In this document: positions 1-64,000 of the stretch, one piece after another
Layout: the number at the start of each line of letters is the position of its first letter
How positions within the stretch are numbered: position 1 is the first letter of the stretch
From: Spongiibacter taiwanensis
GTDB lineage: Bacteria; Pseudomonadota; Gammaproteobacteria; Pseudomonadales; Spongiibacteraceae
Assembly: GCF_023702635.1 (NCBI RefSeq)
Contig: NZ_CP098455.1
Location: 1,054,001-1,118,000 of the forward strand
Length of the DNA: 64,000 nt
Direction of reading: 5' to 3'
Translations under genes and position numbers: made by a program
The notes under the pieces: generated by a model
Databases searched by the model: none
Seen by the model: the letters and a program-made list of their open reading frames with translations, nothing else
What the model was told of the DNA's origin: nothing

Positions 1-1435
1 CGCTGAGTGGCATCTCGGCAGCCAGCTCTGCCAGCGCCGGGCCGCGAAAATCCACCACAAACTGACGCTTTTGGGCGAGGCTGCGGGCATTGCCATCGTG
101 GAAATGGGCCCGCCCCACCCGGGTTCGAATGACCTTGGCCAGATGATGATCTACCGGTGCGCTGTCAACGCTGGTCAGCAGGTAGGCAAAGTCACGCGGC
201 TCACCGGCTTTGATCGGGGATTCCGGCACCCAGTACGCCACAATATTGTCGTTAGTCTCGGTGTCCGTGGGTATTTCTACCAGTTCTACCCGCCCCTTCC
301 CCCAGCTTGCCGCGGGGTTGATCCAATAGCCGGGGCGGCGCTCGTAGGCCAAGCCGGTGTCCTGGTAGTGATCAAATTGCCGATCGCGCTGCATTAAACC
401 AAAACCGCGGGGATTCTCATCCTGAAAGGAAACGACCCGCAGCGCATCGGGATTGCTGAGGGGGCGCCAGATCCATTCGCCGCCGGCCGTGGCCATCAAC
501 AAGCCATCGGAGTCGTGCACCTCGGGGCGAAAATCGTCGATAAAACGGCTGTTGTTTTCGCCGTGGTGAAACATACTGGTCAATGGGGCAATGCCCAGTT
601 TTCGAATATCCTTGCGGGCAAACAGGCGCATTTCCACCTTCATCGACGTGGGCAAATCCGGTGACACGTGAAAGCGGAAGGCCCCCGCCACCGAGGGGCT
701 GTCCAGCAAGGCAATGACCGTCAGCCGGGTTTCTTCTGGACCGGGCTTGATCAGCCAGAATTCCTTGAAATGGGGAAATTCCTCGCCCTGGCTGTCGGCA
801 GTGTTAATGGCCAGGCCCCGAGCCGATAGGCCATAAACCTGGTCCGGCCCCACCAGGCGGAAGTAAGACGCCCCCTGAAACACCAACAGCTCGTCTTTGT
901 AGTCCGGCCGATTCAAGGGGTAATGCACCCGGAATCCACCAAACCCCAGCGCCTCCGACAGACTCTCCGGCGCCGGCAGGCCCTCGGCTTCATAGCGAAA
1001 CTGGGTCGGATCAAAGCGCAGCGGCTCGCGCCCGCCATTGCGGTTGATGATGTGTACATCTACCGGCTGCCGATACAGAAAACCGGGAGGCAGCAATTGG
1101 ACCTCAAACAGCGATTCACCCCGCCACAGGGCGGCCTCCTGCTTGAAGCGAATGGCCCGGTATTGATCAAAGGTGAGCTCGGCCAGAGCAGGCGGCGCCT
1201 CCTGCGGTGGCACGTAGTCTTCCGCGGCCAGCGCCTTGGCCTGGGCTACCACGCTATCGAACAAGACTTTAGCGTTGGTTTCGGATTGGGTGGTGCTCTG
1301 GGCATGACCTGGCGCCGCCGCCAAACAGACCACCACTGCCACCAAGGCCAATATGGCACCGGCGGGCAAACGACGGAGCCGCGTCAATGAAACAGGTAAA
1401 AGTGTGGGTGAGACAAGTTGCGTGTCAGAATCCAT
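1..1435 (-). CDS. opgG: OpgG/MdoG periplasmic glucan biosynthesis protein (3' end outside window)
   Basis: OpgG acts in the periplasm in building osmoregulated periplasmic glucans, usually with the membrane glucosyltransferase OpgH. Reading the minus strand from ATG at 1435 gives about 478 uninterrupted codons running off the left edge. An N-terminal hydrophobic stretch ending in APGHA-QS looks like a Sec signal peptide. Family segments include FGGFRVHYPLN, SYFRLVG, GPEETRLTVIALLD, LTSMFHHGENN and GWIWRPLSNP-like EWIWRPLSNP. The E. coli protein is about 511 residues, so only roughly the last 30 are missing. Its usual partner opgH would lie further left, outside the window. The N-terminal extension before the hydrophobic core is longer than a typical signal peptide. 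Confidence 0.93.
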   Translation of the reverse strand, partial: MDSDTQLVSPTLLPVSLTRLRRLPAGAILALVAVVVCLAAAPGHAQSTTQSETNAKVLFDSVVAQAKALAAEDYVPPQEAPPALAELTFDQYRAIRFKQEAALWRGESLFEVQLLPPGFLYRQPVDVHIINRNGGREPLRFDPTQFRYEAEGLPAPESLSEALGFGGFRVHYPLNRPDYKDELLVFQGASYFRLVGPDQVYGLSARGLAINTADSQGEEFPHFKEFWLIKPGPEETRLTVIALLDSPSVAGAFRFHVSPDLPTSMKVEMRLFARKDIRKLGIAPLTSMFHHGENNSRFIDDFRPEVHDSDGLLMATAGGEWIWRPLSNPDALRVVSFQDENPRGFGLMQRDRQFDHYQDTGLAYERRPGYWINPAASWGKGRVELVEIPTDTETNDNIVAYWVPESPIKAGEPRDFAYLLTSVDSAPVDHHLAKVIRTRVGRAHFHDGNARSLAQKRQFVVDFRGPALAELAAEMPLS

Positions 1436-1698
1436 GCTCCGGGAGCCCTCCCCTACGTTCAAAATACCGGGGTAAAACGATGTCCAGAAAACGCTGACCA
1501 GAAAAAAACGTCCAGCAGTAAGGGCTTCGACGGCGGCTGCAACGATTAATTCAATGGCCGGGAAAAAATGGCGGAGAAAAACCGCATCACCAGCGATGGC
1601 GCTGCGGATTCAATCGGGCAGAAATCACCACAGTAGGGTGATGAAACGGGGAAAATCAAAGTCAGAAAGCGCCTGCGCAACCCATCCCCGCTACAGAA

Positions 1699-2787
1699 TC
1701 AGCGCGGCTCCAGGCGCAGCAGCTTGCCCCGGGGATGATCAGTGAGCAGATACAACAGGCCATCGGGACCTTGAACAACATCGCGCACTCGCTGCCCCAC
1801 CTCGCCTTCATACAGCCGCTCCTCCGCGACAATACGCTGCCCATCGAGGGTCAGCCGGGCAAGAAACATAAATTTCAGCGAGCCGACAAATAAACTGCCC
1901 TGCCATTGCGGATAAGCGTCGCCGTGATAAAACGTCATTCCAGAGGGCGCGATGGAGGGCACCCAATAGTGCTGCGGCTGGGCAAGGCCCTCGCGCTCGG
2001 TGCCAATACCGATCTTGCCGCCGCCGTATCGCTCGCCATAGGTGATAATGGGCCACCCATAGTTCACGCCAGCCCGGGTCAAGTTGACTTCGTCGCCACC
2101 CTGGGGGCCGTGCTCCACCGTCCACAAAGCGCCGCTGGTTGGATGGATCGCCGCTCCCTGCACATTGCGATGCCCCAGGCTCCAGATTTCGGGCAGGGCA
2201 CCCTCTTGTTCAACGAAGGGATTGTCCTCGGGCACACGACCGTCAGGCCAGATGCGAACGACTTTACCGTGGTGGTTATCCAGGGTTTGGGCATCGGCAC
2301 TGGCGCGCTGGCGATCACCGAGGGTAATAAACAGACTGCCATCCGGCGCAAATGCTAGGCGCGAGCCAAAATGGCCTTGGGAGGGAAATTTGGGCGACTG
2401 GCGAAAAATCACCTCCAGATCGCGCAGGCCCTCACCCGCCAGTTTTGCCCGGGCCACCGCCGTGGAGTTTTCGCCCCGGCGCGGCCCCGGCTCGGAATAA
2501 CTGAAGTAAATCCATTCTCCCCGCACGGCAACATCAAGCAGCCCACCCTGGCCACCCACAGCAATTTCCGGCAAGCCTTGCAACGGCGCACTCACGCTGG
2601 CGCCATCAACGATCCGCAAGGCACCGCCGCGCTCACTCACCAGAATCCGACCATCCTCAAGAAAGCCCATGCCCCAGGGATGCGCTAAGCCACTGGCAAC
2701 GGTGACGAGTTTAGGCGCAGCGGCATTTCCGCAGCTCGCGCCGCCGAGGAACAGGATCAAAATGAGGGTAATCCAACGAGAGCTCAT
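1699..2787 (-). CDS. PQQ-dependent aldose sugar dehydrogenase (YliI/Asd type)
   Basis: This is a periplasmic soluble aldose dehydrogenase of the glucose/sorbosone dehydrogenase family (six-bladed beta propeller using PQQ and Ca2+). The 362-residue product starts at ATG 2787, chosen because it opens directly into a hydrophobic signal segment; a longer upstream frame lacks such a start. Family segments are SGLAHPWGMGFLEDG, VSERGG, QGGLLDVA, SQGHFGSRLAF, SLGHRNVQG, VEHGPQGGDEVN, NYGWPIITYG and APSGMTFYHG; the conserved His and Arg in LGHRN and the propeller Asp/Glu ligands are present. A Cys follows the signal segment (GGASC) but the -3 residue is not a good lipobox match. The physiological sugar cannot be read from sequence. 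It is transcribed towards opgG. Confidence 0.9.
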   Translation of the reverse strand: MSSRWITLILILFLGGASCGNAAAPKLVTVASGLAHPWGMGFLEDGRILVSERGGALRIVDGASVSAPLQGLPEIAVGGQGGLLDVAVRGEWIYFSYSEPGPRRGENSTAVARAKLAGEGLRDLEVIFRQSPKFPSQGHFGSRLAFAPDGSLFITLGDRQRASADAQTLDNHHGKVVRIWPDGRVPEDNPFVEQEGALPEIWSLGHRNVQGAAIHPTSGALWTVEHGPQGGDEVNLTRAGVNYGWPIITYGERYGGGKIGIGTEREGLAQPQHYWVPSIAPSGMTFYHGDAYPQWQGSLFVGSLKFMFLARLTLDGQRIVAEERLYEGEVGQRVRDVVQGPDGLLYLLTDHPRGKLLRLEPR

Positions 2788-2913
2788 GGCAGATTCCAGA
2801 TCAATGTGAATCGATGATGACGCATTGCCTGCCATAGTGGACCAGTCGGTGAGGCAATGCCAACGATCGGCCCCACCCACCAGCACAGCTATCAGCATTG
2901 CCGGAAGCCGGCC

Positions 2914-3384
2914 TTACTCTACCGTCTCAAAATCAGTTCGCACCGTGCGGCCATCGCCGTCTGCCCGGAGATATTGCTTGCTGTCGACCCAGCCGGCATC
3001 GGTGTAAAAACCCCAGCGACGCACTTTGGGTCCGGTGATAAACAAGGTGAGGCTGTCATTGCTGCGCAGCAACAGCCGATGGGGGGAGCGGCCCATTCGG
3101 AAGGTCAAACTGCCGGTTTGCAGCGTGCGCGACCGGCTGCGGAGCTGCTCAAAAATTTCGCCGCGCAACACCAGCGAGCCATTGAACAGCCAAGGGTGAT
3201 CGTGGAGATTTTCGTCGGGGTCGTTGCCCTCCACATGGTGAAGGTAAACGTTGAACAGACGATTGCGGGGGATGACGTACCAGCGCGTCAGGTAATGGGT
3301 ACCAATGACTTTGGCGGGCGCCTGTTCACAAATCCGATCGGCCATTTGGCGCGCTCGCGCCAACAAGAAACCCGGTAACTGCAT
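2914..3384 (-). CDS. Small cupin-like protein of unknown function
   Basis: The 156-residue product has no signal peptide or membrane segment. It carries a compact cupin-type pattern: LTRWYVIPRNRLFNVYLHHV, then LHDHPW, then a Gly-containing strand LVLRGEIFEQL and a later PHRLLL, which could supply histidines for a mononuclear metal site. Similar short proteins occur scattered in gammaproteobacteria and phages without assigned function. It lies between the sugar dehydrogenase and the RlpA-like gene on the same strand but with gaps, so co-transcription is not certain. The start ATG at 3384 has only a weak upstream purine stretch. I infer a beta-barrel metal-binding fold; no reaction can be named. 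Confidence 0.7.
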   Translation of the reverse strand: MQLPGFLLARARQMADRICEQAPAKVIGTHYLTRWYVIPRNRLFNVYLHHVEGNDPDENLHDHPWLFNGSLVLRGEIFEQLRSRSRTLQTGSLTFRMGRSPHRLLLRSNDSLTLFITGPKVRRWGFYTDAGWVDSKQYLRADGDGRTVRTDFETVE

Positions 3385-3519
3385 TGCCCTAACGTGTGCT
3401 CCTCAACAGATCTTTCTGTGGCCGCCGAGATAGACTGCCGGCGGCAACCTGGCCGGTCACCCGGCAAGGAGCGAGACTTTACCAGCAAATGCCCCCCGAA
3501 GCATCCGGGACATCCGCAG

Positions 3520-3900
3520 TCAGTGCAACACCTCCACCGACACCGGCACCAAGCCCAGGCGCAGGTCGGCGATTTCCGCAAAGGCCGCTTTTGACAGGTC
3601 GATAATGCGCCCGCGGACAAAGGGCCCCCGGTCGTTAATCCGGACTACCACACTGCGACCGTTATTTAGATTGGTCACCCGAACCTTGCTGCCAAATTGC
3701 AGCGTGCGGTGGGAGGCCGTCATTGCCTGCTGATCAAACACCTCGCCACTGGCAGTCTGTCGGCCATGGTATTTCTGGGCGTAAAAGGACGCGGTGCCGC
3801 GCTCAAGCGCACCACCTGAGACGCTTTCTGTGCTGGCACAAGCGGCCAGCACCAGAGGCAAAGCGACGCTGATCAATAAAAGAAATTTGCGGGATACCAT
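3520..3900 (-). CDS. RlpA-like double-psi beta-barrel lipoprotein
   Basis: The 126-residue product is a short RlpA family protein. The start at 3900 places a classic lipoprotein signal (LVLAAC) at the N-terminus. The double-psi beta-barrel domain follows with GTASFYAQKYHGRQTASGE, ASHRTLQFGSKVRVTN and VVVRINDRGPF, and the family's acidic and His active-site candidates (E in SGE, H in ASHR, D in NDRGP) are kept. Full-length RlpA enzymes have an additional C-terminal SPOR domain that targets septal glycan; this protein ends right after the barrel, so septal localisation by SPOR is not expected. It may be a lytic transglycosylase on naked glycan strands, or only a structural homologue. Confidence 0.85.
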   Translation of the reverse strand: MVSRKFLLLISVALPLVLAACASTESVSGGALERGTASFYAQKYHGRQTASGEVFDQQAMTASHRTLQFGSKVRVTNLNNGRSVVVRINDRGPFVRGRIIDLSKAAFAEIADLRLGLVPVSVEVLH

Positions 3901-3970
3901 CATCGTAAGAACGCGCGAAACAGAGCTTGCATTGGCAACCGCGGCCGCCAAAAGTTCCGCAACCCCGGAG

Positions 3971-4237
3971 TTAGACGCCGATGCTGGCCAGTTTCACCAT
4001 AATGTCTTTGAGAATGCCCGCGGTGGTGGGATGTTCGGCTTCGAAGTGCGACATCATTTCATCGACCCGGTCCTGCAAGCTGGTATCTTCCAATACAAAT
4101 TGGGCGCCGCTGCCCAATTCCCGGTCAATATCGTCAATCAACGCATGTAACTTGGCCCGATTGGCATCATCGACGGCCAGACTGTCCACTTCGCGCTGCA
4201 AGCGCTGCAATTGCTCGTGAAGGTGTTTTGGGTCCAT
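3971..4237 (-). CDS. DUF4404 family small protein
   Basis: This 88-residue, probably cytosolic, helical protein matches DUF4404 in its length, its opening LHEQLQRLQREVDSL and its ending with a conserved AEHPTTAGILKDIMVKLASIGV-like segment. No catalytic motif is visible; the acidic and leucine-rich composition suggests a coiled or bundled helical fold. Function is unknown. It stands alone between the RlpA-like and Fur-box-controlled genes, with about 70-80 bp on each side. Confidence 0.8.
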   Translation of the reverse strand: MDPKHLHEQLQRLQREVDSLAVDDANRAKLHALIDDIDRELGSGAQFVLEDTSLQDRVDEMMSHFEAEHPTTAGILKDIMVKLASIGV

Positions 4238-4316
4238 TGCGACTCTCCAGCAGATACCACCTACAGCTTAGCACTGAATCGCGGCGAATCTACACCAACC
4301 AGATCGACCCCGGGCC

Positions 4317-4793
4317 TCAGTGATAACAGCGCTGCAACAGCCGGCGACTTTCCCGCTGGCAGTGCTCGAAGGCATCCCGATTCCCCTCTTCTTCATAAAA
4401 CCGCCCCAGCATCTGCAAGGAGAATTCCACATTGCGCTGTAACGGCAGCGCCCTGCCATCCGGGCTGCGCAGTACCTTGAGCAGGCGATGATGGACCGCC
4501 AGAAGGCAATGCTGCTGCAGGTCAGTGTTGCCAGTATTGGCAAAACACTCGGCGAGAAAGTGGCCCGACACCATAAAGCGGTCCAACGAGGTCAGGCTTG
4601 GCACCCGCTCCGAGGTCAACAATAAATCGCTGAGTTCAAAGCTACACCCCAGATACCGCACGGCCATACGCCACTCCCGCTCGGCAAAGGCGCGGCGCCC
4701 CGCCGCCATCCACTCATCCCAGCGCGCTTGAGCGACACTGGCGTCCTGGGCCAACTGTTGGCGGTGGGCCGAACAGAGAAATTGAAATGCCAT
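4317..4793 (-). CDS. Putative Fur-regulated helical-repeat protein, function unknown
   Basis: The 158-residue protein has no signal peptide and consists of paired amphipathic helices (WDEWMAAGRRAFAEREWRMAVRYLGCSFE, then SLDRFMVSGHFLAECFANTGN), a TPR-like arrangement, with six Cys and many His and Arg. A good ribosome binding site (AAGGAA) precedes ATG 4793. A Fur-box-like sequence lies about 100 bp upstream, suggesting expression under iron limitation. Fur-controlled genes next to sodA and fumC in Pseudomonas include a small protein of about this size, but I cannot establish homology and neither partner is nearby here. The role remains open. Confidence 0.65.
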   Translation of the reverse strand: MAFQFLCSAHRQQLAQDASVAQARWDEWMAAGRRAFAEREWRMAVRYLGCSFELSDLLLTSERVPSLTSLDRFMVSGHFLAECFANTGNTDLQQHCLLAVHHRLLKVLRSPDGRALPLQRNVEFSLQMLGRFYEEEGNRDAFEHCQRESRRLLQRCYH

Positions 4794-4895
4794 GTTGAAT
4801 TCCTTCCCATGATAGCGCTTTGGTTATTCGCACCCACCGCCCGCTGCGTATCAGCGCATCACATTGAGCAGAGGATTCGACCAGCATTATTAAAT

Positions 4896-4914
4896 GATAA
4901 TGATTCTCATTTGT
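4896..4914 (-). promoter_or_regulatory. Putative Fur box upstream of the 158-residue gene
   Basis: GATAATGATTCTCATTTGT matches the 19-bp Fur consensus at 14 of 19 positions, including the whole GATAATGAT left half and CATT of the right half. It lies in the promoter region of the gene read leftward from 4793. The rightward mscS start is over 250 bp away, so the leftward gene is the likelier target. Confidence 0.7.
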
Positions 4915-5135
4915 AAAGCTATTATTTGAATTCACTTCTCAGACTGCACGCTTCGACCGAGACCACCCGAAGTGGTTCAGCAACGTCGGTGAGTAACATG
5001 AAATTTGTGATCTAGGGATCACCAAGGCCACGACAACGCGAAAACGTCACGCTGTTATTCGCTAGCGGCGCTCCCTCGGATCACAAAAGCGGCTTAATTG
5101 CCCGCTTCAGCTGTAATCCAACAGATAGGGCTGTT

Positions 5136-5141
5136 TATAAT
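5136..5141 (+). promoter_or_regulatory. Likely -10 element of the mscS promoter
   Basis: A perfect TATAAT hexamer lies 33 bp before the MscS start codon. No convincing -35 hexamer is seen at 16-18 bp spacing, so only the -10 is claimed. Confidence 0.45.
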
Positions 5142-5174
5142 TGCCGACTCCGTTTGAAGGAATGAGGAAGCAGC

Positions 5175-5993
5175 ATGGATTTCCAGGCAATAATCGATCA
5201 GTACGGCCCCGAGGCCAGTGCCGTGGCATTGCGCATCGCCGGCGCACTGGCCATTGTCCTGGTGGGTTTCTGGGTGGCCAAATTGGCATCTGGCCTACTA
5301 AACAAGACCCTGAACAAGCGTGGCTTTGACCCCACCCTGACCAACTTCATCAGCAAATTGATTTTCACCATCGCCATTGCGGTGGCCATCATTCCCGCCC
5401 TGGCCCATGTTGGTGTGCAGACAGCATCCGTCATTGCCGCCCTCGGCGCAGCGGGCTTGGCAGTTGGCCTGGCGCTGCAGGGATCCTTGTCCAACTTCGC
5501 CGCCGGCGTATTGATTATTGCCTTCCGCCCCTGCCGGGTTGGCGACTGGGTTGAGGCCGGCGGCTGCTCCGGCACCGTGGAAAGCATCAGCCTGTTTTCC
5601 ACCACCCTGCTCACGGGTGATTACAAGCGCATTATGATCCCTAACTCAAAGGTGATGGCGGGACCGGTGACCAACTACAGTGTCATGCCCCGGCGACGCA
5701 TTGACCTGGTGGTCAGCATTTCCTACGGTTCCGACATGCAAAAAGCCAAGGACATACTGCAGCGCTTGGTGGACGCCGATGAGCGCATCATGAAAGATCC
5801 AGCACCGACCATTAAAGTCAACGAAATGGCACAATCCTCCATCGACCTCATCTGCCGCCCCTGGGTCGCCACTGGGGATTACTGGCCAACACGCTGGCAG
5901 CTTGTTGAAGACATCAAGCGAACCTTCGATGCCGAAGGCATTGAAATTCCATTCCCACAAATGGATGTTCACTTTTACAAAACCGCCGAATAA
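5175..5993 (+). CDS. mscS: Small-conductance mechanosensitive channel MscS
   Basis: MscS is an inner-membrane heptameric channel that opens under membrane tension and releases solutes on hypo-osmotic shock. The 272-residue product has the minimal MscS layout: three N-terminal membrane helices (about residues 15-42, 60-82 and 88-118), the third being the Gly/Ala-rich pore helix (AALGAAGLAVGLALQGSLSN), then the beta domain with FRPCRVGDWVE and IMIPNSKVM, and a C-terminal alpha/beta cage ending IPFPQMDVHF. RBS and length fit E. coli MscS (286 residues). It is monocistronic, consistent with a stand-alone osmotic safety valve. Confidence 0.95.
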   Translation: MDFQAIIDQYGPEASAVALRIAGALAIVLVGFWVAKLASGLLNKTLNKRGFDPTLTNFISKLIFTIAIAVAIIPALAHVGVQTASVIAALGAAGLAVGLALQGSLSNFAAGVLIIAFRPCRVGDWVEAGGCSGTVESISLFSTTLLTGDYKRIMIPNSKVMAGPVTNYSVMPRRRIDLVVSISYGSDMQKAKDILQRLVDADERIMKDPAPTIKVNEMAQSSIDLICRPWVATGDYWPTRWQLVEDIKRTFDAEGIEIPFPQMDVHFYKTAE

Positions 5994-6082
5994 CCCATCC
6001 CCGTACAAGTCGGGTGGCGGGTCACCGACCGGCCACCCCCGCCGACTTTTTACTTGTTAACGCACCAAATGAAGGGAGTAAC

Positions 6083-6805
6083 ATGAAAACTTATCTCGCC
6101 GCGGCATCGATCGCTCTTATCTCTGCCAACGCCCTCGCGCAAGAGCCCCCCAAATTGTGGAAGGGCGACGTTCAATTCGGCTACAACCAGACCGAAGGCA
6201 ACACCGACGAGAAGAATGTGTTTGGCAAAGTCGATGCGAAGCGCAAGAACGGCAGCTGGACCTATGATGTCCACGCCGATGGCCAAAACAACCAAAGCGA
6301 TGGCGAGCGCTCGGCAGAAGCCTACTTCGTCTCCAACCGGCTGGCCTATGATTTCAGCGAATTCAACTACACCTTTGGATACGCCGGCGTGGACAAGGAC
6401 CGCTTCAGCGGTTACCGCTACCAGGCAACCCTGGCGGGCGGTTATGGTCGACGCATTTTTAAAACCAGCAATTTCACCTGGGACGCCGAAGTAGGCCCCG
6501 GTGTGCGGGTCAGTGAATACGACGCCGCCAGCGACGATGGTGATGGCCAGGTTACCGAAGCCATTTTGCGTCTCTCTACCGAGCTGGAATACGCGCTGTC
6601 AGAAACGGCAAGCCTGACCCAACTGCTCAGCGTGGAGTCCGGCGACGAAAATACCGTGACCAAATCTACCACTGCCCTGAAAACCAAAATCGTCGGCGGC
6701 TTTGGCTTGAGCATTAGTTACATCATGGAGTACAACCAAACCGTACCTCAGGAAACCGTTCATCTGGACCGTCAGACGGCCGTTACCCTGGTGTATAGCT
6801 TCTAA
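6083..6805 (+). CDS. DUF481 outer-membrane protein (YdiY-like)
   Basis: The 240-residue product begins with a clear signal peptide (MKTYLAAASIALISANALA) and continues as alternating hydrophobic/polar strands ending in the aromatic VTLVYSF, typical of an outer-membrane beta barrel. Family features are WKGDVQFGYNQTEGNTDE near the mature N-terminus, SNRLAYDF and GYGRRIF. DUF481 members are salt- or osmotic-stress-linked in enterobacteria but their cargo, if any, is unknown. The start at 6083 is chosen over an earlier in-frame ATG because of the signal peptide and the GAAGGGAG ribosome binding site. Confidence 0.88.
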   Translation: MKTYLAAASIALISANALAQEPPKLWKGDVQFGYNQTEGNTDEKNVFGKVDAKRKNGSWTYDVHADGQNNQSDGERSAEAYFVSNRLAYDFSEFNYTFGYAGVDKDRFSGYRYQATLAGGYGRRIFKTSNFTWDAEVGPGVRVSEYDAASDDGDGQVTEAILRLSTELEYALSETASLTQLLSVESGDENTVTKSTTALKTKIVGGFGLSISYIMEYNQTVPQETVHLDRQTAVTLVYSF

Positions 6806-6841
6806 GCTTTGCACCTCGAGGAAACTCGCAAGATCAGAGAG

Positions 6842-6864
6842 AGGCACCGCAAGGTGCCTTTTTT
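6842..6864 (+). terminator. Rho-independent terminator after the DUF481 gene
   Basis: A 7-bp stem (AGGCACC / GGTGCCT) closes a GCAA tetraloop and is followed by six Ts, 36 bp after the DUF481 stop codon. Confidence 0.9.
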
Positions 6865-7022
6865 GTTGGTGACAAATCTGGGCTGCTATTCAGTGCCGAC
6901 AAAGCGACAACCCGCCTTGTTTTTTCCAGAACCTTGGGTCTTCCAGAACATCACCCAGGCCGGTTGCATTCGCCGCTGCCTCAGGCTAAAACAGAGTCAG
7001 AACCTACTTTGCCGAGGTCGAT

Positions 7023-7337
7023 GTGACAGATAGTAAAAATAACTTTCACAGTTTCGCCGAGTTTTACCCCTACTACCTCCGCGAGCATCAACACCCCACC
7101 TGTCGGCGCCTGCACTTGCTGGGCAGTCTGCTTGTGGTCGCGACGCTGATCTGGGCCCTGCTCAGTGCAAGCCCGATGCTGCTATGGGCTCTGCCAGTCA
7201 TTGGCTACGGCTTCGCCTGGGTAGGCCATTTTTTCTTCGAGAAAAACAGACCAGCCACCTTTCGCCACCCGCTGTACAGTTTCATCGGCGATTGGGTCAT
7301 GGCCAAAGATATGCTGACCGGTCGCCTCCCCTTGTGA
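7023..7337 (+). CDS. Mpo1/DUF962 family membrane protein
   Basis: The 104-residue product belongs to the DUF962/Mpo1 family, whose yeast member is an Fe(II) dioxygenase acting on 2-hydroxy fatty acids. The bacterial role is not settled. It has two membrane spans (about residues 28-48 and 50-70) and the family histidines in YLREHQHPTCRRLHLLGS and GHFFFEKNRPATFRHPLYS. The start is GTG 7023, preceded by GAGG; the ATG two bases upstream is out of frame and immediately stopped. It is followed after 22 bp by a second small membrane protein gene. Confidence 0.85.
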   Translation: MTDSKNNFHSFAEFYPYYLREHQHPTCRRLHLLGSLLVVATLIWALLSASPMLLWALPVIGYGFAWVGHFFFEKNRPATFRHPLYSFIGDWVMAKDMLTGRLPL

Positions 7338-7359
7338 ATCGAACCGACGGAGAACGCCG

Positions 7360-7608
7360 ATGACAATGGATATACTCACCAGCGTCCTCGGCGGGTGCAG
7401 CCTCATCAATGGCGCGCTGTTGCTCATCAGCAGCCTCTACCTCCATTTGGCGGGCGATTCAGCCTATCGAATTCAACGATCTTTGTTCCCGGTCAGCCGT
7501 GAGCAATTCTCGATGACCGCCTACCGCTTTCTCGGCTTATACAAGCTGCTGTGGATATTCTTTAACGTAGTGCCTTACGTAAGCCTGAAATGGGTTGCTA
7601 TCAGCTAG
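7360..7608 (+). CDS. Small membrane protein, DUF6868-like
   Basis: This 82-residue protein has two hydrophobic helices (about residues 8-28 and 55-78) separated by a polar segment containing AYRIQRSLFPVSREQF. The layout and the NxVPYxxLK ending resemble DUF6868 proteins; that assignment is from memory of the family. No catalytic residues are apparent. It probably shares a transcript with the Mpo1-like gene just upstream. Confidence 0.65.
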   Translation: MTMDILTSVLGGCSLINGALLLISSLYLHLAGDSAYRIQRSLFPVSREQFSMTAYRFLGLYKLLWIFFNVVPYVSLKWVAIS

Positions 7609-7734
7609 CGCCAGTAACCCGCATCAGCGAATCACCCAGCATCGCAACCCTAAGCGCCAGGTGAGTCGCCTTGCCTCACCCGCAAGCATTGTTTACAGTC
7701 CCCGCCCGCCTTCCCGACAAGCTAGAGAAACCCT

Positions 7735-9006
7735 ATGAGCGCAAACGCCCTGATTATCGCCGCCCCCGGCAGTGGCCACGGCAAAACCCTGGTGACCGCC
7801 GGCCTGAGTAAAGTGCTGCTGGATGCGGGCAAACGCCTTCGCGTGTTCAAGATGGGCCCCGATTACCTAGACCCCGCCTTTATTGAACATGCCACCGGGC
7901 TCCAGGTGCGCCAGCTTGATTACTGGATGCAAAGCAGAGAGGAAATTGAGCGAGAACTTGCCCGGGCCTGCAACGAAGTGGATTTCATTCTGATCGAAGG
8001 CGTCATGGGGCTGTTTGACGGCGAACATTCTGTGGCCAAGCTGGCCCGGGATTTTGACCTGCCGGTGACCATTGTTGCCGATGCCTCGGCTCAGGCCCAG
8101 ACCTTTGGCGCGCTGATGCACGGCCTGGCCCAGTACGACCCTCAGGTGCGGGTTGAAGGCGTCATTGCCAACAAAGTCGGCAGCCCCCGTCATGCCAGCA
8201 TGCTTGCCGAGAGCGTCCGCTTGCCGAGCAAGTTTATCGGCGCCATCCATCGCGACCCTGCCCTTGCGGTCCACGAGCGCCATTTAGGCATTGATGGCGC
8301 CAGAGAGACGGGTGCCCCTGCTGCCGCCGCAATGGCAAGTAGCGTAGCGGAATTTATCGACTCTCTACCCTGGCAAACGCTGTCATTGCCACTGACGCCA
8401 GAGACGATCGAACAGCAACAACCCCTGACAGGTCGCAAAATTGCCATCGCCCGCGACCAGGCACTGAACTTCATCTACCACGCCAATATCGACTTTCTGG
8501 TCCGCCAGGGCGCCGAGGTTGTTTTTTTCTCACCGACAACCGATGCCGCCCTGCCCGAGTGCGATGCGCTCTACCTGCCCGGAGGCTACCCGGAACTGCA
8601 CGCTCACTCACTGGCAAACAATCAGCCCATGACCGCAGCGGTCAAGGCCCATATCGACAGTGGAAAGGCCTGCGTGGCCGAGTGCGGCGGCATGCTGTAC
8701 CTGCAACAATCCCTGAGCCACGATGGCAATGAGCACCAGATGATCGGTATCTTTAACGACCGGGCTGAGGTGCAAGCGCGATTTGCGGCACTGGGGTATC
8801 AGGAGCTGCCGGGCACTCGCTTGCGGGGCCACACCTTTCACTACGCCAAGCTGCAAAATGACGATCAGAGCGAGCGCAGCGCCTATGCCGATGGCCGGCC
8901 CGGCGAAGGCATCTACCGCTACAAAAACACCGTCGCCTCCTTCGTGCACTGGTATTTTTCCTCGGACCCGGCAACCGTGTGCGACTGGTTTATCGGTAGT
9001 GACTGA
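7735..9006 (+). CDS. cobB: Cobyrinate a,c-diamide synthase (CobB/CbiA)
   Basis: This cytosolic enzyme uses glutamine and ATP to amidate the a and c side chains of (hydrogeno)cobyrinic acid in corrinoid synthesis. The 423-residue product has the expected two halves: an N-terminal dethiobiotin-synthetase-like ATPase with P-loop APGSGHGKT and FKMGPDYLDP, and a C-terminal class I glutamine amidotransferase with LPGGYPELHA and the nucleophile Cys317 in VAECGGMLYL, then a late His in RGHTFHY. Length is typical (about 430-460). It overlaps cbiZ downstream. No other cobalamin gene and no obvious cobalamin riboswitch is visible upstream. Confidence 0.93.
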   Translation: MSANALIIAAPGSGHGKTLVTAGLSKVLLDAGKRLRVFKMGPDYLDPAFIEHATGLQVRQLDYWMQSREEIERELARACNEVDFILIEGVMGLFDGEHSVAKLARDFDLPVTIVADASAQAQTFGALMHGLAQYDPQVRVEGVIANKVGSPRHASMLAESVRLPSKFIGAIHRDPALAVHERHLGIDGARETGAPAAAAMASSVAEFIDSLPWQTLSLPLTPETIEQQQPLTGRKIAIARDQALNFIYHANIDFLVRQGAEVVFFSPTTDAALPECDALYLPGGYPELHAHSLANNQPMTAAVKAHIDSGKACVAECGGMLYLQQSLSHDGNEHQMIGIFNDRAEVQARFAALGYQELPGTRLRGHTFHYAKLQNDDQSERSAYADGRPGEGIYRYKNTVASFVHWYFSSDPATVCDWFIGSD

Positions 9007-9652
9007 CCCTTGGACGCCTCATCTCGCACCAGACCACTTCCGCTTATCTTGGCCGGGAACACGCCCCTGCCTGAGTTCCGCCGTATTGAACGGCGGCCTA
9101 TGTCAGGCCAATCATGTTCTCAACTTGCAGGTTTCTGGCGAAGAGAGTGACGAGCCTCCGGAGCAAACCCTGCAGCGCTTCGCCGATCAACATCATTACA
9201 CCGGTACGACCGTGGCAATGATGACCGCCGCTGCCATGACTTCACTGCGCCACAGCCAACACGTGGTCGACGGCCATGAAATGGCTTTATTTGTTAGCTG
9301 TGGTTTAAGCAATGCCCGCTGCGCAGGCGACCCGGCAGACTGGCACCCGAGTGAAACGATGCCTAGGGGCACGATCAATACGGTGTTCATCACCGACTTT
9401 ACCCTGCCCACTGCCACCATGGTGGAGATCAGCAATTTGCTGACCGAAGCAAAATGTCACGCGCTGCGTCGCATGGGCGTCCTCAGCCCGGTCTCAGGCG
9501 AAATAGCCACCGGGACCGGCACCGATAGCACGGCCGTGGTAGGCGGTCACGGCAAGGTCCAGCGTTGGTTCGGCAAGCACACCCGCGAAGGCGAGATCGC
9601 CGCGCAAATGATGACTGCGTGCCTGACCCGCAGCATCAACCGGCAGAAGTAA
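8999..9652 (+). CDS. cbiZ: Adenosylcobinamide amidohydrolase CbiZ
   Basis: CbiZ cleaves the aminopropanol side chain of adenosylcobinamide, or of pseudo-cobalamins, to give adenosylcobyric acid for remodelling into a usable cobamide. The coding signature is clear: LSSAVLNGG near the start, VLNLQV, TTVAMMTAAAMTSLR, VSCGLSNARCAGDPADW, GTINTVFITDF, EAKCHALRRMGV and SPVSGEIATGTGTDS. I place the start at GTG 8999, overlapping the cobB stop by 8 bp, since the in-frame ATG at 8783 lies deep inside cobB; this gives 217 residues, near the family norm. There is no strong RBS, so translational coupling to cobB is likely. The start is the least certain element. Confidence 0.88.
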   Translation: MTDPWTPHLAPDHFRLSWPGTRPCLSSAVLNGGLCQANHVLNLQVSGEESDEPPEQTLQRFADQHHYTGTTVAMMTAAAMTSLRHSQHVVDGHEMALFVSCGLSNARCAGDPADWHPSETMPRGTINTVFITDFTLPTATMVEISNLLTEAKCHALRRMGVLSPVSGEIATGTGTDSTAVVGGHGKVQRWFGKHTREGEIAAQMMTACLTRSINRQK

Positions 9653-9699
9653 TGCATCTGCCTGGATGGGCCTGCATCCGCAACGCGTTTTCCGTCAAT

Positions 9700-10770
9700 T
9701 TACAACTGACCCAGGTAGCGCTGTAAGGTCAGCTGCCAGGCATCCCCCCGGGTCTCTTCCAACAGACGCTGATTGAGCACCTCCCGCTCGGGAAAGTCTT
9801 CGCGCAATCCCAGGGCATACTCCTGCTGACTACCGGCGAATTGAAGAATATCCAGTTGCTCGTCGCCATCGCGCAGCAAATAGCGCAGGATGGCCTCATC
9901 GTAGACCAACGCATCGGCGCTGCCATCGCGCAGGGCTGCCAGCCCCTCCTCGGCAGAGGCCACTGTCTTGGCCTTGATGCCGCGCAGCGTCAGCGCCTGT
10001 TGCCCCGTTGAGCCCGCCACCACCAGCGTGCGCGCCTTAGCCAGATCTTGCAGCCCGGTGACCGCGGTGGACATCTGGTTCACCGTGACCGACGACGCAA
10101 TAGCGGCGGTAAAGCTGGAGATGGTAATCACCGAGACAAACATCCAAATGGTCGCCAGCAACCGTCCAGCCTTGGTCACTGGCGCCTTGTCCCCATAGCC
10201 GACCGTGGTCATTGTCACCGCCGACCACCAGAAACCGTTGCCAATCCCTTCGGAGAGACTACCGCCAAACTGCTCGGGATTCCGTTTGCGCTCAACCAGC
10301 CACAGCAACGCACCAACGGCGAACAGCAGCACGGCCAAAACCCCAACTGCACTGAGAAAGGCAGGGGAAACCAGTTGCACCAGCAGCGCCAACCAGCCGC
10401 TGTCCTGCACTGGTGTGGCTATGCCCAAGCCCGTGGAGAAAAAAGGATGACTGAAATCCATTACCGCTTCGCGCTCTGGTGTCATCGACAGGGCACCCAC
10501 GGCCACATCAATCTCGCCGGTGGCCAGCGCATTGATCTGGGCCTCGGCGCTGGCCAGCGGAACCCACTGGGTTTCCCAACCCTGTTTCAACGCAATACTG
10601 CGCCACAACTCCACAGACAGGCCACCCCACTCACCGTCTTCCATTTTCACCACAAATGGCGCAACGGGCTTAACACCCACTTTGAGCGACATCGTCTCAT
10701 TGCTTTGTGCAAATGCCAGCGACGGCAAACCGACAATAAGCAGCAATATAGCTCGAACCATAGTGGTCAT
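9700..10770 (-). CDS. Prokaryotic ionotropic glutamate-receptor-like K+ channel (GluR0 type)
   Basis: The product is a ligand-gated channel: a signal peptide, a split periplasmic amino-acid-binding domain and a two-helix potassium pore between the lobes. From ATG 10770 it is 356 residues. Lobe 1 has KVGVKPVAPFVVK and the ligand carboxylate-binding stretch ALSMTPEREAVMDFS; pore helix 1 is near residues 137-160; the selectivity filter TVGYGD is at about 189-194; helix 2 is about 203-228; lobe 2 follows. The Synechocystis GluR0 has the same order and filter. ATG 10761 is an alternative start, since GGGGAAGG sits only 2 bp from the first. The agonist is unknown. It stands alone, divergent from the GH13 gene. 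Confidence 0.88.
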   Translation of the reverse strand: MTTMVRAILLLIVGLPSLAFAQSNETMSLKVGVKPVAPFVVKMEDGEWGGLSVELWRSIALKQGWETQWVPLASAEAQINALATGEIDVAVGALSMTPEREAVMDFSHPFFSTGLGIATPVQDSGWLALLVQLVSPAFLSAVGVLAVLLFAVGALLWLVERKRNPEQFGGSLSEGIGNGFWWSAVTMTTVGYGDKAPVTKAGRLLATIWMFVSVITISSFTAAIASSVTVNQMSTAVTGLQDLAKARTLVVAGSTGQQALTLRGIKAKTVASAEEGLAALRDGSADALVYDEAILRYLLRDGDEQLDILQFAGSQQEYALGLREDFPEREVLNQRLLEETRGDAWQLTLQRYLGQL

Positions 10771-11053
10771 AACCTTCCCCTTTTCCCTTGTATTTTCACC
10801 CAGATACCGCTCACAGCGGCGCAATGATTATTGAGCACGCCAGTACGACTTACGCCAGTTTGCCCGATCTGGAGCAGTATTTCCTGACGCACTCGGCGGG
10901 TTGCCGAGTAACGCTTGGTATCGACGCACCGCGCGAAGACAACCAATCTCGAATTCTAGACTGAAAATTCCAAGGATTTTGTGCGCTTCCTAAATTTGCA
11001 TCCCTCTGGACATCGTTTTATGGTGAAAAGCGCTTATTTCAGGGAGAAAACCA

Positions 11054-12496
11054 ATGGCCTTACGCAACGCCGTACAGCTCATCTGCTATCCAAACCGCCT
11101 GGGCAACAATCTCGCCGACCTCAACCAGGTGATAGAAAAGCACTTGAGCGATGCCATTGGCGGCGTTCATATCCTGCCGTTTTTCCCGTCGAACGCCGAT
11201 GGTGGCTTTTCGCCATTAACTCACAAAGAGGTCGATCCCGCCTTTGGCGACTGGGCCGATATCGAGAAAATATCCAGCCGCTACGACCTCTGCTGTGATC
11301 TAACGGTCAACCATATTTCTGACGAGTCGGAAGAATTCAAGGATTTCATTCAGAATGGCTACGCCTCGGAATATTCCGAGTTGTTCGTGCATGTCGACAA
11401 ATATGGTGAGATCACGCCAGATGACCTGGCGAAAATTCATATCCGCAAAGAAAAGGAACCCTTCCGGGAAGTGCAATTCGCCAACGGCCAGAAAGGTCGC
11501 GTGTGGTGCACCTTTACCGAACACCAGATTGACCTGAACTGGGAGTCCCCACTCACCCACCAACTGATGGAAAATTACATCGGCTTTCTCAGCCAGCGCG
11601 GCGTAAAGCTGTTTCGGCTGGACGCCTTTGGCTACACCACCAAAATTATTGGCACCAGTTGTTTCCTGGTAGAGCCAGATGTGTATCGCAATCTCGACTG
11701 GATCAACGGTGTGGCTCATCTCCACGGGGCGGAGTGCTTGCCAGAGGTTCACGATCACAGCAGTTATCAGTACGCCATAAGCCGGCGCAATATGCACCCC
11801 TACGGCTTTGCGCTGCCGCCATTGCTCCTGTACACCCTGCTCGACAACAACAGCGTTTACCTGAAGAACTGGCTGCGCATGTGCCCGCGCAATATGGTGA
11901 CAGTGCTCGATACCCACGACGGCATTTGCATCCCCGACGTTGAGGGGGTGTTGCCCGAAGAAAAAATTCGCGCCTTGATCGACAATATCTCGGCCCGCAG
12001 TGCGGACCCCATTCTGCGCCGCTCAGCGGCGAACATTCACAGCGTCGGCGCCATTTACCAATTGACCTGCACGTTTTACGACGCGCTAATGCAAAATGAC
12101 GATGCCTACATTGCCGCCCGGGCGATTCAATTTTTCAGCCCCGGCATTCCCCAGGTCTACTACGTTGGCTTGCTGGCAGGCTGCAATGACAACGAACTGA
12201 TGGAGCAGACCGGCGAGCTGCGCGACATCAACCGTCACTACTACAGCCTGGACGAGGTGGACGAAGCCATTACCCAGCCAGTGGTTCAGCGCCTGCTCGA
12301 GTTGATGCGCTTTCGCAGTAATCATCCCGCCTTCGATGGTCACTTCGAACTGAATTATTCAAACGACTCCAGCGTTTCCATGGGCTGGCGCCACGGCGAA
12401 CATTACTGCCGTCTTTTTGTGGACCTGAATTTCAAAACCGCATACATCGAGCATGTGGACCCGGAAAGCGGTGAGATGCTGCGTTTTCAATGCTGA
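11054..12496 (+). CDS. GH13 subfamily 18 sugar phosphorylase (sucrose phosphorylase-like)
   Basis: The 480-residue cytosolic enzyme fits glycoside hydrolase family 13 subfamily 18, which phosphorolyses sucrose or related alpha-glucosides to glucose 1-phosphate. The catalytic triad is readable: nucleophile Asp190 in LFRLDAFGYTTK, acid/base Glu231 in CLPEVHDH and Asp289 in LDTHDGI; these align with D192, E232 and D290 of Bifidobacterium sucrose phosphorylase. Other family stretches are HILPFFPSNADGGFS and FFSPGIPQVYYVG. Marine relatives include glucosylglycerol phosphorylases, so the acceptor may be glycerol or glycerate rather than fructose. No sugar transporter or fructokinase is adjacent. 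Confidence 0.88.
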   Translation: MALRNAVQLICYPNRLGNNLADLNQVIEKHLSDAIGGVHILPFFPSNADGGFSPLTHKEVDPAFGDWADIEKISSRYDLCCDLTVNHISDESEEFKDFIQNGYASEYSELFVHVDKYGEITPDDLAKIHIRKEKEPFREVQFANGQKGRVWCTFTEHQIDLNWESPLTHQLMENYIGFLSQRGVKLFRLDAFGYTTKIIGTSCFLVEPDVYRNLDWINGVAHLHGAECLPEVHDHSSYQYAISRRNMHPYGFALPPLLLYTLLDNNSVYLKNWLRMCPRNMVTVLDTHDGICIPDVEGVLPEEKIRALIDNISARSADPILRRSAANIHSVGAIYQLTCTFYDALMQNDDAYIAARAIQFFSPGIPQVYYVGLLAGCNDNELMEQTGELRDINRHYYSLDEVDEAITQPVVQRLLELMRFRSNHPAFDGHFELNYSNDSSVSMGWRHGEHYCRLFVDLNFKTAYIEHVDPESGEMLRFQC

Positions 12497-12594
12497 GGCG
12501 CACAGCCGCGAAAGCGGTGTAAACCCTGCCAAGATCGCCGTCAGCCAAGTGAGTTTGTTATTATCGGCACTCCACAACCGGCGGCGACTCTGTC

Positions 12595-12999
12595 ATGCGC
12601 AATGCAATCCTTTTGGTGCTTCTTACTTTTTTGATCGCTTGCTCCGGCAAACCCAGCAATGCCGAACTGGAGCGCCAACTCTGGGCCAGCCTCGAAGCCG
12701 ATGGTGTTGGCGAAATTTTCAGCCTGACCGAGTTCGAGAAACTTAATGGCTACGAGAAAAGTGATCGGATCTACATTGCCGATGTACGCTATCAGCTGAC
12801 CTTCAGGAAAGACCTGGAAGCCTGGGCAGAAGAAATACAACAGAGTAGCGAGGACAAACCCTTTGAAGCCTTTGGCGCCGGCATGGGATTAGTCGCCCTG
12901 CAGTTGCGCTACGGCAATTTCAAGGCCGGGGATACCATCAGCCAGGCAGACAAAATCACCTACATCAAAACGGAGAAGGGCTGGCGAGTCGAAGACTAA
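12595..12999 (+). CDS. Hypothetical lipoprotein
   Basis: The 134-residue protein opens with a lipoprotein signal peptide (FLIACSGKP, Cys at about residue 16). The mature part is acidic and mixed alpha/beta with no motif I recognise; it ends with a YIKTEKGWRVED strand of the kind seen in small NTF2-like or DUF4878-like lipoproteins, but that resemblance is only structural impression. It is convergent with the ketopantoate reductase gene, and a shared hairpin separates them. Confidence 0.65.
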   Translation: MRNAILLVLLTFLIACSGKPSNAELERQLWASLEADGVGEIFSLTEFEKLNGYEKSDRIYIADVRYQLTFRKDLEAWAEEIQQSSEDKPFEAFGAGMGLVALQLRYGNFKAGDTISQADKITYIKTEKGWRVED

Positions 13000-13009
13000 G
13001 GCGAGCACA

Positions 13010-13042
13010 CTAACCGCAACCATTAGAAATGGTTTTGGTTAG
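13010..13042. terminator. Hairpin between convergent genes
   Basis: An imperfect 14-bp inverted repeat (CTAACCGCAACCAT / ATGGTTTTGGTTAG) with a 5-nt loop lies between the lipoprotein gene and the convergent reductase gene, overlapping the latter's TAA stop. It lacks a long T-run, so termination is likely but not certain. Confidence 0.5.
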
Positions 13043-14049
13043 CGGTGGGACAACTTGCGCAACAGTGTTCTGTCCCGAATGGCTTTCACCTTTCCCTGCT
13101 CGGCCTCATTCACCAAGGCGGTCATTCGGCGATTGGCCGCGGCAGACAAGCCCACCGACTGGGCCAGGGCCGAGACCGCACCGCAAAGCGCGTCGATCTC
13201 GGTTTTGCGCCCCCGCTGCAGATCCTCCCACATTGATGAGCGAGCCATCGGATCAATCGCCAGCATCTTTCGGGCCAGCAGGGTAAAGACCACATTGGGT
13301 AAGCGCAGTAGCCCCGGCAACCAGGTGGGCGGCAATCCATTGATGCGCGGCAGCTTAATCTCGCTTCGCGCCAGGGCGGCCAAAGCCTCTTGCTGCAGCA
13401 GCGCCAGGCATCGACGAAAATCGCGCTGGGCCAACTCCTCTCGCAAGGGCAGACCTGACAGCGCATTGATCGGATTATTCAAGTTGAGCAGCAATTTTGA
13501 CCACAACAGCCCGGTCATATTTTGGGAGGTTTCAAACACCGTGCCAGAGACAGCAAACAAGGGCGCCAACTCCCGGCTCTCCGGCGCATCTTCCACCACC
13601 ACCATGCCCTCGGTGCCGGCATGAAAACGCCCCTGGCCCAGTTGCAGCACGTTGAAGGTCACCGTACCGGCAAGCACCCGATGGCCAGGTAAATGGGCCT
13701 GCAGAATCTCGGCATTGCTCACCCCATTTTGCAGGCTGATGATCACCGCATCCTCCCGTAAACAAGGTCTGAGCTGATCGGCAATCGCACGGGTGTCGCC
13801 CGACTTCACCGCGACCAGGATCAAACCCGCCTCGTCCAGCGCGTCGATATTCTGCCGGTAATCCAGGGCAACCGCGGGCAAATGATGATGCAGGCCACGG
13901 TAATCCGTGAGCGTCAGGCCATGCTCGGCCAGCTCGTCATCCAAGCGCCGGCGACCGTGCAAACGCACGCTGGCCCCTGCCATCTGCAATACACCACCGA
14001 TAAAACAGCCGATACTGCCAGCGCCAATCACCGCTACTCTCGTTGTCAC
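13039..14049 (-). CDS. 2-dehydropantoate 2-reductase family (PanE/ApbA)
   Basis: PanE reduces 2-dehydropantoate to pantoate with NADPH in coenzyme A synthesis; many genomes have extra homologues acting on other keto acids. I choose GTG 14049, directly preceded by a strong AGGGGAAGG ribosome binding site, giving 336 residues that begin at once with the Rossmann motif VAVIGAGSIGCFIGG. The helical C-terminal domain has the family Lys in LLWSKLLLNLNNPINALSG and the SSMWEDLQRGRKTEID segment characteristic of ApbA_C. It is somewhat longer than E. coli PanE (303). Whether it is the pantothenate enzyme cannot be decided without the genome's other copies. Confidence 0.85.
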   Translation of the reverse strand: MTTRVAVIGAGSIGCFIGGVLQMAGASVRLHGRRRLDDELAEHGLTLTDYRGLHHHLPAVALDYRQNIDALDEAGLILVAVKSGDTRAIADQLRPCLREDAVIISLQNGVSNAEILQAHLPGHRVLAGTVTFNVLQLGQGRFHAGTEGMVVVEDAPESRELAPLFAVSGTVFETSQNMTGLLWSKLLLNLNNPINALSGLPLREELAQRDFRRCLALLQQEALAALARSEIKLPRINGLPPTWLPGLLRLPNVVFTLLARKMLAIDPMARSSMWEDLQRGRKTEIDALCGAVSALAQSVGLSAAANRRMTALVNEAEQGKVKAIRDRTLLRKLSHR

Positions 14050-14334
14050 CGCCGCCCTTCCCCTTGCGATTGCCAGAAACCTGCCGATGACCACCATTTC
14101 GGCAGATTTATCATCAAGATAGCGCAAACCGCAGCTAGAGCAACCTGTCTCCCCCAACTGCCTACTGGCCCCCGAACAAATCCGTATACCAGCTCGATGC
14201 ACGCTCTCTTATTCTGGCTCCAGTTGACCGAAAATTACGGCGCTGTCATCCAACAGTCACTGTCACACTGGCGGCGCATTGGTTAAACTCAGCGCATATT
14301 ATTTTCACTGCCGTACCGAGAGGCCCTCCCGCCG

Positions 14335-15513
14335 ATGCCAGAAAACAAGCCGCCGCTGCTCAAAATGCAGACCATCCTGTTCTCCAGCACCTTGCTTATC
14401 GCCCTGATTGGTGTGCCCTGGTATGGGCTCAGCTACGGCTTTACGGCCACTGGCTGGATCGCCTTCGTGCTGATTTTGGGCGCCAATGGCATGTCGATTA
14501 CCGCGGGGTACCACCGGCTGTGGGCCCACAATACCTACAAGGCCCACTGGTCACTGAAGCTGCTCTTTGCCCTGTTTGGCGCCGCTGCCACCCAGAACAG
14601 TATTTTAATTTGGGCATCAGGCCATCGCCGCCATCACCGCCACGTGGACGATGTTGAACAAGACCCTTATTCCGCCAAGCGCGGCCTATGGTTCTCCCAT
14701 ATTGGCTGGATGCTGCGCGACTACCCCGCAAGCGCCGAAGACTTCTCCAACGCCAACGACCTGAAACGCGACAAGATTGTCATGTGGCAGCACCGCCACT
14801 ACCTGGTGCTGGTGCTGACCATGAACTTCCTGCCCCCGCTGCTACTGGGCCTGGCCACCGGTCATTACCTGGAGCATTTCCTGCTGGCCGGCATTCTGCG
14901 GCTGGTGGTTAGCCACCACACCACCTTCTTCATCAATTCACTGGCTCACTACTGGGGCCGCCGCCCGTATACCGACGAAAACACTGCCAGAGACAATGAC
15001 CTGCTGGCCCTGTTTACCTACGGCGAGGGCTACCACAACTACCATCACATTTTTCAGAACGACTACCGCAACGGCGTGCGCTGGTGGCAATACGATCCCA
15101 CCAAGTGGCTGATCAATTCCGCCTCTTGGGTTGGCCTGACCTGGGACCTGAAACGCGTACCCGACTTCAAGATCCAGCGAGCGGTCGTGGCCATGCAATT
15201 CAAGCGCGCCGAGCTGCACCTGCAGGGCCGGGGCGCTGAAGCCAGCCACCTCAAGGAGTTTCTGGAAGCCGAGTATCAACAGTTCCGGCAGTTACTTAAC
15301 GACTGGAACGAAACCAGCGGCCAGTGGATGATTGCCAAGCGGGAAAAGCTCGCTGCCCAGAAAGATGCCCTGCAACAATCCTTGAGCGAACACAAAGAAG
15401 CGCTGCAGGAAGCCTGGGAACATGCCACCTTGCGCAGTCGCCTCAAAGAGCTGGAATACGCGCTGAAGATGCAGCGCAAACGTTTGCAGATGCTGAACAT
15501 GCAAATGGCCTGA
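14335..15513 (+). CDS. Delta-9-type acyl-CoA/fatty acid desaturase
   Basis: This membrane di-iron enzyme inserts a cis double bond into saturated acyl chains. The 392-residue product has four hydrophobic spans and the three histidine boxes in order: HRLWAH (about residues 60-65), HRRHHRH (about 98-104) and HNYHH (about 236-240). The catalytic core ends by about residue 285. A further about 100 residues form a strongly charged, Leu-heptad helix, probably a coiled coil, that ordinary desaturases lack. A terminator follows. Substrate (CoA or phospholipid-bound acyl) is not distinguishable here. Confidence 0.92.
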   Translation: MPENKPPLLKMQTILFSSTLLIALIGVPWYGLSYGFTATGWIAFVLILGANGMSITAGYHRLWAHNTYKAHWSLKLLFALFGAAATQNSILIWASGHRRHHRHVDDVEQDPYSAKRGLWFSHIGWMLRDYPASAEDFSNANDLKRDKIVMWQHRHYLVLVLTMNFLPPLLLGLATGHYLEHFLLAGILRLVVSHHTTFFINSLAHYWGRRPYTDENTARDNDLLALFTYGEGYHNYHHIFQNDYRNGVRWWQYDPTKWLINSASWVGLTWDLKRVPDFKIQRAVVAMQFKRAELHLQGRGAEASHLKEFLEAEYQQFRQLLNDWNETSGQWMIAKREKLAAQKDALQQSLSEHKEALQEAWEHATLRSRLKELEYALKMQRKRLQMLNMQMA

Positions 15514-15540
15514 TACCGGCATTTACCGCCGGCTAAATGC

Positions 15541-15576
15541 AAAAAAGGCGACGCCAACACTGGCTCGCCTTTTTTT
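15541..15576 (+). terminator. Rho-independent terminator after the desaturase gene
   Basis: An AGGCGA/TCGCCT stem extends inward with GCCA/TGGC around an ACAC loop. It is flanked by an A-run on the left and seven Ts on the right, so it can also work in the opposite direction. Confidence 0.9.
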
Positions 15577-15620
15577 GTTTTCGGCAATTGCCCATCCGGA
15601 CAATCGCTACCGCCCAGCAG

Positions 15621-16181
15621 TTAACCAGACACCCCACCCGGCTCATGGCTAATCAGCCAATCCCGCCAGGCCGAAACCGCTTCGATAGGCAGTCTTAGCG
15701 TGGTCGTTGCGCCGCGGCTCACATCATGGTGAAGCAACACATACACCCGCTGGCGCTGCCGATAAACCTCCACTCGCAACCGGCGCGGCACGGGGGTATC
15801 GACCCGAGCCAATTGGGTTACCTGCTGAATCAACTGACGGCCAACGAGGCGATCACCCAGCCGGCGCAGAGCGCTGCGCTGATCGGTCGGCTCACCTTGA
15901 TGACGGGCGGTTGCCAACAGCGCATCCACCAGCGCGAGTAATTCCCCATGCGGGTCATCGCTCTGAAGCGGCCAGGCAAAAGCGTGGCGGGTAATACCAG
16001 ACCGCCCGGCGCCGTTGTACTGCTGCGTTTGCAGCCGGGCCAGCAACAGCTCGCCAAAACGCTCCATCGCAAAATTGAAAATGACAGTGACAAAGCCGAG
16101 GCTGCTGCGATGGATCTCGGTGTATCCGCCCTCAGGTTCTGCCATTGCGCTGCGCTTCAGACGTTCTTTTTTTGCACTCAT
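15621..16181 (-). CDS. Hypothetical protein
   Basis: The 186-residue product (from ATG 16181; a TTG 15 bp earlier is possible) has a basic N-terminus (KKERLKR) and no signal peptide. Codon use resembles the neighbours and the frame is open throughout. A stretch GGYTEIHRSSLGFVTVIFNF, then Arg-rich helices and LRVEVYRQRQRVYVLLHHDV near the C-terminus are visible. I do not recognise the family. It is read alone, convergent with the desaturase gene. Confidence 0.55.
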   Translation of the reverse strand: MSAKKERLKRSAMAEPEGGYTEIHRSSLGFVTVIFNFAMERFGELLLARLQTQQYNGAGRSGITRHAFAWPLQSDDPHGELLALVDALLATARHQGEPTDQRSALRRLGDRLVGRQLIQQVTQLARVDTPVPRRLRVEVYRQRQRVYVLLHHDVSRGATTTLRLPIEAVSAWRDWLISHEPGGVSG

Positions 16182-16286
16182 CGAGGGGATTTCCAAACAG
16201 AAAACTCACTGTGCGTCCGCCGCCACCAAAGTCCCTGAACGACGAATATCCGCATTTTACCGACTTTCTGCCCCATTGACCGACCG

Positions 16287-17294
16287 CTAATCAATAAAGC
16301 CCCGGGCGTTAAAGGCAGGAGTGCTCAGCGAATGCTGCCAAAGCAGTGCGGCGTCACTGCGAACACCAGCCGCGCTGGCGGGCAGGTAAGTCAGTCGGAA
16401 TCGCTGACCCAAGGCCAGCTCGGCGATATTTCCCCACACCTCACGGTCGCTAAGCGAGTAGACATACCAGCGCGGCAGACTCAAATCGAACTGGGTAGAG
16501 TGCACCTCCCCGGGCGCCAGGCTGATCACCTTTTCCTGCTGCCATTGCGCCAGACTGCAGGCGATCTCTCGCGGAGCGGCAGTTGCCTCTCTTCCCGGCA
16601 GCATATCCAGCCGAAAGGCGCAGTGCTCGGGGCCATCGATAATACGCAGCGGCGCGTCGGAGAAATTGTGAATATTCATTTGAAAGCGCAAATTCGCCGC
16701 CCCCTCTTCAGCCGAGGCAGCAGCGGAATTGACGCGTTGAAACTGCAAGCCCACCGGGCTCCAGCGAAAGGTTTTGATTTGTCCCACGCCACCGCGACCG
16801 ATCGCCACCGCGACCTCCATGGGCACCTGTACACCGTCGCGGACACCACGACGTTGCTCGATGGCCTTGCCGCTGCCCTGCTCCACAAACATCTTCTCGA
16901 TCCCGTAGCGAAGATCGACAAAGCCCTGCTCGCGACGCCCACCGCCGTCATAGAAATGGGCAACACGGCCCTTCAGAAACTGACCGCGGCCAGGCGGGGT
17001 AAGGCTCAGATAGTCCAGGCGGTAGAGGTCTCCGGCCTCCTGAGATAGCGCGGCATAAACGATTTGCCCGCGTTTGAGGAGGTCGGGCGATTGCCGGAAA
17101 GCCGACAGCGGCACCTGATTAAGGTCATAACTCAGAACGACGTAATCTCCCCGCAAGGGGTCCCGGGGGTCGATGGGCGCGGTGCGCAAATACACGACCT
17201 CGCCTTTGGCCAAAATCCACTCCCGCTGCCCAGCCAGATAAGCCAGGAGGGCAATCTGGGCGAGGATAACAACGACAAACAGCGCCCTACGCAT
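16287..17294 (-). CDS. GDYXXLXY-domain protein
   Basis: The 335-residue product has one N-terminal membrane helix (VVVILAQIALLAYLAG) and then an exported domain bearing the family's eponymous motif GDYVVLSY at about residue 48. A second region with RYGIEKMFVEQGSGKAIE, also typical, sits near residue 130. The C-terminal part (from about residue 195) forms beta-rich repeats. Members are almost always encoded beside DUF2157/DUF4401 multi-pass proteins, as here: its start overlaps the upstream DUF2157 gene by 8 bp. The complex's function is unknown; an envelope role is inferred. Confidence 0.85.
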   Translation of the reverse strand: MRRALFVVVILAQIALLAYLAGQREWILAKGEVVYLRTAPIDPRDPLRGDYVVLSYDLNQVPLSAFRQSPDLLKRGQIVYAALSQEAGDLYRLDYLSLTPPGRGQFLKGRVAHFYDGGGRREQGFVDLRYGIEKMFVEQGSGKAIEQRRGVRDGVQVPMEVAVAIGRGGVGQIKTFRWSPVGLQFQRVNSAAASAEEGAANLRFQMNIHNFSDAPLRIIDGPEHCAFRLDMLPGREATAAPREIACSLAQWQQEKVISLAPGEVHSTQFDLSLPRWYVYSLSDREVWGNIAELALGQRFRLTYLPASAAGVRSDAALLWQHSLSTPAFNARGFID

Positions 17295-18609
17295 GACGGG
17301 ACCTCATGATTTTCTGCCGTTCGCTCTGCTTTGAATACCGAAGCCCCACCAAAAACAGCACGCCGCCAAGCAGTAAAAACACCAGGGCCCGTGCAAGCAG
17401 ACTTTCAAAAAGGTCGTTAAAGCGGGCAAATACTAACGCCGCCAGCAGAGCACACCCCAGCGTGGTCACCTTCCAGCGAACCTGATCGGTTCCCCAGTAG
17501 ATCAGCAGCAGGGCGTAACCCAATACCAATAGGTTGGCGAGACTGCGCACCAGGCTGGGCATCGGTTCCACCAGGCTCAATATCAGCACCACCAGAACGA
17601 ACAGGCATACCATGCCCGCTTCGACCCACTCTGCCGGCGTGCGGGGCCGGGTGCCCGCTTGCAACATAACCCACCCCCAACTCGGCAGCACCAACGCCAG
17701 CAGCAGGCCGTAGTAAAGGGTACTGACCTGGCCATCGAGCTTCATGGCGAGGGAGGTGTTAGCCACATCACCGAAACTGGCGAGAAACAACAGCGGGATT
17801 AACAGCAGCCTGCCCAGCCGACTGAAGCTGCCAGCACTGTGAGGAAAGCGGCTTGCCTGCGCCAGACGCCCCAGGGCAATGTAACTGGCTGCCAGCCATA
17901 ACAGCGACAGCAACATCAGCTCTTCGGCCAGGCCCAGGGTGAGAAAGGACAAGCTCACCGGAAACAGCACCAGGCAAAACGCCAACAACGGGCGGGAGCG
18001 CTCCCGCCAGGCCAGCGGTACGAGTGCCAGCAAGATGATCCAGCTACCCCAGTGATTCAGCACCTCAAACTCAAACACCTCCAGACCAACCCAGAACACA
18101 ATCAACACCGCGGCCAACATGCCCTGGGCCACCGACGGCAACAACCAGGCCGACACCAGCGCGACCAGCGACCACAGTAGAAACAGATCGGGATAGTAGC
18201 CATTGAGGTGATAAATCTGGCTGATCAGGATAACCCCGGCACCAAACAGCATAGTGCCCAACAGATGAAGGCTATCAACCACGAAAGGGTGGCGATCCCG
18301 GCGGTGAAGCCACAGGCCGGCGCCGTGGGCCAGGGCTAGAGACAGACCGATTACAGCCAGTTTGGTATAGCGGTGCATGGCCTCCCAGTTGTAGGCAAAC
18401 ACCAGAACAATACCGAGGCCGAAAATAACCACGCCGAGCGCGGAGAAAATGACCTTGCCCCAGCTGGTGCCACCGACTCTGCCACTGCGCACTGCGGCAT
18501 CGCTGACCACAGGGTAACGCGCGTAGAGGCGCATCGCCTGCTCGTCATTGATCAGCCCCTCACGCAGCCATTGGGCGATCTCGGCCCGCATCCACTGGTT
18601 GTTCTCCAT
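17287..18609 (-). CDS. DUF2157 polytopic membrane protein
   Basis: The 440-residue protein starts at ATG 18609 with a soluble N-terminal DUF2157 segment (WLREGLINDEQAMRLYARYP) that resembles a small helical domain, followed by about a dozen hydrophobic helices through residue 435, as in the DUF2157/DUF4401 group. No transport or catalytic motif is recognisable. It is translationally coupled to the GDYXXLXY gene, with which it presumably forms a membrane complex of unknown activity. Confidence 0.85.
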   Translation of the reverse strand: MENNQWMRAEIAQWLREGLINDEQAMRLYARYPVVSDAAVRSGRVGGTSWGKVIFSALGVVIFGLGIVLVFAYNWEAMHRYTKLAVIGLSLALAHGAGLWLHRRDRHPFVVDSLHLLGTMLFGAGVILISQIYHLNGYYPDLFLLWSLVALVSAWLLPSVAQGMLAAVLIVFWVGLEVFEFEVLNHWGSWIILLALVPLAWRERSRPLLAFCLVLFPVSLSFLTLGLAEELMLLSLLWLAASYIALGRLAQASRFPHSAGSFSRLGRLLLIPLLFLASFGDVANTSLAMKLDGQVSTLYYGLLLALVLPSWGWVMLQAGTRPRTPAEWVEAGMVCLFVLVVLILSLVEPMPSLVRSLANLLVLGYALLLIYWGTDQVRWKVTTLGCALLAALVFARFNDLFESLLARALVFLLLGGVLFLVGLRYSKQSERQKIMRSRHA

Positions 18610-18754
18610 GCCCCGAATTATTCCCATCCATGACAGTATGAGTGCAACTATGATCCCCTAATTGGCACCGACCAGGCGAGGGCAGTCAGGGGAAATTTAC
18701 GTAATTTGTGCAGTTATCGGCGCCGGGAGCAACGTGCATTGCCAGACCGTGTTG

Positions 18755-20323
18755 TCAGGCGATTTCCTCCATCGCCCGTTCGGCAAAACCGTGGCCCGCT
18801 TCTGCGTAGAGATTAAAGGTGATACAGCCCATTGCCTCCAGCTCGGCGGCCTGATCCGGAAACCGGGAAACCACAGCGATGTGTCCCTGATAGTTCAGCT
18901 GCTGCAGCAGCCGCACGACTTCAATATTTTCAAGATGATTGGTGAGACTGACCAGCAGCATACGACGCCGGTGCAGCTGGGCCCTTTCTAGAAAGTCCCG
19001 GTCACTGGCATCGCCAAACACGCAGCGCAAACCATTGGCTTCATGCTTGGCGGCCTTCTCCGGGTTTTCCTCAACACCCACGATTTTCCCCGGAAAATGC
19101 TCACTCAGATAGGAATACGCACCAAACCCAATCCGGCCCATACCAAAGATCACAAACTCCGCTTCCCCTAGATCAACCCCACGCTCGTGAACCAGCAACT
19201 CACGCCGCTCCAGCCGTTGTAGTCGCGGCGCCAGCCGGGCGTACAAACTGTGAATGTGGGTATTGAAGGGCACCGCAATAAACAACGATAACGCCATTGC
19301 CACAGCCAGGGTCGTCAGCCATTGGGCGGGCAATGCGCCGGCCTGCACTGCCAGCGCCGCCACAATCAGGCCAAATTCACTGTAGTTAAACAGTGATAAC
19401 CCGGTCAGCATGGCGGTCCGCGCACGCAGTCGGAACACCAGCAACAAACCAAAATATATCAGCGGCCGCAGGAAAATCAGCAGTGCCAGTAGCACCGCCA
19501 CCAGCACCATTTGCCCCGACGGCAAACCGTAGTACCCCACACTGAGAAAGAACGCGGTGAGGAAGATATCCTTGAAGTTGATCAGGTTCTTATAAAGCTC
19601 GTTGCTCTTGGTGGCATTGGACAGCAGCACCCCAAAGATCAGCGCCCCAAGACCGGCCTTGAGATGCAAAAACTCGAACAGCGCCGCACTGCCCAGCGCC
19701 ACCGAGAAACCAAACAACACCAACAGCTCACCGTGGCCTGCCTGGCGCATCAACATGACTAACACGGGGCGCAGCAGTGGTAAGCCAATCAATGCCAACG
19801 CCCAGGGCGAGGGTGGGTGCTCGGACGTGGTCACCAGATAGGTCACCGCCATGATGTCTTGCACGATCAAGATACCGATGGCGATTTTGGCGTGAAGTGC
19901 TGCCCCCTCCCCCCGTTCGTCAAAAATCTTTACTGCAAACACCGTACTGGAAAAAGACAGCGCAAAGGCCAGGGTCCAGGCCAATGTCGGTTCCACCTCC
20001 GCCAACCCCGGAATAATCAAATGCAGCAGCATCAGAACGATGGCTGTCAGGGGCACGACTATCGCGGTGTGCAATCCCGCCACCGCCCATACCTGGGGGG
20101 CGGCCAATTCACGCAGATTTAACTTCAAGCCGATGGTAAACAGCAGCAGAACAATGCCCAGCTCAGCCAGCTCGTTAATTTGGGCCGCGTCACCCAGCTC
20201 CATCGCTCCGGCGATAAACCCGGTAACCAAGTACCCCAGCAGCGGCGGTGTGCCCATGCGCCGAAAAAGCAGTCCCACCAAGAATGCCATGGCAACAAGC
20301 AGGGGCTCTATCATCAACTCCAA
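18755..20323 (-). CDS. Kef-type monovalent cation:proton antiporter (CPA2) with RCK domain
   Basis: The 522-residue inner-membrane protein has a 12-13-helix Na+/H+ exchanger domain (about residues 1-370) with the CPA2 signatures LFTIGLKLNL, SFSSTVFAVKIFDERGE and GILIVQDIMAV, and a C-terminal TrkA-N domain starting with the nucleotide-binding FVIFGMGRIGFGAY. It resembles KefB/YbaL and probably mediates K+ efflux under NAD(H) or electrophile control. The domain is shorter than KefB (601), with no TrkA-C part. It is monocistronic, with no KefF/KefG subunit nearby. Confidence 0.9.
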   Translation of the reverse strand: MELMIEPLLVAMAFLVGLLFRRMGTPPLLGYLVTGFIAGAMELGDAAQINELAELGIVLLLFTIGLKLNLRELAAPQVWAVAGLHTAIVVPLTAIVLMLLHLIIPGLAEVEPTLAWTLAFALSFSSTVFAVKIFDERGEGAALHAKIAIGILIVQDIMAVTYLVTTSEHPPSPWALALIGLPLLRPVLVMLMRQAGHGELLVLFGFSVALGSAALFEFLHLKAGLGALIFGVLLSNATKSNELYKNLINFKDIFLTAFFLSVGYYGLPSGQMVLVAVLLALLIFLRPLIYFGLLLVFRLRARTAMLTGLSLFNYSEFGLIVAALAVQAGALPAQWLTTLAVAMALSLFIAVPFNTHIHSLYARLAPRLQRLERRELLVHERGVDLGEAEFVIFGMGRIGFGAYSYLSEHFPGKIVGVEENPEKAAKHEANGLRCVFGDASDRDFLERAQLHRRRMLLVSLTNHLENIEVVRLLQQLNYQGHIAVVSRFPDQAAELEAMGCITFNLYAEAGHGFAERAMEEIA

Positions 20324-20527
20324 TCCTTTGTAGCGGGGCCGCCCCTTACTGGCTGTTTGCAGGTGGCAGACGATCAGGTTGCCCCATTAAACCAGTGCCG
20401 ATGCAGTTGTGACAAACCATCGGCCTGACTCGATCACCAATAGCAGTAGGCCTGCATAACGGAGGAAGGTGGGTTGTGTCAGCTCCAGGCGCACTCGGCG
20501 CTGCCAGTCATGACACGAGGGAGGGGC

Positions 20528-21400
20528 TCACCGGCTTGGGCGACGGGGCCACAATACCGGTGTCGCCGCGCGGTAGCGCTGGAACTCAGGCTCCTGACCC
20601 CAGCGCCGCTCTGCTGCAGCTTCCAGCAGGGAAATACCGCTAATGCGGGTCAGCAACAGGTACACAAACAGCGGCGATATGGCGGCCAGATGCTGCCAGC
20701 CTTGCAACACCGGCAAAGCAATCAGCCAGATGCCAAACCACATCATGATTTCGCCAAAATAATTGGGATGGCGCGACCATGCCCACAAACCGCTTTGAAT
20801 GAACCGCCCCCGGTTAGCTGGGTCGCGCCGAAAGGCCGCCTTTTGTGCATCGGCAGTGGCTTCAAAGCAAAACCCCAGTGCCCAGCACACACCACCGATC
20901 ACAGCTAAGCCGCTGACCGGTACGGAGTGAGCACTCAAGGTGCCGAGCAAAACACCCGCCAGGGTGAGAACGATCCACAGTGACTGTAGCGTCCACGCCA
21001 GCAGAAATCGCGACCAATTGTCGCGAATATCATCAAAACGACTGTCGCTGCCAGTGAAAACGATGCGCCGGTACAGAAAAACCCCGAGCCGCAGCGCCCA
21101 CACCAAGGCCAGCGACGCGAGCAGCCAACGGCGGCCATCCAGCGATGGCGCCAACACCAGCGCGAAGACAACGGCCGAGATATGGCCAAGACTGCCAAAC
21201 ACATCGTAGTAGCGCTCCAAGCGCTGTCGCCAGGCAAGGCCAAAGCCGAGCCACTGCAAACCAATACTCCACAGCACGATCAGCACCAGGGGGTTGCTGC
21301 CTTGCCAACTGGGCAGCGCGCCCCCCGCCAGCCAGGCGAAGCCCACCGCCACTGCGCAAATGATGCCGATGCCGGCGATATCGAAGCCTTGTTTCACCAA
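20528..21400 (-). CDS. DUF1295 membrane protein (steroid 5-alpha-reductase-like)
   Basis: The 290-residue polytopic protein belongs to DUF1295, related to eukaryotic steroid 5-alpha-reductases and isoprenylcysteine methyltransferases. The diagnostic C-terminal segment is SRHPNYFGEIMMWFGIWLIA near residue 210, preceded by QSGLWAW. Six or seven hydrophobic segments precede and follow. The bacterial substrate is unknown. The gene is isolated, upstream of a repetitive intergenic element. Confidence 0.85.
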   Translation of the reverse strand: MVKQGFDIAGIGIICAVAVGFAWLAGGALPSWQGSNPLVLIVLWSIGLQWLGFGLAWRQRLERYYDVFGSLGHISAVVFALVLAPSLDGRRWLLASLALVWALRLGVFLYRRIVFTGSDSRFDDIRDNWSRFLLAWTLQSLWIVLTLAGVLLGTLSAHSVPVSGLAVIGGVCWALGFCFEATADAQKAAFRRDPANRGRFIQSGLWAWSRHPNYFGEIMMWFGIWLIALPVLQGWQHLAAISPLFVYLLLTRISGISLLEAAAERRWGQEPEFQRYRAATPVLWPRRPSR

Positions 21401-21481
21401 TGGTCATCTCCTGTTGTCCTCTGCGATACGCCATCCACTGCCAAAGCGATGACGCTCGCCCATCACAGACACCCCATTTTC

Positions 21482-21814
21482 AGGGCCTGTTAACACTAAT
21501 TGGATTGCACCTGCTGGAGGGCATTTTTGCCTCCAGCTAGGCGGAGGAAGCGCAGTTTGGTTATTCCAAATAAGCGACCGAGAACGACGCTGGGGGCAAA
21601 AATGGCTCCAGCGGAACGCCGCCCGGCCCTTTGGGTTGTGGCTAAAAATTCACCACTCGTCGTCATTCGAACCCAAAGCACTCGCTACGCTCGCGGGGCC
21701 AGCTTTCGTTCATTTGGAGTAACCAAACCTCTCTCCTCATTTCCGCGCGGCGTCCGCTAGATTGGCGAATTTTTAGCCACAACAGGCGTATTCCAATTAG
21801 TGTTGGCAGGCCCT
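21482..21814. repeat. Palindromic intergenic element, copy 1 (333 bp)
   Basis: The element starts AGGGCCTGTTAACACTAATTGGA and ends with its near-inverse (TTCCAATTAGTGTTGGCAGGCCCT), so it has terminal inverted repeats of about 23 bp. Internal inverted segments also occur, for example TTGTGGCTAAAAATTC near 21640 against GAATTTTTAGCCACAA near 21765, and TTTGGTTATTCCAAAT against ATTTGGAGTAACCAAA. It is longer than copy 2 because of three extra GC-rich inserts. No transposase is encoded; a short minus-strand frame within it is probably not a gene. This and the sequence to 22012 account for the 612-bp gap before the LOG gene. Confidence 0.85.
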
Positions 21815-22012
21815 TGCACGCTAGTATGCGCCGCATACCCGACAGGGAACCACACCGGGCGCATTTTTCGCTGGCGTTCACCGCCGTCAGACGCTTTACT
21901 CAAAATACGCTCCGATAATATTTCAGGTAACCGGTGCGGACCTACTCTTGCCAAGGCCCTGCCTTTGTAACCTTGCGAGCAAGACTCAGTGGTATCGATT
22001 AGGAATGACTGT

Positions 22013-22888
22013 ATGAGAAAACCTTCAAGTCTGACAGGCGCCAACTTCCCCTCTGCCCGGGAGGACATGTTCGACAACGAAATGGAAATGCCGTCGGCCT
22101 ATCGGCTGGCCTTCAGCGACCAGGACTTTCTATTAAGAGAAGAGTTGCGGGGACTCCGCTTTCAACTTGAGCTGCAAAAACCCGAAATGATCCTGCAGGA
22201 GCACAACGTAAAATCCACCGTTGTGGTTTTTGGCAGCGCCCGCTTCCTCGCCCCCGAAGAGGCCGACCTTGCGGTCACCGAGGCACAAAAGCTGGGCGAT
22301 CAAGCGGCGATTCGCGCAGCCAAACGCGCCCAGCGCAACAGCCATTACTATCAGGAAGCCCGCCGACTCGGCGAGCTCATCACCGAACACTCCAACAATT
22401 GCCCCGAAGAAGAACGCCTATATGTGATGACAGGGGGCGGGCCCGGCATTATGGAGGCGGCCAACCGGGGCGCGACCGAAGCCAACGGCAAATCCATTGG
22501 CCTCAATATCGTGCTGCCCCACGAGCAATTCCCCAACCCCTATATCACACCGGAATTCTGTTTTCGCTTTCACTACTTCGCCATTCGCAAAATGCATTTT
22601 ATGCTGCGCGCCAAAGCGGTCATTGTCTGCCCCGGCGGTTTTGGCACCATGGATGAATTGTTTGAGGCCCTTACCCTGATCCAGACAGGCCGCTCCAAAC
22701 GCATTCCGGTGATTCTGTTAGGGCACGAATTTTGGCGCCAGGCCATTAACCTGGAATTTCTGCGCGACGAAGGCGTTATCAGCCCCGAAGACGTCAATAT
22801 GATTTCGGTGGTCGACAGCGCCGAACAGGCCTGGCACAACATCGTCGAGTTTTACGACCTCAGCACCGGCAGGTGCAACGCCTGCTGA
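22013..22888 (+). CDS. LOG-family (TIGR00730) nucleotide-monophosphate phosphoribohydrolase-like protein
   Basis: LOG proteins hydrolyse nucleoside 5'-monophosphates, including cytokinin forms, at the N-glycosidic bond. The 291-residue product begins at ATG 22013, 8 bp after AGGA. It has a 70-residue N-terminal extension, then VVVFGSARF, YVMTGGGPGIMEAANRGA (the substrate-loop GGGxGxM) and the active-site motif PGGFGTMDELFEALTLIQTG. No signal peptide is present. It is longer than minimal LOGs (about 190). Substrate preference cannot be inferred; 'lysine decarboxylase' labels for the family are a known misannotation. Confidence 0.88.
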   Translation: MRKPSSLTGANFPSAREDMFDNEMEMPSAYRLAFSDQDFLLREELRGLRFQLELQKPEMILQEHNVKSTVVVFGSARFLAPEEADLAVTEAQKLGDQAAIRAAKRAQRNSHYYQEARRLGELITEHSNNCPEEERLYVMTGGGPGIMEAANRGATEANGKSIGLNIVLPHEQFPNPYITPEFCFRFHYFAIRKMHFMLRAKAVIVCPGGFGTMDELFEALTLIQTGRSKRIPVILLGHEFWRQAINLEFLRDEGVISPEDVNMISVVDSAEQAWHNIVEFYDLSTGRCNAC

Positions 22889-22893
22889 ACAAT

Positions 22894-22926
22894 CGAACAG
22901 GCGCGGCATCGTGCCGCGCCTGTTCG
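22894..22926 (+). terminator. Perfect 15-bp hairpin after the LOG gene, without T-run
   Basis: CGAACAGGCGCGGCA pairs perfectly with TGCCGCGCCTGTTCG around a TCG loop, 6 bp after the LOG stop codon. It is not followed by a run of Ts, so it may stabilise the mRNA 3' end or pause polymerase rather than terminate intrinsically. Confidence 0.6.
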
Positions 22927-23006
22927 CCTCCCGCCGCAACAGCAGCGCAGCGCGGCCGAAATTGGTATAGTTGCCGCCCTGATTTCCCGCAGCTGAAAGT
23001 CGAATT

Positions 23007-24464
23007 ATGTCTAGCCCCCTGATTGAACTGCGCGATGTGCGCTTTGCCTACCAACTGGAATTGATTCTCGACCACCTGAGCTGGGTCTGGCCCCAGGGCA
23101 GCCATATCGCCCTGCTCGGCGGCAATGGCGCGGGCAAAACGACACTGGCAAAACTACTCACCGACAGCCTACGCCCTAACCACGGCGACGTGATCTACGC
23201 CGAGGGCATCGGCCCTGCCGACGTGGCGCTGATTTCCTTTGACTTACACAAAGAGCTCATGGAGCGAGACCGCCGCTTTGATGACAGCGAAACCCGCGCC
23301 GACGCCTTTGATGTTGGCACCACGGTGCGCAATGCAATTCTGCAGGGCAAAGCCCCGACGGAGGACTTCACCCAGCTCTGCAAACGCCTGGGGATTGATC
23401 ATATTCTCGACCAGGGCATTCGTTTTATTTCCACCGGTGAAAGCCGCAAAACCCTGCTCGCCCGGGCCCTGCTCGCCAAACCCAAGGCGATGATTCTGGA
23501 CAACCCCTTTGAAGGCCTCGATATCAACGCCCAGGGCGAGATGCGCGAGCTACTCGACGAGCTGGTCCAATCCCCCACCCCACTGCTGCTGATCACCAAG
23601 GATGCCAGCGATATTCCCGATGCAATCGACACCGTATTCTTGATGGACCACGGCAAAATCCAAAGCCAATGCAGCGCCATCGAGGCCAAGCGTCAGACTG
23701 CCCAGCGGCACCGCTATAGCAAGCCGCTGCCAATCGAGCCCGCGCCAGACTACCCGGGCGGACAACCATTGATCGAACTCAAGGATGTCAACGTCAACTT
23801 TCGTGGCAAACAAGTGCTCAGCGACATCAACTGGACCCTGATGCCAGACCAGCACTGCTGCATTAGTGGCCCCAACGGTGCGGGTAAATCGACCCTGCTG
23901 GGCCTGCTCTGCGGCGAGAATGACAAAGCCTATGGCCAGCGGGTGATTCTGTTTGGCAAGCAGCGGGGCAGCGGCGAAAGTGTATGGGATGTGAAAACCC
24001 ACTTCGGCCTGCTCAATACCAACATGCAACTCAGCAACCTCAAACGCAGCAAGGTAATTGATGTGGTGGCCTCAGGCCTGTTCGACTCTGTCGGCCTCTA
24101 CAACGACTACGGCGACGCCGAGCGCCAACGGCTGTTGGCCTGGCTCGATGCCTTGGAGCTGCTGCACTGCCGGGAACAGCGTTTCGACCGCCTGTCCTTC
24201 GGCGAGCAGCGCATGGTGCTATTGGTCAGGGCAATGGTGAAATCGCCGGAAATTCTTATTCTGGACGAACCCTGCATTGGCCTGGACGGCGAGCAAAAAG
24301 CCCGCTTGCTCGGCGCCGTCGACCAGATCGCCGCCACCGGCCACACCCGGATTCTGTTCGTCAGCCACCGCAGCGAAGAAGTGCCGGATTGCATCAACCA
24401 ATTCCTGGCTTTGGTGCCCTCAGAAAAGGGCGGCTATACCGCCGACATTCGCGAGCGCGATTAA
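23007..24464 (+). CDS. modF: ModF-like tandem ABC ATPase
   Basis: The 485-residue cytosolic protein has two ABC nucleotide-binding domains in one chain. NBD1: Walker A GGNGAGKT (about residue 38), a divergent signature STGESRKTLLA and Walker B MILDNP, where Asn/Pro replaces the catalytic Glu. NBD2: GPNGAGKS (about 290), LSFGEQR signature and ILILDEP. Segments LFGKQRGSGESVWDVK, LFDSVGLY and LFVSHRSEEVPDCI match E. coli ModF/PhrA. ModF is linked to molybdate, but no modABC is near, so that role is by homology only. It lacks transmembrane domains. Confidence 0.85.
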   Translation: MSSPLIELRDVRFAYQLELILDHLSWVWPQGSHIALLGGNGAGKTTLAKLLTDSLRPNHGDVIYAEGIGPADVALISFDLHKELMERDRRFDDSETRADAFDVGTTVRNAILQGKAPTEDFTQLCKRLGIDHILDQGIRFISTGESRKTLLARALLAKPKAMILDNPFEGLDINAQGEMRELLDELVQSPTPLLLITKDASDIPDAIDTVFLMDHGKIQSQCSAIEAKRQTAQRHRYSKPLPIEPAPDYPGGQPLIELKDVNVNFRGKQVLSDINWTLMPDQHCCISGPNGAGKSTLLGLLCGENDKAYGQRVILFGKQRGSGESVWDVKTHFGLLNTNMQLSNLKRSKVIDVVASGLFDSVGLYNDYGDAERQRLLAWLDALELLHCREQRFDRLSFGEQRMVLLVRAMVKSPEILILDEPCIGLDGEQKARLLGAVDQIAATGHTRILFVSHRSEEVPDCINQFLALVPSEKGGYTADIRERD

Positions 24465-24512
24465 CCGGGGCAGATGAGCCCCCTCGCCAGTTAATAACAG
24501 GAGCCACTCAGC

Positions 24513-25277
24513 ATGCGCATTGCCTCTTGGAACGTAAACGGCATCCGCGCCGTGATGAAGAAAGATTTTGTCGACTCCCTCGCCGCAATGAATGCCGACG
24601 TCCTCTGCCTACAGGAAACCAAGGCCCAGGACGACCAGGTCATCGCCGCCCTCGAGGGCGTGCAGGGCTACCATGTGTACAGCAACAGTGCCGAGCGCAA
24701 GGGCTATTCCGGTGTGGCCATCCTCAGCCGTGAGCAACCACTGAATGTGACCGCCGATATCGGCATTGCCGAACACGACACCGAAGGTCGGGTGCTGGTA
24801 GCCGAGTTCGCCGACTTTTATCTGTTGACGGTTTACACCCCCAACTCCGGTAACGAGCTGGTGCGGCTGCCCTATCGGGAAACCTGGGACCGGGATTTTC
24901 TCGCCTATGTTAAGAAGTTAGAGGCGAGCAAACCCGTGCTGATGTGCGGCGACTTTAACGTGGCCCACCGGGAAATCGATATCGCCAGACCCAAGCCCAA
25001 TTACAATAAAAGTGCCGGCTACACCCAGAAAGAAATTGATGGCATGGATGCTATCCAGGCGGCGGGGTTTATCGATACCTTCCGCTACTTGCACCCGGAC
25101 ACCATCAAGTACAGCTGGTGGAGTTATCGGGCTGGCGCCCGGGGCAAGAATATCGGCTGGCGGATAGATTATTTTCTTGGCAGCGCCGCGCTGGTCGAGA
25201 GCCGCTTGGTTGCGGCGGACATTTGGAATGACATTCATGGGTCGGACCATTGTCCGGTTAGTGTAGATCTTCGCTGA
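24513..25277 (+). CDS. xthA: Exodeoxyribonuclease III
   Basis: XthA is the AP endonuclease and 3'-5' exonuclease of base-excision repair. The 254-residue product contains the exonuclease/endonuclease/phosphatase fold motifs in order: [20 protein letters not shown] (metal-binding Glu), [13 protein letters not shown] (Asp and Asn), [10 protein letters not shown] and the C-terminal SDHCPV with the catalytic Asp-His. Length is close to E. coli XthA (268). It follows modF by about 50 bp and may be co-transcribed. Confidence 0.95.
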
Positions 25278-25442
25278 GGTTTTTTTAACCTGGCAGTGGG
25301 CGGTGATTTCGCTTCGAGCCATCGATCTTCTGGGTGTGGGGACTCGGTCGAATTTTTTGCTTCGGCTGAAAGCATTGGTTTCGCCCAGCTGGGCGACTTA
25401 CTTCTTTTTGTGTGAAAAAGAAGTAAGCAAGAAAAGCACACC

Positions 25443-26757
25443 TGTATGATTCAGATACATGGGTAACACATTATTTCAAATACATGGGTTACACTTTTAT
25501 CGTCCAATAGGGGAAGGCTTTACCGCCAATATTGCGCTGGTTAAAGCCACCCAACCTAATGGGTCCAAAGTAGATATCCCAAATTCCATCGTCAACCTGC
25601 TCAAGTCCCACACGCTCACCTTTGAGGGAATGGGACACATAGACCTGCCCGCCGCCCCAATAGATTGTGCCGCTGCGCTGCACCTTCATTACAGAGTAGT
25701 AACTGGGGTACTCCAGCTCCGGAAGTCGCTCGGGATAATGCCGCTGCGAAGCGCTGTAACACGCCTGAGGTACGCTAAGCGCCAGTGATTCGTGTGGGCG
25801 CTGCTCATTGTAGTCTCGCCGAAAGATATCCATACAATGCTGCTGAGCTGCCATCGTGTCAGCGACGGGCTTGGTGACGACCTGCTTCATGGTCCGATGC
25901 ATCCGTTCATGGCGCCCATTTTGTTGGGGCATTCCCGGTTTGATGCGCTCGGGCACAATGCCCAGCCGCACCCACCAGACCGACAAAGCAGAAAGGCCCC
26001 CTGGCGCTTTGCTGGCGAAGGGAACCCCATTGTCACTGCGAATTCGTCGAGGCAGCCCATACTCTTTGAATAGCTGCTCAAAGACTTGCTTAGCCGCCTT
26101 TGTTTCGGTTCCCTCAAGCCCCTGACAGCCCAATAGAAATCGGCTGTGATGATCCATCACCGTCAGCGGAAAGCACCACGGCCCGTGGCCAAGCTTGAAC
26201 TGCCCCTTAAAATCCACACTCCACAAATCATTGGGGGCAGCGACCGGCGCAAAGGGCTCACGATAAGGACTGACCCGTCGCCTGGGTTGGCGGGCCTCAA
26301 TCAAGCCGTGTCGCTTAAGAATGTTGTGAATGCTAGTGATCGACGGCACCGGTGTATCAGGAAACTGCTCTCGGAGCTTTTGCTGGATCTTCTTCGGGCC
26401 CAACGTCATACGACCGATACAACGAGACGCCACCACCGCCTGCTCAATGGCGTAGGGGATCGCCGCTGGGTGATGAAGAGGCCGGCGGCTTCGCTCTTGG
26501 AGGCCCTCAATGCCGGAGGCTTGGTATCGCTCGACCCACTTGTAGCCGGTCTTACGGCTGATGCCGTAGTAGCGGCATAGCTCAGCAAAATAGCGCCGAC
26601 CACCGCGAAGATAATCGCTAATAAATAACACTCGTTCGTCCATCGGTTTCACATCTCGCCAAGGCATGAGCACCTCCTATCCGGTGCTCACTATTTAACC
26701 AATGTGTTACCTATGTATTTGAAACAAACTGTTACCTATGTTGTTGAACCCTACACA
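25443..26757 (-). mobile_element. IS481-type insertion sequence, about 1.31 kb, intact
   Basis: The element has imperfect terminal inverted repeats: left TGTATGATTCAGATACATGG, right (inverted) TGTGTAGGGTTCAACAACAT. Each end contains two spaced copies of ACATRGGTAACA-like boxes, likely transposase sites. The hexamer CACACC lies at 25437-25442 and again at 26754-26759, fitting a 6-bp target duplication. If that is right, the IS ends at 26753; if the TGT...ACA ends are right, at 26757. Comparison with repeat copy B gives the same reconstructed empty site in both cases. Confidence 0.88.
25489..26667 (-). CDS. IS481-family DDE transposase
   Basis: The 392-residue transposase starts at ATG 26667, 5 bp after GGAGG. 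It has an N-terminal helix-turn-helix (FAELCRYYGISRKTGYKWVERYQ, about residues 27-50) that binds the inverted repeats, and an rve-type catalytic core with the DDE triad: Asp in WSVDFKGQF, Asp in RSDNGVPF and Glu in QQNGRHERMHR. The frame is intact and fills nearly the whole element, so the IS may still be active. A beta-rich C-terminal tail (IYWGGGQVYVS) follows, as usual in this family. Confidence 0.93.
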   Translation of the reverse strand: MPWRDVKPMDERVLFISDYLRGGRRYFAELCRYYGISRKTGYKWVERYQASGIEGLQERSRRPLHHPAAIPYAIEQAVVASRCIGRMTLGPKKIQQKLREQFPDTPVPSITSIHNILKRHGLIEARQPRRRVSPYREPFAPVAAPNDLWSVDFKGQFKLGHGPWCFPLTVMDHHSRFLLGCQGLEGTETKAAKQVFEQLFKEYGLPRRIRSDNGVPFASKAPGGLSALSVWWVRLGIVPERIKPGMPQQNGRHERMHRTMKQVVTKPVADTMAAQQHCMDIFRRDYNEQRPHESLALSVPQACYSASQRHYPERLPELEYPSYYSVMKVQRSGTIYWGGGQVYVSHSLKGERVGLEQVDDGIWDIYFGPIRLGGFNQRNIGGKAFPYWTIKV

Positions 26758-27017
26758 CCCCGGCTGCGCTGCCGATGGCGAAAAGATGCCATCGGTACCC
26801 TGCGCTCCTCAGTCGTCGCGGCGCGGAAAAAACTCGCCTGCGGCTCAAACAGTTTTCCGCTTTAATCCGCGTCGACTTCCGGTGCTCGGCAGCTCCACAA
26901 GGGGGAAAGGCCGCGGCATCGAGTTTAGTTGGTTTTAAATACCTCCAACAGAATAGAAAGTTGCGCCATATTCAAAACTAAAAGCATTCCTTTCGGAGTG
27001 CGGGGGTTAATCCCCCT

Positions 27018-27216
27018 TTGAGCTCGGTGAGCATCGCAGAAATCCAATGGGAGTCTTTTAGCGAGGACTGTTTGAGCCGCAGGCGAGTTCCGCAGCGTTC
27101 CCATTGGATTTTGAGAAGCGCAACGCACCCGAAGGGCGAGCGATTGGGGCGCCCTTTTTCTTGCCTACTTCTTTTTTGGCGCAAAAAAGAAGTAGGTCGC
27201 CCAGCTGGGCGAAACC
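27018..27216. repeat. Intergenic palindrome repeat, copy B (inverted relative to copy A)
   Basis: It contains the inverse of the copy A signature: GTTTGAGCCGCAGGCGAG at 27070-27087, a perfect 14-bp hairpin CCTACTTCTTTTTT / AAAAAAGAAGTAGG at 27164-27196, and the palindrome TCGCCCAGCTGGGCGA at 27197-27212 followed by AACC. Together with 26758-27017, which holds the rest of copy A and unassigned sequence, this accounts for the 595-bp gene-free stretch before the PBP1b gene. Short frames across it look like repeat by-products. Confidence 0.75.
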
Positions 27217-27352
27217 AGTGCCATCAGCAAATACAATAAACCCAACAGGGTCTCCATCAAGCCCAACCAAAACCATCGCCAAAGATAAAAGCCCACCAAA
27301 ACCCCCAATCGTGCCCAGCGCTGGCAGAAAACCAGCAGCACCGCGTCGGCGA

Positions 27353-29647
27353 TTAGTCAAAAATCCCCTTAAACCACTGCCAGGCTTTCTGCCCATCAGG
27401 CACACACCCACTACTCTCCCGCGGCTCGCTGCCCTTGATAAACGGCATATACCGCGCATTGTCGCACCAGGATTGGGTGAGCTGACCGGTCTGGCTATCC
27501 ACCCACAAGTACTCCACACCCCGCACGGGCGAGAAGGGCATCTGCTCGGTGCTGGCCTCAGCCATGAACTGCCGCCACACCCGCAGCGCGCCACTGGCAC
27601 CGGTTAGCCCAGTGGAGGAGTTGTCGTCTTTGCCCATCCACACCACGGCCTGATAGTCGCCGGCAAAGCCGGCAAACCAGGAGTCTTTGGTCTGGTTGCT
27701 GGTACCGGTTTTGCCGGCCACGCGATAATCCTTGGGCAACATGTGGTAGACACTGGCCCCGGTGCCCTCACGTACGGTTTCCAACATGGCGTACTGCAAC
27801 ACATGCACGGGCGCGGGATTGATCACCTGCTTTGGCTTCTGCGGATAACGGGCGAGCAGCTCGCCCTCCTCATCGGCAATTGCATAAATGGTCCGCAGCG
27901 GAGTAAAGCGCCCGCCGGCAGCGATGGTCTGATACATGGCGGCCACTTCAATCGGTGCCAGCTCCGCGGCCCCCAGGAACATGGACGGCACTTCTAACAA
28001 GGGTCGTTGGATGCCCAGGGTCTTGAACATATCCATCACCTTGTCGACACCCACCGACATACCCAGGTGGGCGGTCGCCAGGTTATAGGAACGAGACAGT
28101 GCATAGTGCAGAGGGACAATGCCGTGGCTCTTGTTATCGTAGTTAGACGGCCGCCACACATCGCCATTGGCCAGCGGCACCGAGATAGGCTGATCTCGCA
28201 GCGGCGTAAGCAGGTTGTAGCGCTCGGGCTGGGCCAGCGCGGTGAGATACACCGCGGGCTTGGCCAGAGACCCAATCGGACGCAGGGCATCCAGCGCCCG
28301 GTTAAAGCCAGCGTAGCGGGGTTGGCTGCCACCGATCACGGCAACCACATCGCCGCTGTCTACCCGGGTGACCACCATCGCCACTTGCAGGTCTTTAACC
28401 CGTTCAGACAGACTCTTTAGCGCTTTCTGGGTGGCATTTTCCGCGCGCCGCTGAAGTACCGGATCAAAGGGGGTGAAAATCCGCAGGCCCTTGGTTTGCA
28501 GGTCCTGGCGCTGGTAGTCGCGGCCGAGTTGCCGCCGCACCAAATCGACATACGCCGGATAATAGCCCTCTAGCGCGGAGCTTTTCGCCAGCCCCAGGGG
28601 CTGAGCCTTCCAGCCTTCCAACTGTTCAGGGGTCAGCCAGCCCCGCTCGGCTAGCTCGCCCAAGACGATATTGCGTCGGGTCTTGGCCCGCTCAGGATGC
28701 CGCCAGGGATCGTAATAGGATGGCCCTTTAACCAGCCCCACCAGCATCGCGGTCTGGGCCAGATTGAGCTCGTGAATGGGACGGTTATAGTAGTGGCGGG
28801 CAGCCAGGCCAAAGCCGTGAATGGCGCGGTTACCTTCCTGCCCCAGATACACCTCGTTGATGTAGGCCTCAAGGATGCGATCCTTGCTGTAATGGACTTC
28901 GGTGAGAATCGACATCACCGCTTCCTTGGCCTTGCGCCACAGGCTACGCTCGTTGCTGAGAATGGTGTTCTTGACCAGCTGCTGGGTCAGGGTGCTGCCG
29001 CCCTGAACGGTGCGGCCGGCTTTAATATTCGCGATCATGGCCCGGATGATACTGCGCGGCGAAATCCCAAAATGGTGGTAGAAGCCGTTGTCCTCAACCT
29101 GCAACAGGGTTTCGATCATCATGCTGGGCACTTCATCCAGGCCCATCATCAAGCGGTCTTCGTGGCGGCCCGGGTAAACCCCACCAATAACCAGCGGATC
29201 CAGCTGGGCCTCAGCCAGACGCTGACCCAGTTTGTCTCTGACCACGGCAACGGTGGTCGCCCCCATTTCCACCTCAATGACCTGGGCGTCACGCATGCCG
29301 TCGGCAAAACGGAAAGGCCGCAGGTGAATGGAAAAGCGATCACCCTGCCGATAGTAACTGCCGGGCTGGCTGACCAGTCGCGACTGCTGATACCCCAGAC
29401 TCTGCAGCTCGGACTCAAGTTCATATGCCGTCAGAATGGCACCGGTGGCCAACACCAGCGGCCGCGCATATACCTTGGCTGGCTTATCGTACTGCTGATG
29501 GTCAAAGGCACCTCGAACCTGGGCATCAAAATAGGCGAACACCATCGCCAGCACCACCAGCCCAACCAATGACAACTTGATCAGCAAGCCACCCCAGAGC
29601 GATTTTTTACTACGGCCCTTGCCGGACTTCTTAGCTTTCCTAGCCAT
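27353..29647 (-). CDS. mrcB: Penicillin-binding protein 1B
   Basis: PBP1b is the bifunctional inner-membrane peptidoglycan synthase. The 764-residue product has a basic cytoplasmic tail (KAKKSGKGRSKK), one membrane helix (about 22-42), a UB2H-like domain (about 60-150) that contacts the LpoB/LpoP activator, a GT51 glycosyltransferase with catalytic Glu185 in VEDNGFYHHFG and GGSTLTQQLVKN, and a transpeptidase with Ser460 in GSLAKP, SRSYNLA and KTGTSNQ. All catalytic motifs are intact; length is close to pseudomonad PBP1b. It is divergent from the adenosine kinase gene. Confidence 0.96.
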   Translation of the reverse strand: MARKAKKSGKGRSKKSLWGGLLIKLSLVGLVVLAMVFAYFDAQVRGAFDHQQYDKPAKVYARPLVLATGAILTAYELESELQSLGYQQSRLVSQPGSYYRQGDRFSIHLRPFRFADGMRDAQVIEVEMGATTVAVVRDKLGQRLAEAQLDPLVIGGVYPGRHEDRLMMGLDEVPSMMIETLLQVEDNGFYHHFGISPRSIIRAMIANIKAGRTVQGGSTLTQQLVKNTILSNERSLWRKAKEAVMSILTEVHYSKDRILEAYINEVYLGQEGNRAIHGFGLAARHYYNRPIHELNLAQTAMLVGLVKGPSYYDPWRHPERAKTRRNIVLGELAERGWLTPEQLEGWKAQPLGLAKSSALEGYYPAYVDLVRRQLGRDYQRQDLQTKGLRIFTPFDPVLQRRAENATQKALKSLSERVKDLQVAMVVTRVDSGDVVAVIGGSQPRYAGFNRALDALRPIGSLAKPAVYLTALAQPERYNLLTPLRDQPISVPLANGDVWRPSNYDNKSHGIVPLHYALSRSYNLATAHLGMSVGVDKVMDMFKTLGIQRPLLEVPSMFLGAAELAPIEVAAMYQTIAAGGRFTPLRTIYAIADEEGELLARYPQKPKQVINPAPVHVLQYAMLETVREGTGASVYHMLPKDYRVAGKTGTSNQTKDSWFAGFAGDYQAVVWMGKDDNSSTGLTGASGALRVWRQFMAEASTEQMPFSPVRGVEYLWVDSQTGQLTQSWCDNARYMPFIKGSEPRESSGCVPDGQKAWQWFKGIFD

Positions 29648-29665
29648 CTAGTGAAACCAACAAAA

Positions 29666-29693
29666 TTGCAAAACCCCCGACAAACCGGATAAT
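29666..29693 (+). promoter_or_regulatory. Candidate sigma-70 promoter of the adenosine kinase gene
   Basis: TTGCAA and GATAAT are separated by 16 bp in the 80-bp space between the divergent mrcB and adenosine kinase starts, ending 34 bp before the kinase ATG. Confidence 0.5.
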
Positions 29694-29727
29694 AGCGGCA
29701 CTTTACCGCAAGTAACTGGCAAACAAG

Positions 29728-30726
29728 ATGAAAACATATCACCTCTACGGCATCGGTGCAGCGCTCGTGGACACAGAAATTCAAGTGACCGACGCAGAAC
29801 TTGAGACCCTGGGCGTGGAAAAAGGCATGATGACCCTGGTCGATGAGGTGCGTCAGCAAGCGCTGTTGGACCAGTTAGAAGGCCATTTGGTTCACTCCAA
29901 ACAAGCCAGCGGCGGCTCCGCCTGCAACTCGGTAACGGCGGCCGCCTACTTCGGTGCCAACTGTTACTTCTCGGGCAAGGTCGCCCAGGACGAATTCGGC
30001 CGCCTGTTCGTTGATGATATTCGCAAAGCCGGCATCGGCGGTGATCTGGTCATGAGCGAGGACCCCGGTGTGACCGGCAAATGTCTGGTGCTGATCAGCC
30101 CTGACGCCGAGCGCAGCATGAATACCCATTTGGGTATCAGCGCCGAGCTGTCGGTCAAAGAACTCAACGAGCAAGCCCTGGCCGAGTCGGAGTTCTTCTA
30201 TGTTGAGGGCTATCTGGTGACTTCCGAGAGCGGCCGGGCAGCCGCCATCCGTGGTCTGGAAATCGCCCGCCGCAACGGCGCGAAGACGGCGTTGAGCTTC
30301 TCTGATCCGGGCATTGTCACTCACTTCAAGGACGGTCTGAGCGAAATGCTGGGTGACGGTGTCGACCTGCTGTTCTGCAACGAGGCCGAAGCACTGAGCT
30401 GGTCCGGCGCCGAGCACCTGCAGGAGGCCATCACAGCACTCAAAACAATCGCCAAAACCTTTGCCATTACCCGCGGCGCAAACGGCGCGGTGGTGTTTGA
30501 TGGTCAGGCACTGCACACCATCCCCGCGGTTTCGGTAGACGCGGTTGACACCAATGGCGCCGGGGATATGTTCGCCGGGGCCTTCCTCTACGGCATTACC
30601 CACGGATTTGGCTACCAGCAGGCCGGTCAACTGGCAACCCATGCCGCCGCGATGGTGGTCTCGCAATACGGCCCCCGGTTGCCGGGCGAAGCCCATCAGG
30701 CAGCCTTGGCCGCGGTGTTTGGCTAG
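29728..30726 (+). CDS. Adenosine kinase, PfkB family
   Basis: The 332-residue cytosolic sugar-nucleoside kinase phosphorylates adenosine (inferred) to AMP. PfkB signatures are present: the substrate-binding ASGGSACNSVTAAAYFGA region (about residues 61-78), KVAQDEFGR, and the C-terminal DTNGAGDMFAGAFLYG with catalytic Asp in GAGD (about residue 275). The opening YHLYGIGAALVDTEIQVTD matches bacterial adenosine kinases of this group rather than ribokinase or fructokinase. The TAG stop codon overlaps the first bases of the palindromic element (copy 2), so that element abuts the gene exactly. Confidence 0.88.
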   Translation: MKTYHLYGIGAALVDTEIQVTDAELETLGVEKGMMTLVDEVRQQALLDQLEGHLVHSKQASGGSACNSVTAAAYFGANCYFSGKVAQDEFGRLFVDDIRKAGIGGDLVMSEDPGVTGKCLVLISPDAERSMNTHLGISAELSVKELNEQALAESEFFYVEGYLVTSESGRAAAIRGLEIARRNGAKTALSFSDPGIVTHFKDGLSEMLGDGVDLLFCNEAEALSWSGAEHLQEAITALKTIAKTFAITRGANGAVVFDGQALHTIPAVSVDAVDTNGAGDMFAGAFLYGITHGFGYQQAGQLATHAAAMVVSQYGPRLPGEAHQAALAAVFG

Positions 30727-30992
30727 GGCCTGTTAACACTAATTGGATTGCACCTGCTGGAAGGCATTTTTGCTTCCAGCTAGGCGGAGGTAGCGCAGTT
30801 TGGTTATTCCAAATAAGCGACCGAGAACGACGCTGGGGGCCAAAATGGCTCCAGCCCTTCGGGTTGTGGCTAAAAATCCACCACTCGTCGTCATTCGTCG
30901 TTCATTTGGAGCAACCAAACCTCTCTCCTCATTTCTAGATTGGCGAATTTTTAGCCACAACAGGCGTATTCCAATTAGTGTTAACAGGCCCT
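30725..30992. repeat. Palindromic intergenic element, copy 2 (268 bp)
   Basis: It is the second copy of the element at 21482, with perfect outer ends (GGGCCTGTTAACACTAATTGG and its inverse). It matches copy 1 almost throughout but lacks three GC-rich inserts. It fills most of the 329-bp gap between the adenosine kinase gene and the YajG gene, the remainder being a terminator. The minus-strand 73-codon frame it carries ends QQVQSN in both copies and looks like a by-product of the repeat. Confidence 0.85.
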
Positions 30993-31004
30993 AAGTTTAC
31001 AGGC

Positions 31005-31037
31005 AAAAAAATGGCGCCACTGAGGCGCCATTTTTTT
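31005..31037. terminator. Bidirectional terminator between adenosine kinase and yajG
   Basis: AAAAAAATGGCGCC pairs perfectly with GGCGCCATTTTTTT around a 5-nt loop. The A/T tails on both sides let it serve both convergent genes. Confidence 0.92.
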
Positions 31038-31055
31038 GTTGAAGCCGCCCCGAGA

Positions 31056-31646
31056 TCAGCGCTCTCGAATAAAGCTCATTAACTGGGGATCATCCAGCAT
31101 ATTCTCCAACACCTCTACCACCAGCGCGTTCACTTTCTCCACATTCTGCGCGGTGCTGGGGGCGTTGAAAAACTTCTCGTTGCGCTTCACCTTGTAACGG
31201 CCCTTGTAGTTACTGCCATCCTGACGAGACGCCTCCACCCGCACAATAGCAGCCATGTCCATATCGTGACCGACGCTATCGTTCTTGGGGTGGTTATACA
31301 CCAGCGATTCAAAAATCACATGCAGGTCTACGGTGTTGGGGTTGAGGCTGTCGACATTAAAGCCCAGCGCGGCCAGGTGACGCTCTAGCGGTGGCTGCAC
31401 CGCCAGCGACAGATCATTGGCGATAGAGAAGGTTGCAGTTTCGCGATACACCCCGCCGCGGCTACCCAGCACTTTATTGGCGCGCTGATCACTCACCCGC
31501 ACGTGCAAAGGCTCGCCGTTACCGGGACGACTGGTGGTCGGAGGAAACATGGGGTCAACGGTGATTTTCTGAGGGCTCTGGGCACAGGCCGTCAGCAGAA
31601 TTACGATGCTTGCTACAAATCCTTGAAGTAAACGCTGGCAGTTCAT
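31056..31646 (-). CDS. YajG-family lipoprotein
   Basis: The 196-residue product starts at ATG 31646 (AAGGAAC 6 bp upstream) with a lipoprotein signal ending LLTAC. The mature domain has the YajG pattern: VRVSDQRANKVLGSRGG, SLAVQPPLERHLAALGF and a C-terminal VEVLENMLDDPQLMSFI. YajG is an outer-membrane-directed lipoprotein of unknown function, in E. coli next to ampG; here it follows the DUF2333 gene by 19 bp, so the two are likely co-expressed. Confidence 0.85.
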   Translation of the reverse strand: MNCQRLLQGFVASIVILLTACAQSPQKITVDPMFPPTTSRPGNGEPLHVRVSDQRANKVLGSRGGVYRETATFSIANDLSLAVQPPLERHLAALGFNVDSLNPNTVDLHVIFESLVYNHPKNDSVGHDMDMAAIVRVEASRQDGSNYKGRYKVKRNEKFFNAPSTAQNVEKVNALVVEVLENMLDDPQLMSFIRER

Positions 31647-31665
31647 GATGGTTCCTTGAAGTAAA

Positions 31666-32700
31666 TTAACCTTGGGAGAGCAGATCGCGCAGATCAATGA
31701 TCGCGGCGTTGGCCCGAGAAATGTAAGAGCCCATCACCAGAGAGTGATTGGCGAGAAATCCAAAGCCGGTGCCATTTAATACCATTGGGCTATAAATTGT
31801 CTGCTGGGTTCCCTCCAGCTCGCGAATGATCTGACGCAGGCTTACCGTGGCGTTTTTGTTGGCCAATACGTCGGCGAAATCCACTTCAACCGCGCGCAGA
31901 AAATGAATCAGTGCCCAGGCGCTGCCCCGGGCCTCATAGAAAACATCATCGATCTTCAACCAGGGAGTTTTGACCTGCTTTTCGGTCGAGGTCGGCGTAG
32001 ATTGCCGCGCCGTGGGGTCATTGGCCAGGTCAGTATTCAAGCGGGGGCGGCCAACGCTGGCGCTCAAGCGCTGAGACAAACTCCCCATGCGCGACTCAAC
32101 TACGGTCAGCCAGTAGCGCAGATTATCTGCCCGGGCGTAAAACTGGGCATCTCCCTCGCGGCTGTCATTCAAGCGATCCCGGAAGGACTTCACATGCTTA
32201 ATCGCCTGACGGTATTCGGATTCCGAGGCGGGAATCGCCCAACTGTTGTTGGAAAAGTTGAAGCGCGGCTCGGCCTTGGCCAGATCGACGTCCTCTTGGG
32301 ACTGGGATTGGGAGCGGCTAAAACTCTCCCTCATAGCCCGGCTTAGGTCGCGCACCTGAATCAATACGCCGTATTCCCAGGCGGGCATATTGTCCATAAA
32401 CACACCGGGCGGCGTAATGTCGTTACTGATAAACCCGCCGGGCTTGTCCAATAGGGTTTCCGCCACATCGACTAAGGCAGAGGTGGTCGCCGTGCCCACA
32501 ATGCGATCACTGGCAGACTCGGCGTAGTAACTGGTTTCGGGCAAATCCGGGGTTGCGCTCCAGTAAATGCCAAGCACCGAGATAAACACCAGGTACAGCG
32601 CCAGCGCCACACCAATTATCTTGGGAAGTGCCGGGCCAAAGCGCTCGCTAACGCTTTCCTTTAATCCGCCAAGCACGCCCTTGATCTTTTCTAATGCCAT
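31666..32700 (-). CDS. DUF2333 family membrane-anchored protein
   Basis: The 344-residue product has one N-terminal membrane helix (IIGVALALYLVFISVLGIYW, about residues 28-47) and a large periplasmic helical domain. DUF2333 stretches include ESASDRIVGTATTSALVDVAETLLDKPGGF, ITPPGVFMDNMPAWEYG and VFYEARGSAWALIHFLRA. No function is established for the family; it is common in gammaproteobacteria. The internal region around residues 225-240 (PTARQSTPTSTEKQ) is low-complexity and probably disordered. Confidence 0.85.
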   Translation of the reverse strand: MALEKIKGVLGGLKESVSERFGPALPKIIGVALALYLVFISVLGIYWSATPDLPETSYYAESASDRIVGTATTSALVDVAETLLDKPGGFISNDITPPGVFMDNMPAWEYGVLIQVRDLSRAMRESFSRSQSQSQEDVDLAKAEPRFNFSNNSWAIPASESEYRQAIKHVKSFRDRLNDSREGDAQFYARADNLRYWLTVVESRMGSLSQRLSASVGRPRLNTDLANDPTARQSTPTSTEKQVKTPWLKIDDVFYEARGSAWALIHFLRAVEVDFADVLANKNATVSLRQIIRELEGTQQTIYSPMVLNGTGFGFLANHSLVMGSYISRANAAIIDLRDLLSQG

Positions 32701-32791
32701 GAATGCTCCGTTAGTTATTGCCCGGGGGTAAGCACCCAATCGGAATCACCCACCGGTTGAAAATCAACGTTCAACTGAAGATGGCAATCAC

Positions 32792-33301
32792 TCAGTGATG
32801 TCCTGACGACGGCGGCGACTTCAACACACTCACCACCGGCGCACGAACCTCCTTCGGGACGCCGTCAACCCGCAAGGAAAAGGTCACCATATCACCATCA
32901 CTTAGCGCCTGCTGCAGATTGAGCAGCATTAAATGCAAACCGCCTGGGGCGAAACTCACTCGGGCGCCCGCCTCAATCGTTAGCGCACTTTGCTTGCGCA
33001 TTGCCATCATGCCCTGGCGATGTTCGTGGGCATGAATTTCCAATGACGCCGCCACATCGCTAACACCCGCTGTAAGGGTAACCGGGGCCTCACCGGTGTT
33101 GAGCACTTCGAAAAATGCCGCCGTATTTTTTTGCGTCGGCGGCAATCCCCTGACGTAAGCGTCACTGACAATCAGCTCGGCCTGGGCCAAACTCACCACC
33201 AGATTCAACATTGTTGTAATAAGCAGGGCCCGGCCGCATCTAACGGAAAATGACCGCCACCCACTGAAACCGATATGCATGGGGGAACTACACCTCAACA
33301 T
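32792..33301 (-). CDS. PCu(A)C copper chaperone
   Basis: This periplasmic Cu(I) chaperone family delivers copper to cytochrome oxidase or Cu enzymes. The 169-residue product starts at ATG 33301, 8 bp from a GGAGGT ribosome binding site, with a signal peptide ending LAQA. The copper motif is present as IHAHEHRQGMMAMRK and, about 20 residues on, GGLHLMLL (H-x-M). The C-terminal SSGHH may add a metal ligand. It is divergent from dsbD, whose product could reduce thiols used in copper delivery; that link is inference. Confidence 0.88.
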   Translation of the reverse strand: MLRCSSPMHIGFSGWRSFSVRCGRALLITTMLNLVVSLAQAELIVSDAYVRGLPPTQKNTAAFFEVLNTGEAPVTLTAGVSDVAASLEIHAHEHRQGMMAMRKQSALTIEAGARVSFAPGGLHLMLLNLQQALSDGDMVTFSLRVDGVPKEVRAPVVSVLKSPPSSGHH

Positions 33302-33454
33302 GATTTTTACCTCCGACACGTCTACCGTTGCCGCACGCGCGACAGCGGTAAACCGGCCTCCCCGATTCGCCCGCGATCCACGTATACTGGCCGGTGAATT
33401 TTACCTGGGGAAGACCTGCCCCATGATAACGCCAGCAAAGTGGTGATGGTATTG

Positions 33455-35197
33455 ATGAAGTTCTTTTTATCCAGCGTATTACTCTTATGGGCCAGTGTGA
33501 GTTTTGCCGACCAGCCAGGTCGCAGCGGCGATCCTTTCGGCAATAGCCTCACCGGGACCAGCGATCCCTTCACTGCGGCGGCCCAGGATGACTTTCTGCC
33601 GGTTGAAAAGGCCTACCAATCCCTGCTCGCCTGGGACGAGGACACCCTGCTCATTGAATGGTCCATTGCCGATGGCTACTACCTCTACCAACAGCGTTTT
33701 GCGGTCAGCGCACAAATCGACGGGGAAGCCCTGCCCACGCAAACCGCCTTCGAACCCGGCAAGGTAAAAGACGACCCCTTCTTCGGCACCACCGAGGTTT
33801 ACTACTTCAACACCGCCCTGGCCGTGACCGGCTTGCCGAAAGACGCCCCATTTATTCTTAGCATTCGCTCGCAGGGCTGCGCCGATGCCGGTTTGTGTTA
33901 CCCGCCGCAAACCCAACGCTACCAATATCAGCCAACGTCCCAGGACTTCACCCTACTGACCGACACGCCAGCCAGCAACCAGGCGCCCGCCCCAACCACA
34001 ACAGTCGGCTTTTCTGAGGCCCCTGGCCCGAGCAGCCTGCCCTTTGTGATTTTGCTGGCCCTGCTTGGCGGTGCCATCCTGAACCTGATGCCCTGCGTGT
34101 TTCCGGTGCTCAGCCTCAAAGTGCTCAGCTTTGCCAATGCCCACCACGGTCAAACCGCCTCCCACGGCGCGGTCTACGGCTTGGGTGTGGTGGTGAGCTT
34201 TGTGGCAGTGGCCGGGCTGCTTATCGTGCTTCAGCAGGCAGGCCAGGCAGTGGGCTGGGGGTTTCAGCTGCAACAACCGGGCTTTGTTGCCGCCATGGCC
34301 ACCCTGTTCTTTCTGATGTCACTGAACCTGCTCGGGGTGTTTGAGTTTGCCGGGCGGTGGATGAATGCTGGCAGCGGTCTGAGCCAACAGGGCAATTATA
34401 GCGGCAGCTTTTTTACCGGCGTTCTGGCAACCCTGGTGGCCAGTCCCTGCACCGCCCCGTTCATGGGCAGCGCTCTGGGCTACGCCGCTTCCCAGCCGCC
34501 AGCCACTGCGCTACTGGTGTTTGCCAGCCTCGGCATGGGGATGGCACTGCCGGTGATGATCCTCAGTTTATTTCCCGCCTGGCTGCGCTACCTGCCCAAG
34601 CCCGGCATGTGGATGGAGCGCCTGCGGCAATTTTTATCGTTTCCCCTGCTTGCCTCAGCCATCTGGCTGCTATGGGTGTATGGCCGCCAGTTAGGCGCCA
34701 ACAGCATGGCCACCTTGTTGCTAGCCTGGCTGTTGATCGGTCTGGCGATCTGGCTGTGGAAACTGCGGGGCAGCGCCCGGTTGCTAGGTGTTATCAGTGC
34801 ACTGTGCGCGGGATATCTGGCCTGGCAAGGCGGCCAGGCTTCACCCCAGCCGTCGCAGTCCACGACGGCCTTTGACCCGGCAAGCATCCGCGAGCTGCGT
34901 GCCAGCGGCCAAAATGTCTTTTTGGACGTAACCGCAGACTGGTGCATTACCTGCGCTGCCAATGAGCGCCTTGTACTCAATACCGACGAAATTCAGCAAG
35001 CCTTCGCCCGCAACAACACCCATTACCTGGTCGCCGACTGGACCCGCTATGATCCGGCCATTACCGCCCTGCTGGCCGACTTCCAGCGCAACGGCATTCC
35101 GCTGTATGTCTACTATCCGTCCGACCTCAACGCCGCCCCCGCGATTCTGCCGCAAATTCTCACGAAGGCCGTGGTTTTGAAGCTCTGGCAGGACTAA
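33455..35197 (+). CDS. dsbD: Thiol:disulfide interchange protein DsbD
   Basis: DsbD passes electrons from cytosolic thioredoxin across the inner membrane to periplasmic DsbC, CcmG and related proteins. From ATG 33455 the product is 580 residues: signal peptide (ending VSFA), alpha domain with the Cys pair in QGCADAGLCYPPQ, eight-helix beta domain with MPCVFPVLSLK and SPCTAPFMGS, and a thioredoxin-like gamma domain with ADWCITCAANE. All six redox cysteines are present. Length matches E. coli DsbD (565). It opens the conserved block dsbD-aroQ-accBC. Confidence 0.95.
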   Translation: MKFFLSSVLLLWASVSFADQPGRSGDPFGNSLTGTSDPFTAAAQDDFLPVEKAYQSLLAWDEDTLLIEWSIADGYYLYQQRFAVSAQIDGEALPTQTAFEPGKVKDDPFFGTTEVYYFNTALAVTGLPKDAPFILSIRSQGCADAGLCYPPQTQRYQYQPTSQDFTLLTDTPASNQAPAPTTTVGFSEAPGPSSLPFVILLALLGGAILNLMPCVFPVLSLKVLSFANAHHGQTASHGAVYGLGVVVSFVAVAGLLIVLQQAGQAVGWGFQLQQPGFVAAMATLFFLMSLNLLGVFEFAGRWMNAGSGLSQQGNYSGSFFTGVLATLVASPCTAPFMGSALGYAASQPPATALLVFASLGMGMALPVMILSLFPAWLRYLPKPGMWMERLRQFLSFPLLASAIWLLWVYGRQLGANSMATLLLAWLLIGLAIWLWKLRGSARLLGVISALCAGYLAWQGGQASPQPSQSTTAFDPASIRELRASGQNVFLDVTADWCITCAANERLVLNTDEIQQAFARNNTHYLVADWTRYDPAITALLADFQRNGIPLYVYYPSDLNAAPAILPQILTKAVVLKLWQD

Positions 35198-35377
35198 TCC
35201 AGCGGCCCACAGTGTTATCACCGAAAACACTGCCCTTGGTAAAAATACGGCCATCTCCTGCAAACTTGCAGTAAACAGGTGGCCATCTTTAAATTTTCAC
35301 CTTCACCTGTTGGACTCCCGAAAACAAATCAGGCACAATCCGCCCAGACTTAACCTCTGCACCCAAACGGCACAGTG

Positions 35378-35818
35378 ATGGCTTCGTTTTTAGTATTACA
35401 TGGCCCCAATTTGAACCTGCTCGGCAGTCGCGAGCCAGAGGTGTACGGCAGCGACACCCTCGCCGACATCGACAGCCACTTGCAGCAAATCGCCGTCGAG
35501 AATGGCCACCACCTGCAAAGCCTGCAGAGCAACGCCGAATACGAGCTGATCGAGCGTATCCATCAGGCCCGCCCTGAAGGCATCAACTTTATTATCTTCA
35601 ACCCGGCAGCCTTCACCCACACCAGCATCGCCCTGCGCGACGCCCTGCTCGGGGTGAACATCCCGTTTATCGAAGTGCACCTGTCCAATGTCCACAAGCG
35701 GGACAGCTTCCGGCACCACTCCTATTTTTCAGACATCGCCGAGGCGGTGATCTGTGGCCTGGGCGCAATGGGCTATGAAATGGCCCTGCGCGCCGCCATG
35801 CAAAAACTTCCAAACTGA
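35378..35818 (+). CDS. aroQ: Type II 3-dehydroquinate dehydratase
   Basis: AroQ dehydrates 3-dehydroquinate in the shikimate pathway. The 146-residue product is the dodecameric type II form: [17 protein letters not shown] near the N-terminus (with catalytic Tyr), [33 protein letters not shown] and [21 protein letters not shown] 35378 is preferred to the in-frame GTG just before it. The gene precedes accB by 25 bp, a gene order widespread in gammaproteobacteria. Confidence 0.96.
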
Positions 35819-35843
35819 CCTTAAAAAAACTAAGAGAGCCACT

Positions 35844-36308
35844 ATGGACATCAGAAAAGTCAAAAAGCTGATTGAATTGCTTGAAGAATCCAACATCGAC
35901 GAGTTGGAGATCAAAGAAGGCGAAGAGTCTGTGCGCATCAGTCGCAACAGCGGCAGTGTGTCCATGCCTGCCCCTCAATACTATGCACAACCCGCACCAG
36001 CCGCGGCACCGGCTCCCGCTGCCAGCGCGCCAGCCCCCGCTGCGGCAGAAGCCCCCGCTGAAAAACCAGTCAGCGGCCACGTGGTGAAATCCCCCATGGT
36101 AGGCACCTTCTACCGCGCGCCGTCGCCCGGCTCCCCGGTCTTTGCCGAAGTCGGCCAGCATGTTAAAGCCGGCGACGTTATCTGTATCGTTGAAGCCATG
36201 AAAATGATGAACCAGATCGAAGCCGACAAGACTGGCGTGATTGAAGCCATTCTTGTCGACGACGCCGAGCCGGTAGAGTTTGATCAACCCCTCATCACCA
36301 TCGTGTAA
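35844..36308 (+). CDS. accB: Acetyl-CoA carboxylase biotin carboxyl carrier protein
   Basis: AccB carries the biotin that shuttles CO2 in malonyl-CoA formation, the first step of fatty acid synthesis. The 154-residue product has an N-terminal helical domain ([20 protein letters not shown]), an Ala/Pro-rich flexible linker (about residues 45-75) and a C-terminal biotinyl domain with Lys120 in EAMKMMN, the biotinylation site, 35 residues from the end. ATG 35844 is chosen over the long upstream frame because AccB families start at MDIRK. Confidence 0.97.
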
Positions 36309-36352
36309 GCCCTGCTCACCGCGACTGACTGAATAAAAGGGAAAGATCCAAC

Positions 36353-37693
36353 ATGCTGAAAAAAGTTGTTATCGCAAACCGCGGCGAGATTGCGCTGCGG
36401 GTGCTGCGGGCCTGCAAAGAGCTCGGCATTAAAACCGTGGCAGTGCACTCCACTGCCGACCGGGAACTGATGCATGTGCGCCTGGCCGACGAGTCCGTCT
36501 GCATTGGCCCCGCCCCGTCGCCACAGAGTTACCTCAACATTCCCGCCATCATCAGCGCTGCCGAGGTGACCGATGCCGTGGGCATCCACCCCGGCTATGG
36601 CTTCCTGGCGGAAAACGCTGCCTTTGCCGAGCAGGTGGAAAAAAGCGGCTTTGTCTTTATTGGCCCCAACCCTGACGTAATTCGCATGATGGGTGACAAG
36701 GTGTCGGCCATTAAAGCCATGAAAGAAGCCGGCGTACCGACCGTGCCCGGCTCCGACGGCCCGATTACCACCGATAATGACCGCACTCTGGCGATTGCCA
36801 AGCGCATCGGCTACCCGGTGATCATCAAGGCGGCTGCCGGTGGCGGTGGCCGGGGCATGCGGGTTGTCCACAGCGAAGCGGCTCTGCTCAATGCGGTCTA
36901 CGTCACCCAGTCCGAGGCCAAGGCCGCCTTCGGCGACGATACCGTGTACATTGAAAAATTCCTGGAAAACCCCCGCCACGTTGAAATTCAGGTACTGGCT
37001 GACGGACAAGGCAACGCCATCCACCTGGGTGACCGGGACTGCTCCCTGCAGCGCCGCCACCAAAAGGTGCTGGAAGAGGCGCCCGCACCAGGCATCCCCG
37101 ACGATATTCGCCAGGATGTTGCCATGTCCTGTGTGGAAGCCTGTAAAAAAATCAATTACCGCGGCGCCGGTACCTTCGAGTTTCTTTACGAGAACGGCCA
37201 GTTCTTCTTTATCGAGATGAACACCCGGATTCAGGTAGAACACCCAGTCAGCGAGATGGTGACCGGTGTCGATCTGATTAAGGAACAGCTGAAAATCGCC
37301 GGCGGCGAAAAGCTGTCTCTGACCCAGGACGACATCAAGATCAAGGGCCACGCCTTCGAGTGCCGGATCAACGCCGAAGACCCCAAGACCTTTATGCCCT
37401 GCCCGGGTAAGGTCAAGCACTACCACGCCCCCGGTGGCCTCGGTGTGCGGGTCGACTCCCACCTTTACAGCGGCTACTCGGTACCGCCCAACTACGACTC
37501 GATGATCGCCAAGGTCATCACCTGGGGCGACAATCGCGACATCGCCCTGGCCAGAATGCGCAACGCCCTCGACGAGTTGATTGTGGACGGCATCCGCACC
37601 AACACCGACCTGCAAAAGGATCTGGTGCGAGACGCCGCCTTCAGCAAGGGTGGCGTCAGCATTCACTACCTCGAGAAGAAGCTGAAACTCTAG
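36353..37693 (+). CDS. accC: Biotin carboxylase subunit of acetyl-CoA carboxylase
   Basis: AccC uses ATP and bicarbonate to carboxylate biotin on AccB. The 446-residue product has the biotin carboxylase N-domain ([20 protein letters not shown]), ATP-grasp with the glycine loop [14 protein letters not shown], the EEAPAPG segment and the active-site [10 protein letters not shown]-type [15 protein letters not shown], then the C-terminal domain. It lies 44 bp after accB with a clear RBS; a terminator follows, ending the operon. Confidence 0.97.
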
Positions 37694-37706
37694 TTTCGCG
37701 AGGATA

Positions 37707-37734
37707 AGGGGGCCATCGAGCCCCCTCTTTTTTT
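37707..37734 (+). terminator. Rho-independent terminator after accC
   Basis: AGGGGGC pairs with GCCCCCT around CATCGA and is followed by a C and seven Ts, 14 bp after the accC stop. Confidence 0.9.
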
Positions 37735-37765
37735 CAGCACCCTACCCCGACTTTAGGATCGCGCC

Positions 37766-38653
37766 ATGACCTGGTTACAGCTGCGCCTCGACGCCGACCC
37801 CGACTCCGCCACCGCACTGGAAGACGCATTGATGGAAATTGGCGCCTCGGCGGTTACCATGGAAGACGATGCCGACCAACCCCTGTACGAACCCCCAAGA
37901 GGGGAGACACCGGTATGGACCCATACCCGGGTGACCGGCCTTTTCCCTGCCGACACCGACATCGCAGCACTGCTCCCGGCACTAGAAGCCTTCTACGGCA
38001 ACGCACTGCCCACGCACCGGGTAGAGATTCTGGAGGACCGGGATTGGATTCGCGAATGGATGGACAGCTATCACCCCCTCCAGTGCGGTGAGCGCCTATG
38101 GGTCTGCCCGAGCTGGCGGGAGCCCGTTGACGCCAATGCGGTGAATATTCTGCTCGACCCCGGACTGGCCTTTGGCACCGGCACCCACCCCACCACTTGG
38201 CTCTGCCTGCAATGGCTCGACAGCCAGGACCTCACAGGCAAAACCGTCATCGATTACGGCTGCGGTTCCGGCATTCTGGGCATCGCCGCATTACTGCTGG
38301 GCGCTGATAGCCTCATCGCCATCGACAACGACCCCCAAGCCCTGTCGGCCACCGCCGATAACGCCCAGCGCAACGGCATCGATCCCGCGCGTTTGCGCTG
38401 CCTTCTGCCCGAACAATTCGACAACAGCGTTCATGCCGACGTGTTGTTGGCCAATATTCTCGCCGCACCACTGCTGCAGCTGGCACCGCGTCTCGCAGGG
38501 CTGGTGAAACCAGGCGCACAGATCTGTTTATCCGGCATTCTCGACAGTCAGGGCGACAGCCTCCAGCAGCACTACGCCAGCTGGTTTGAGCAGATGCAAC
38601 TGACCACTCGCGAGGAATGGGTTAGGATTACCGGCACCAAAGTCGCCCATTGA
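37766..38653 (+). CDS. prmA: Ribosomal protein L11 methyltransferase
   Basis: PrmA trimethylates ribosomal protein L11 using S-adenosylmethionine. The 295-residue product has the N-terminal L11-recognition domain (about 1-100), the linker segment DPGLAFGTGTHPTTWLCLQWL, the SAM-binding motif I VIDYGCGSGILGIAALLLGA, IDNDPQA and motif IV LLANILAAPL. Length equals E. coli PrmA (293). It starts a five-gene plus-strand run with DUF3426, dusB and fis. Confidence 0.95.
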   Translation: MTWLQLRLDADPDSATALEDALMEIGASAVTMEDDADQPLYEPPRGETPVWTHTRVTGLFPADTDIAALLPALEAFYGNALPTHRVEILEDRDWIREWMDSYHPLQCGERLWVCPSWREPVDANAVNILLDPGLAFGTGTHPTTWLCLQWLDSQDLTGKTVIDYGCGSGILGIAALLLGADSLIAIDNDPQALSATADNAQRNGIDPARLRCLLPEQFDNSVHADVLLANILAAPLLQLAPRLAGLVKPGAQICLSGILDSQGDSLQQHYASWFEQMQLTTREEWVRITGTKVAH

Positions 38654-38677
38654 TCCTGCATCAGACCATCGCCTGAT

Positions 38678-39499
38678 ATGACCAACGCCACCACCGCCCA
38701 ATGCCCCGCCTGCGCAACCCGATTTCGGGTGAGCGAAGCACAGCTACAGGCCGCCAGTGCGATTGTGCAATGCGGCCGTTGCCGGCAGATTTTCAATGCC
38801 CTTGACGGCGAGCCCCTGACCGAAACCGACTTTGCCCCTGCCCCCGACACGGGTGAGCAGGGCAGCTTCCACTTCACCGACACCCAAGCGGCAAACCAGC
38901 AGGACGAGGTAGAAGAGCGCGACCCGCTCAGCCTGCTGGACTCACTCAGCACCGTCGGCCACGACTTTGAGCATCACCTTCCCCCCACCAAACCTCGCCG
39001 CTGGCCCTGGATTTTCGCCTGCCTGTTTCCTGTTGCCTTGCTGCTCTGGCAAATTGCCTGGTGGCAAATGCCCGCGCTGCTCGGCGGCCCGTTTGCCAAA
39101 CAAGTGCTGACTTTCTGTGAGCGCTGGCAGATGGAGTGCCGGGCAGCCAACGCCGCCGAGGGCAGCCAGCTGGGCGCCATCAGCGCCAACAAGCTGGTGG
39201 TGCGAAAGCACCCGGAGCGGGACGGAGCCCTGGTCATTGATACGCTACTGGTGAACAACAGCGAGACCAGCAGCGAATTTCCCGCCCTCTACCTGCGCTT
39301 TAGCGATCTCGGCGGTCGCACCCTGGCCAGCCGTATATTTCAACCCAGGGAATACCTGACCGGCGAACTTGGCCGCCTCAGCAACCTCGCCGCCCACCAG
39401 CCCATTCATGTGGTGATGGAGATCCGCGACCCCGGGCCCCAGGCGGTGAATTACCAGCTCGACCTCCTCCCCGGCAAGGGCCAAAATCGCGCCCGATAA
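38678..39499 (+). CDS. Zinc-ribbon/DUF3426 membrane protein
   Basis: The 273-residue product starts with an MJ0042-type zinc ribbon (Cys9-x2-Cys12 and Cys32-x2-Cys35 in AQCPACATRFRV and QCGRCRQIFNA), followed by an acidic linker, one membrane helix (about residues 108-128) and a C-terminal DUF3426 domain in the periplasm. It is found next to prmA in many gammaproteobacteria. The cytosolic zinc ribbon with an outside domain suggests signalling or anchoring, but no role is established. Confidence 0.85.
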   Translation: MTNATTAQCPACATRFRVSEAQLQAASAIVQCGRCRQIFNALDGEPLTETDFAPAPDTGEQGSFHFTDTQAANQQDEVEERDPLSLLDSLSTVGHDFEHHLPPTKPRRWPWIFACLFPVALLLWQIAWWQMPALLGGPFAKQVLTFCERWQMECRAANAAEGSQLGAISANKLVVRKHPERDGALVIDTLLVNNSETSSEFPALYLRFSDLGGRTLASRIFQPREYLTGELGRLSNLAAHQPIHVVMEIRDPGPQAVNYQLDLLPGKGQNRAR

Positions 39500-39599
39500 C
39501 TGGTTATTTTCTGAGCGCAAGTCTTCCGAAGTCGACGCTGAACAAGTATTATAGCGACCCGCTTTTTTCCACTCACCGAACTGCACAGGGCATTGATCC

Positions 39600-40589
39600 A
39601 TGATCAAAATTGGTCCCTACAGCTTGCCCTCTGTCGCCGTTTTGGCGCCGATGGCGGGCACCACGGATCTCCCCTTTCGTCAGTTGTGTCGTGAGTTTGG
39701 TGCGGGTTTGGCCGTCGCCGAGATGTTAATCAGTGACCGCCAGCTGTGGCACACCCGCAAAAGTCATCTGCGCCTGGCCCAGGCCAAAGGTGACATCAAT
39801 GCAGTGCAAATTGCCGGTGCCGACCCCGAGATGATGGCAGACGCCGCCCGCGGCTGTGAGTCGCTGGGTGCCGATATCATTGATATCAATATGGGATGCC
39901 CGGCAAAGAAAGTGTGTAAAAAGGCAGCGGGATCCGCCCTGCTGCAAGACCCCGAGCTGGTGGAGCAGATTTTGCGTGCGGTGGTGTCAGCGGTTAACGT
40001 GCCGGTGACCCTGAAAATCCGCACTGGCGCGTCACCAGACCAGCGAAACGGCGTGGAAATTGCAAAACTCGCCCAGGACTGTGGCATCGCGTCACTGGCA
40101 GTACATGGCCGCACCCGGGCCTGCCGTTTCAAAGGCAGCGCTGAATACGACACCATCGCCACAATAAAGCAGGCCGTCAGCATTCCTGTGCTGGCCAACG
40201 GGGACATCGATTCACCGCAAAAGGCCGCCCAGGTGTTGGCCCAAACCGGTGCCGATGGGGTGATGATCGGTCGTGGTGCCCAGGGGCGCCCCTGGCTGTT
40301 CAGGGAAATCAACGAGTATCTAGCGACGGGCGCCGTCTCGACCCACGTTAGCCTCGAAGAAGTAGAACGCACATTGCTGAGACACCTCAGCGAACTCCAC
40401 CAGTTTTATGGTGAATATCAGGGCCTGCGGATAGCGCGCAAACACTGCGCCTGGTATCTGCAGCACCTCGGCGACTACGCCGAATTTAGAAGTCTGTTTA
40501 ACACCTTAGACTCCGCCCATGGACAACGAGATGCTGTGCAACAGTTTTTTGAACAGCACGCGCAAACCTTACAGGAAGCAGCAGCATGA
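39600..40589 (+). CDS. dusB: tRNA-dihydrouridine synthase B
   Basis: DusB is an FMN enzyme reducing uridine 17 of tRNA. The 329-residue TIM-barrel product has [35 protein letters not shown] with the catalytic Cys in the second position of the KKVCKK loop, [13 protein letters not shown], and [10 protein letters not shown]. Its last codons overlap the fis start by 4 bp. This dusB-fis pairing is conserved in gammaproteobacteria, where Fis synthesis depends on translation through dusB. Confidence 0.95.
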
Positions 40590-40885
40590 ATTTGAACGCC
40601 ATTGAAACTGTGGTTAACGGCGCCAGCCCCGACTCCGGTAACGATGATCTAGCCAAGGCAAAAACGCTTCGCGATAGCGTCGCCATTGCCCTGAACACTT
40701 ACTTGTCCAGCCTCGACGGTCAGGACGTTTGCGACGTCTACAACATGGTTCTCAGCGAGGTGGAAGCCCCCTTGCTTGAAGAAGTGATGAAATACACGCG
40801 CAACAACCAGACCCGAGCCTCCCAATTACTGGGCTTGAACCGGGGCACACTGCGCAAGAAGCTCAAGCAATACGACCTCCTCTAA
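40586..40885 (+). CDS. fis: DNA-binding protein Fis
   Basis: Fis is a nucleoid-associated DNA-bending protein that activates rRNA and tRNA promoters and modulates supercoiling. The 99-residue product (E. coli 98) has the dimerisation helices followed by the C-terminal helix-turn-helix [21 protein letters not shown] and [15 protein letters not shown]. The start overlaps the dusB stop (ATGA), consistent with translational coupling. Confidence 0.97.
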
Positions 40886-40938
40886 ATCCCTCGTCGGCGG
40901 ATTTTGACCTCTCAATTTAAAGGGAAAAGCATCAAGGC

Positions 40939-42519
<1,581 letters not shown>

Positions 42520-42532
42520 TACGCAAGAGGCT

Positions 42533-42658
42533 GGACGGGAGACGGGAGACGCTTTTCCTGTGTGCTCCTTTCCCATCTCGACCGACACACAGTAAAGGAG
42601 CTTAAAGACGCCAATGCTGGAACCTTGAGACCGCCCTTGCGTCTCCCGTCTCCCGTCC
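42533..42658. repeat. Perfect 20-bp inverted repeat between purH and purD
   Basis: GGACGGGAGACGGGAGACGC at 42533-42552 is repeated in inverse at 42639-42658, with 86 bp between the arms. Each arm is itself a tandem GAGACGG-type repeat. The structure could form a large stem-loop in the purHD transcript or be a repeat-mobilised sequence. Only one pair is seen in the window. No gene is visible in the spacer. Confidence 0.8.
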
Positions 42659-42674
42659 CGCGTCTAGCATCACT

Positions 42675-43952
42675 ATGAATATCCTCATCATCGGAAACGG
42701 CGGCCGCGAGCACGCCCTGGCCTGGAAAGCCGCCCAATCGCCACAAGTCGACACCGTATTTGTCGCACCCGGCAACGCGGGCACGGCGCTGGACGCTAGC
42801 ATCGAAAATGTCGCCATCGCGGTGAACGATTTCAATGCGTTGGCGGATTTTGCCGAGAACAACAACGTCGGCCTAACCATTGTTGGCCCGGAGGCGCCGT
42901 TGGTTGAGGGTGTGGTCGACTTCTTCCAGGCGCGCAACCTGCCCTGCTTCGGCCCCAGCAAGGGCGCGGCTCAGCTGGAGGGTTCGAAGGCCTTCACCAA
43001 GGATTTTCTTGCGCGTCATCAGATTCCCACCGCGGCCTATCAAAACTTCACCGAGGTGGAGCCTGCCCTTGCCTACCTGCGCGAGCAAGGCGCCCCCATT
43101 GTGGTAAAGGCCGACGGTCTGGCAGCGGGTAAAGGCGTCATCGTCGCCGAAACACTGGCGCAGGCTGAAGACGCCGTGCGCGATATGCTCTCTGGCAACG
43201 CCTTTGGTGACGCCGGATGTCGGGTGGTGATTGAAGAGTTCCTGACCGGCGAAGAAGCCAGCTTTATCGTCATGGTGGATGGCAAAAACATTCTGCCAAT
43301 GGCGACCAGCCAGGACCACAAACGGGTCGGCGATGGCGACACCGGCCCCAACACCGGTGGCATGGGCGCCTACTCCCCCGCACCGGTGGTGACTGATGCC
43401 GTCCATCAGCGGGTCATGGATGAGGTCATCAAACCCACCGTCGAAGGCATGGCCGCGGAAGGCAACGACTACACCGGCTTTCTCTATGCCGGGCTGATGA
43501 TCGACGACAGTGGCGCGCCGAAGGTCATTGAGTACAACTGTCGTTTTGGTGACCCGGAAACCCAGCCGATCATGCTGCGACTGCAGTCCGATCTGGTCGA
43601 ACTGTGCCAGGCGGCCCTGCAAGGTAAGCTGGACAGCGCGAATGCCCAGTGGGATCCGCGCCCCGCAGTCGGTGTGGTCTTGGCGGCCGGCGGCTATCCA
43701 GGCAGCTATCGCAAAGGTGATGAAATTACGGGCATCCCGACCGAGACCGCCGACAGCAAGGTGTTTCACGCTGGCACCTCCCTCGATGACGGCAAGCTGT
43801 GTACCAACGGCGGCCGCGTGTTGTGCGCCACCGCGATGGGCGACACTGTCTCGGGCGCACAACAGCTTGCCTATCAGATTGTCGAGCAGATAAAGTGGCG
43901 CGATGCCTTCTACCGCACCGACATCGCTTACCGCGCCATTGCCAGGGAATAA
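42675..43952 (+). CDS. purD: Phosphoribosylamine-glycine ligase
   Basis: PurD (GARS) joins glycine to phosphoribosylamine with ATP in purine synthesis. The 425-residue product has GNGGREHALAWK at the N-terminus, the ATP-grasp core with KADGLAAGKGVIVAETL and VIEEFLTGEEASF, the GARS signature MATSQDHKRVGDGDTGPNTGGMG-like segment, and EYNCRFGDPETQ. Length equals E. coli PurD (429). The next gene starts within its 3' end. Confidence 0.97.
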   Translation: MNILIIGNGGREHALAWKAAQSPQVDTVFVAPGNAGTALDASIENVAIAVNDFNALADFAENNNVGLTIVGPEAPLVEGVVDFFQARNLPCFGPSKGAAQLEGSKAFTKDFLARHQIPTAAYQNFTEVEPALAYLREQGAPIVVKADGLAAGKGVIVAETLAQAEDAVRDMLSGNAFGDAGCRVVIEEFLTGEEASFIVMVDGKNILPMATSQDHKRVGDGDTGPNTGGMGAYSPAPVVTDAVHQRVMDEVIKPTVEGMAAEGNDYTGFLYAGLMIDDSGAPKVIEYNCRFGDPETQPIMLRLQSDLVELCQAALQGKLDSANAQWDPRPAVGVVLAAGGYPGSYRKGDEITGIPTETADSKVFHAGTSLDDGKLCTNGGRVLCATAMGDTVSGAQQLAYQIVEQIKWRDAFYRTDIAYRAIARE

Positions 43953-46695
43953 CCCTGCGGCAGGGCGCTGGCGACTGTGGCTAAGCGCCCTGGTTATTCT
44001 GTTGATGTCGGTTGCCGCTCAGGCCGCCCCGGTATTCATCTTGGACGAGGGCTATGAGGATCGTTCACTCACCGACTTCACCGATATTCTCAACGACCCA
44101 AATCACGAACTCGGCATTAACCAGGTTGTCCGCCCACCGATAGCCGGTCGTTTTCGTCCCGCCGAGCAGGGCGACCTCACCCTCACCAAGCCCGGCAATG
44201 TGTTGTGGCTGCGTTTTACACTTCACAATCGCAGCGCCGAACCCGCACTGCATATTCTGCAAATTCTCCCGGCCGGATTATCGGACACCGAACTCTATCG
44301 CGACGGCCAGCAGCTTCCGCAAACCGAGCTGCCGGGCCGGCAGGTAAAGCGCAGCCTGCGCTTGTACACCCTGAAGACCTCCGCCGGCGAAACAGCCACC
44401 TTTCATCTTCGCCTCAGCAGCCCGGTAGAACAGCAATTTGCCATCAAGCTTTACGATTACGCCAGCCTGATCAGCAAGGTGAGCAACCAGGAAATTACCA
44501 CGGCGATTTTCATGGGCATTTTGCTGGCGGTTATTGTTTTCACCGGTGTTAGAACACTGCTTTTTCGCGATGGCCTGTTCGCCGCGTTAAGCGCCCACTG
44601 TTTACTGCTCATCCTTTACCACTGCCTGGCCTGGGGGTACATCGGCGAGGCCCAAGGCCTGCTGCCGCCCTGGCAAGACACCAGCATGACCTTGCTGTGT
44701 TTGTTGCTGGCCCTCTGCGAAATCAGCTACGCCCTGCTTTTCCCCTTGTACCGACAGGACCGCCCCAGCCGATGGCCGCAGCTGCTGCACGGCCTGATCG
44801 GCTTGAACCTGGTGGCCCTGGCTGCGCTCCTGCTGCTCGGTGGGCGCATTGCCAACCTGGTTGTCATCACCGTTCTTCCTATCACCGCCATCAGCCTGGC
44901 ATTAACCGCACTGACCAGCTTTTTGGTCAGCTACAGCCGCATGACCCTCTGCTACCTGGCCACCCGGGTCGCCATCACCCTGGTATACGTCATTGGCCTG
45001 CTAGCTTACCGGGGTGAGCTCGTCAGTCTCGATACCATCAATTTTTTCCTCATGGCCAGCGCCACGGGAGCCGCCCTGGTGCACACCGCGCTGGTGCTAG
45101 CCCGACACCGGGAACGCCAACGTCAGCAGTCTGAAGAAACCCAGCGGATTGCCGTTCTCGGGGAAGTAAGCCGGGCAAAAACCGATATTGTCGCGCGTAT
45201 TACCCACGATATTCGCACCCCGGTCAGCGCGATGCTCGGCGCGTCAGAGCTGCTGGAAGAGACCCAGATCAGTGACAATCAGCGGGACTACCTCCACACC
45301 CTGCAGCGCGCCAGTCAGGAGTTGGTTCAGTTGCTCGAAGAGGCGGGTCAGAGCGCCCGCTTTAATGAAAACGATGTCGAGCTCAAGCAACAGGTTATTC
45401 ACCTTCCCGAATTGATCGACGAGACACTGTCGGGCTTCAAGAATATCGCCGCGGAACGCAGCCTCGATCTTATTTGCGATATCGCCCCCGAACTACGCGA
45501 ACGGGTATTAGGCGACCCCTCCCGGATTAAACAGCTGATCAGCCATGCCATGAACAGCGCCCTGGACCACAGTGAGTCGGGCCACATTTTGCTGCGCGTG
45601 AGCCCCGGGGAAACCAGCATCGAACAGATCGACTTTGAAATAAGCCACCTCGGCCGCCCCTTCACCCAAAAAGAACGCAATGTGCTCAACCACAGTAATA
45701 CTGGTGAAGACAGCCGCATCAACCCCCGCTTCGCCATTATCGGTCAGCTGGTTCAGCTGATGGGCGGCCGGGTCAACGCCAGATCCAGCACCCAGGGGGT
45801 GAACAGCCTGTATTTCAGCCTGTTTCTGGGCCTTGCCCCGGAGACCAAAGCAAGCACTAGCCGCCTGCCGGAGCTGCAAAACAGACGGATTCTGGTGGTC
45901 GACAACAATCAGACCTTTTGCGACGTTATCTGCAAACATTGCCAGCACTGGGGCATGGAGGTCTTCGCGGCCCAGTCTGCTCAGGCGGCACTGGCCCAAA
46001 TCCGGAACCAGATCGTCATTCACCAACCCATTGATATTTTGCTGCTGGATTACAACCTGGCCAGTGCCGACGGCCTGACCTTTGCCCAGCGCCTCTCCAA
46101 CGAACTGGACGCCAATCAACTGCCACTGATCATGCTGTTGGCCCACAGCAATATCCACCTGGAAAAGAGTGCGCTGGCAAATGCCGGGGTTCGTCGGGTG
46201 CTGGCCAAACCCGTTAGCGGTACCGCCCTGCGTAGTGCCCTGTCGACAGAGCTGCACTTTGACGCGAGCAAGCACCTGAACAAACCCCAGCCCAAGCGGG
46301 GCGCCAAGTTGCAGTGTCTGGTTGCAGAGGACAACCCCACCAACGCCCAGGTACTGACCGGGATGCTCGCCAAGCTCGGCATTGAGGTGACCCTGGTCGA
46401 TAATGGTCAGCAAGCCGTCAGCACCTATATGCGCAAGGACTTCGATCTGGTGTTTATGGATATCGAAATGCCGATCATGGATGGCGTAGAAGCCACTCGG
46501 CTCATTCGCGGCTTTGAGCGAGACCAACGCACCATCCACACCCCGATCTTTGGCCTGACCGCAAATGCGCTGGACGAGCAACGCGATATTTATCTGCAAG
46601 CCGGGATGGACCTTCACTTGATCAAGCCACTGCGCATGTGGGAGCTGGAGGAGGCGATAAATCGCTGGACAGATATCGAACTGGACACTCCCTGA
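43903..46695 (+). CDS. RetS-like hybrid sensor kinase (7TMR-DISM, HisKA, HATPase, two receivers)
   Basis: The 930-residue protein has a signal/anchor helix, a periplasmic 7TMR-DISMED2 domain (about 45-185), seven membrane helices (about 200-400), a HisKA domain with the His435 motif ITHDIRTPVSAML, an HATPase region and two receivers (REC1 about 665-780; REC2 about 805-920 with LVAEDN, MDIEMP and LIKPL). This architecture and its place after purD are those of Pseudomonas RetS, which controls the GacS/GacA switch. The HATPase lacks a canonical DxGxG box. ATG 43903 overlaps purD by 50 bp; a later start is not excluded. Confidence 0.85.
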   Translation: MPSTAPTSLTAPLPGNNPAAGRWRLWLSALVILLMSVAAQAAPVFILDEGYEDRSLTDFTDILNDPNHELGINQVVRPPIAGRFRPAEQGDLTLTKPGNVLWLRFTLHNRSAEPALHILQILPAGLSDTELYRDGQQLPQTELPGRQVKRSLRLYTLKTSAGETATFHLRLSSPVEQQFAIKLYDYASLISKVSNQEITTAIFMGILLAVIVFTGVRTLLFRDGLFAALSAHCLLLILYHCLAWGYIGEAQGLLPPWQDTSMTLLCLLLALCEISYALLFPLYRQDRPSRWPQLLHGLIGLNLVALAALLLLGGRIANLVVITVLPITAISLALTALTSFLVSYSRMTLCYLATRVAITLVYVIGLLAYRGELVSLDTINFFLMASATGAALVHTALVLARHRERQRQQSEETQRIAVLGEVSRAKTDIVARITHDIRTPVSAMLGASELLEETQISDNQRDYLHTLQRASQELVQLLEEAGQSARFNENDVELKQQVIHLPELIDETLSGFKNIAAERSLDLICDIAPELRERVLGDPSRIKQLISHAMNSALDHSESGHILLRVSPGETSIEQIDFEISHLGRPFTQKERNVLNHSNTGEDSRINPRFAIIGQLVQLMGGRVNARSSTQGVNSLYFSLFLGLAPETKASTSRLPELQNRRILVVDNNQTFCDVICKHCQHWGMEVFAAQSAQAALAQIRNQIVIHQPIDILLLDYNLASADGLTFAQRLSNELDANQLPLIMLLAHSNIHLEKSALANAGVRRVLAKPVSGTALRSALSTELHFDASKHLNKPQPKRGAKLQCLVAEDNPTNAQVLTGMLAKLGIEVTLVDNGQQAVSTYMRKDFDLVFMDIEMPIMDGVEATRLIRGFERDQRTIHTPIFGLTANALDEQRDIYLQAGMDLHLIKPLRMWELEEAINRWTDIELDTP

Positions 46696-46728
46696 TCGGT
46701 TATACTGGACCGGCTGACGGGAGGAGTT

Positions 46729-47364
46729 ATGAGCAGACAATTTTCATTCTTGGATCAGGCGCTAATCGGCGCCGACCGCAGCCTGAAAACCTTAATCAAA
46801 GGCAGCGCCAGAGCCGCCAGAGCGACCCCTTCCGGCCGGGAATCAACCGCCGATCAACAGCAACGGCGCCATATCGCTGGCCTGATGCGCATCAACCACA
46901 CCGGCGAGGTATGTGCCCAAGCGCTCTATCAGGGTCAGGCGCTGACCGCCAGATCACCCGACGTCAAACAGGCCATGGCCCAGTCCGCCGTCGAGGAAGT
47001 TGATCACCTGGCCTGGTGCGAAACCCGGCTGCACGAATTAGGCGCCAATACTAGCGTCCTCAACCCGCTGTTTTACGCGGCCTCCTTCACCATTGGCGCC
47101 GTCGCAGGCGCCGCTGGCGACCGCATTAGCCTGGGATTTGTTGCCGCCACTGAAGATCAGGTGTGCCAACACTTGCGAGAGCACCTGGAGGAAATTCCAG
47201 CGGACGACGAGAAAAGCCGCGCAATTCTGAGCCAGATGTTGGAAGACGAAGCAGACCATGCGGGCAAGGCCCTGGCGGCGGGCGGACAGGTCTTTCCCAG
47301 ACCGGTTAAACGGGTGATGACCTTGATGTCGAAGGTGATGACCAGCACCACCTACCGAATCTGA
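46729..47364 (+). CDS. coq7: Demethoxyubiquinone hydroxylase Coq7
   Basis: Coq7 is a di-iron monooxygenase adding the C5 hydroxyl in ubiquinone synthesis. The 211-residue product has both iron-binding E-x2-H-type helix pairs: [33 protein letters not shown] and [17 protein letters not shown] near the C-terminus. It resembles pseudomonad Coq7 rather than the UbiF flavin enzyme. It lies 33 bp after the sensor kinase gene. Confidence 0.94.
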
Positions 47365-47382
47365 ATTCGGGCGGGTGACCCC

Positions 47383-47790
47383 TCAGAATTTATCGGCAAT
47401 CGGCGGATGGTGGATTAATTGCACCATATTGCCGTCGGGGTCCAGGCAGTAAAAACTGCGCGCGCCATCGCGATGAGTACGTGGCGCCGCCGTCACCTCA
47501 ACATCGTGCGCCAGCAAAAAATCGTGCCACGCATCGACATCTGCCGCTGCTTTTAACACAAAACCAATGTGGTCGAGACGCTGACCCGCAATGGGCCGGG
47601 CCTCGCCGCGGTAGCGGTGCAAGGCCAGATTATCGCTGCCGGAACACAAATAGACATTGTCCTCATCCGGCTGCCATTCCACCGCCATCCCCATCAGATC
47701 GCGATAAAACCACAGCGTCTTGTCGAACTCCGCAACAAAGAGTGCCACATGACGCATACCACCGTGGGCCGGGGGGCGAGGAGAACTCAT
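47383..47790 (-). CDS. VOC-superfamily (glyoxalase/dioxygenase fold) protein
   Basis: The 135-residue product is a single vicinal-oxygen-chelate domain built of two beta-alpha-beta3 units: MRHVALFVAEFDKTLWFYRDLMGM and RLDHIGFVLKAAADVDAWHDFLLAHDVEV, ending with CLDPDGNMVQLI. The His and Glu/Gln expected for a metal site are partly visible (MRHVAL, MVQLI, RLDHIGF). The substrate is unknown; it is not a canonical glyoxalase I. Its ATG directly adjoins the osmC stop, suggesting a joint transcript. Confidence 0.8.
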   Translation of the reverse strand: MSSPRPPAHGGMRHVALFVAEFDKTLWFYRDLMGMAVEWQPDEDNVYLCSGSDNLALHRYRGEARPIAGQRLDHIGFVLKAAADVDAWHDFLLAHDVEVTAAPRTHRDGARSFYCLDPDGNMVQLIHHPPIADKF

Positions 47791-48213
47791 TTACACCACC
47801 TCAACAATCTCGAAACTATGACTGACTTTAACACCGGCCTTTTCCATCATGATCGAAGCGGAGCAGTACTTCTCGGCAGACAGCTCCACCGCCCGCTTCA
47901 CATGATTTTCTTTCAGGGCTTTGCCAGTTACCACAAAGGTGAGATGAATTTCCGTGAACACAGCGGGCACGGCATCGGCGCGGGTTGCGGCCAGCTCGCA
48001 GCGACAATCCACCACCTCCTGGCGGGACTTTTTCAGCATGCTCATCACATCAAAGGAGGCGCAGCCGCCCATCCCAATCAGCAACATTTCCATCGGCCGA
48101 ATACCCATATTACGACCGCCGTGGTCTTCTGGACCATCCATCACAACAGCATGGCCGCTGCCTGACTCGCCCAGAAACATTGCCCCATCAACCCACTTCA
48201 CTGTAGCCTTCAT
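47791..48213 (-). CDS. OsmC family protein (YhfA-like)
   Basis: The 140-residue product has the two redox-active cysteines of the OsmC fold, in LLIGMGGCASFDVMSMLKK and VELSAEKYCSASIMMEKAG. OsmC-type peroxidases reduce organic hydroperoxides, but the YhfA branch, next to crp in many gammaproteobacteria, has no proven role. The start at 48213 (MKATVKWVDG) is preferred over a longer frame because the family begins MKATVKW. It is divergent from crp. Confidence 0.88.
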   Translation of the reverse strand: MKATVKWVDGAMFLGESGSGHAVVMDGPEDHGGRNMGIRPMEMLLIGMGGCASFDVMSMLKKSRQEVVDCRCELAATRADAVPAVFTEIHLTFVVTGKALKENHVKRAVELSAEKYCSASIMMEKAGVKVSHSFEIVEVV

Positions 48214-48347
48214 TACGTCCCCGAGATGCTGTAACAAAATGGGCAGCTTATCACAGCACCGGTATTCAAGCTCGCCATTACCGGCGAAGCACGGCATACT
48301 TGAAGGGATAACAACGACACAATTCGCTAGCCATAGAGACACCGCCT

Positions 48348-48986
48348 GTGTTCAACACTTTGAATCGCGACATTCCTAATCTCGACAATTTCCTGAAGCA
48401 GTGCCACCGGCGTCGGTATCCAAGTAAAAGCACCCTGATTTACGCAGGCGATGACAGCGACGCGCTTTACTACATTATTGACGGCTCCGTGACCGTCATC
48501 ATTGAAGATGACGAAGGCCGCGAAATGATCGTTGCCTATCTCAACAAAGGCGATTTCTTCGGCGAGATGGGGGTGTTTGATGAGGAAATTCCCGCCACCC
48601 GCAGTGCCTGGGTTAAAAGCCGCACCGAATGCGAAATTGCCGAAATCAGCTACAGCAAGTTCCGCGAACTGCGCGATCAATACCCCGACATCCTCGCCGC
48701 CCTGGGTCGGCAAATGGCCAAGCGCCTGCGTCTGACCACCCGCAAGGTTGGCGACCTCGCTTTTCTGGACGTGACTGGCCGGGTGGCTCGCACACTTCTC
48801 GACCTGTGCAAACAGCCTGATGCAATGACCCACCCCGACGGCATGCAGATCAAGATTACCCGGCAGGAAATTGGCCGCATTGTGGGCTGCTCGCGGGAGA
48901 TGGTTGGCCGGGTGCTCAAGACCCTTGAAGAGCAGGGTCTGGTGCAGGTTAAGGGTAAGACAATGGTGGTATACGGCACCCGGTAG
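48348..48986 (+). CDS. crp: cAMP receptor protein Crp/Vfr
   Basis: The 212-residue product is a cAMP-responsive transcription regulator; the Pseudomonas orthologue Vfr controls virulence and motility genes. It has the cyclic-nucleotide-binding pocket [22 protein letters not shown], with the Arg-Ser pair that contacts the cAMP phosphate, then the dimer helix and the [31 protein letters not shown]. The start is GTG 48348; no ATG is suitable. Length is typical (210-214). Confidence 0.94.
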
Positions 48987-49116
48987 GTTTTGTGCCGCTG
49001 TTGCGGCGACGATTTTGATTTTCTCTAAAAGGGGCTTTTGGCCTCTTTTTCTTTGGCTTCCTGGTTGATTGGCGCTGACGGCCGCCAGGAATGCTTGTCT
49101 AGTGATAGCAACGGTT

Positions 49117-49132
49117 TCGCCCAGCTGGGCGA
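49117..49132. repeat. Copy of the TCGCCCAGCTGGGCGA palindrome
   Basis: The same 16-bp palindrome as at 25381 and 27197, with an extra GGTTT before it and AA after it. It lies in the gap between crp and ilvN. Confidence 0.8.
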
Positions 49133-49193
49133 AATAATGACTATCGGAACAAGAAACGCCCAAACAATGCACCTCTGCCCCAAGCCCACAAAC

Positions 49194-49218
49194 AACAAAA
49201 AGGGGCCGAAAGGCCCCT
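49194..49218 (-). terminator. Terminator of the ilvIN operon
   Basis: On the minus strand AGGGGCC-TTTC-GGCCCCT is followed by a run of Ts then GTTG. It lies about 30 bp after the ilvN stop. Confidence 0.85.
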
Positions 49219-49247
49219 ATAAATCCATTGCAGATTAAACGCTCAGC

Positions 49248-49739
49248 TTACAAGCTGAGCACCTTCTCCCCGCGGGCAATACCGGAAACCCCGCTGCGCA
49301 CCACTTCCATAATGGCCGCTTCACCAACCGCCTCCAGAAAGGAGTCCAGCTTGTCGGCAGCACCAGTCACCTGAATGGTATAAACGCTGGGGCCAACATC
49401 CACGATCTGGCCGCGAAAAATATCCGTGCAGCGCTTGATCTCTGCCCGCTGGGCACCGGTCGCACGCACTTTCACCAGCATCAGCTCCCGCTCAATGTGG
49501 GCGCCTTCCGACAGGTCGACCAACTTCACCACATCGACCAGCCGGTTGAGGTGCTTGGTGATCTGCTCAATCTTGTGATCGTCACCCACAGTGGTCAGGG
49601 TTAACCGGGACAGGGTTTTGTCCTCGGTAGGCGCCACATTCAAGGTCTCGATGTTGTACCCGCGCTGGGAGAACAAGCCAACCACCCGAGACAAGGCGCC
49701 GGGTTCATTTTCCAACAATACCGAAATAATACGCCGCAT
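49248..49739 (-). CDS. ilvN: Acetolactate synthase small (regulatory) subunit
   Basis: The small subunit confers valine feedback inhibition on acetolactate synthase. From ATG 49739 the product is 163 residues: ACT domain 1 (RRIISVLLENEPGALSRVVGLFSQRGYNIETL) and a C-terminal ACT-like half. Its ATG overlaps the ilvI TGA (ATGA), so it is translationally coupled to the catalytic subunit. The symbol ilvH would be equally valid. Confidence 0.95.
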   Translation of the reverse strand: MRRIISVLLENEPGALSRVVGLFSQRGYNIETLNVAPTEDKTLSRLTLTTVGDDHKIEQITKHLNRLVDVVKLVDLSEGAHIERELMLVKVRATGAQRAEIKRCTDIFRGQIVDVGPSVYTIQVTGAADKLDSFLEAVGEAAIMEVVRSGVSGIARGEKVLSL

Positions 49740-51505
49740 CAGGTCCGCTCCGTCTTGCTCAACCACATATCCCGCATGCTGCCGTTAGGGGCAATCTGCA
49801 TGGGATACACATGCTCATGGGGATCGACATGGATATCCATGAACACCAACTCGTCCTTGCGGGCAAAGGCTTCTTTCATCGCTTCGTCCAGATCAGACAG
49901 CTGGGTCACCTTGATGCCAACGTGGTGATAGGCTTCGGTCAGTTTGATGAAATCTGGCAGCGAATCTTCATACACGCTCTGGGAATAGCGACCTTCGTAC
50001 TGCATGTCCTGCCACTGTTTCACCATCCCCAAGTAGCCGTTGTACAGATTCAGAATTTTCACCGGAATCTTGTACTGGGCGCAGGTGGACAGCTCCTGAA
50101 TATTCATCTGGATACTGCCTTCACCCGTCACACAGGCAACGTCCGCATCCGGGAAGGCCAGCTTGACCCCCATTGCCGCCGGCAGACCAAAGCCCATCGT
50201 GCCCAGGCCACCGGAGTTAATCCAACGACGTGGATGGTTAAAGCGATAGTACTGGGCAGCAAACATCTGGTGTTGACCCACGTCCGAGGTCACGTAGGCC
50301 TCGCCCTTGGTCACCCGCCACAATGACTCAATAACCTGCTGCGGTTTGATATGGGGGGTATCCAGATCGTAGCGCGGCTTGGTCCACAGGCCGTGGTGAT
50401 CACGCCACTCATCAATTTGTGTCCACCAGTGGGATAACGCTTCCTGGTCTGGCAGCGAGCTGTCCTGAGCGCGGAGCTCAGCCACCACACTGATCAAATC
50501 TGTCAGAACAGCATCAACCGGCCCGACAATGGGCACGTCCGCCGCGATGGTTTTGGAGATCGACGCGGGATCGATATCAATATGAATGATCTTGGCACCG
50601 GGACAGAATTTCGAGGTGGTATTGGTCACCCGGTCATCAAACCGCGCCCCCACTGCCAGAATCACATCGCTGTGATGCATGGCATTGTTGGCCTCATAAA
50701 AACCGTGCATCCCCAACATGCCCAAAAACTGGCGGTCATCGCCGGGGTATGCCCCCAATCCCATCAGCGTATTGGTTACCGGGAAGTTCAGCGTGCGGGC
50801 CAGGTCGGTCAACTGCTTGGCAGCGTTACCCTGAATGACGCCGCCACCGGCATAAATCACTGGACGGCGGGCAGACAGCAGCAAACTCGCTGCCTTTTTA
50901 ATCTGACCCGAATGCCCTCTCGCAGCCGGTGTGTAGGACCGCATTTTGACTTTCTTCGGGTAGTGGTACTCGAATTTGTCGTGGGGGTTAGTCAGATCTT
51001 TCGGCAGATCGACTACCACCGGGCCGGGCCGACCGGAGCTGGCAATATAGAAGGCCTTCTTGATGATTTCAGGAATCTCAGCGGTGGTCTTCACCTGGAA
51101 GCTGTGTTTCACGATGGGACGCGAAATCCCCATCATGTCGGTTTCCTGGAAGGCATCCTCACCGATCAGGTGACTCATGACCTGGCCAGACAGCACCACC
51201 ATGGGAATGGAATCCATGTAAGCCGTGGCAATACCGGTAATGGCATTGGTGGCACCAGGGCCGGAGGTCACCAGCACCACACCCGGCTTGCCGGTAGCAC
51301 GAGCGTAACCATCTGCCGCATGGGTGGCCGCCTGCTCGTGACGGACGAGAATATGCGGCACCTTGCACTTATTAAACAAGGCATCATAAATATGCAAAAC
51401 CGCCCCACCCGGATAGCCGAAGATGAATTCAACACCTTCGTCTTCCAGAGCGCGCGCGATCATTTCGCCGCCAGATAACAACTCCACTGAAAGTCCCTCA
51501 GTCAT
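49739..51505 (-). CDS. ilvI: Acetolactate synthase large (catalytic) subunit
   Basis: The 588-residue ThDP enzyme condenses two pyruvates, or pyruvate and 2-oxobutyrate, for valine, leucine and isoleucine. From ATG 51505 the domains are: ThDP Pyr domain with catalytic Glu in [18 protein letters not shown]-binding central domain, and ThDP PP domain with [15 protein letters not shown] and [15 protein letters not shown]. The ORF start at 51505 is chosen because the upstream frame lacks family sequence. A leader with a promoter and hairpin precedes it. Confidence 0.95.
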
Positions 51506-51633
51506 TTTGCGAAAAAAATCTGTAAGCACACCGCAGCCAGAACCCGACATGGTCTGAGCGCCTGCTGGGCACTACAAGATACGAAACACATTACCACCGA
51601 GCAGGCAGAGGCCGGAGCTCGGGCGAAATGCCA

Positions 51634-51654
51634 AAAATGCCGCCATGCGGCGTT
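51634..51654 (-). terminator. Hairpin with T-run upstream of ilvI (possible attenuator)
   Basis: On the minus strand GCCGC-ATG-GCGGC is followed by ATTTTTGG, about 130 bp before ilvI. No other leftward gene ends here, so an attenuator is more likely than a terminator. Confidence 0.5.
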
Positions 51655-51829
51655 TCTTTTGCTTCGCGGGATAGGCGAAGCGGGCAATCTCGCAACACAG
51701 GTCATGTGTCTGCAGAGTGAATGGAACTACGTTAAGTAGCAGTTCGACGAGATGTGCCGAACTCTGTACGAGGCCGTAGGTAAACGGCGCGGAACACAGC
51801 CATTGCTTCCCCCTTGGGGAAGACCGGCT

Positions 51830-51858
51830 ATTTTTTAGCCTGAGCCCCAAGATGTCAA
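51830..51858 (-). promoter_or_regulatory. Likely ilvI operon promoter
   Basis: On the minus strand a perfect TTGACA (51858-51853) is followed after 15-17 bp by an A-rich TAAAAA/AAAAAT hexamer (51837-51830). Confidence 0.6.
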
Positions 51859-51973
51859 CACAAAATCCCGAGGAAAATGCCACGATGCGCCGCGAACCCG
51901 GTAATATCCACCATTCTCAACGGCGCGACGAATCTGCCATAATCCGACCACAGCCTGGAAGAGCCTCACCGAT

Positions 51974-52432
51974 ATGAAACGCCCACATTTCCGCAGTTTT
52001 GCTACTCTGTGCCTGTTTGTTTGTGCGACGGTGCTTTTGACACCGAGCAGCCTGGCTGGCAAAGAGGGCTACTACCGGTGGAAGGACGACGCAGGTGAAA
52101 CCCACTTTACCCAGCAACCTCCGCTGGGACGGCAATACCAGTTTATTGAAACCCGCGGCGGCGCCAGTGTGGTCAGCGATCCCTCCAGCGGTGACAGCGC
52201 TGGCAATGACGACGGTGCCAAAGCCGACGCCGCGCCACAACGGATGGAAGTGCTGCCCCCGAAAGACCCTGCCATTTGCAGCCAGGCGAAGAGCAACTTA
52301 CTGACCTTACAGAAAAATGGCGCCCGCATTCGCGTGACCGACCCCGACGGCACCGCACGTCTTCTCGACGAGAAGGAAGTGGCAGAGCAGAAACAACGGG
52401 CACAAGAAGCCATCGGCATTCACTGCGCTTAA
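51974..52432 (+). CDS. DUF4124-domain periplasmic protein
   Basis: The 152-residue product has a signal peptide (ending SSLAG) and a DUF4124 domain (YYRWKDDAGETHFTQQPPLG), common in small envelope proteins with unknown function. A long polar, low-complexity segment (about 65-90) and a C-terminal helix follow. It is divergent from ilvI. In pseudomonads a similar small gene lies upstream of ilvI, so the neighbourhood is conserved. Confidence 0.85.
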   Translation: MKRPHFRSFATLCLFVCATVLLTPSSLAGKEGYYRWKDDAGETHFTQQPPLGRQYQFIETRGGASVVSDPSSGDSAGNDDGAKADAAPQRMEVLPPKDPAICSQAKSNLLTLQKNGARIRVTDPDGTARLLDEKEVAEQKQRAQEAIGIHCA

Positions 52433-53511
52433 AGCCAATCCCCTGCCCGCTCAACGGCCCACATTACGCCCACCCCGGCCGCTAACACCAGCTGCACCGG
52501 CAACAGACGCTGAAACCAGCTTTGCTCACGCAGGGGGAACAACAGCGCAAGCGCCAAGGCCACCAAAACCAGCTGGCCCACCTCAATACCAATATTGAAA
52601 CTGGCCAGGGCAACCACCCGCAAACTACTCGCTGCCAGCAAATCCGCCAATACACTGGCAAAGCCAAAACCGTGGATCAAGCCAAACCCGAACGCCAAAT
52701 ACCGCTGCACATGCTGAGCGGGCCAGAACGCTAATGCCGCCGCAATACTGATGGAAATCGCAATGACCGTTTCCACCACAGCGATAGGAAACCGGACCCA
52801 GCCCATGGATGCCATTACCAGCGTAATACTGTGCGCCAGGGTAAAGGCACTGACCACCCATGCCAGTTCCCTCATGGTGTGGCCCAGCGTGTGCAAGCCG
52901 CTGCTGCGGCTCAGGGCAGGCAGCACCAGTACCAACAGAAACAGCACATGGTCGAAACCACCAACGAGGTGAATAACCCCTTGCCAGAAAAAGTTGCCCG
53001 CCGTCGCCCAAAGGGAGTGATCGCCACCCGTTAAGAACACCGTGTTCTGCTCCGGCGACAATACCCCGATACGCTCCCCCTCGGCATCGGCCAGTTTATA
53101 CAGCAGACGGTGCAGCGGGTCGCGTTCGAACAGCAGGTTATATTCCAGTAGCAGCGTGCCACCGGGGGACGCAAAGCAGGGGGAACTCAGGCGCCAACTG
53201 CTGTAGGGGCCATCACTGTGTTCACTGATCCCGCTCAGCCCTGCGACTAACGCGCACGCTCCAGATTGGGAAGAACGAAGTGACAGAGCAGATTCAACTC
53301 GCGCTGCAAATTCCGCCTGACTGGCAGTGAGCTCCCCCCAACGCAGCGCACCGTCGCCATCCAGGTCCATGTTCTGCAGGCGCAGCATGTCTACCAGCGC
53401 AATATCCAGGCGCAGTGAGCTTCCGTCAAAATAGAGGTAACTGTCGCTGGCCTTGTGCGCCCAACCGAACTGGCACCAGAGCAGCAGTACGACGACAACG
53501 AATTTAATCAA
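52429..53511 (-). CDS. HupE/UreJ-family membrane protein with periplasmic EF-hand loop
   Basis: From TTG 53511, which overlaps the TPR stop codon, the product is 360 residues: signal peptide (FVVVVLLLWCQFGWA), periplasmic N-domain (about 20-160) with a canonical 12-residue EF-hand loop, D-L-D-G-D-G at residues 49-54 with Glu60, then about seven membrane helices with HLVGGFDHVLFLLVL and GLIHGFGFASVL. HupE/UreJ relatives import nickel or cobalt for hydrogenase or urease; neither is here, so the cargo is unknown. ATG 53574 is an alternative start but would overlap the TPR gene by 67 bp and displace the signal peptide. Confidence 0.82.
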   Translation of the reverse strand: MIKFVVVVLLLWCQFGWAHKASDSYLYFDGSSLRLDIALVDMLRLQNMDLDGDGALRWGELTASQAEFAARVESALSLRSSQSGACALVAGLSGISEHSDGPYSSWRLSSPCFASPGGTLLLEYNLLFERDPLHRLLYKLADAEGERIGVLSPEQNTVFLTGGDHSLWATAGNFFWQGVIHLVGGFDHVLFLLVLVLPALSRSSGLHTLGHTMRELAWVVSAFTLAHSITLVMASMGWVRFPIAVVETVIAISISIAAALAFWPAQHVQRYLAFGFGLIHGFGFASVLADLLAASSLRVVALASFNIGIEVGQLVLVALALALLFPLREQSWFQRLLPVQLVLAAGVGVMWAVERAGDWL

Positions 53512-54614
53512 GGCCTGGCCGCCTCGGCCCGGCGCAACACTCGGGCATCGGGAAGCTCCCGCTGAGATTGCCAATTTTCCCTGGCCATTTTCAGGGCAGT
53601 GGCATGATTCTTATCTGCCAACAATAGATAGTCAGCGTAGCCGCGTTTGTTCAAAAATTCTCCTCGCCACCGCGCCTCTTCAAATCGATCGCCAAGGGTT
53701 GCAAGCAAGTCAGCACCTTCCGGACCGGACAACACCTTTGCGCGGCACAGAGCTATATTATCCACGGACAACCTGCCCTCCGTTAACGCTAACACCGCCT
53801 CGTCTTTGCTGCGAAGCACCAGCACCTCGCACAACCGGCTGGCGCTATAAACATTCCCAGGCTCCAGATTGAGCGCCAATTGCCAGTAGGTTTCCGCCGC
53901 AGCCAAATCTTGGTGGCGCTCGGCAATATCGGCCAACGTTGCCACCGCCCACTGGCGGGAATCATCCAGCTTCGTCAGCCCCGCACCGGCCAGGGCCTGC
54001 TTCAAATCCTTGAAGGCGGCAGCACCCTCACCGTCATTTATCGCCCGAAGATGAGCGTGACAGCTTGCTGAGTAAAGATCTGTATCAGTACTGAGCCTGT
54101 CGCAGGCCGCCCTTGCCGAGCCATAATGACCCTGCACGAAGGCAATATTAAACTGCATCAACCGCGCCTGACGCCGGGTCTCAGGCGAAGCCGCCGCTTT
54201 TCGCAAGTCTTCTTCTGCCGAGGAAAACTGATGCAAACTCTGTCGCACCGCTGCGCGATAAAGGAAGAAAAACCCATCGCGCTCCTCCGCTGAGATCGCA
54301 AGCAGGGAGCGCTGGGCATCCCCAAGATATCGCAGATCAGCCGACTCGCGATAGGACGCCAGCGCCCGTCGCGACGCGGCCAAGAGAGCAGAAGCGGAGG
54401 CAGTTGAGCCAGGCACAACCTCGGCCTGCTCGACGCGAATAACCACCACCTCCCTGTCGGCGGGGCGGGATATCGGCGGTTGGGCAGCACTGAGACTGCT
54501 CACCAATACACCCCAAAGAAGGCAGCAACCCAAGCGCCCAAGTCTCGGCCGGGTATGCTGCAGTTCTACGGTGCGACGATAAACAGTCCAGCGCAACAAG
54601 GGCCGCGAATCCAC
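53508..54614 (-). CDS. Exported TPR-repeat protein
   Basis: The 368-residue product has an N-terminal signal segment (CCLLWGVLVSSLSA) and helical repeats: LAASRRALASYRESADLRYLGDAQ, FSSAEEDLRKAAASPETRRQ and ETYWQLALNLEPGNVYSASRL, typical of tetratricopeptide repeats. It begins 3 bp after the small lipoprotein gene and overlaps the HupE-like gene. It presumably scaffolds a partner in the periplasm; that is inference. No enzyme motif is seen. Confidence 0.8.
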   Translation of the reverse strand: MDSRPLLRWTVYRRTVELQHTRPRLGRLGCCLLWGVLVSSLSAAQPPISRPADREVVVIRVEQAEVVPGSTASASALLAASRRALASYRESADLRYLGDAQRSLLAISAEERDGFFFLYRAAVRQSLHQFSSAEEDLRKAAASPETRRQARLMQFNIAFVQGHYGSARAACDRLSTDTDLYSASCHAHLRAINDGEGAAAFKDLKQALAGAGLTKLDDSRQWAVATLADIAERHQDLAAAETYWQLALNLEPGNVYSASRLCEVLVLRSKDEAVLALTEGRLSVDNIALCRAKVLSGPEGADLLATLGDRFEEARWRGEFLNKRGYADYLLLADKNHATALKMARENWQSQRELPDARVLRRAEAARP

Positions 54615-54617
54615 GTG

Positions 54618-54854
54618 CTAATTCAACGCAGCATCGGCTGCGTCGTCTTCGCCACCGGAGCGGATTTCCAGGTCGTTAATGGCGACAGGGTCATCGTTGG
54701 GGCTTTGAGCAATGACTTGATTTAACAACGCCCCACCGGCAACCGACGATTCCTCGCCACCCCGGTTACCACCATCGTATTTGCTGTCATTGTTGCAGGC
54801 TGTTAACAGCAGCGCCGCGCTGACCACGATCAAGCTCTTGGATAATGAGCGCAT
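54618..54854 (-). CDS. Small lipoprotein of the DUF4331 operon
   Basis: The 78-residue product has a lipobox (AALLLTAC) and a short acidic, Gly-rich mature part (NNDSKYDGGNRGGEESS; GGEDDAADAALN). It is not a recognised family. It sits 11 bp after the DUF4331 gene and 3 bp before the TPR gene, so it is almost certainly co-transcribed. An anchor or adaptor role is a guess. Confidence 0.65.
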   Translation of the reverse strand: MRSLSKSLIVVSAALLLTACNNDSKYDGGNRGGEESSVAGGALLNQVIAQSPNDDPVAINDLEIRSGGEDDAADAALN

Positions 54855-54865
54855 ACCTCCCCCTC

Positions 54866-56482
54866 TCAATTCGACGATACAGTGACGGCCGCTGCGGCAG
54901 ACTCATTCGGTGAGCCTGGCACGGGTGTCGCAAGATAGGGGAACGTGGTTTGGAAGTCGGCCAAGTTGGGCAGCGCACCATCATTCACGACCACGCCGGG
55001 ATTAACCACCTGGGGCTCAGACCCCGCCAGACTGCATGTCTGTACACCGTTTTCTCCCAGCAGTGCGCCCTCGGCAACCGTCAACGCGATATCCACGACA
55101 TCGTCGGTCACTCGACGCCCGTTGGGGAAGCCCGCCAGATCACAGCCGATAAATCCGAGATCGCTATAGCCTGCACCGCCGGGCAGAACAGGGTCGATCG
55201 CCGTGTTCAGCCGCAGCATTTCGCCAGGCGTGGTCAGGTTTGCCGGAGCGGTAAATTTGAAACTGGCTGGGGTGTCTGTCTCTGCGGTAGTGACACCCGT
55301 GACAAACACGGCCAGCAGATCTGTCCTGCCGCCTTCGGGCATGGGCGCCGGCACATCAAACAACACCTCTACCAGCACGGGCAGGGTGGGATACAGCACG
55401 TAGGGGGCAAAATTGCCGACGTCATCCTTGGGCTCAGAAGCGTTGAACTTGTCTTTATCGGTGATCCCAATGACGACTTCATTCACCAGCGGGTTGCCCA
55501 GTCGCGACACCTGCGTCCAGGCACCCAGCTCTACTGAAGGGCCTTTGCCATTGGCATTCGCCGTGGCGCCCGCCGGAGCAGGATTTAAAATACGTCCCTG
55601 TGGCTTGCTAGCGGTTGTCCATGCGCCAATCACGGGATCGTCGCCGCTGGTCAGGCAGCTTATCGGCAGCTCAAGCGCGAGGGACGTCACGTTCTTGTCG
55701 CCAATGGTATTGCTGCGAGAATTCCGCGCGCCAAGGGGATTGAGGTTGATTTGGTCAAACACTTCGCCAAGGTTTACCACAAAGCCTTCGCGACGCTGAC
55801 CAACAAACATCCTTGCACCGGATGCCTGACACCCAGGCACGTCGATGTCGTAGACAAACTGCGAGGCGTAGCCCGCATAATCTGGAATGGTCTTCTCACC
55901 CATATTGTCCACCGGCTTGGTGAACGTCGACTCTCCCGAGCCAGTTTCCGTGACCGCTGCGCTTTGCCCACTGCGCCGATCACCCGTCACCAGCGCCACC
56001 GAGAAGGTCTCGACCACGTTGAGCAGGCCGGGAGTGCTACCTGAACCTGGCCCCACGGCCGCCAAAGGAACCTGCACGCCGCCATTCCCGGTATCGACCT
56101 CGCCGTTAGTGATCAAACCGGCTGCCGTCGCCTGCCCGTACTGGTTGTCGAATTGAAATTGAAAGGTGAGGTCTTCTTCCGCATCACCGTCGTTGTCGAT
56201 ATGAATTTCGTACAAGGCATTGGGATCGAGGGTGAAATAGTTCGGTCCGCCGTAGGCGTCCTGAAGTGGCTGGTAGTTAGCAATGATCGTGACAAAGCCT
56301 TCACGATTCTGCTCGTAGCTTCTAAACATGTAAAAGTCGGTGCCATCCACTTTCGGTGAGCCAGCAATAAATGGCGCCTCCCGATGACTCGAGGCAAGCG
56401 CATTGACAGCCCCACCGGCGACAGAAACAGTAACCAAAGCAGCGGCCAGAGACCGCGGCGAAAACGGACGAGACGGAACCAT
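54866..56482 (-). CDS. Secreted DUF4331 protein
   Basis: The 538-residue product starts at ATG 56482 (GGGG nearby) with a signal peptide (LVTVSVAGGAVNALA) and the diagnostic DUF4331 opening SSHREAPFI...DGTDFYMFRS. A calcium-type acidic loop D-N-D-G-D-A-E-E-D at residues 96-104 sits in YEIHIDNDGDAEEDLTFQF. The rest is beta-rich with no enzymatic motif I recognise. The family is widespread and functionally undefined. It leads a four-gene operon ending in the HupE/UreJ-like gene. Confidence 0.85.
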   Translation of the reverse strand: MVPSRPFSPRSLAAALVTVSVAGGAVNALASSHREAPFIAGSPKVDGTDFYMFRSYEQNREGFVTIIANYQPLQDAYGGPNYFTLDPNALYEIHIDNDGDAEEDLTFQFQFDNQYGQATAAGLITNGEVDTGNGGVQVPLAAVGPGSGSTPGLLNVVETFSVALVTGDRRSGQSAAVTETGSGESTFTKPVDNMGEKTIPDYAGYASQFVYDIDVPGCQASGARMFVGQRREGFVVNLGEVFDQINLNPLGARNSRSNTIGDKNVTSLALELPISCLTSGDDPVIGAWTTASKPQGRILNPAPAGATANANGKGPSVELGAWTQVSRLGNPLVNEVVIGITDKDKFNASEPKDDVGNFAPYVLYPTLPVLVEVLFDVPAPMPEGGRTDLLAVFVTGVTTAETDTPASFKFTAPANLTTPGEMLRLNTAIDPVLPGGAGYSDLGFIGCDLAGFPNGRRVTDDVVDIALTVAEGALLGENGVQTCSLAGSEPQVVNPGVVVNDGALPNLADFQTTFPYLATPVPGSPNESAAAAVTVSSN

Positions 56483-56729
56483 ATAACCCCCTAACGAGTT
56501 GTGAGCGTCGGCAAGCCTAGTGCATCCACAATGGGAAGAGAGCACACCGATCCTGCGACAAAAATTTCGAGCCAGTTTTGATACCCGCGCTACCGCTTAT
56601 TGTTAATTTCCAGCCCCGACAATCATGCAACGGTCAAAAAGTCGCATGCGGCACAGGGCAGGCGCAGCACCAAACTTCCCAGTGCTACGACCGAGTGACG
56701 GAGAACAGATCAGAAAAAAGAGAGGAAAT

Positions 56730-56752
56730 GTCCCGGCGAGGGCCGCCGGGAC
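56730..56752 (-). terminator. Likely terminator of clpB
   Basis: GTCCCGGCG/CGCCGGGAC (9 bp, loop of 5) lies 15 bp after the clpB stop; the minus strand continues ATTTCCTCTCTTTTTT. Confidence 0.7.
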
Positions 56753-56766
56753 GAAAGGAAGGAAAA

Positions 56767-59358
<2,592 letters not shown>

Positions 59359-59421
59359 CGGATTTTCTCCCCAATGTGTCGCGTGGGCAGGCCTCACTCG
59401 CCGCCCTTATCTTGCTGTTAA

Positions 59422-59449
59422 AAATGGGGGCTCGGCGGTTGTTTTCAAG
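59422..59449 (-). promoter_or_regulatory. clpB: Sigma-32 heat-shock promoter of clpB
   Basis: On the minus strand CTTGAA (59449-59444) and CCCCATTT (59429-59422) are separated by 14 bp, close to the sigma-32 consensus CTTGAA-N14-CCCCATNT, 63 bp upstream of the clpB ATG. Confidence 0.88.
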
Positions 59450-59480
59450 AGGACACGACCAGCATAGGGGCTTGTACTGA

Positions 59481-60248
59481 TCAGTCTTTGATGTAAATCA
59501 AGCTTGCCTGACGGCCGCAGCGATGGTCTCGCCGGAAGGAATACAGCATTTTGTCATCGCGAAAGGTGCAGTAGTCACTTGCGCCGACCCAGGTCAGGCC
59601 CAGGGCACGAAGCTGCGCGCCAGCCAACCCCGACAGGTCAGCAAGAAAGTGCCCATCGCGATGGGGAGAGGGAAGAAAATACCGACTCATTTCCGAGGCG
59701 GACAGCCCGGCAAATCGGTTCAAGAACGCCTCGCGGACCTCAGCGCCGACTTCAAAATGGGGCTGGGAAATGCCGGGACCGATCCAGGCCATCAGCTGCC
59801 CAGGCGCTCCCGAAAATGCCGTGACGGTATTGGCGAGCACACCCTCACAAAGACCCCGCCAACCCGCATGGGCAGCGCCAACCCAATCGCCATCAACACT
59901 ACACAGCAGCACCGGCAGGCAGTCTGCAGTCATAATCGCGCATGCAACACCCGGCCGCTGGGTGACCGCGGCGTCGGCCTCGGTTTCCTGCCAGGCCATG
60001 GCGCCAACCTCGATCACGCGGGTGCTGTGCACTTGCTTCAGCCAGGCAATGTCCCTCAGACCGTCGCAGGCTGCCAGCAGTTGGCGACGATTGTCCTCAA
60101 CCACCGCAGAATCATCCCCCACATGCTGGGCGAGATTAAATCCGCCAAAGCCCGCACTGCCGACACCGGGTTGCCCGCCAGGCGGCAAACGCAGGCTGGA
60201 TACCGCCCTAATGTTGCCAGGTGCCGGCCAATCCGGGTGGAGAAACAC
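59481..60248 (-). CDS. pgeF: Peptidoglycan editing factor PgeF (YfiH, multicopper-type fold)
   Basis: PgeF removes wrong UDP-MurNAc-Ser intermediates during peptidoglycan synthesis; family members also hydrolyse purine nucleosides. The 255-residue product has the characteristic His/Cys motifs: LKQVHS, VACAIMTADCLPVLLC, VGAAHAGWRGLCEGVL and TFRDDKMLYSFRRDHRCGRQ. The start is GTG 60248, overlapping the rluD stop by 1 bp, so it is coupled to rluD. Confidence 0.92.
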   Translation of the reverse strand: MFLHPDWPAPGNIRAVSSLRLPPGGQPGVGSAGFGGFNLAQHVGDDSAVVEDNRRQLLAACDGLRDIAWLKQVHSTRVIEVGAMAWQETEADAAVTQRPGVACAIMTADCLPVLLCSVDGDWVGAAHAGWRGLCEGVLANTVTAFSGAPGQLMAWIGPGISQPHFEVGAEVREAFLNRFAGLSASEMSRYFLPSPHRDGHFLADLSGLAGAQLRALGLTWVGASDYCTFRDDKMLYSFRRDHRCGRQASLIYIKD

Positions 60249-61204
60249 TAGCCCCGGTCCTCTTCGGCCAGAATTGCCAGTAGTGCTTTCATGTCATCGG
60301 GCAGCGGCACCTCCCAACTCAGGGTATCGCCAGTGACTGGATGCTCGAGCTCCAGCTTGCGGGCATGCAGGGCCTGCCGGGGAAATTCGCGCAACGCAGA
60401 AATCAGGCGCTCGCTGGCGCCTTTTGGCAGCTTGGGCCGGCCTGCATACAGTGGATCGCCAATCAGCGGGTAATTGATATGGGCCATATGCACCCGAATC
60501 TGGTGGGTGCGGCCGGTTTCCAGGAAGCAGCGTATGTGACAGTGATGAGCAAAACGCTTCACCATCCGGTAATGGGTAATTGCCTCTTTGCCGCCAATCT
60601 GGGCCACCGCCATTTTGACTCGCTGGCGCGGATGACGGCCGATGGGCTCATCGACGGTACCGCCACCGGTGGGCACCCCCAGCACCACGGCATCGTATTC
60701 CCGGTGAACGTCCCGGGCCTGCAGCTGAGCGACCAGATTACTGTGTGCAGTCAACGACTTAGCCACCACCATCAGACCGCTGGTCTCCCGATCCAGGCGG
60801 TGAACGATGCCCGCCCGGGGCAGGTTTTCCTGGCCCGGATTGTGGGCCAATAGGGCATTAAGCAGGGTGCCAGCCGGATTACCCGCACCGGGGTGAACCA
60901 CCAGGCCCGCGGGCTTGTTGAGCACCAGAATATCGTCGTCTTCAAAGACGATATCGAGGGGGATCGATTCCGCCAGCCAGTCGCCCTCGGGCTTGAGCGT
61001 CGCGTCCAGCCCCAGCTCATCTCCCGGTGCCACCTTGTCCTTGGGCCGGGCGGAACCGCCGTTGAGCGTCAGCTCACCGCTCTTGATCCAAGACTGGAGG
61101 CGAGAGCGGGAATACTCCGGGAACAAGTCACTGGCCGCCTGGTCAAAACGGGCGCCGCTCAGGGTGGGGGGCACGATCTCTTGCCGCTGAATGTTATCCG
61201 CCAT
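60248..61204 (-). CDS. rluD: 23S rRNA pseudouridine synthase RluD
   Basis: RluD makes pseudouridines 1911, 1915 and 1917 of 23S rRNA. The 318-residue product has an N-terminal S4 RNA-binding domain (GARFDQAASDLFPEYSRSRLQSWIKSGELTLNG) and the catalytic core with PAGLVVHPGAGN and the active-site Asp in RLDRETSGLMVVAKS. Length is close to E. coli RluD (326). It is divergent from bamD. Confidence 0.96.
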   Translation of the reverse strand: MADNIQRQEIVPPTLSGARFDQAASDLFPEYSRSRLQSWIKSGELTLNGGSARPKDKVAPGDELGLDATLKPEGDWLAESIPLDIVFEDDDILVLNKPAGLVVHPGAGNPAGTLLNALLAHNPGQENLPRAGIVHRLDRETSGLMVVAKSLTAHSNLVAQLQARDVHREYDAVVLGVPTGGGTVDEPIGRHPRQRVKMAVAQIGGKEAITHYRMVKRFAHHCHIRCFLETGRTHQIRVHMAHINYPLIGDPLYAGRPKLPKGASERLISALREFPRQALHARKLELEHPVTGDTLSWEVPLPDDMKALLAILAEEDRG

Positions 61205-61289
61205 AGGCTTCTTTATACCACCCCGTCGCTGTGGTTAAATAGCAGGCCCTCGGGGTACCGGGTTCACATCCGCTATTTGGAAACAATAA

Positions 61290-62156
61290 ATGAAAGCAGT
61301 ATTCAAGGTCATCGCACTTCTCCTGCTCAGCGCCATTGTCGCTGGCTGCGCAGGCGAACAGGAAAAGCCCGAGAGTTCTGAGCGGGAGCTTTACGAAACG
61401 GCGCAAGGCTACATCAAAAGCAAAAACTTTTCACTGGCTGTGCAAAACCTGCAATTGCTGGAAAGCCGCTTCCCTTTCGGCCCCTATGCCGAACAGGCCC
61501 AGCTGGAAATCATTTATGCCCACTACCGCAGCGGTGACAACGAAGCTGCCGTCGCCGCCGCCGACCGTTTTATTCGCCTCCACCCCCGCCATGAGAGCGT
61601 CGACTACGCCTACTACATGCGCGGCCTGGCCAACTACACCCAGGGCGAAGGCCTGTTGGATCGTTTCCTGACCACCGACACCACCTCCCGCGACCCCGGC
61701 GCCGCCACCGAATCCTTTGACGATTTCCGCCAACTGCTGCAGCGCTTCCCCAACAGCGCCTACGCCGACGATGCCCGGGCGCGGATGATCCACCTGCGCA
61801 ACCGCCTGGCCCGCTATGAAATCAATGTGGCCAACTACTACTTCAAGCGCAAAGCCTACCTCGCCGCCGCCAACCGCGGCCGCTACGTAGTCGAAAATAT
61901 GCCCCAGACCAAAGCCGTGCCCGACGCCCTGGCGGTGATGGTGCAGGCCTACCTGTTACTGGGCATGAAGGATCTGGCCGAACAGCCCCTGATGGTGTTG
62001 CGGCAAAACTTCCCCGACCACCCGTCCCTGGACAAGAACGGCAACTTTGTCAGCCAGGTGGGGCTGGATGGTGAGCGTTCGATCATCAACAAAGCGACCC
62101 TGGGGTTGATTGACCGCTATGAGCCACCGCGGTTTGATAATCGCAATCAGGAGTGA
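61290..62156 (+). CDS. bamD: Outer membrane assembly lipoprotein BamD
   Basis: BamD is an essential lipoprotein of the Bam complex, which folds and inserts outer-membrane beta barrels. The 288-residue product has a lipobox (IVAGCAGE) and five TPR repeats: [58 protein letters not shown] and [21 protein letters not shown] terminator follows. It is divergent from the rluD-pgeF-clpB set, as in pseudomonads. Confidence 0.96.
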
Positions 62157-62183
62157 TTGCAGAGTATTAGAATAATCTCGAAT

Positions 62184-62210
62184 AAGTGGGCCGTTAGGCC
62201 CACTTTTCGT
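62184..62210 (+). terminator. Rho-independent terminator after bamD
   Basis: AAGTGGGCC and GGCCCACTT form a 9-bp stem with a GTTA loop, followed by TTCGTTTT. Confidence 0.88.
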
Positions 62211-62386
62211 TTTGGGGGCGGGTTTTGTTGGTTGACGGAGTTTACTGCGCCCTGGTCGCTCCGAGCATTGCCCAGTTTGCGGAAGTGGCTTGCGGAAGTG
62301 GCTGCAAGCACGTGCTTTACTCGGGCATGCTGAGCCTGGCCCTGCAGGCACCAATACCCACCAGCAACCCCCTGAGGTTCAAGAGC

Positions 62387-64000
62387 TCAATCGCCAATCG
62401 GCCATTTCTGCGTAATCGGATACCGCCGATCCCGGCCAAAGCCCCGTTCGGTGATACGCGTACCTATCGGCGCCTGCCGACGCTTATACTCGTTAAGATC
62501 AACAAGTCGCAGCACGTGGTACACCGTCTCCCGATGATATCCGGCAGCGATAATCGTCTCAGCGCTTTCATCCCGCTCGATGTAGCGCTCCAGAATCTGG
62601 TCCAATACGCTGTAGGGTGGCAAGCTGTCTTCGTCTTTCTGATCCGGCGCCAGTTCCGCCGAAGGCGGCCGGGTAATCACCCGCTCGGGAATCGCTGGCG
62701 ACAAGGTATTGCGGTAGCGAGCCAGCTCAAACACCCGCACCTTGCTCACGTCTTTCAGTACATCAAAGCCGCCGGCCATATCGCCGTACAGCGTCGAATA
62801 ACCCACCGCCACTTCGCTCTTATTGCCGGTGGTTAACACCAGATAACCTTTCTTGTTAGAGATGGCCATCAACAGCACACCGCGACACCGAGCCTGCAGG
62901 TTCTCTTCGGTTTTGTCGACCGGGAGCCCGGCAAACTCATCGCTCAAGGTAGCCATAAAGCTGTCGTAGATGCTCTCAATGGGCATCACCTTGTACTCCA
63001 CCCCCAGTAGCTTGGCCTGAGCAGCCGCATCCTCAATACTCATCGACGAGGTATAGCGGAATGGCATCATGACCGCTTCCACTCGATCCGCACCCAAAGC
63101 GTCCACGGCGATCGCCAGGGTTAATCCGGAGTCAATGCCACCGGACAGGCCTAAGACAACCCCCTTGAAACCGTTCTTATTGACATAGTCCCGAACCCCT
63201 AACACGAGGGTCTGGTAAATATCCTCCATCACCGGCTTCAAGTCAGTGACCTGCCCCTCGTCAAAGCGCAGCCGTTCACCATCCCAATGGGCCGTGACAC
63301 ACTGCAGACTCTCTTCGTAGGCTGGACTGCGGGCAATCAATTCCCCCTCGGCAGACACCACCATGGAGGCGCCATCAAAGACAAGTTCATCCTGGCCGCC
63401 CACCAGATTGCAATACACCACGGGCATACGCCCCTGCCAGGCGCGTTGGGCTAACAAGGCCTCGCGTTCAATTTGCTTGCCGGCGTGGAATGGCGAGGCG
63501 CTGAGGTTCAACATCAGTTGCGCGCCCTTTGCCCGGGCCTTACTTGTGGGCGCGTCTTCCCACACATCCTCACAGATACTGATCGCCGTCGGCACGCCGC
63601 AAATATCCATCACCAGGGTCTCTTTACCCTCCTGGAAATAGCGTTTTTCGTCGAATACCCGGTAGTTTGGCAGACACTGTTTAAAATACTCATTGACCAA
63701 GCGGCCGCCATAAAACACACCCGCCGCGTTGTAGAGTTTGCCATCGATATAACGCGGGTAGCCCAGTACCAGGTAGCAGTGTTGCGAATGGGGAGCGATA
63801 CGCTGCAGCGCCCGCTCGACGCGGTGGGCGATACTCGAGCGCAGCAGGAGGTCCTCGGGCGGGTAGCCAGTAACCACCAGCTCGGGAAACATAATCAGGT
63901 CGGGCGAGTATTGAGAAAGGCTGCTTTCTACCGCAGCAATAATTTTGTCTGTATTTCCAGCAATATCACCCACCGTCGGATTGACCTGGGCCATTACGAT
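62387..64000 (-). CDS. nadE: Glutamine-dependent NAD+ synthase (5' end outside window)
   Basis: NadE makes NAD+ from deamido-NAD+, with ammonia from glutamine. The readable frame has an N-terminal nitrilase-type glutaminase (Glu in FPELVVTGYPPEDLL, Cys in YCNLVGGQDELVFDG) and a C-terminal synthetase with P-loop LGLSGGIDSGLTLAIA and GNKSEVAVGYSTLYGDMAGGF. The frame stays open past the Met at 63994 (preceded by Ile-Val) and the family has a few more residues before it, so the true start is beyond the right edge. At least 537 residues are present. Confidence 0.95.
   Translation of the reverse strand: MVMAQVNPTVGDIAGNTDKIIAAVESSLSQYSPDLIMFPELVVTGYPPEDLLLRSSIAHRVERALQRIAPHSQHCYLVLGYPRYIDGKLYNAAGVFYGGRLVNEYFKQCLPNYRVFDEKRYFQEGKETLVMDICGVPTAISICEDVWEDAPTSKARAKGAQLMLNLSASPFHAGKQIEREALLAQRAWQGRMPVVYCNLVGGQDELVFDGASMVVSAEGELIARSPAYEESLQCVTAHWDGERLRFDEGQVTDLKPVMEDIYQTLVLGVRDYVNKNGFKGVVLGLSGGIDSGLTLAIAVDALGADRVEAVMMPFRYTSSMSIEDAAAQAKLLGVEYKVMPIESIYDSFMATLSDEFAGLPVDKTEENLQARCRGVLLMAISNKKGYLVLTTGNKSEVAVGYSTLYGDMAGGFDVLKDVSKVRVFELARYRNTLSPAIPERVITRPPSAELAPDQKDEDSLPPYSVLDQILERYIERDESAETIIAAGYHRETVYHVLRLVDLNEYKRRQAPIGTRITERGFGRDRRYPITQKWPIGD

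Follow-up and report, generated by a model that had tools for sequence, protein, structure and literature searches.

Parts of the locus analyzed here resemble several described systems. The anglerase RbAng-1a binds Cu2+ (Kd 74 nM) and Ni2+ (220 nM) through His1, with Asn41 as the second Cu ligand, and has been proposed to feed its permease (available portions of PMC12537917). In the same portions, the HupE family is described as a nickel permease for uptake (citing Brito 2010), and DUF4198 as a Ni-binding family that often adjoins Ang-1 genes. The sequence 5′-TGATCC-N16-CGTA is given as the promoter of RpoE-ChrR systems (available portions of PMC5507510 and PMC4336711). DUF4331 proteins are widespread but functionally undefined, and no mention of the family was found in the literature searched.

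The window is a stretch of 64,000 nucleotides from Spongiibacter taiwanensis (NZ_CP098455.1, positions 1,054,001 to 1,118,000). On its minus strand, four genes follow one another in the order DUF4331, small lipoprotein, TPR-type protein and HupE-like protein (Table 1). The coordinates agree with the tight arrangement described in a first-pass annotation: the gaps are 11 bp between the DUF4331 and lipoprotein genes and 3 bp between the lipoprotein and TPR-type genes, and the TTG start of the HupE-like gene overlaps the TGA stop of the TPR-type gene, shared as TTGA. The DUF4331 and HupE/UreJ-like assignments of that annotation were borne out by Pfam matches above the cut-offs. The export signals it reported on the products are visible by eye, as with LLLTAC in the small lipoprotein, while the lipobox model LPAM_1 scored 13.4 bits, below its cut-off of 20. 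Its TPR assignment stood only in part. The protein in the window fell below the Pfam cut-off (TPR_2, 15 bits against 27), whereas the proteins in the same slot of loci L230 and L233 scored above the TPR cut-off; therefore, 'TPR-type' is used here as a label only.

Table 1. Features of the four-gene operon, with positions counted from the first letter of the window.
Feature	Positions	Strand	Basis
DUF4331 protein, 538 aa, predicted exported	54866..56482	-	PF14224, 437.3 bits (cut-off 27), profile 1-421 of 421; order conserved
Small lipoprotein, 78 aa	54618..54854	-	Lipobox by eye; lipoprotein frames in same slot of relatives
TPR-type protein, 368 aa	53508..54614	-	TPR_2 below cut-off in window; relatives occupy slot
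HupE/UreJ-2-like protein, 360 aa (Ang-like periplasmic domain and permease)	52429..53511	-	PF13795 (HupE_UreJ_2), 138.8 bits (cut-off 24.5); model pLDDT 91.9
Predicted mature N-terminus Ser-Ser-His of DUF4331, ATCUN-like X-X-His	56384..56392	-	Inferred cleavage site, judged by eye
Acidic loop DNDGDAEED of DUF4331, residues 96-104 (mature 66-74)	56171..56197	-	Conserved among relatives
Predicted mature His1 of HupE-like protein	53455..53457	-	His after Ala/Gly at signal end in relatives
EF-hand-type loop DLDGDGALRWGE of HupE-like protein, residues 49-60 (mature 31-42)	53332..53367	-	Conserved among relatives
Ang-like/ZrgA-like periplasmic domain, mature residues 1-146	53020..53457	-	VIA alignment with 9gce; Foldseek 8ezw
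HupE_UreJ_2 permease domain, invariant His/Asp/Glu	52525..52992	-	Pfam match; alignment
Putative decayed ECF-type promoter position: GGATCG, 16 bases, TTGT (congeners TGATC...CGTA)	56528..56553	-	Inferred from alignment and score

The four neighbouring genes are kept together in many bacteria. We compared 134 DUF4331 loci (29 from the class, 15 from the genus, 15 from the order and 75 named, with five duplicates removed). Relatives of the TPR-type and HupE-like proteins lay within 6.5 kb of DUF4331 in 91 of the 134 loci. All three genes were on the same strand in 89, the order DUF4331-TPR-HupE was seen in 86, and the TPR-HupE gap was <60 bp in 85. HupE was not found within 6.5 kb in 43 of 141 DUF4331 loci annotated with seed profiles. 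Among 274 genomes of the class, 25 had DUF4331; HupE_UreJ_2 scored above its cut-off in 22 of these 25 and in 51 of the 249 others (Fisher p = 1.9e-11, uncorrected for relatedness). The co-occurrence is widespread, not rare, and the gene order, conserved across many loci, upholds the proposal of a recurrent, little-described envelope operon. Of 99 loci, 86 had a small lipoprotein frame in the corresponding slot, although three or more of these frames are spurious. Apparent TPR-HupE fusions in L152, L176 and L195 were rejected; their long frames were spurious extensions across the TPR gene in another frame.

The HupE-like protein of the window carries a front domain ahead of its permease, and its signal end reads FGWA-HKAS, with cleavage judged by eye. 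In loci outside the named set, a His follows Ala or Gly at the signal end in all 41 full-length HupE frames (38 by pattern, three by eye). The 37/37 conservation of this His in the HupE alignment is by construction, the rows having been cut at the His. Two HupE copies read AHAHK at the signal end. When the front domain was compared with known structures, the Cu-bound 9gce was the top VIA row (Z 10.3, rmsd 3.6, 130/168 aligned, 18% identity), and Foldseek gave 8ezw (E 4e-4). In the permease, residues H163, D169, H170, H209, E229, H262 and E292 are invariant in all 37 rows.

The ATCUN metal-binding N-terminus is a free NH2-X-X-His. An X-X-His behind a signal-peptidase-like site, with cleavage predicted, was present in 59 DUF4331 frames by pattern and in one more by eye. 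The predicted N-termini were SSH, ADH, SDH or ANH, with A, G or S at -1 in 58 of the 59 pattern frames, and X-X-His was retained down to 19% identity. These counts use profile-found loci only; the pattern behind the named scan included S[SD]H[RM]EAP, which biases that set towards X-X-His. The frame counted by eye, in L053, is outside the pattern and reads ASSHGEAP. L052 and the pieces in L045 and L055 do not cover the N-terminus and are hence outside the count. Second DUF4331 halves in L057 and L059 have lipoprotein-like starts without X-X-His. No solved sequence relative of DUF4331 was found at E up to 1, and Foldseek returned no match below E 0.001. The best VIA hits were antibody chains with Z 5.8. 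These searches together do not establish that the fold is new.

The permease family differs between loci. The HupE slot was filled by a 'nickel transporter' (NicO-type) in four of the five actinobacterial plasmid regions examined. Four Streptomycetaceae plasmids carry DUF4331, TPR and a 'nickel transporter', which was NicO in the two tested; all four transporter proteins contain A-HPLGNF and a DxDxDG-type loop. Secretion and sortase genes, TonB receptors and ECF control (below) are features beyond the scope of the first-pass annotation. A sortase adjoins DUF4331 in three of the four Streptomycetaceae plasmids, and DUF4331 is inside a type II secretion cluster in all four Rhodobacterales plasmids examined, with neither TPR nor HupE beside it in these four stretches. 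Among the 80 named loci, by raw count, 15 had a TonB receptor within 6.5 kb, and six had a DUF4198 relative (PF10670 confirmed in the one tested).

The first-pass annotation suggested a calcium- or metal-linked system. The metal link stands, while calcium alone was too narrow a reading because it was based on the acidic loops alone. The signals for transition metals are stronger, given the predicted leading His and the 9GCE/ZrgA-like fold of HupE, the X-X-His of DUF4331, and the replacement of HupE by NicO permeases that retain both His and loop. We give about even credence to the view that the operon encodes an envelope module for capture and transport of a transition metal, such as copper or nickel. 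DUF4331 would be exported, probably to the surface or the extracellular space, and would bind the metal by its N-terminus, Cu2+ or Ni2+ being the best fit to X-X-His. Where a TonB receptor is present, it would bring the metal, as such or in a complex, across the outer membrane. The lipoprotein and the TPR-type protein would organise the parts, and the HupE-like protein would receive the metal at its N-terminal His and pass it across the inner membrane. Expression in many relatives would be turned on by an ECF sigma factor. Weighing against this view are the loci with no HupE found within 6.5 kb, the four Rhodobacterales stretches, the best match of the NicO proteins to an efflux family, the EF-hand matches of the HupE front domain, and the apparent loss of the congener promoter in the window.

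Uptake is favoured over efflux. Metal efflux or detoxification, in which the same parts would bind excess envelope metal and the permease would export it, fits the stress-type ECF neighbours and the Streptomycetaceae NicO proteins, whose best score was with a nickel/cobalt efflux family (106 and 125 bits, below the cut-off of 195). However, TonB receptors beside some loci suggest uptake, as does the description of the HupE family (PMC12537917, citing Brito 2010), and we regard efflux as unlikely.

Both acidic loops reported in the first-pass annotation were present, and both were conserved when checked among relatives. In the HupE-like protein, DLDGDGALRWGE fits a 12-residue EF-hand loop, in which acidic side chains or Asn serve as ligands at positions 1, 3 and 5 and Glu at 12, and helices 21-27 and 40-45 flank it in the predicted model. 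All four side-chain positions were found in 69 of 72 relatives scored by their best-scoring 12-mer (95 frames less 10 unplaceable and 13 genus copies, three duplicate pairs included). In the alignment, D31 was conserved in 35/37 rows, D35 in 36/37 and E42 in 35/37. For the DUF4331 loop, the values were D66 37/42, N67 39/42, G69 40/42, D70 38/42 and D74 39/42. This conservation, the retention of the loop in NicO versions, and the EF-hand calcium proteins that come first in the profile search with the HupE front domain (best 60 of 99 matches) could be explained by a calcium-centred envelope complex, with the two loops binding Ca2+ and linking the DUF4331, TPR and HupE proteins. We consider such a complex quite improbable: L035, L036 and some genus copies are without the EF-type loop, yet still have the leading His, and the permease families and fold matches indicate transition metals. 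In a transition-metal module, the HupE loop is probably a structural calcium site that gives the Ang-like domain its shape.

At many DUF4331 loci, genes for an ECF sigma factor and its anti-sigma factor lie close by, and the promoter reads 5′-TGCATCC-N16-CGTA. With a pattern chosen after the sites were seen, congeners had 5′-GATC-N16-18-CGTA (ChrR-type TGATC...CGTA) in 15 of 15 cases; 5′-TGATCn-N16-CGTA was present in 11 of 15. At the start of the window operon, no promoter of the 5′-TGATCC-N16-CGTA type was detected (best score -2.3 against a null 95% of 6.1), and a 5′-GATC-N18-CGTA match about 230 bases upstream is away from the congener position. From its sequence, the operon in this strain looks to have lost the ECF promoter shared by congeners. 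Matches to the score matrix (12/23 class, 1/15 genus, 8/14 order, 57/80 named and 30/58 sigma upstreams) are circular, since these upstream regions also served to train the matrix. The regions rest on guessed start codons, and the word-pair control was one mononucleotide shuffle per set. In the four genus genomes read, the sigma-ChrR pair carries its own site; RskA_C was found in 0 of 18 genomes of the genus. An Rfam search across eight loci gave one cobalamin riboswitch only, in L178, not preceding DUF4331, and the papers listed for Zur showed no link to the operon. An oxidative-stress function in the envelope, in which DUF4331 would act enzymatically or protectively within an ECF stress regulon, served by the metal parts, is likewise improbable: the congener promoters match the RpoE-ChrR sequence (available portions of PMC5507510 and PMC4336711) and ChrR-cupin anti-sigma genes adjoin some loci, but many linked anti-sigma factors are RskA-type, the window is without the promoter, and no catalytic relative of DUF4331 was found in sequence, Foldseek or VIA searches, which cannot exclude one.

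The transition-metal reading can be extended, more doubtfully. DUF4331 may be a secreted metal-capture protein (protein metallophore) with an ATCUN-type N-terminus, type II secreted or sortase-anchored, working alongside a TonB receptor, the lipoprotein, the TPR-type protein and an exchangeable HupE/NicO permease. Together they would make up a novel and widespread class of systems for acquiring transition metals under ECF control. If so, a widespread family would gain a function and a connection to the anglerase permeases, themselves newly described, and unannotated genes of many marine and soil bacteria would become a metal system open to testing. The residues to mutate first are indicated by the two N-terminal His motifs and by the permease exchange.

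The HupE front domain resembles in fold two periplasmic proteins that bind zinc, ZrgA of Vibrio cholerae and PA4063. These are not known to be fused to a permease and have other partners. RpoE-ChrR (ECF11-type) regulons share the 5′-TGATC...CGTA site with the congeners, whereas the window site looks lost, and the DUF4331 operon is not among the targets given in the available portions of PMC5507510 and PMC4336711. The Rhizobium HupE nickel permease (cited in the available portions of PMC12537917) is of the same permease family with the invariant membrane-helix His/Asp; the HupE-like protein of the window has an extra front domain, and the first-pass annotation noted no hydrogenase or urease near it. 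In the Ang-1 anglerase HupE/UreJ-2 (RbAng-1a, PDB 9GCE), too, a periplasmic domain is fused to a permease; its His right after the signal peptide has a predicted counterpart in the window protein. The fold looks similar, but 9GCE is not among the best 60 of 99 matches to the sequence profile of the front domain. The EF-type loop and the DUF4331, lipoprotein and TPR partners, unmentioned in the main text of PMC12537917 as far as available, are features of the window operon.

Several lines of evidence converge on the operon as a transition-metal capture and transport module. Its four genes and their spacing, in a host genome of 3.7 Mb in a single contig, matched the first-pass annotation. Pfam support in the window was strong for DUF4331 (PF14224) and HupE_UreJ_2 (PF13795) and weak for TPR. 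The small lipoproteins were highly divergent overall, with common short acidic EP motifs near the C-terminus such as DDTEP, SETDEP and NDEP.

Features with coordinates
Feature	Location	Strand	Remark
Operon (DUF4331, small lipoprotein, TPR-type, HupE-like)	window 52429-56482	-	
Small lipoprotein gene	window 54618-54854	-	
DUF4124 gene	window 51974-52432	+	37.5 bits; convergent to HupE gene, 4-base overlap
Cobalamin riboswitch	L178 (acidobacterial locus) 1603-1780		94.4 bits

Profile searches recovered DUF4331 in 25 of the 274 class genomes, 16 of the 18 from the genus and 20 of the 145 from the order. Among named genomes, a pattern scan brought up at least 581 relatives, of which the best 80 were retained as named loci; these 80 were mainly from Gamma- and Betaproteobacteria, with one or a few bins each from Alphaproteobacteria, Planctomycetota, Acidobacteria, Saprospiraceae, Pedosphaera and Melainabacteria. 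The neighbourhood set comprised 134 loci after removal of five duplicates, including the best 80 of at least 581 named relatives minus duplicates. The co-occurrence was recurrent: TPR and HupE relatives lay within 6.5 kb of DUF4331 in 91 of the 134 loci, and 86 of the 134 had the order DUF4331-TPR-HupE on a single strand. No HupE match was seen inside 6.5 kb of DUF4331 at 43 of 141 loci, some truncated by contig ends. At the genome level, HupE was present in 22 of 25 genomes with DUF4331 versus 51 of 249 without. A small lipoprotein frame followed DUF4331 in 86 of 99 loci with a same-strand TPR gene, at least three of the 86 being spurious. The four genes and the DUF4124 gene were all present in each of the 15 congeners fetched. 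At two loci, L046 and L055, a large multihaem-type cytochrome c protein followed DUF4331 in place of TPR and HupE; Cytochrome_CBB3 matched the L046 protein over four stretches.

In the profile-found loci, 60 DUF4331 N-termini (59 by pattern, one by eye) had His as the third residue after a signal-peptidase-like site. Residue -1 of the predicted cleavage site was A, G or S in 58 of 59, and the X-X-His N-terminus was retained in copies as low as 19% identity. An N-terminal X-X-His corresponds to the ATCUN motif, a binding pattern for Cu2+ and Ni2+. The structure model had a pLDDT of 85.8 (67 for the first ten residues), and sequence and structure searches found no solved counterpart. The literature searched, with most subscription journals and supplements outside its reach, contained no mention of DUF4331 or PF14224. 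At loci L057 and L059, DUF4331 was apparently split into two adjacent genes, the N-terminal half with X-X-His and the C-terminal half with a lipoprotein-like start.

For the HupE-like protein, His directly followed the predicted signal peptide in all 41 full-length frames from unnamed loci (38 by pattern, three by eye). The structure model was good (pLDDT 91.9), and seven permease residues (H163, D169, H170, H209, E229, H262 and E292) were invariant in 37 rows. Foldseek matched the front domain, the periplasmic part before the permease, with the zinc proteins ZrgA (E 4e-4) and PA4063 (E 1.7e-3). The top VIA row was 9GCE, the Cu-bound Ang-1 domain of RbAng-1a (Z 10.3, rmsd 3.6, 130 aligned, 18% identity); ZrgA had Z 9.7, and unrelated transporters reached Z 9.4 on the permease part. 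According to PMC12537917, this domain binds Cu2+ (74 nM) and Ni2+ (220 nM), coordinates Cu through His1 and Asn41, and is proposed to capture metal and then feed it into the permease; DUF4331 and TPR are not mentioned in its main text.

In 13 plasmid regions, sampled from 31 records with a match, the partners varied. Four of five actinobacterial regions combined DUF4331 with a tetratricopeptide protein and a protein annotated as "nickel transporter"; the fifth, from Miltoncostaea, had DUF4331 and TPR with no permease annotated. The two transporters tested matched NicO (36.9 and 30.7 bits, cut-off 27.7), and their best NCBIfam match, a nickel/cobalt efflux family, was below cut-off. All four carried HPLGNF right behind the signal peptide and a DxDxDG-type loop downstream of it; by sequence, the front-domain marks (leading His and loop) stay in these versions and the permease family switches. 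A sortase gene adjoined DUF4331 in three of the four.

The first-pass annotation had read the acidic loops as a sign of a calcium- or metal-linked envelope complex. Both loops were conserved among relatives, that of DUF4331 as well as the EF-type loop of the HupE front domain (69 of 72 scored). In profile searches with the front domain, EF-hand calcium proteins ranked first (best E 2e-4) and 9GCE was absent among the best 60 of 99 hits. Because the loop is kept and EF-hand proteins lead the profile hits, a calcium site in the front domain, besides a transition metal, is likely; the loop probably has a structural role. The front-domain fold, the His motifs and the switch of permease to NicO point more strongly to a transition metal. 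Within such a transition-metal module, we infer the metal's identity, the direction of transport, metal binding and secretion of DUF4331, and any complex.

Elsewhere, in all four Rhodobacterales plasmid regions (L224, L226, L228 and L229), DUF4331 sat in a type II secretion cluster with prepilin peptidase on one side and GspK on the other, and neither TPR nor HupE was annotated. From this arrangement, DUF4331 may be a dedicated type II secretion substrate there. HupE/UreJ lay downstream of DUF4331 on one plasmid each from Pseudoalteromonas, Marinobacter and Lichenicola, and on one Adhaeribacter plasmid DUF4331 was preceded by a TonB receptor and followed by TPR. Among the named loci (best 80 of at least 581), 15 of 80, as a raw count, had a TonB receptor within 6.5 kb, on the DUF4331 strand in 11 of 14 after removal of one duplicate; this receptor subfamily has several His around the plug. 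DUF4198-like genes occurred in six of the same 80. At L178, the cobalamin riboswitch preceded the region of the TonB receptor gene and not DUF4331.

Pairs of an ECF sigma factor and an anti-sigma factor of the RskA or ChrR-cupin type, called by testing representatives and assigning the remainder by clustering, lay within 6.5 kb at 12 of the 29 loci from the class, none of the 15 from the genus, 11 of the 17 from the order and 37 of the 80 named ones (best 80 of at least 581). With the genus excluded, ATCC-N16-CGTA was found upstream of DUF4331 at 32 of 58 sigma-linked versus 23 of 59 other loci; the commonest word pair in shuffled upstream sets had a count of 5. The strict form, GCATCC-N15-17-CGTA, was present upstream at 8 of the 23 loci from the class, 4 of the 14 from the order and 22 of the 80 named ones (best 80 of at least 581), and in 1 of 2640 shuffles. 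Promoter scoring and the congener alignment found CGTA missing upstream of the window's own operon, and ECF control is therefore predicted for relatives, not for the window's strain. Cupin_7 matched in all 18 genus genomes; four of the nine Cupin_7 loci read, including that of the window's genome, were a sigma-ChrR pair preceded by GATCC-N16-CGTA. TGATC and CGTA were present in 15 of 15 congeners, at -59 to -103 and spaced by 17 bases (11) or 18 (4), with GATC-N16-18-CGTA in 1% of shuffles; since the congeners are related, these sites are not independent. The congener site fits the RpoE-ChrR consensus given in PMC5507510 and PMC4336711.
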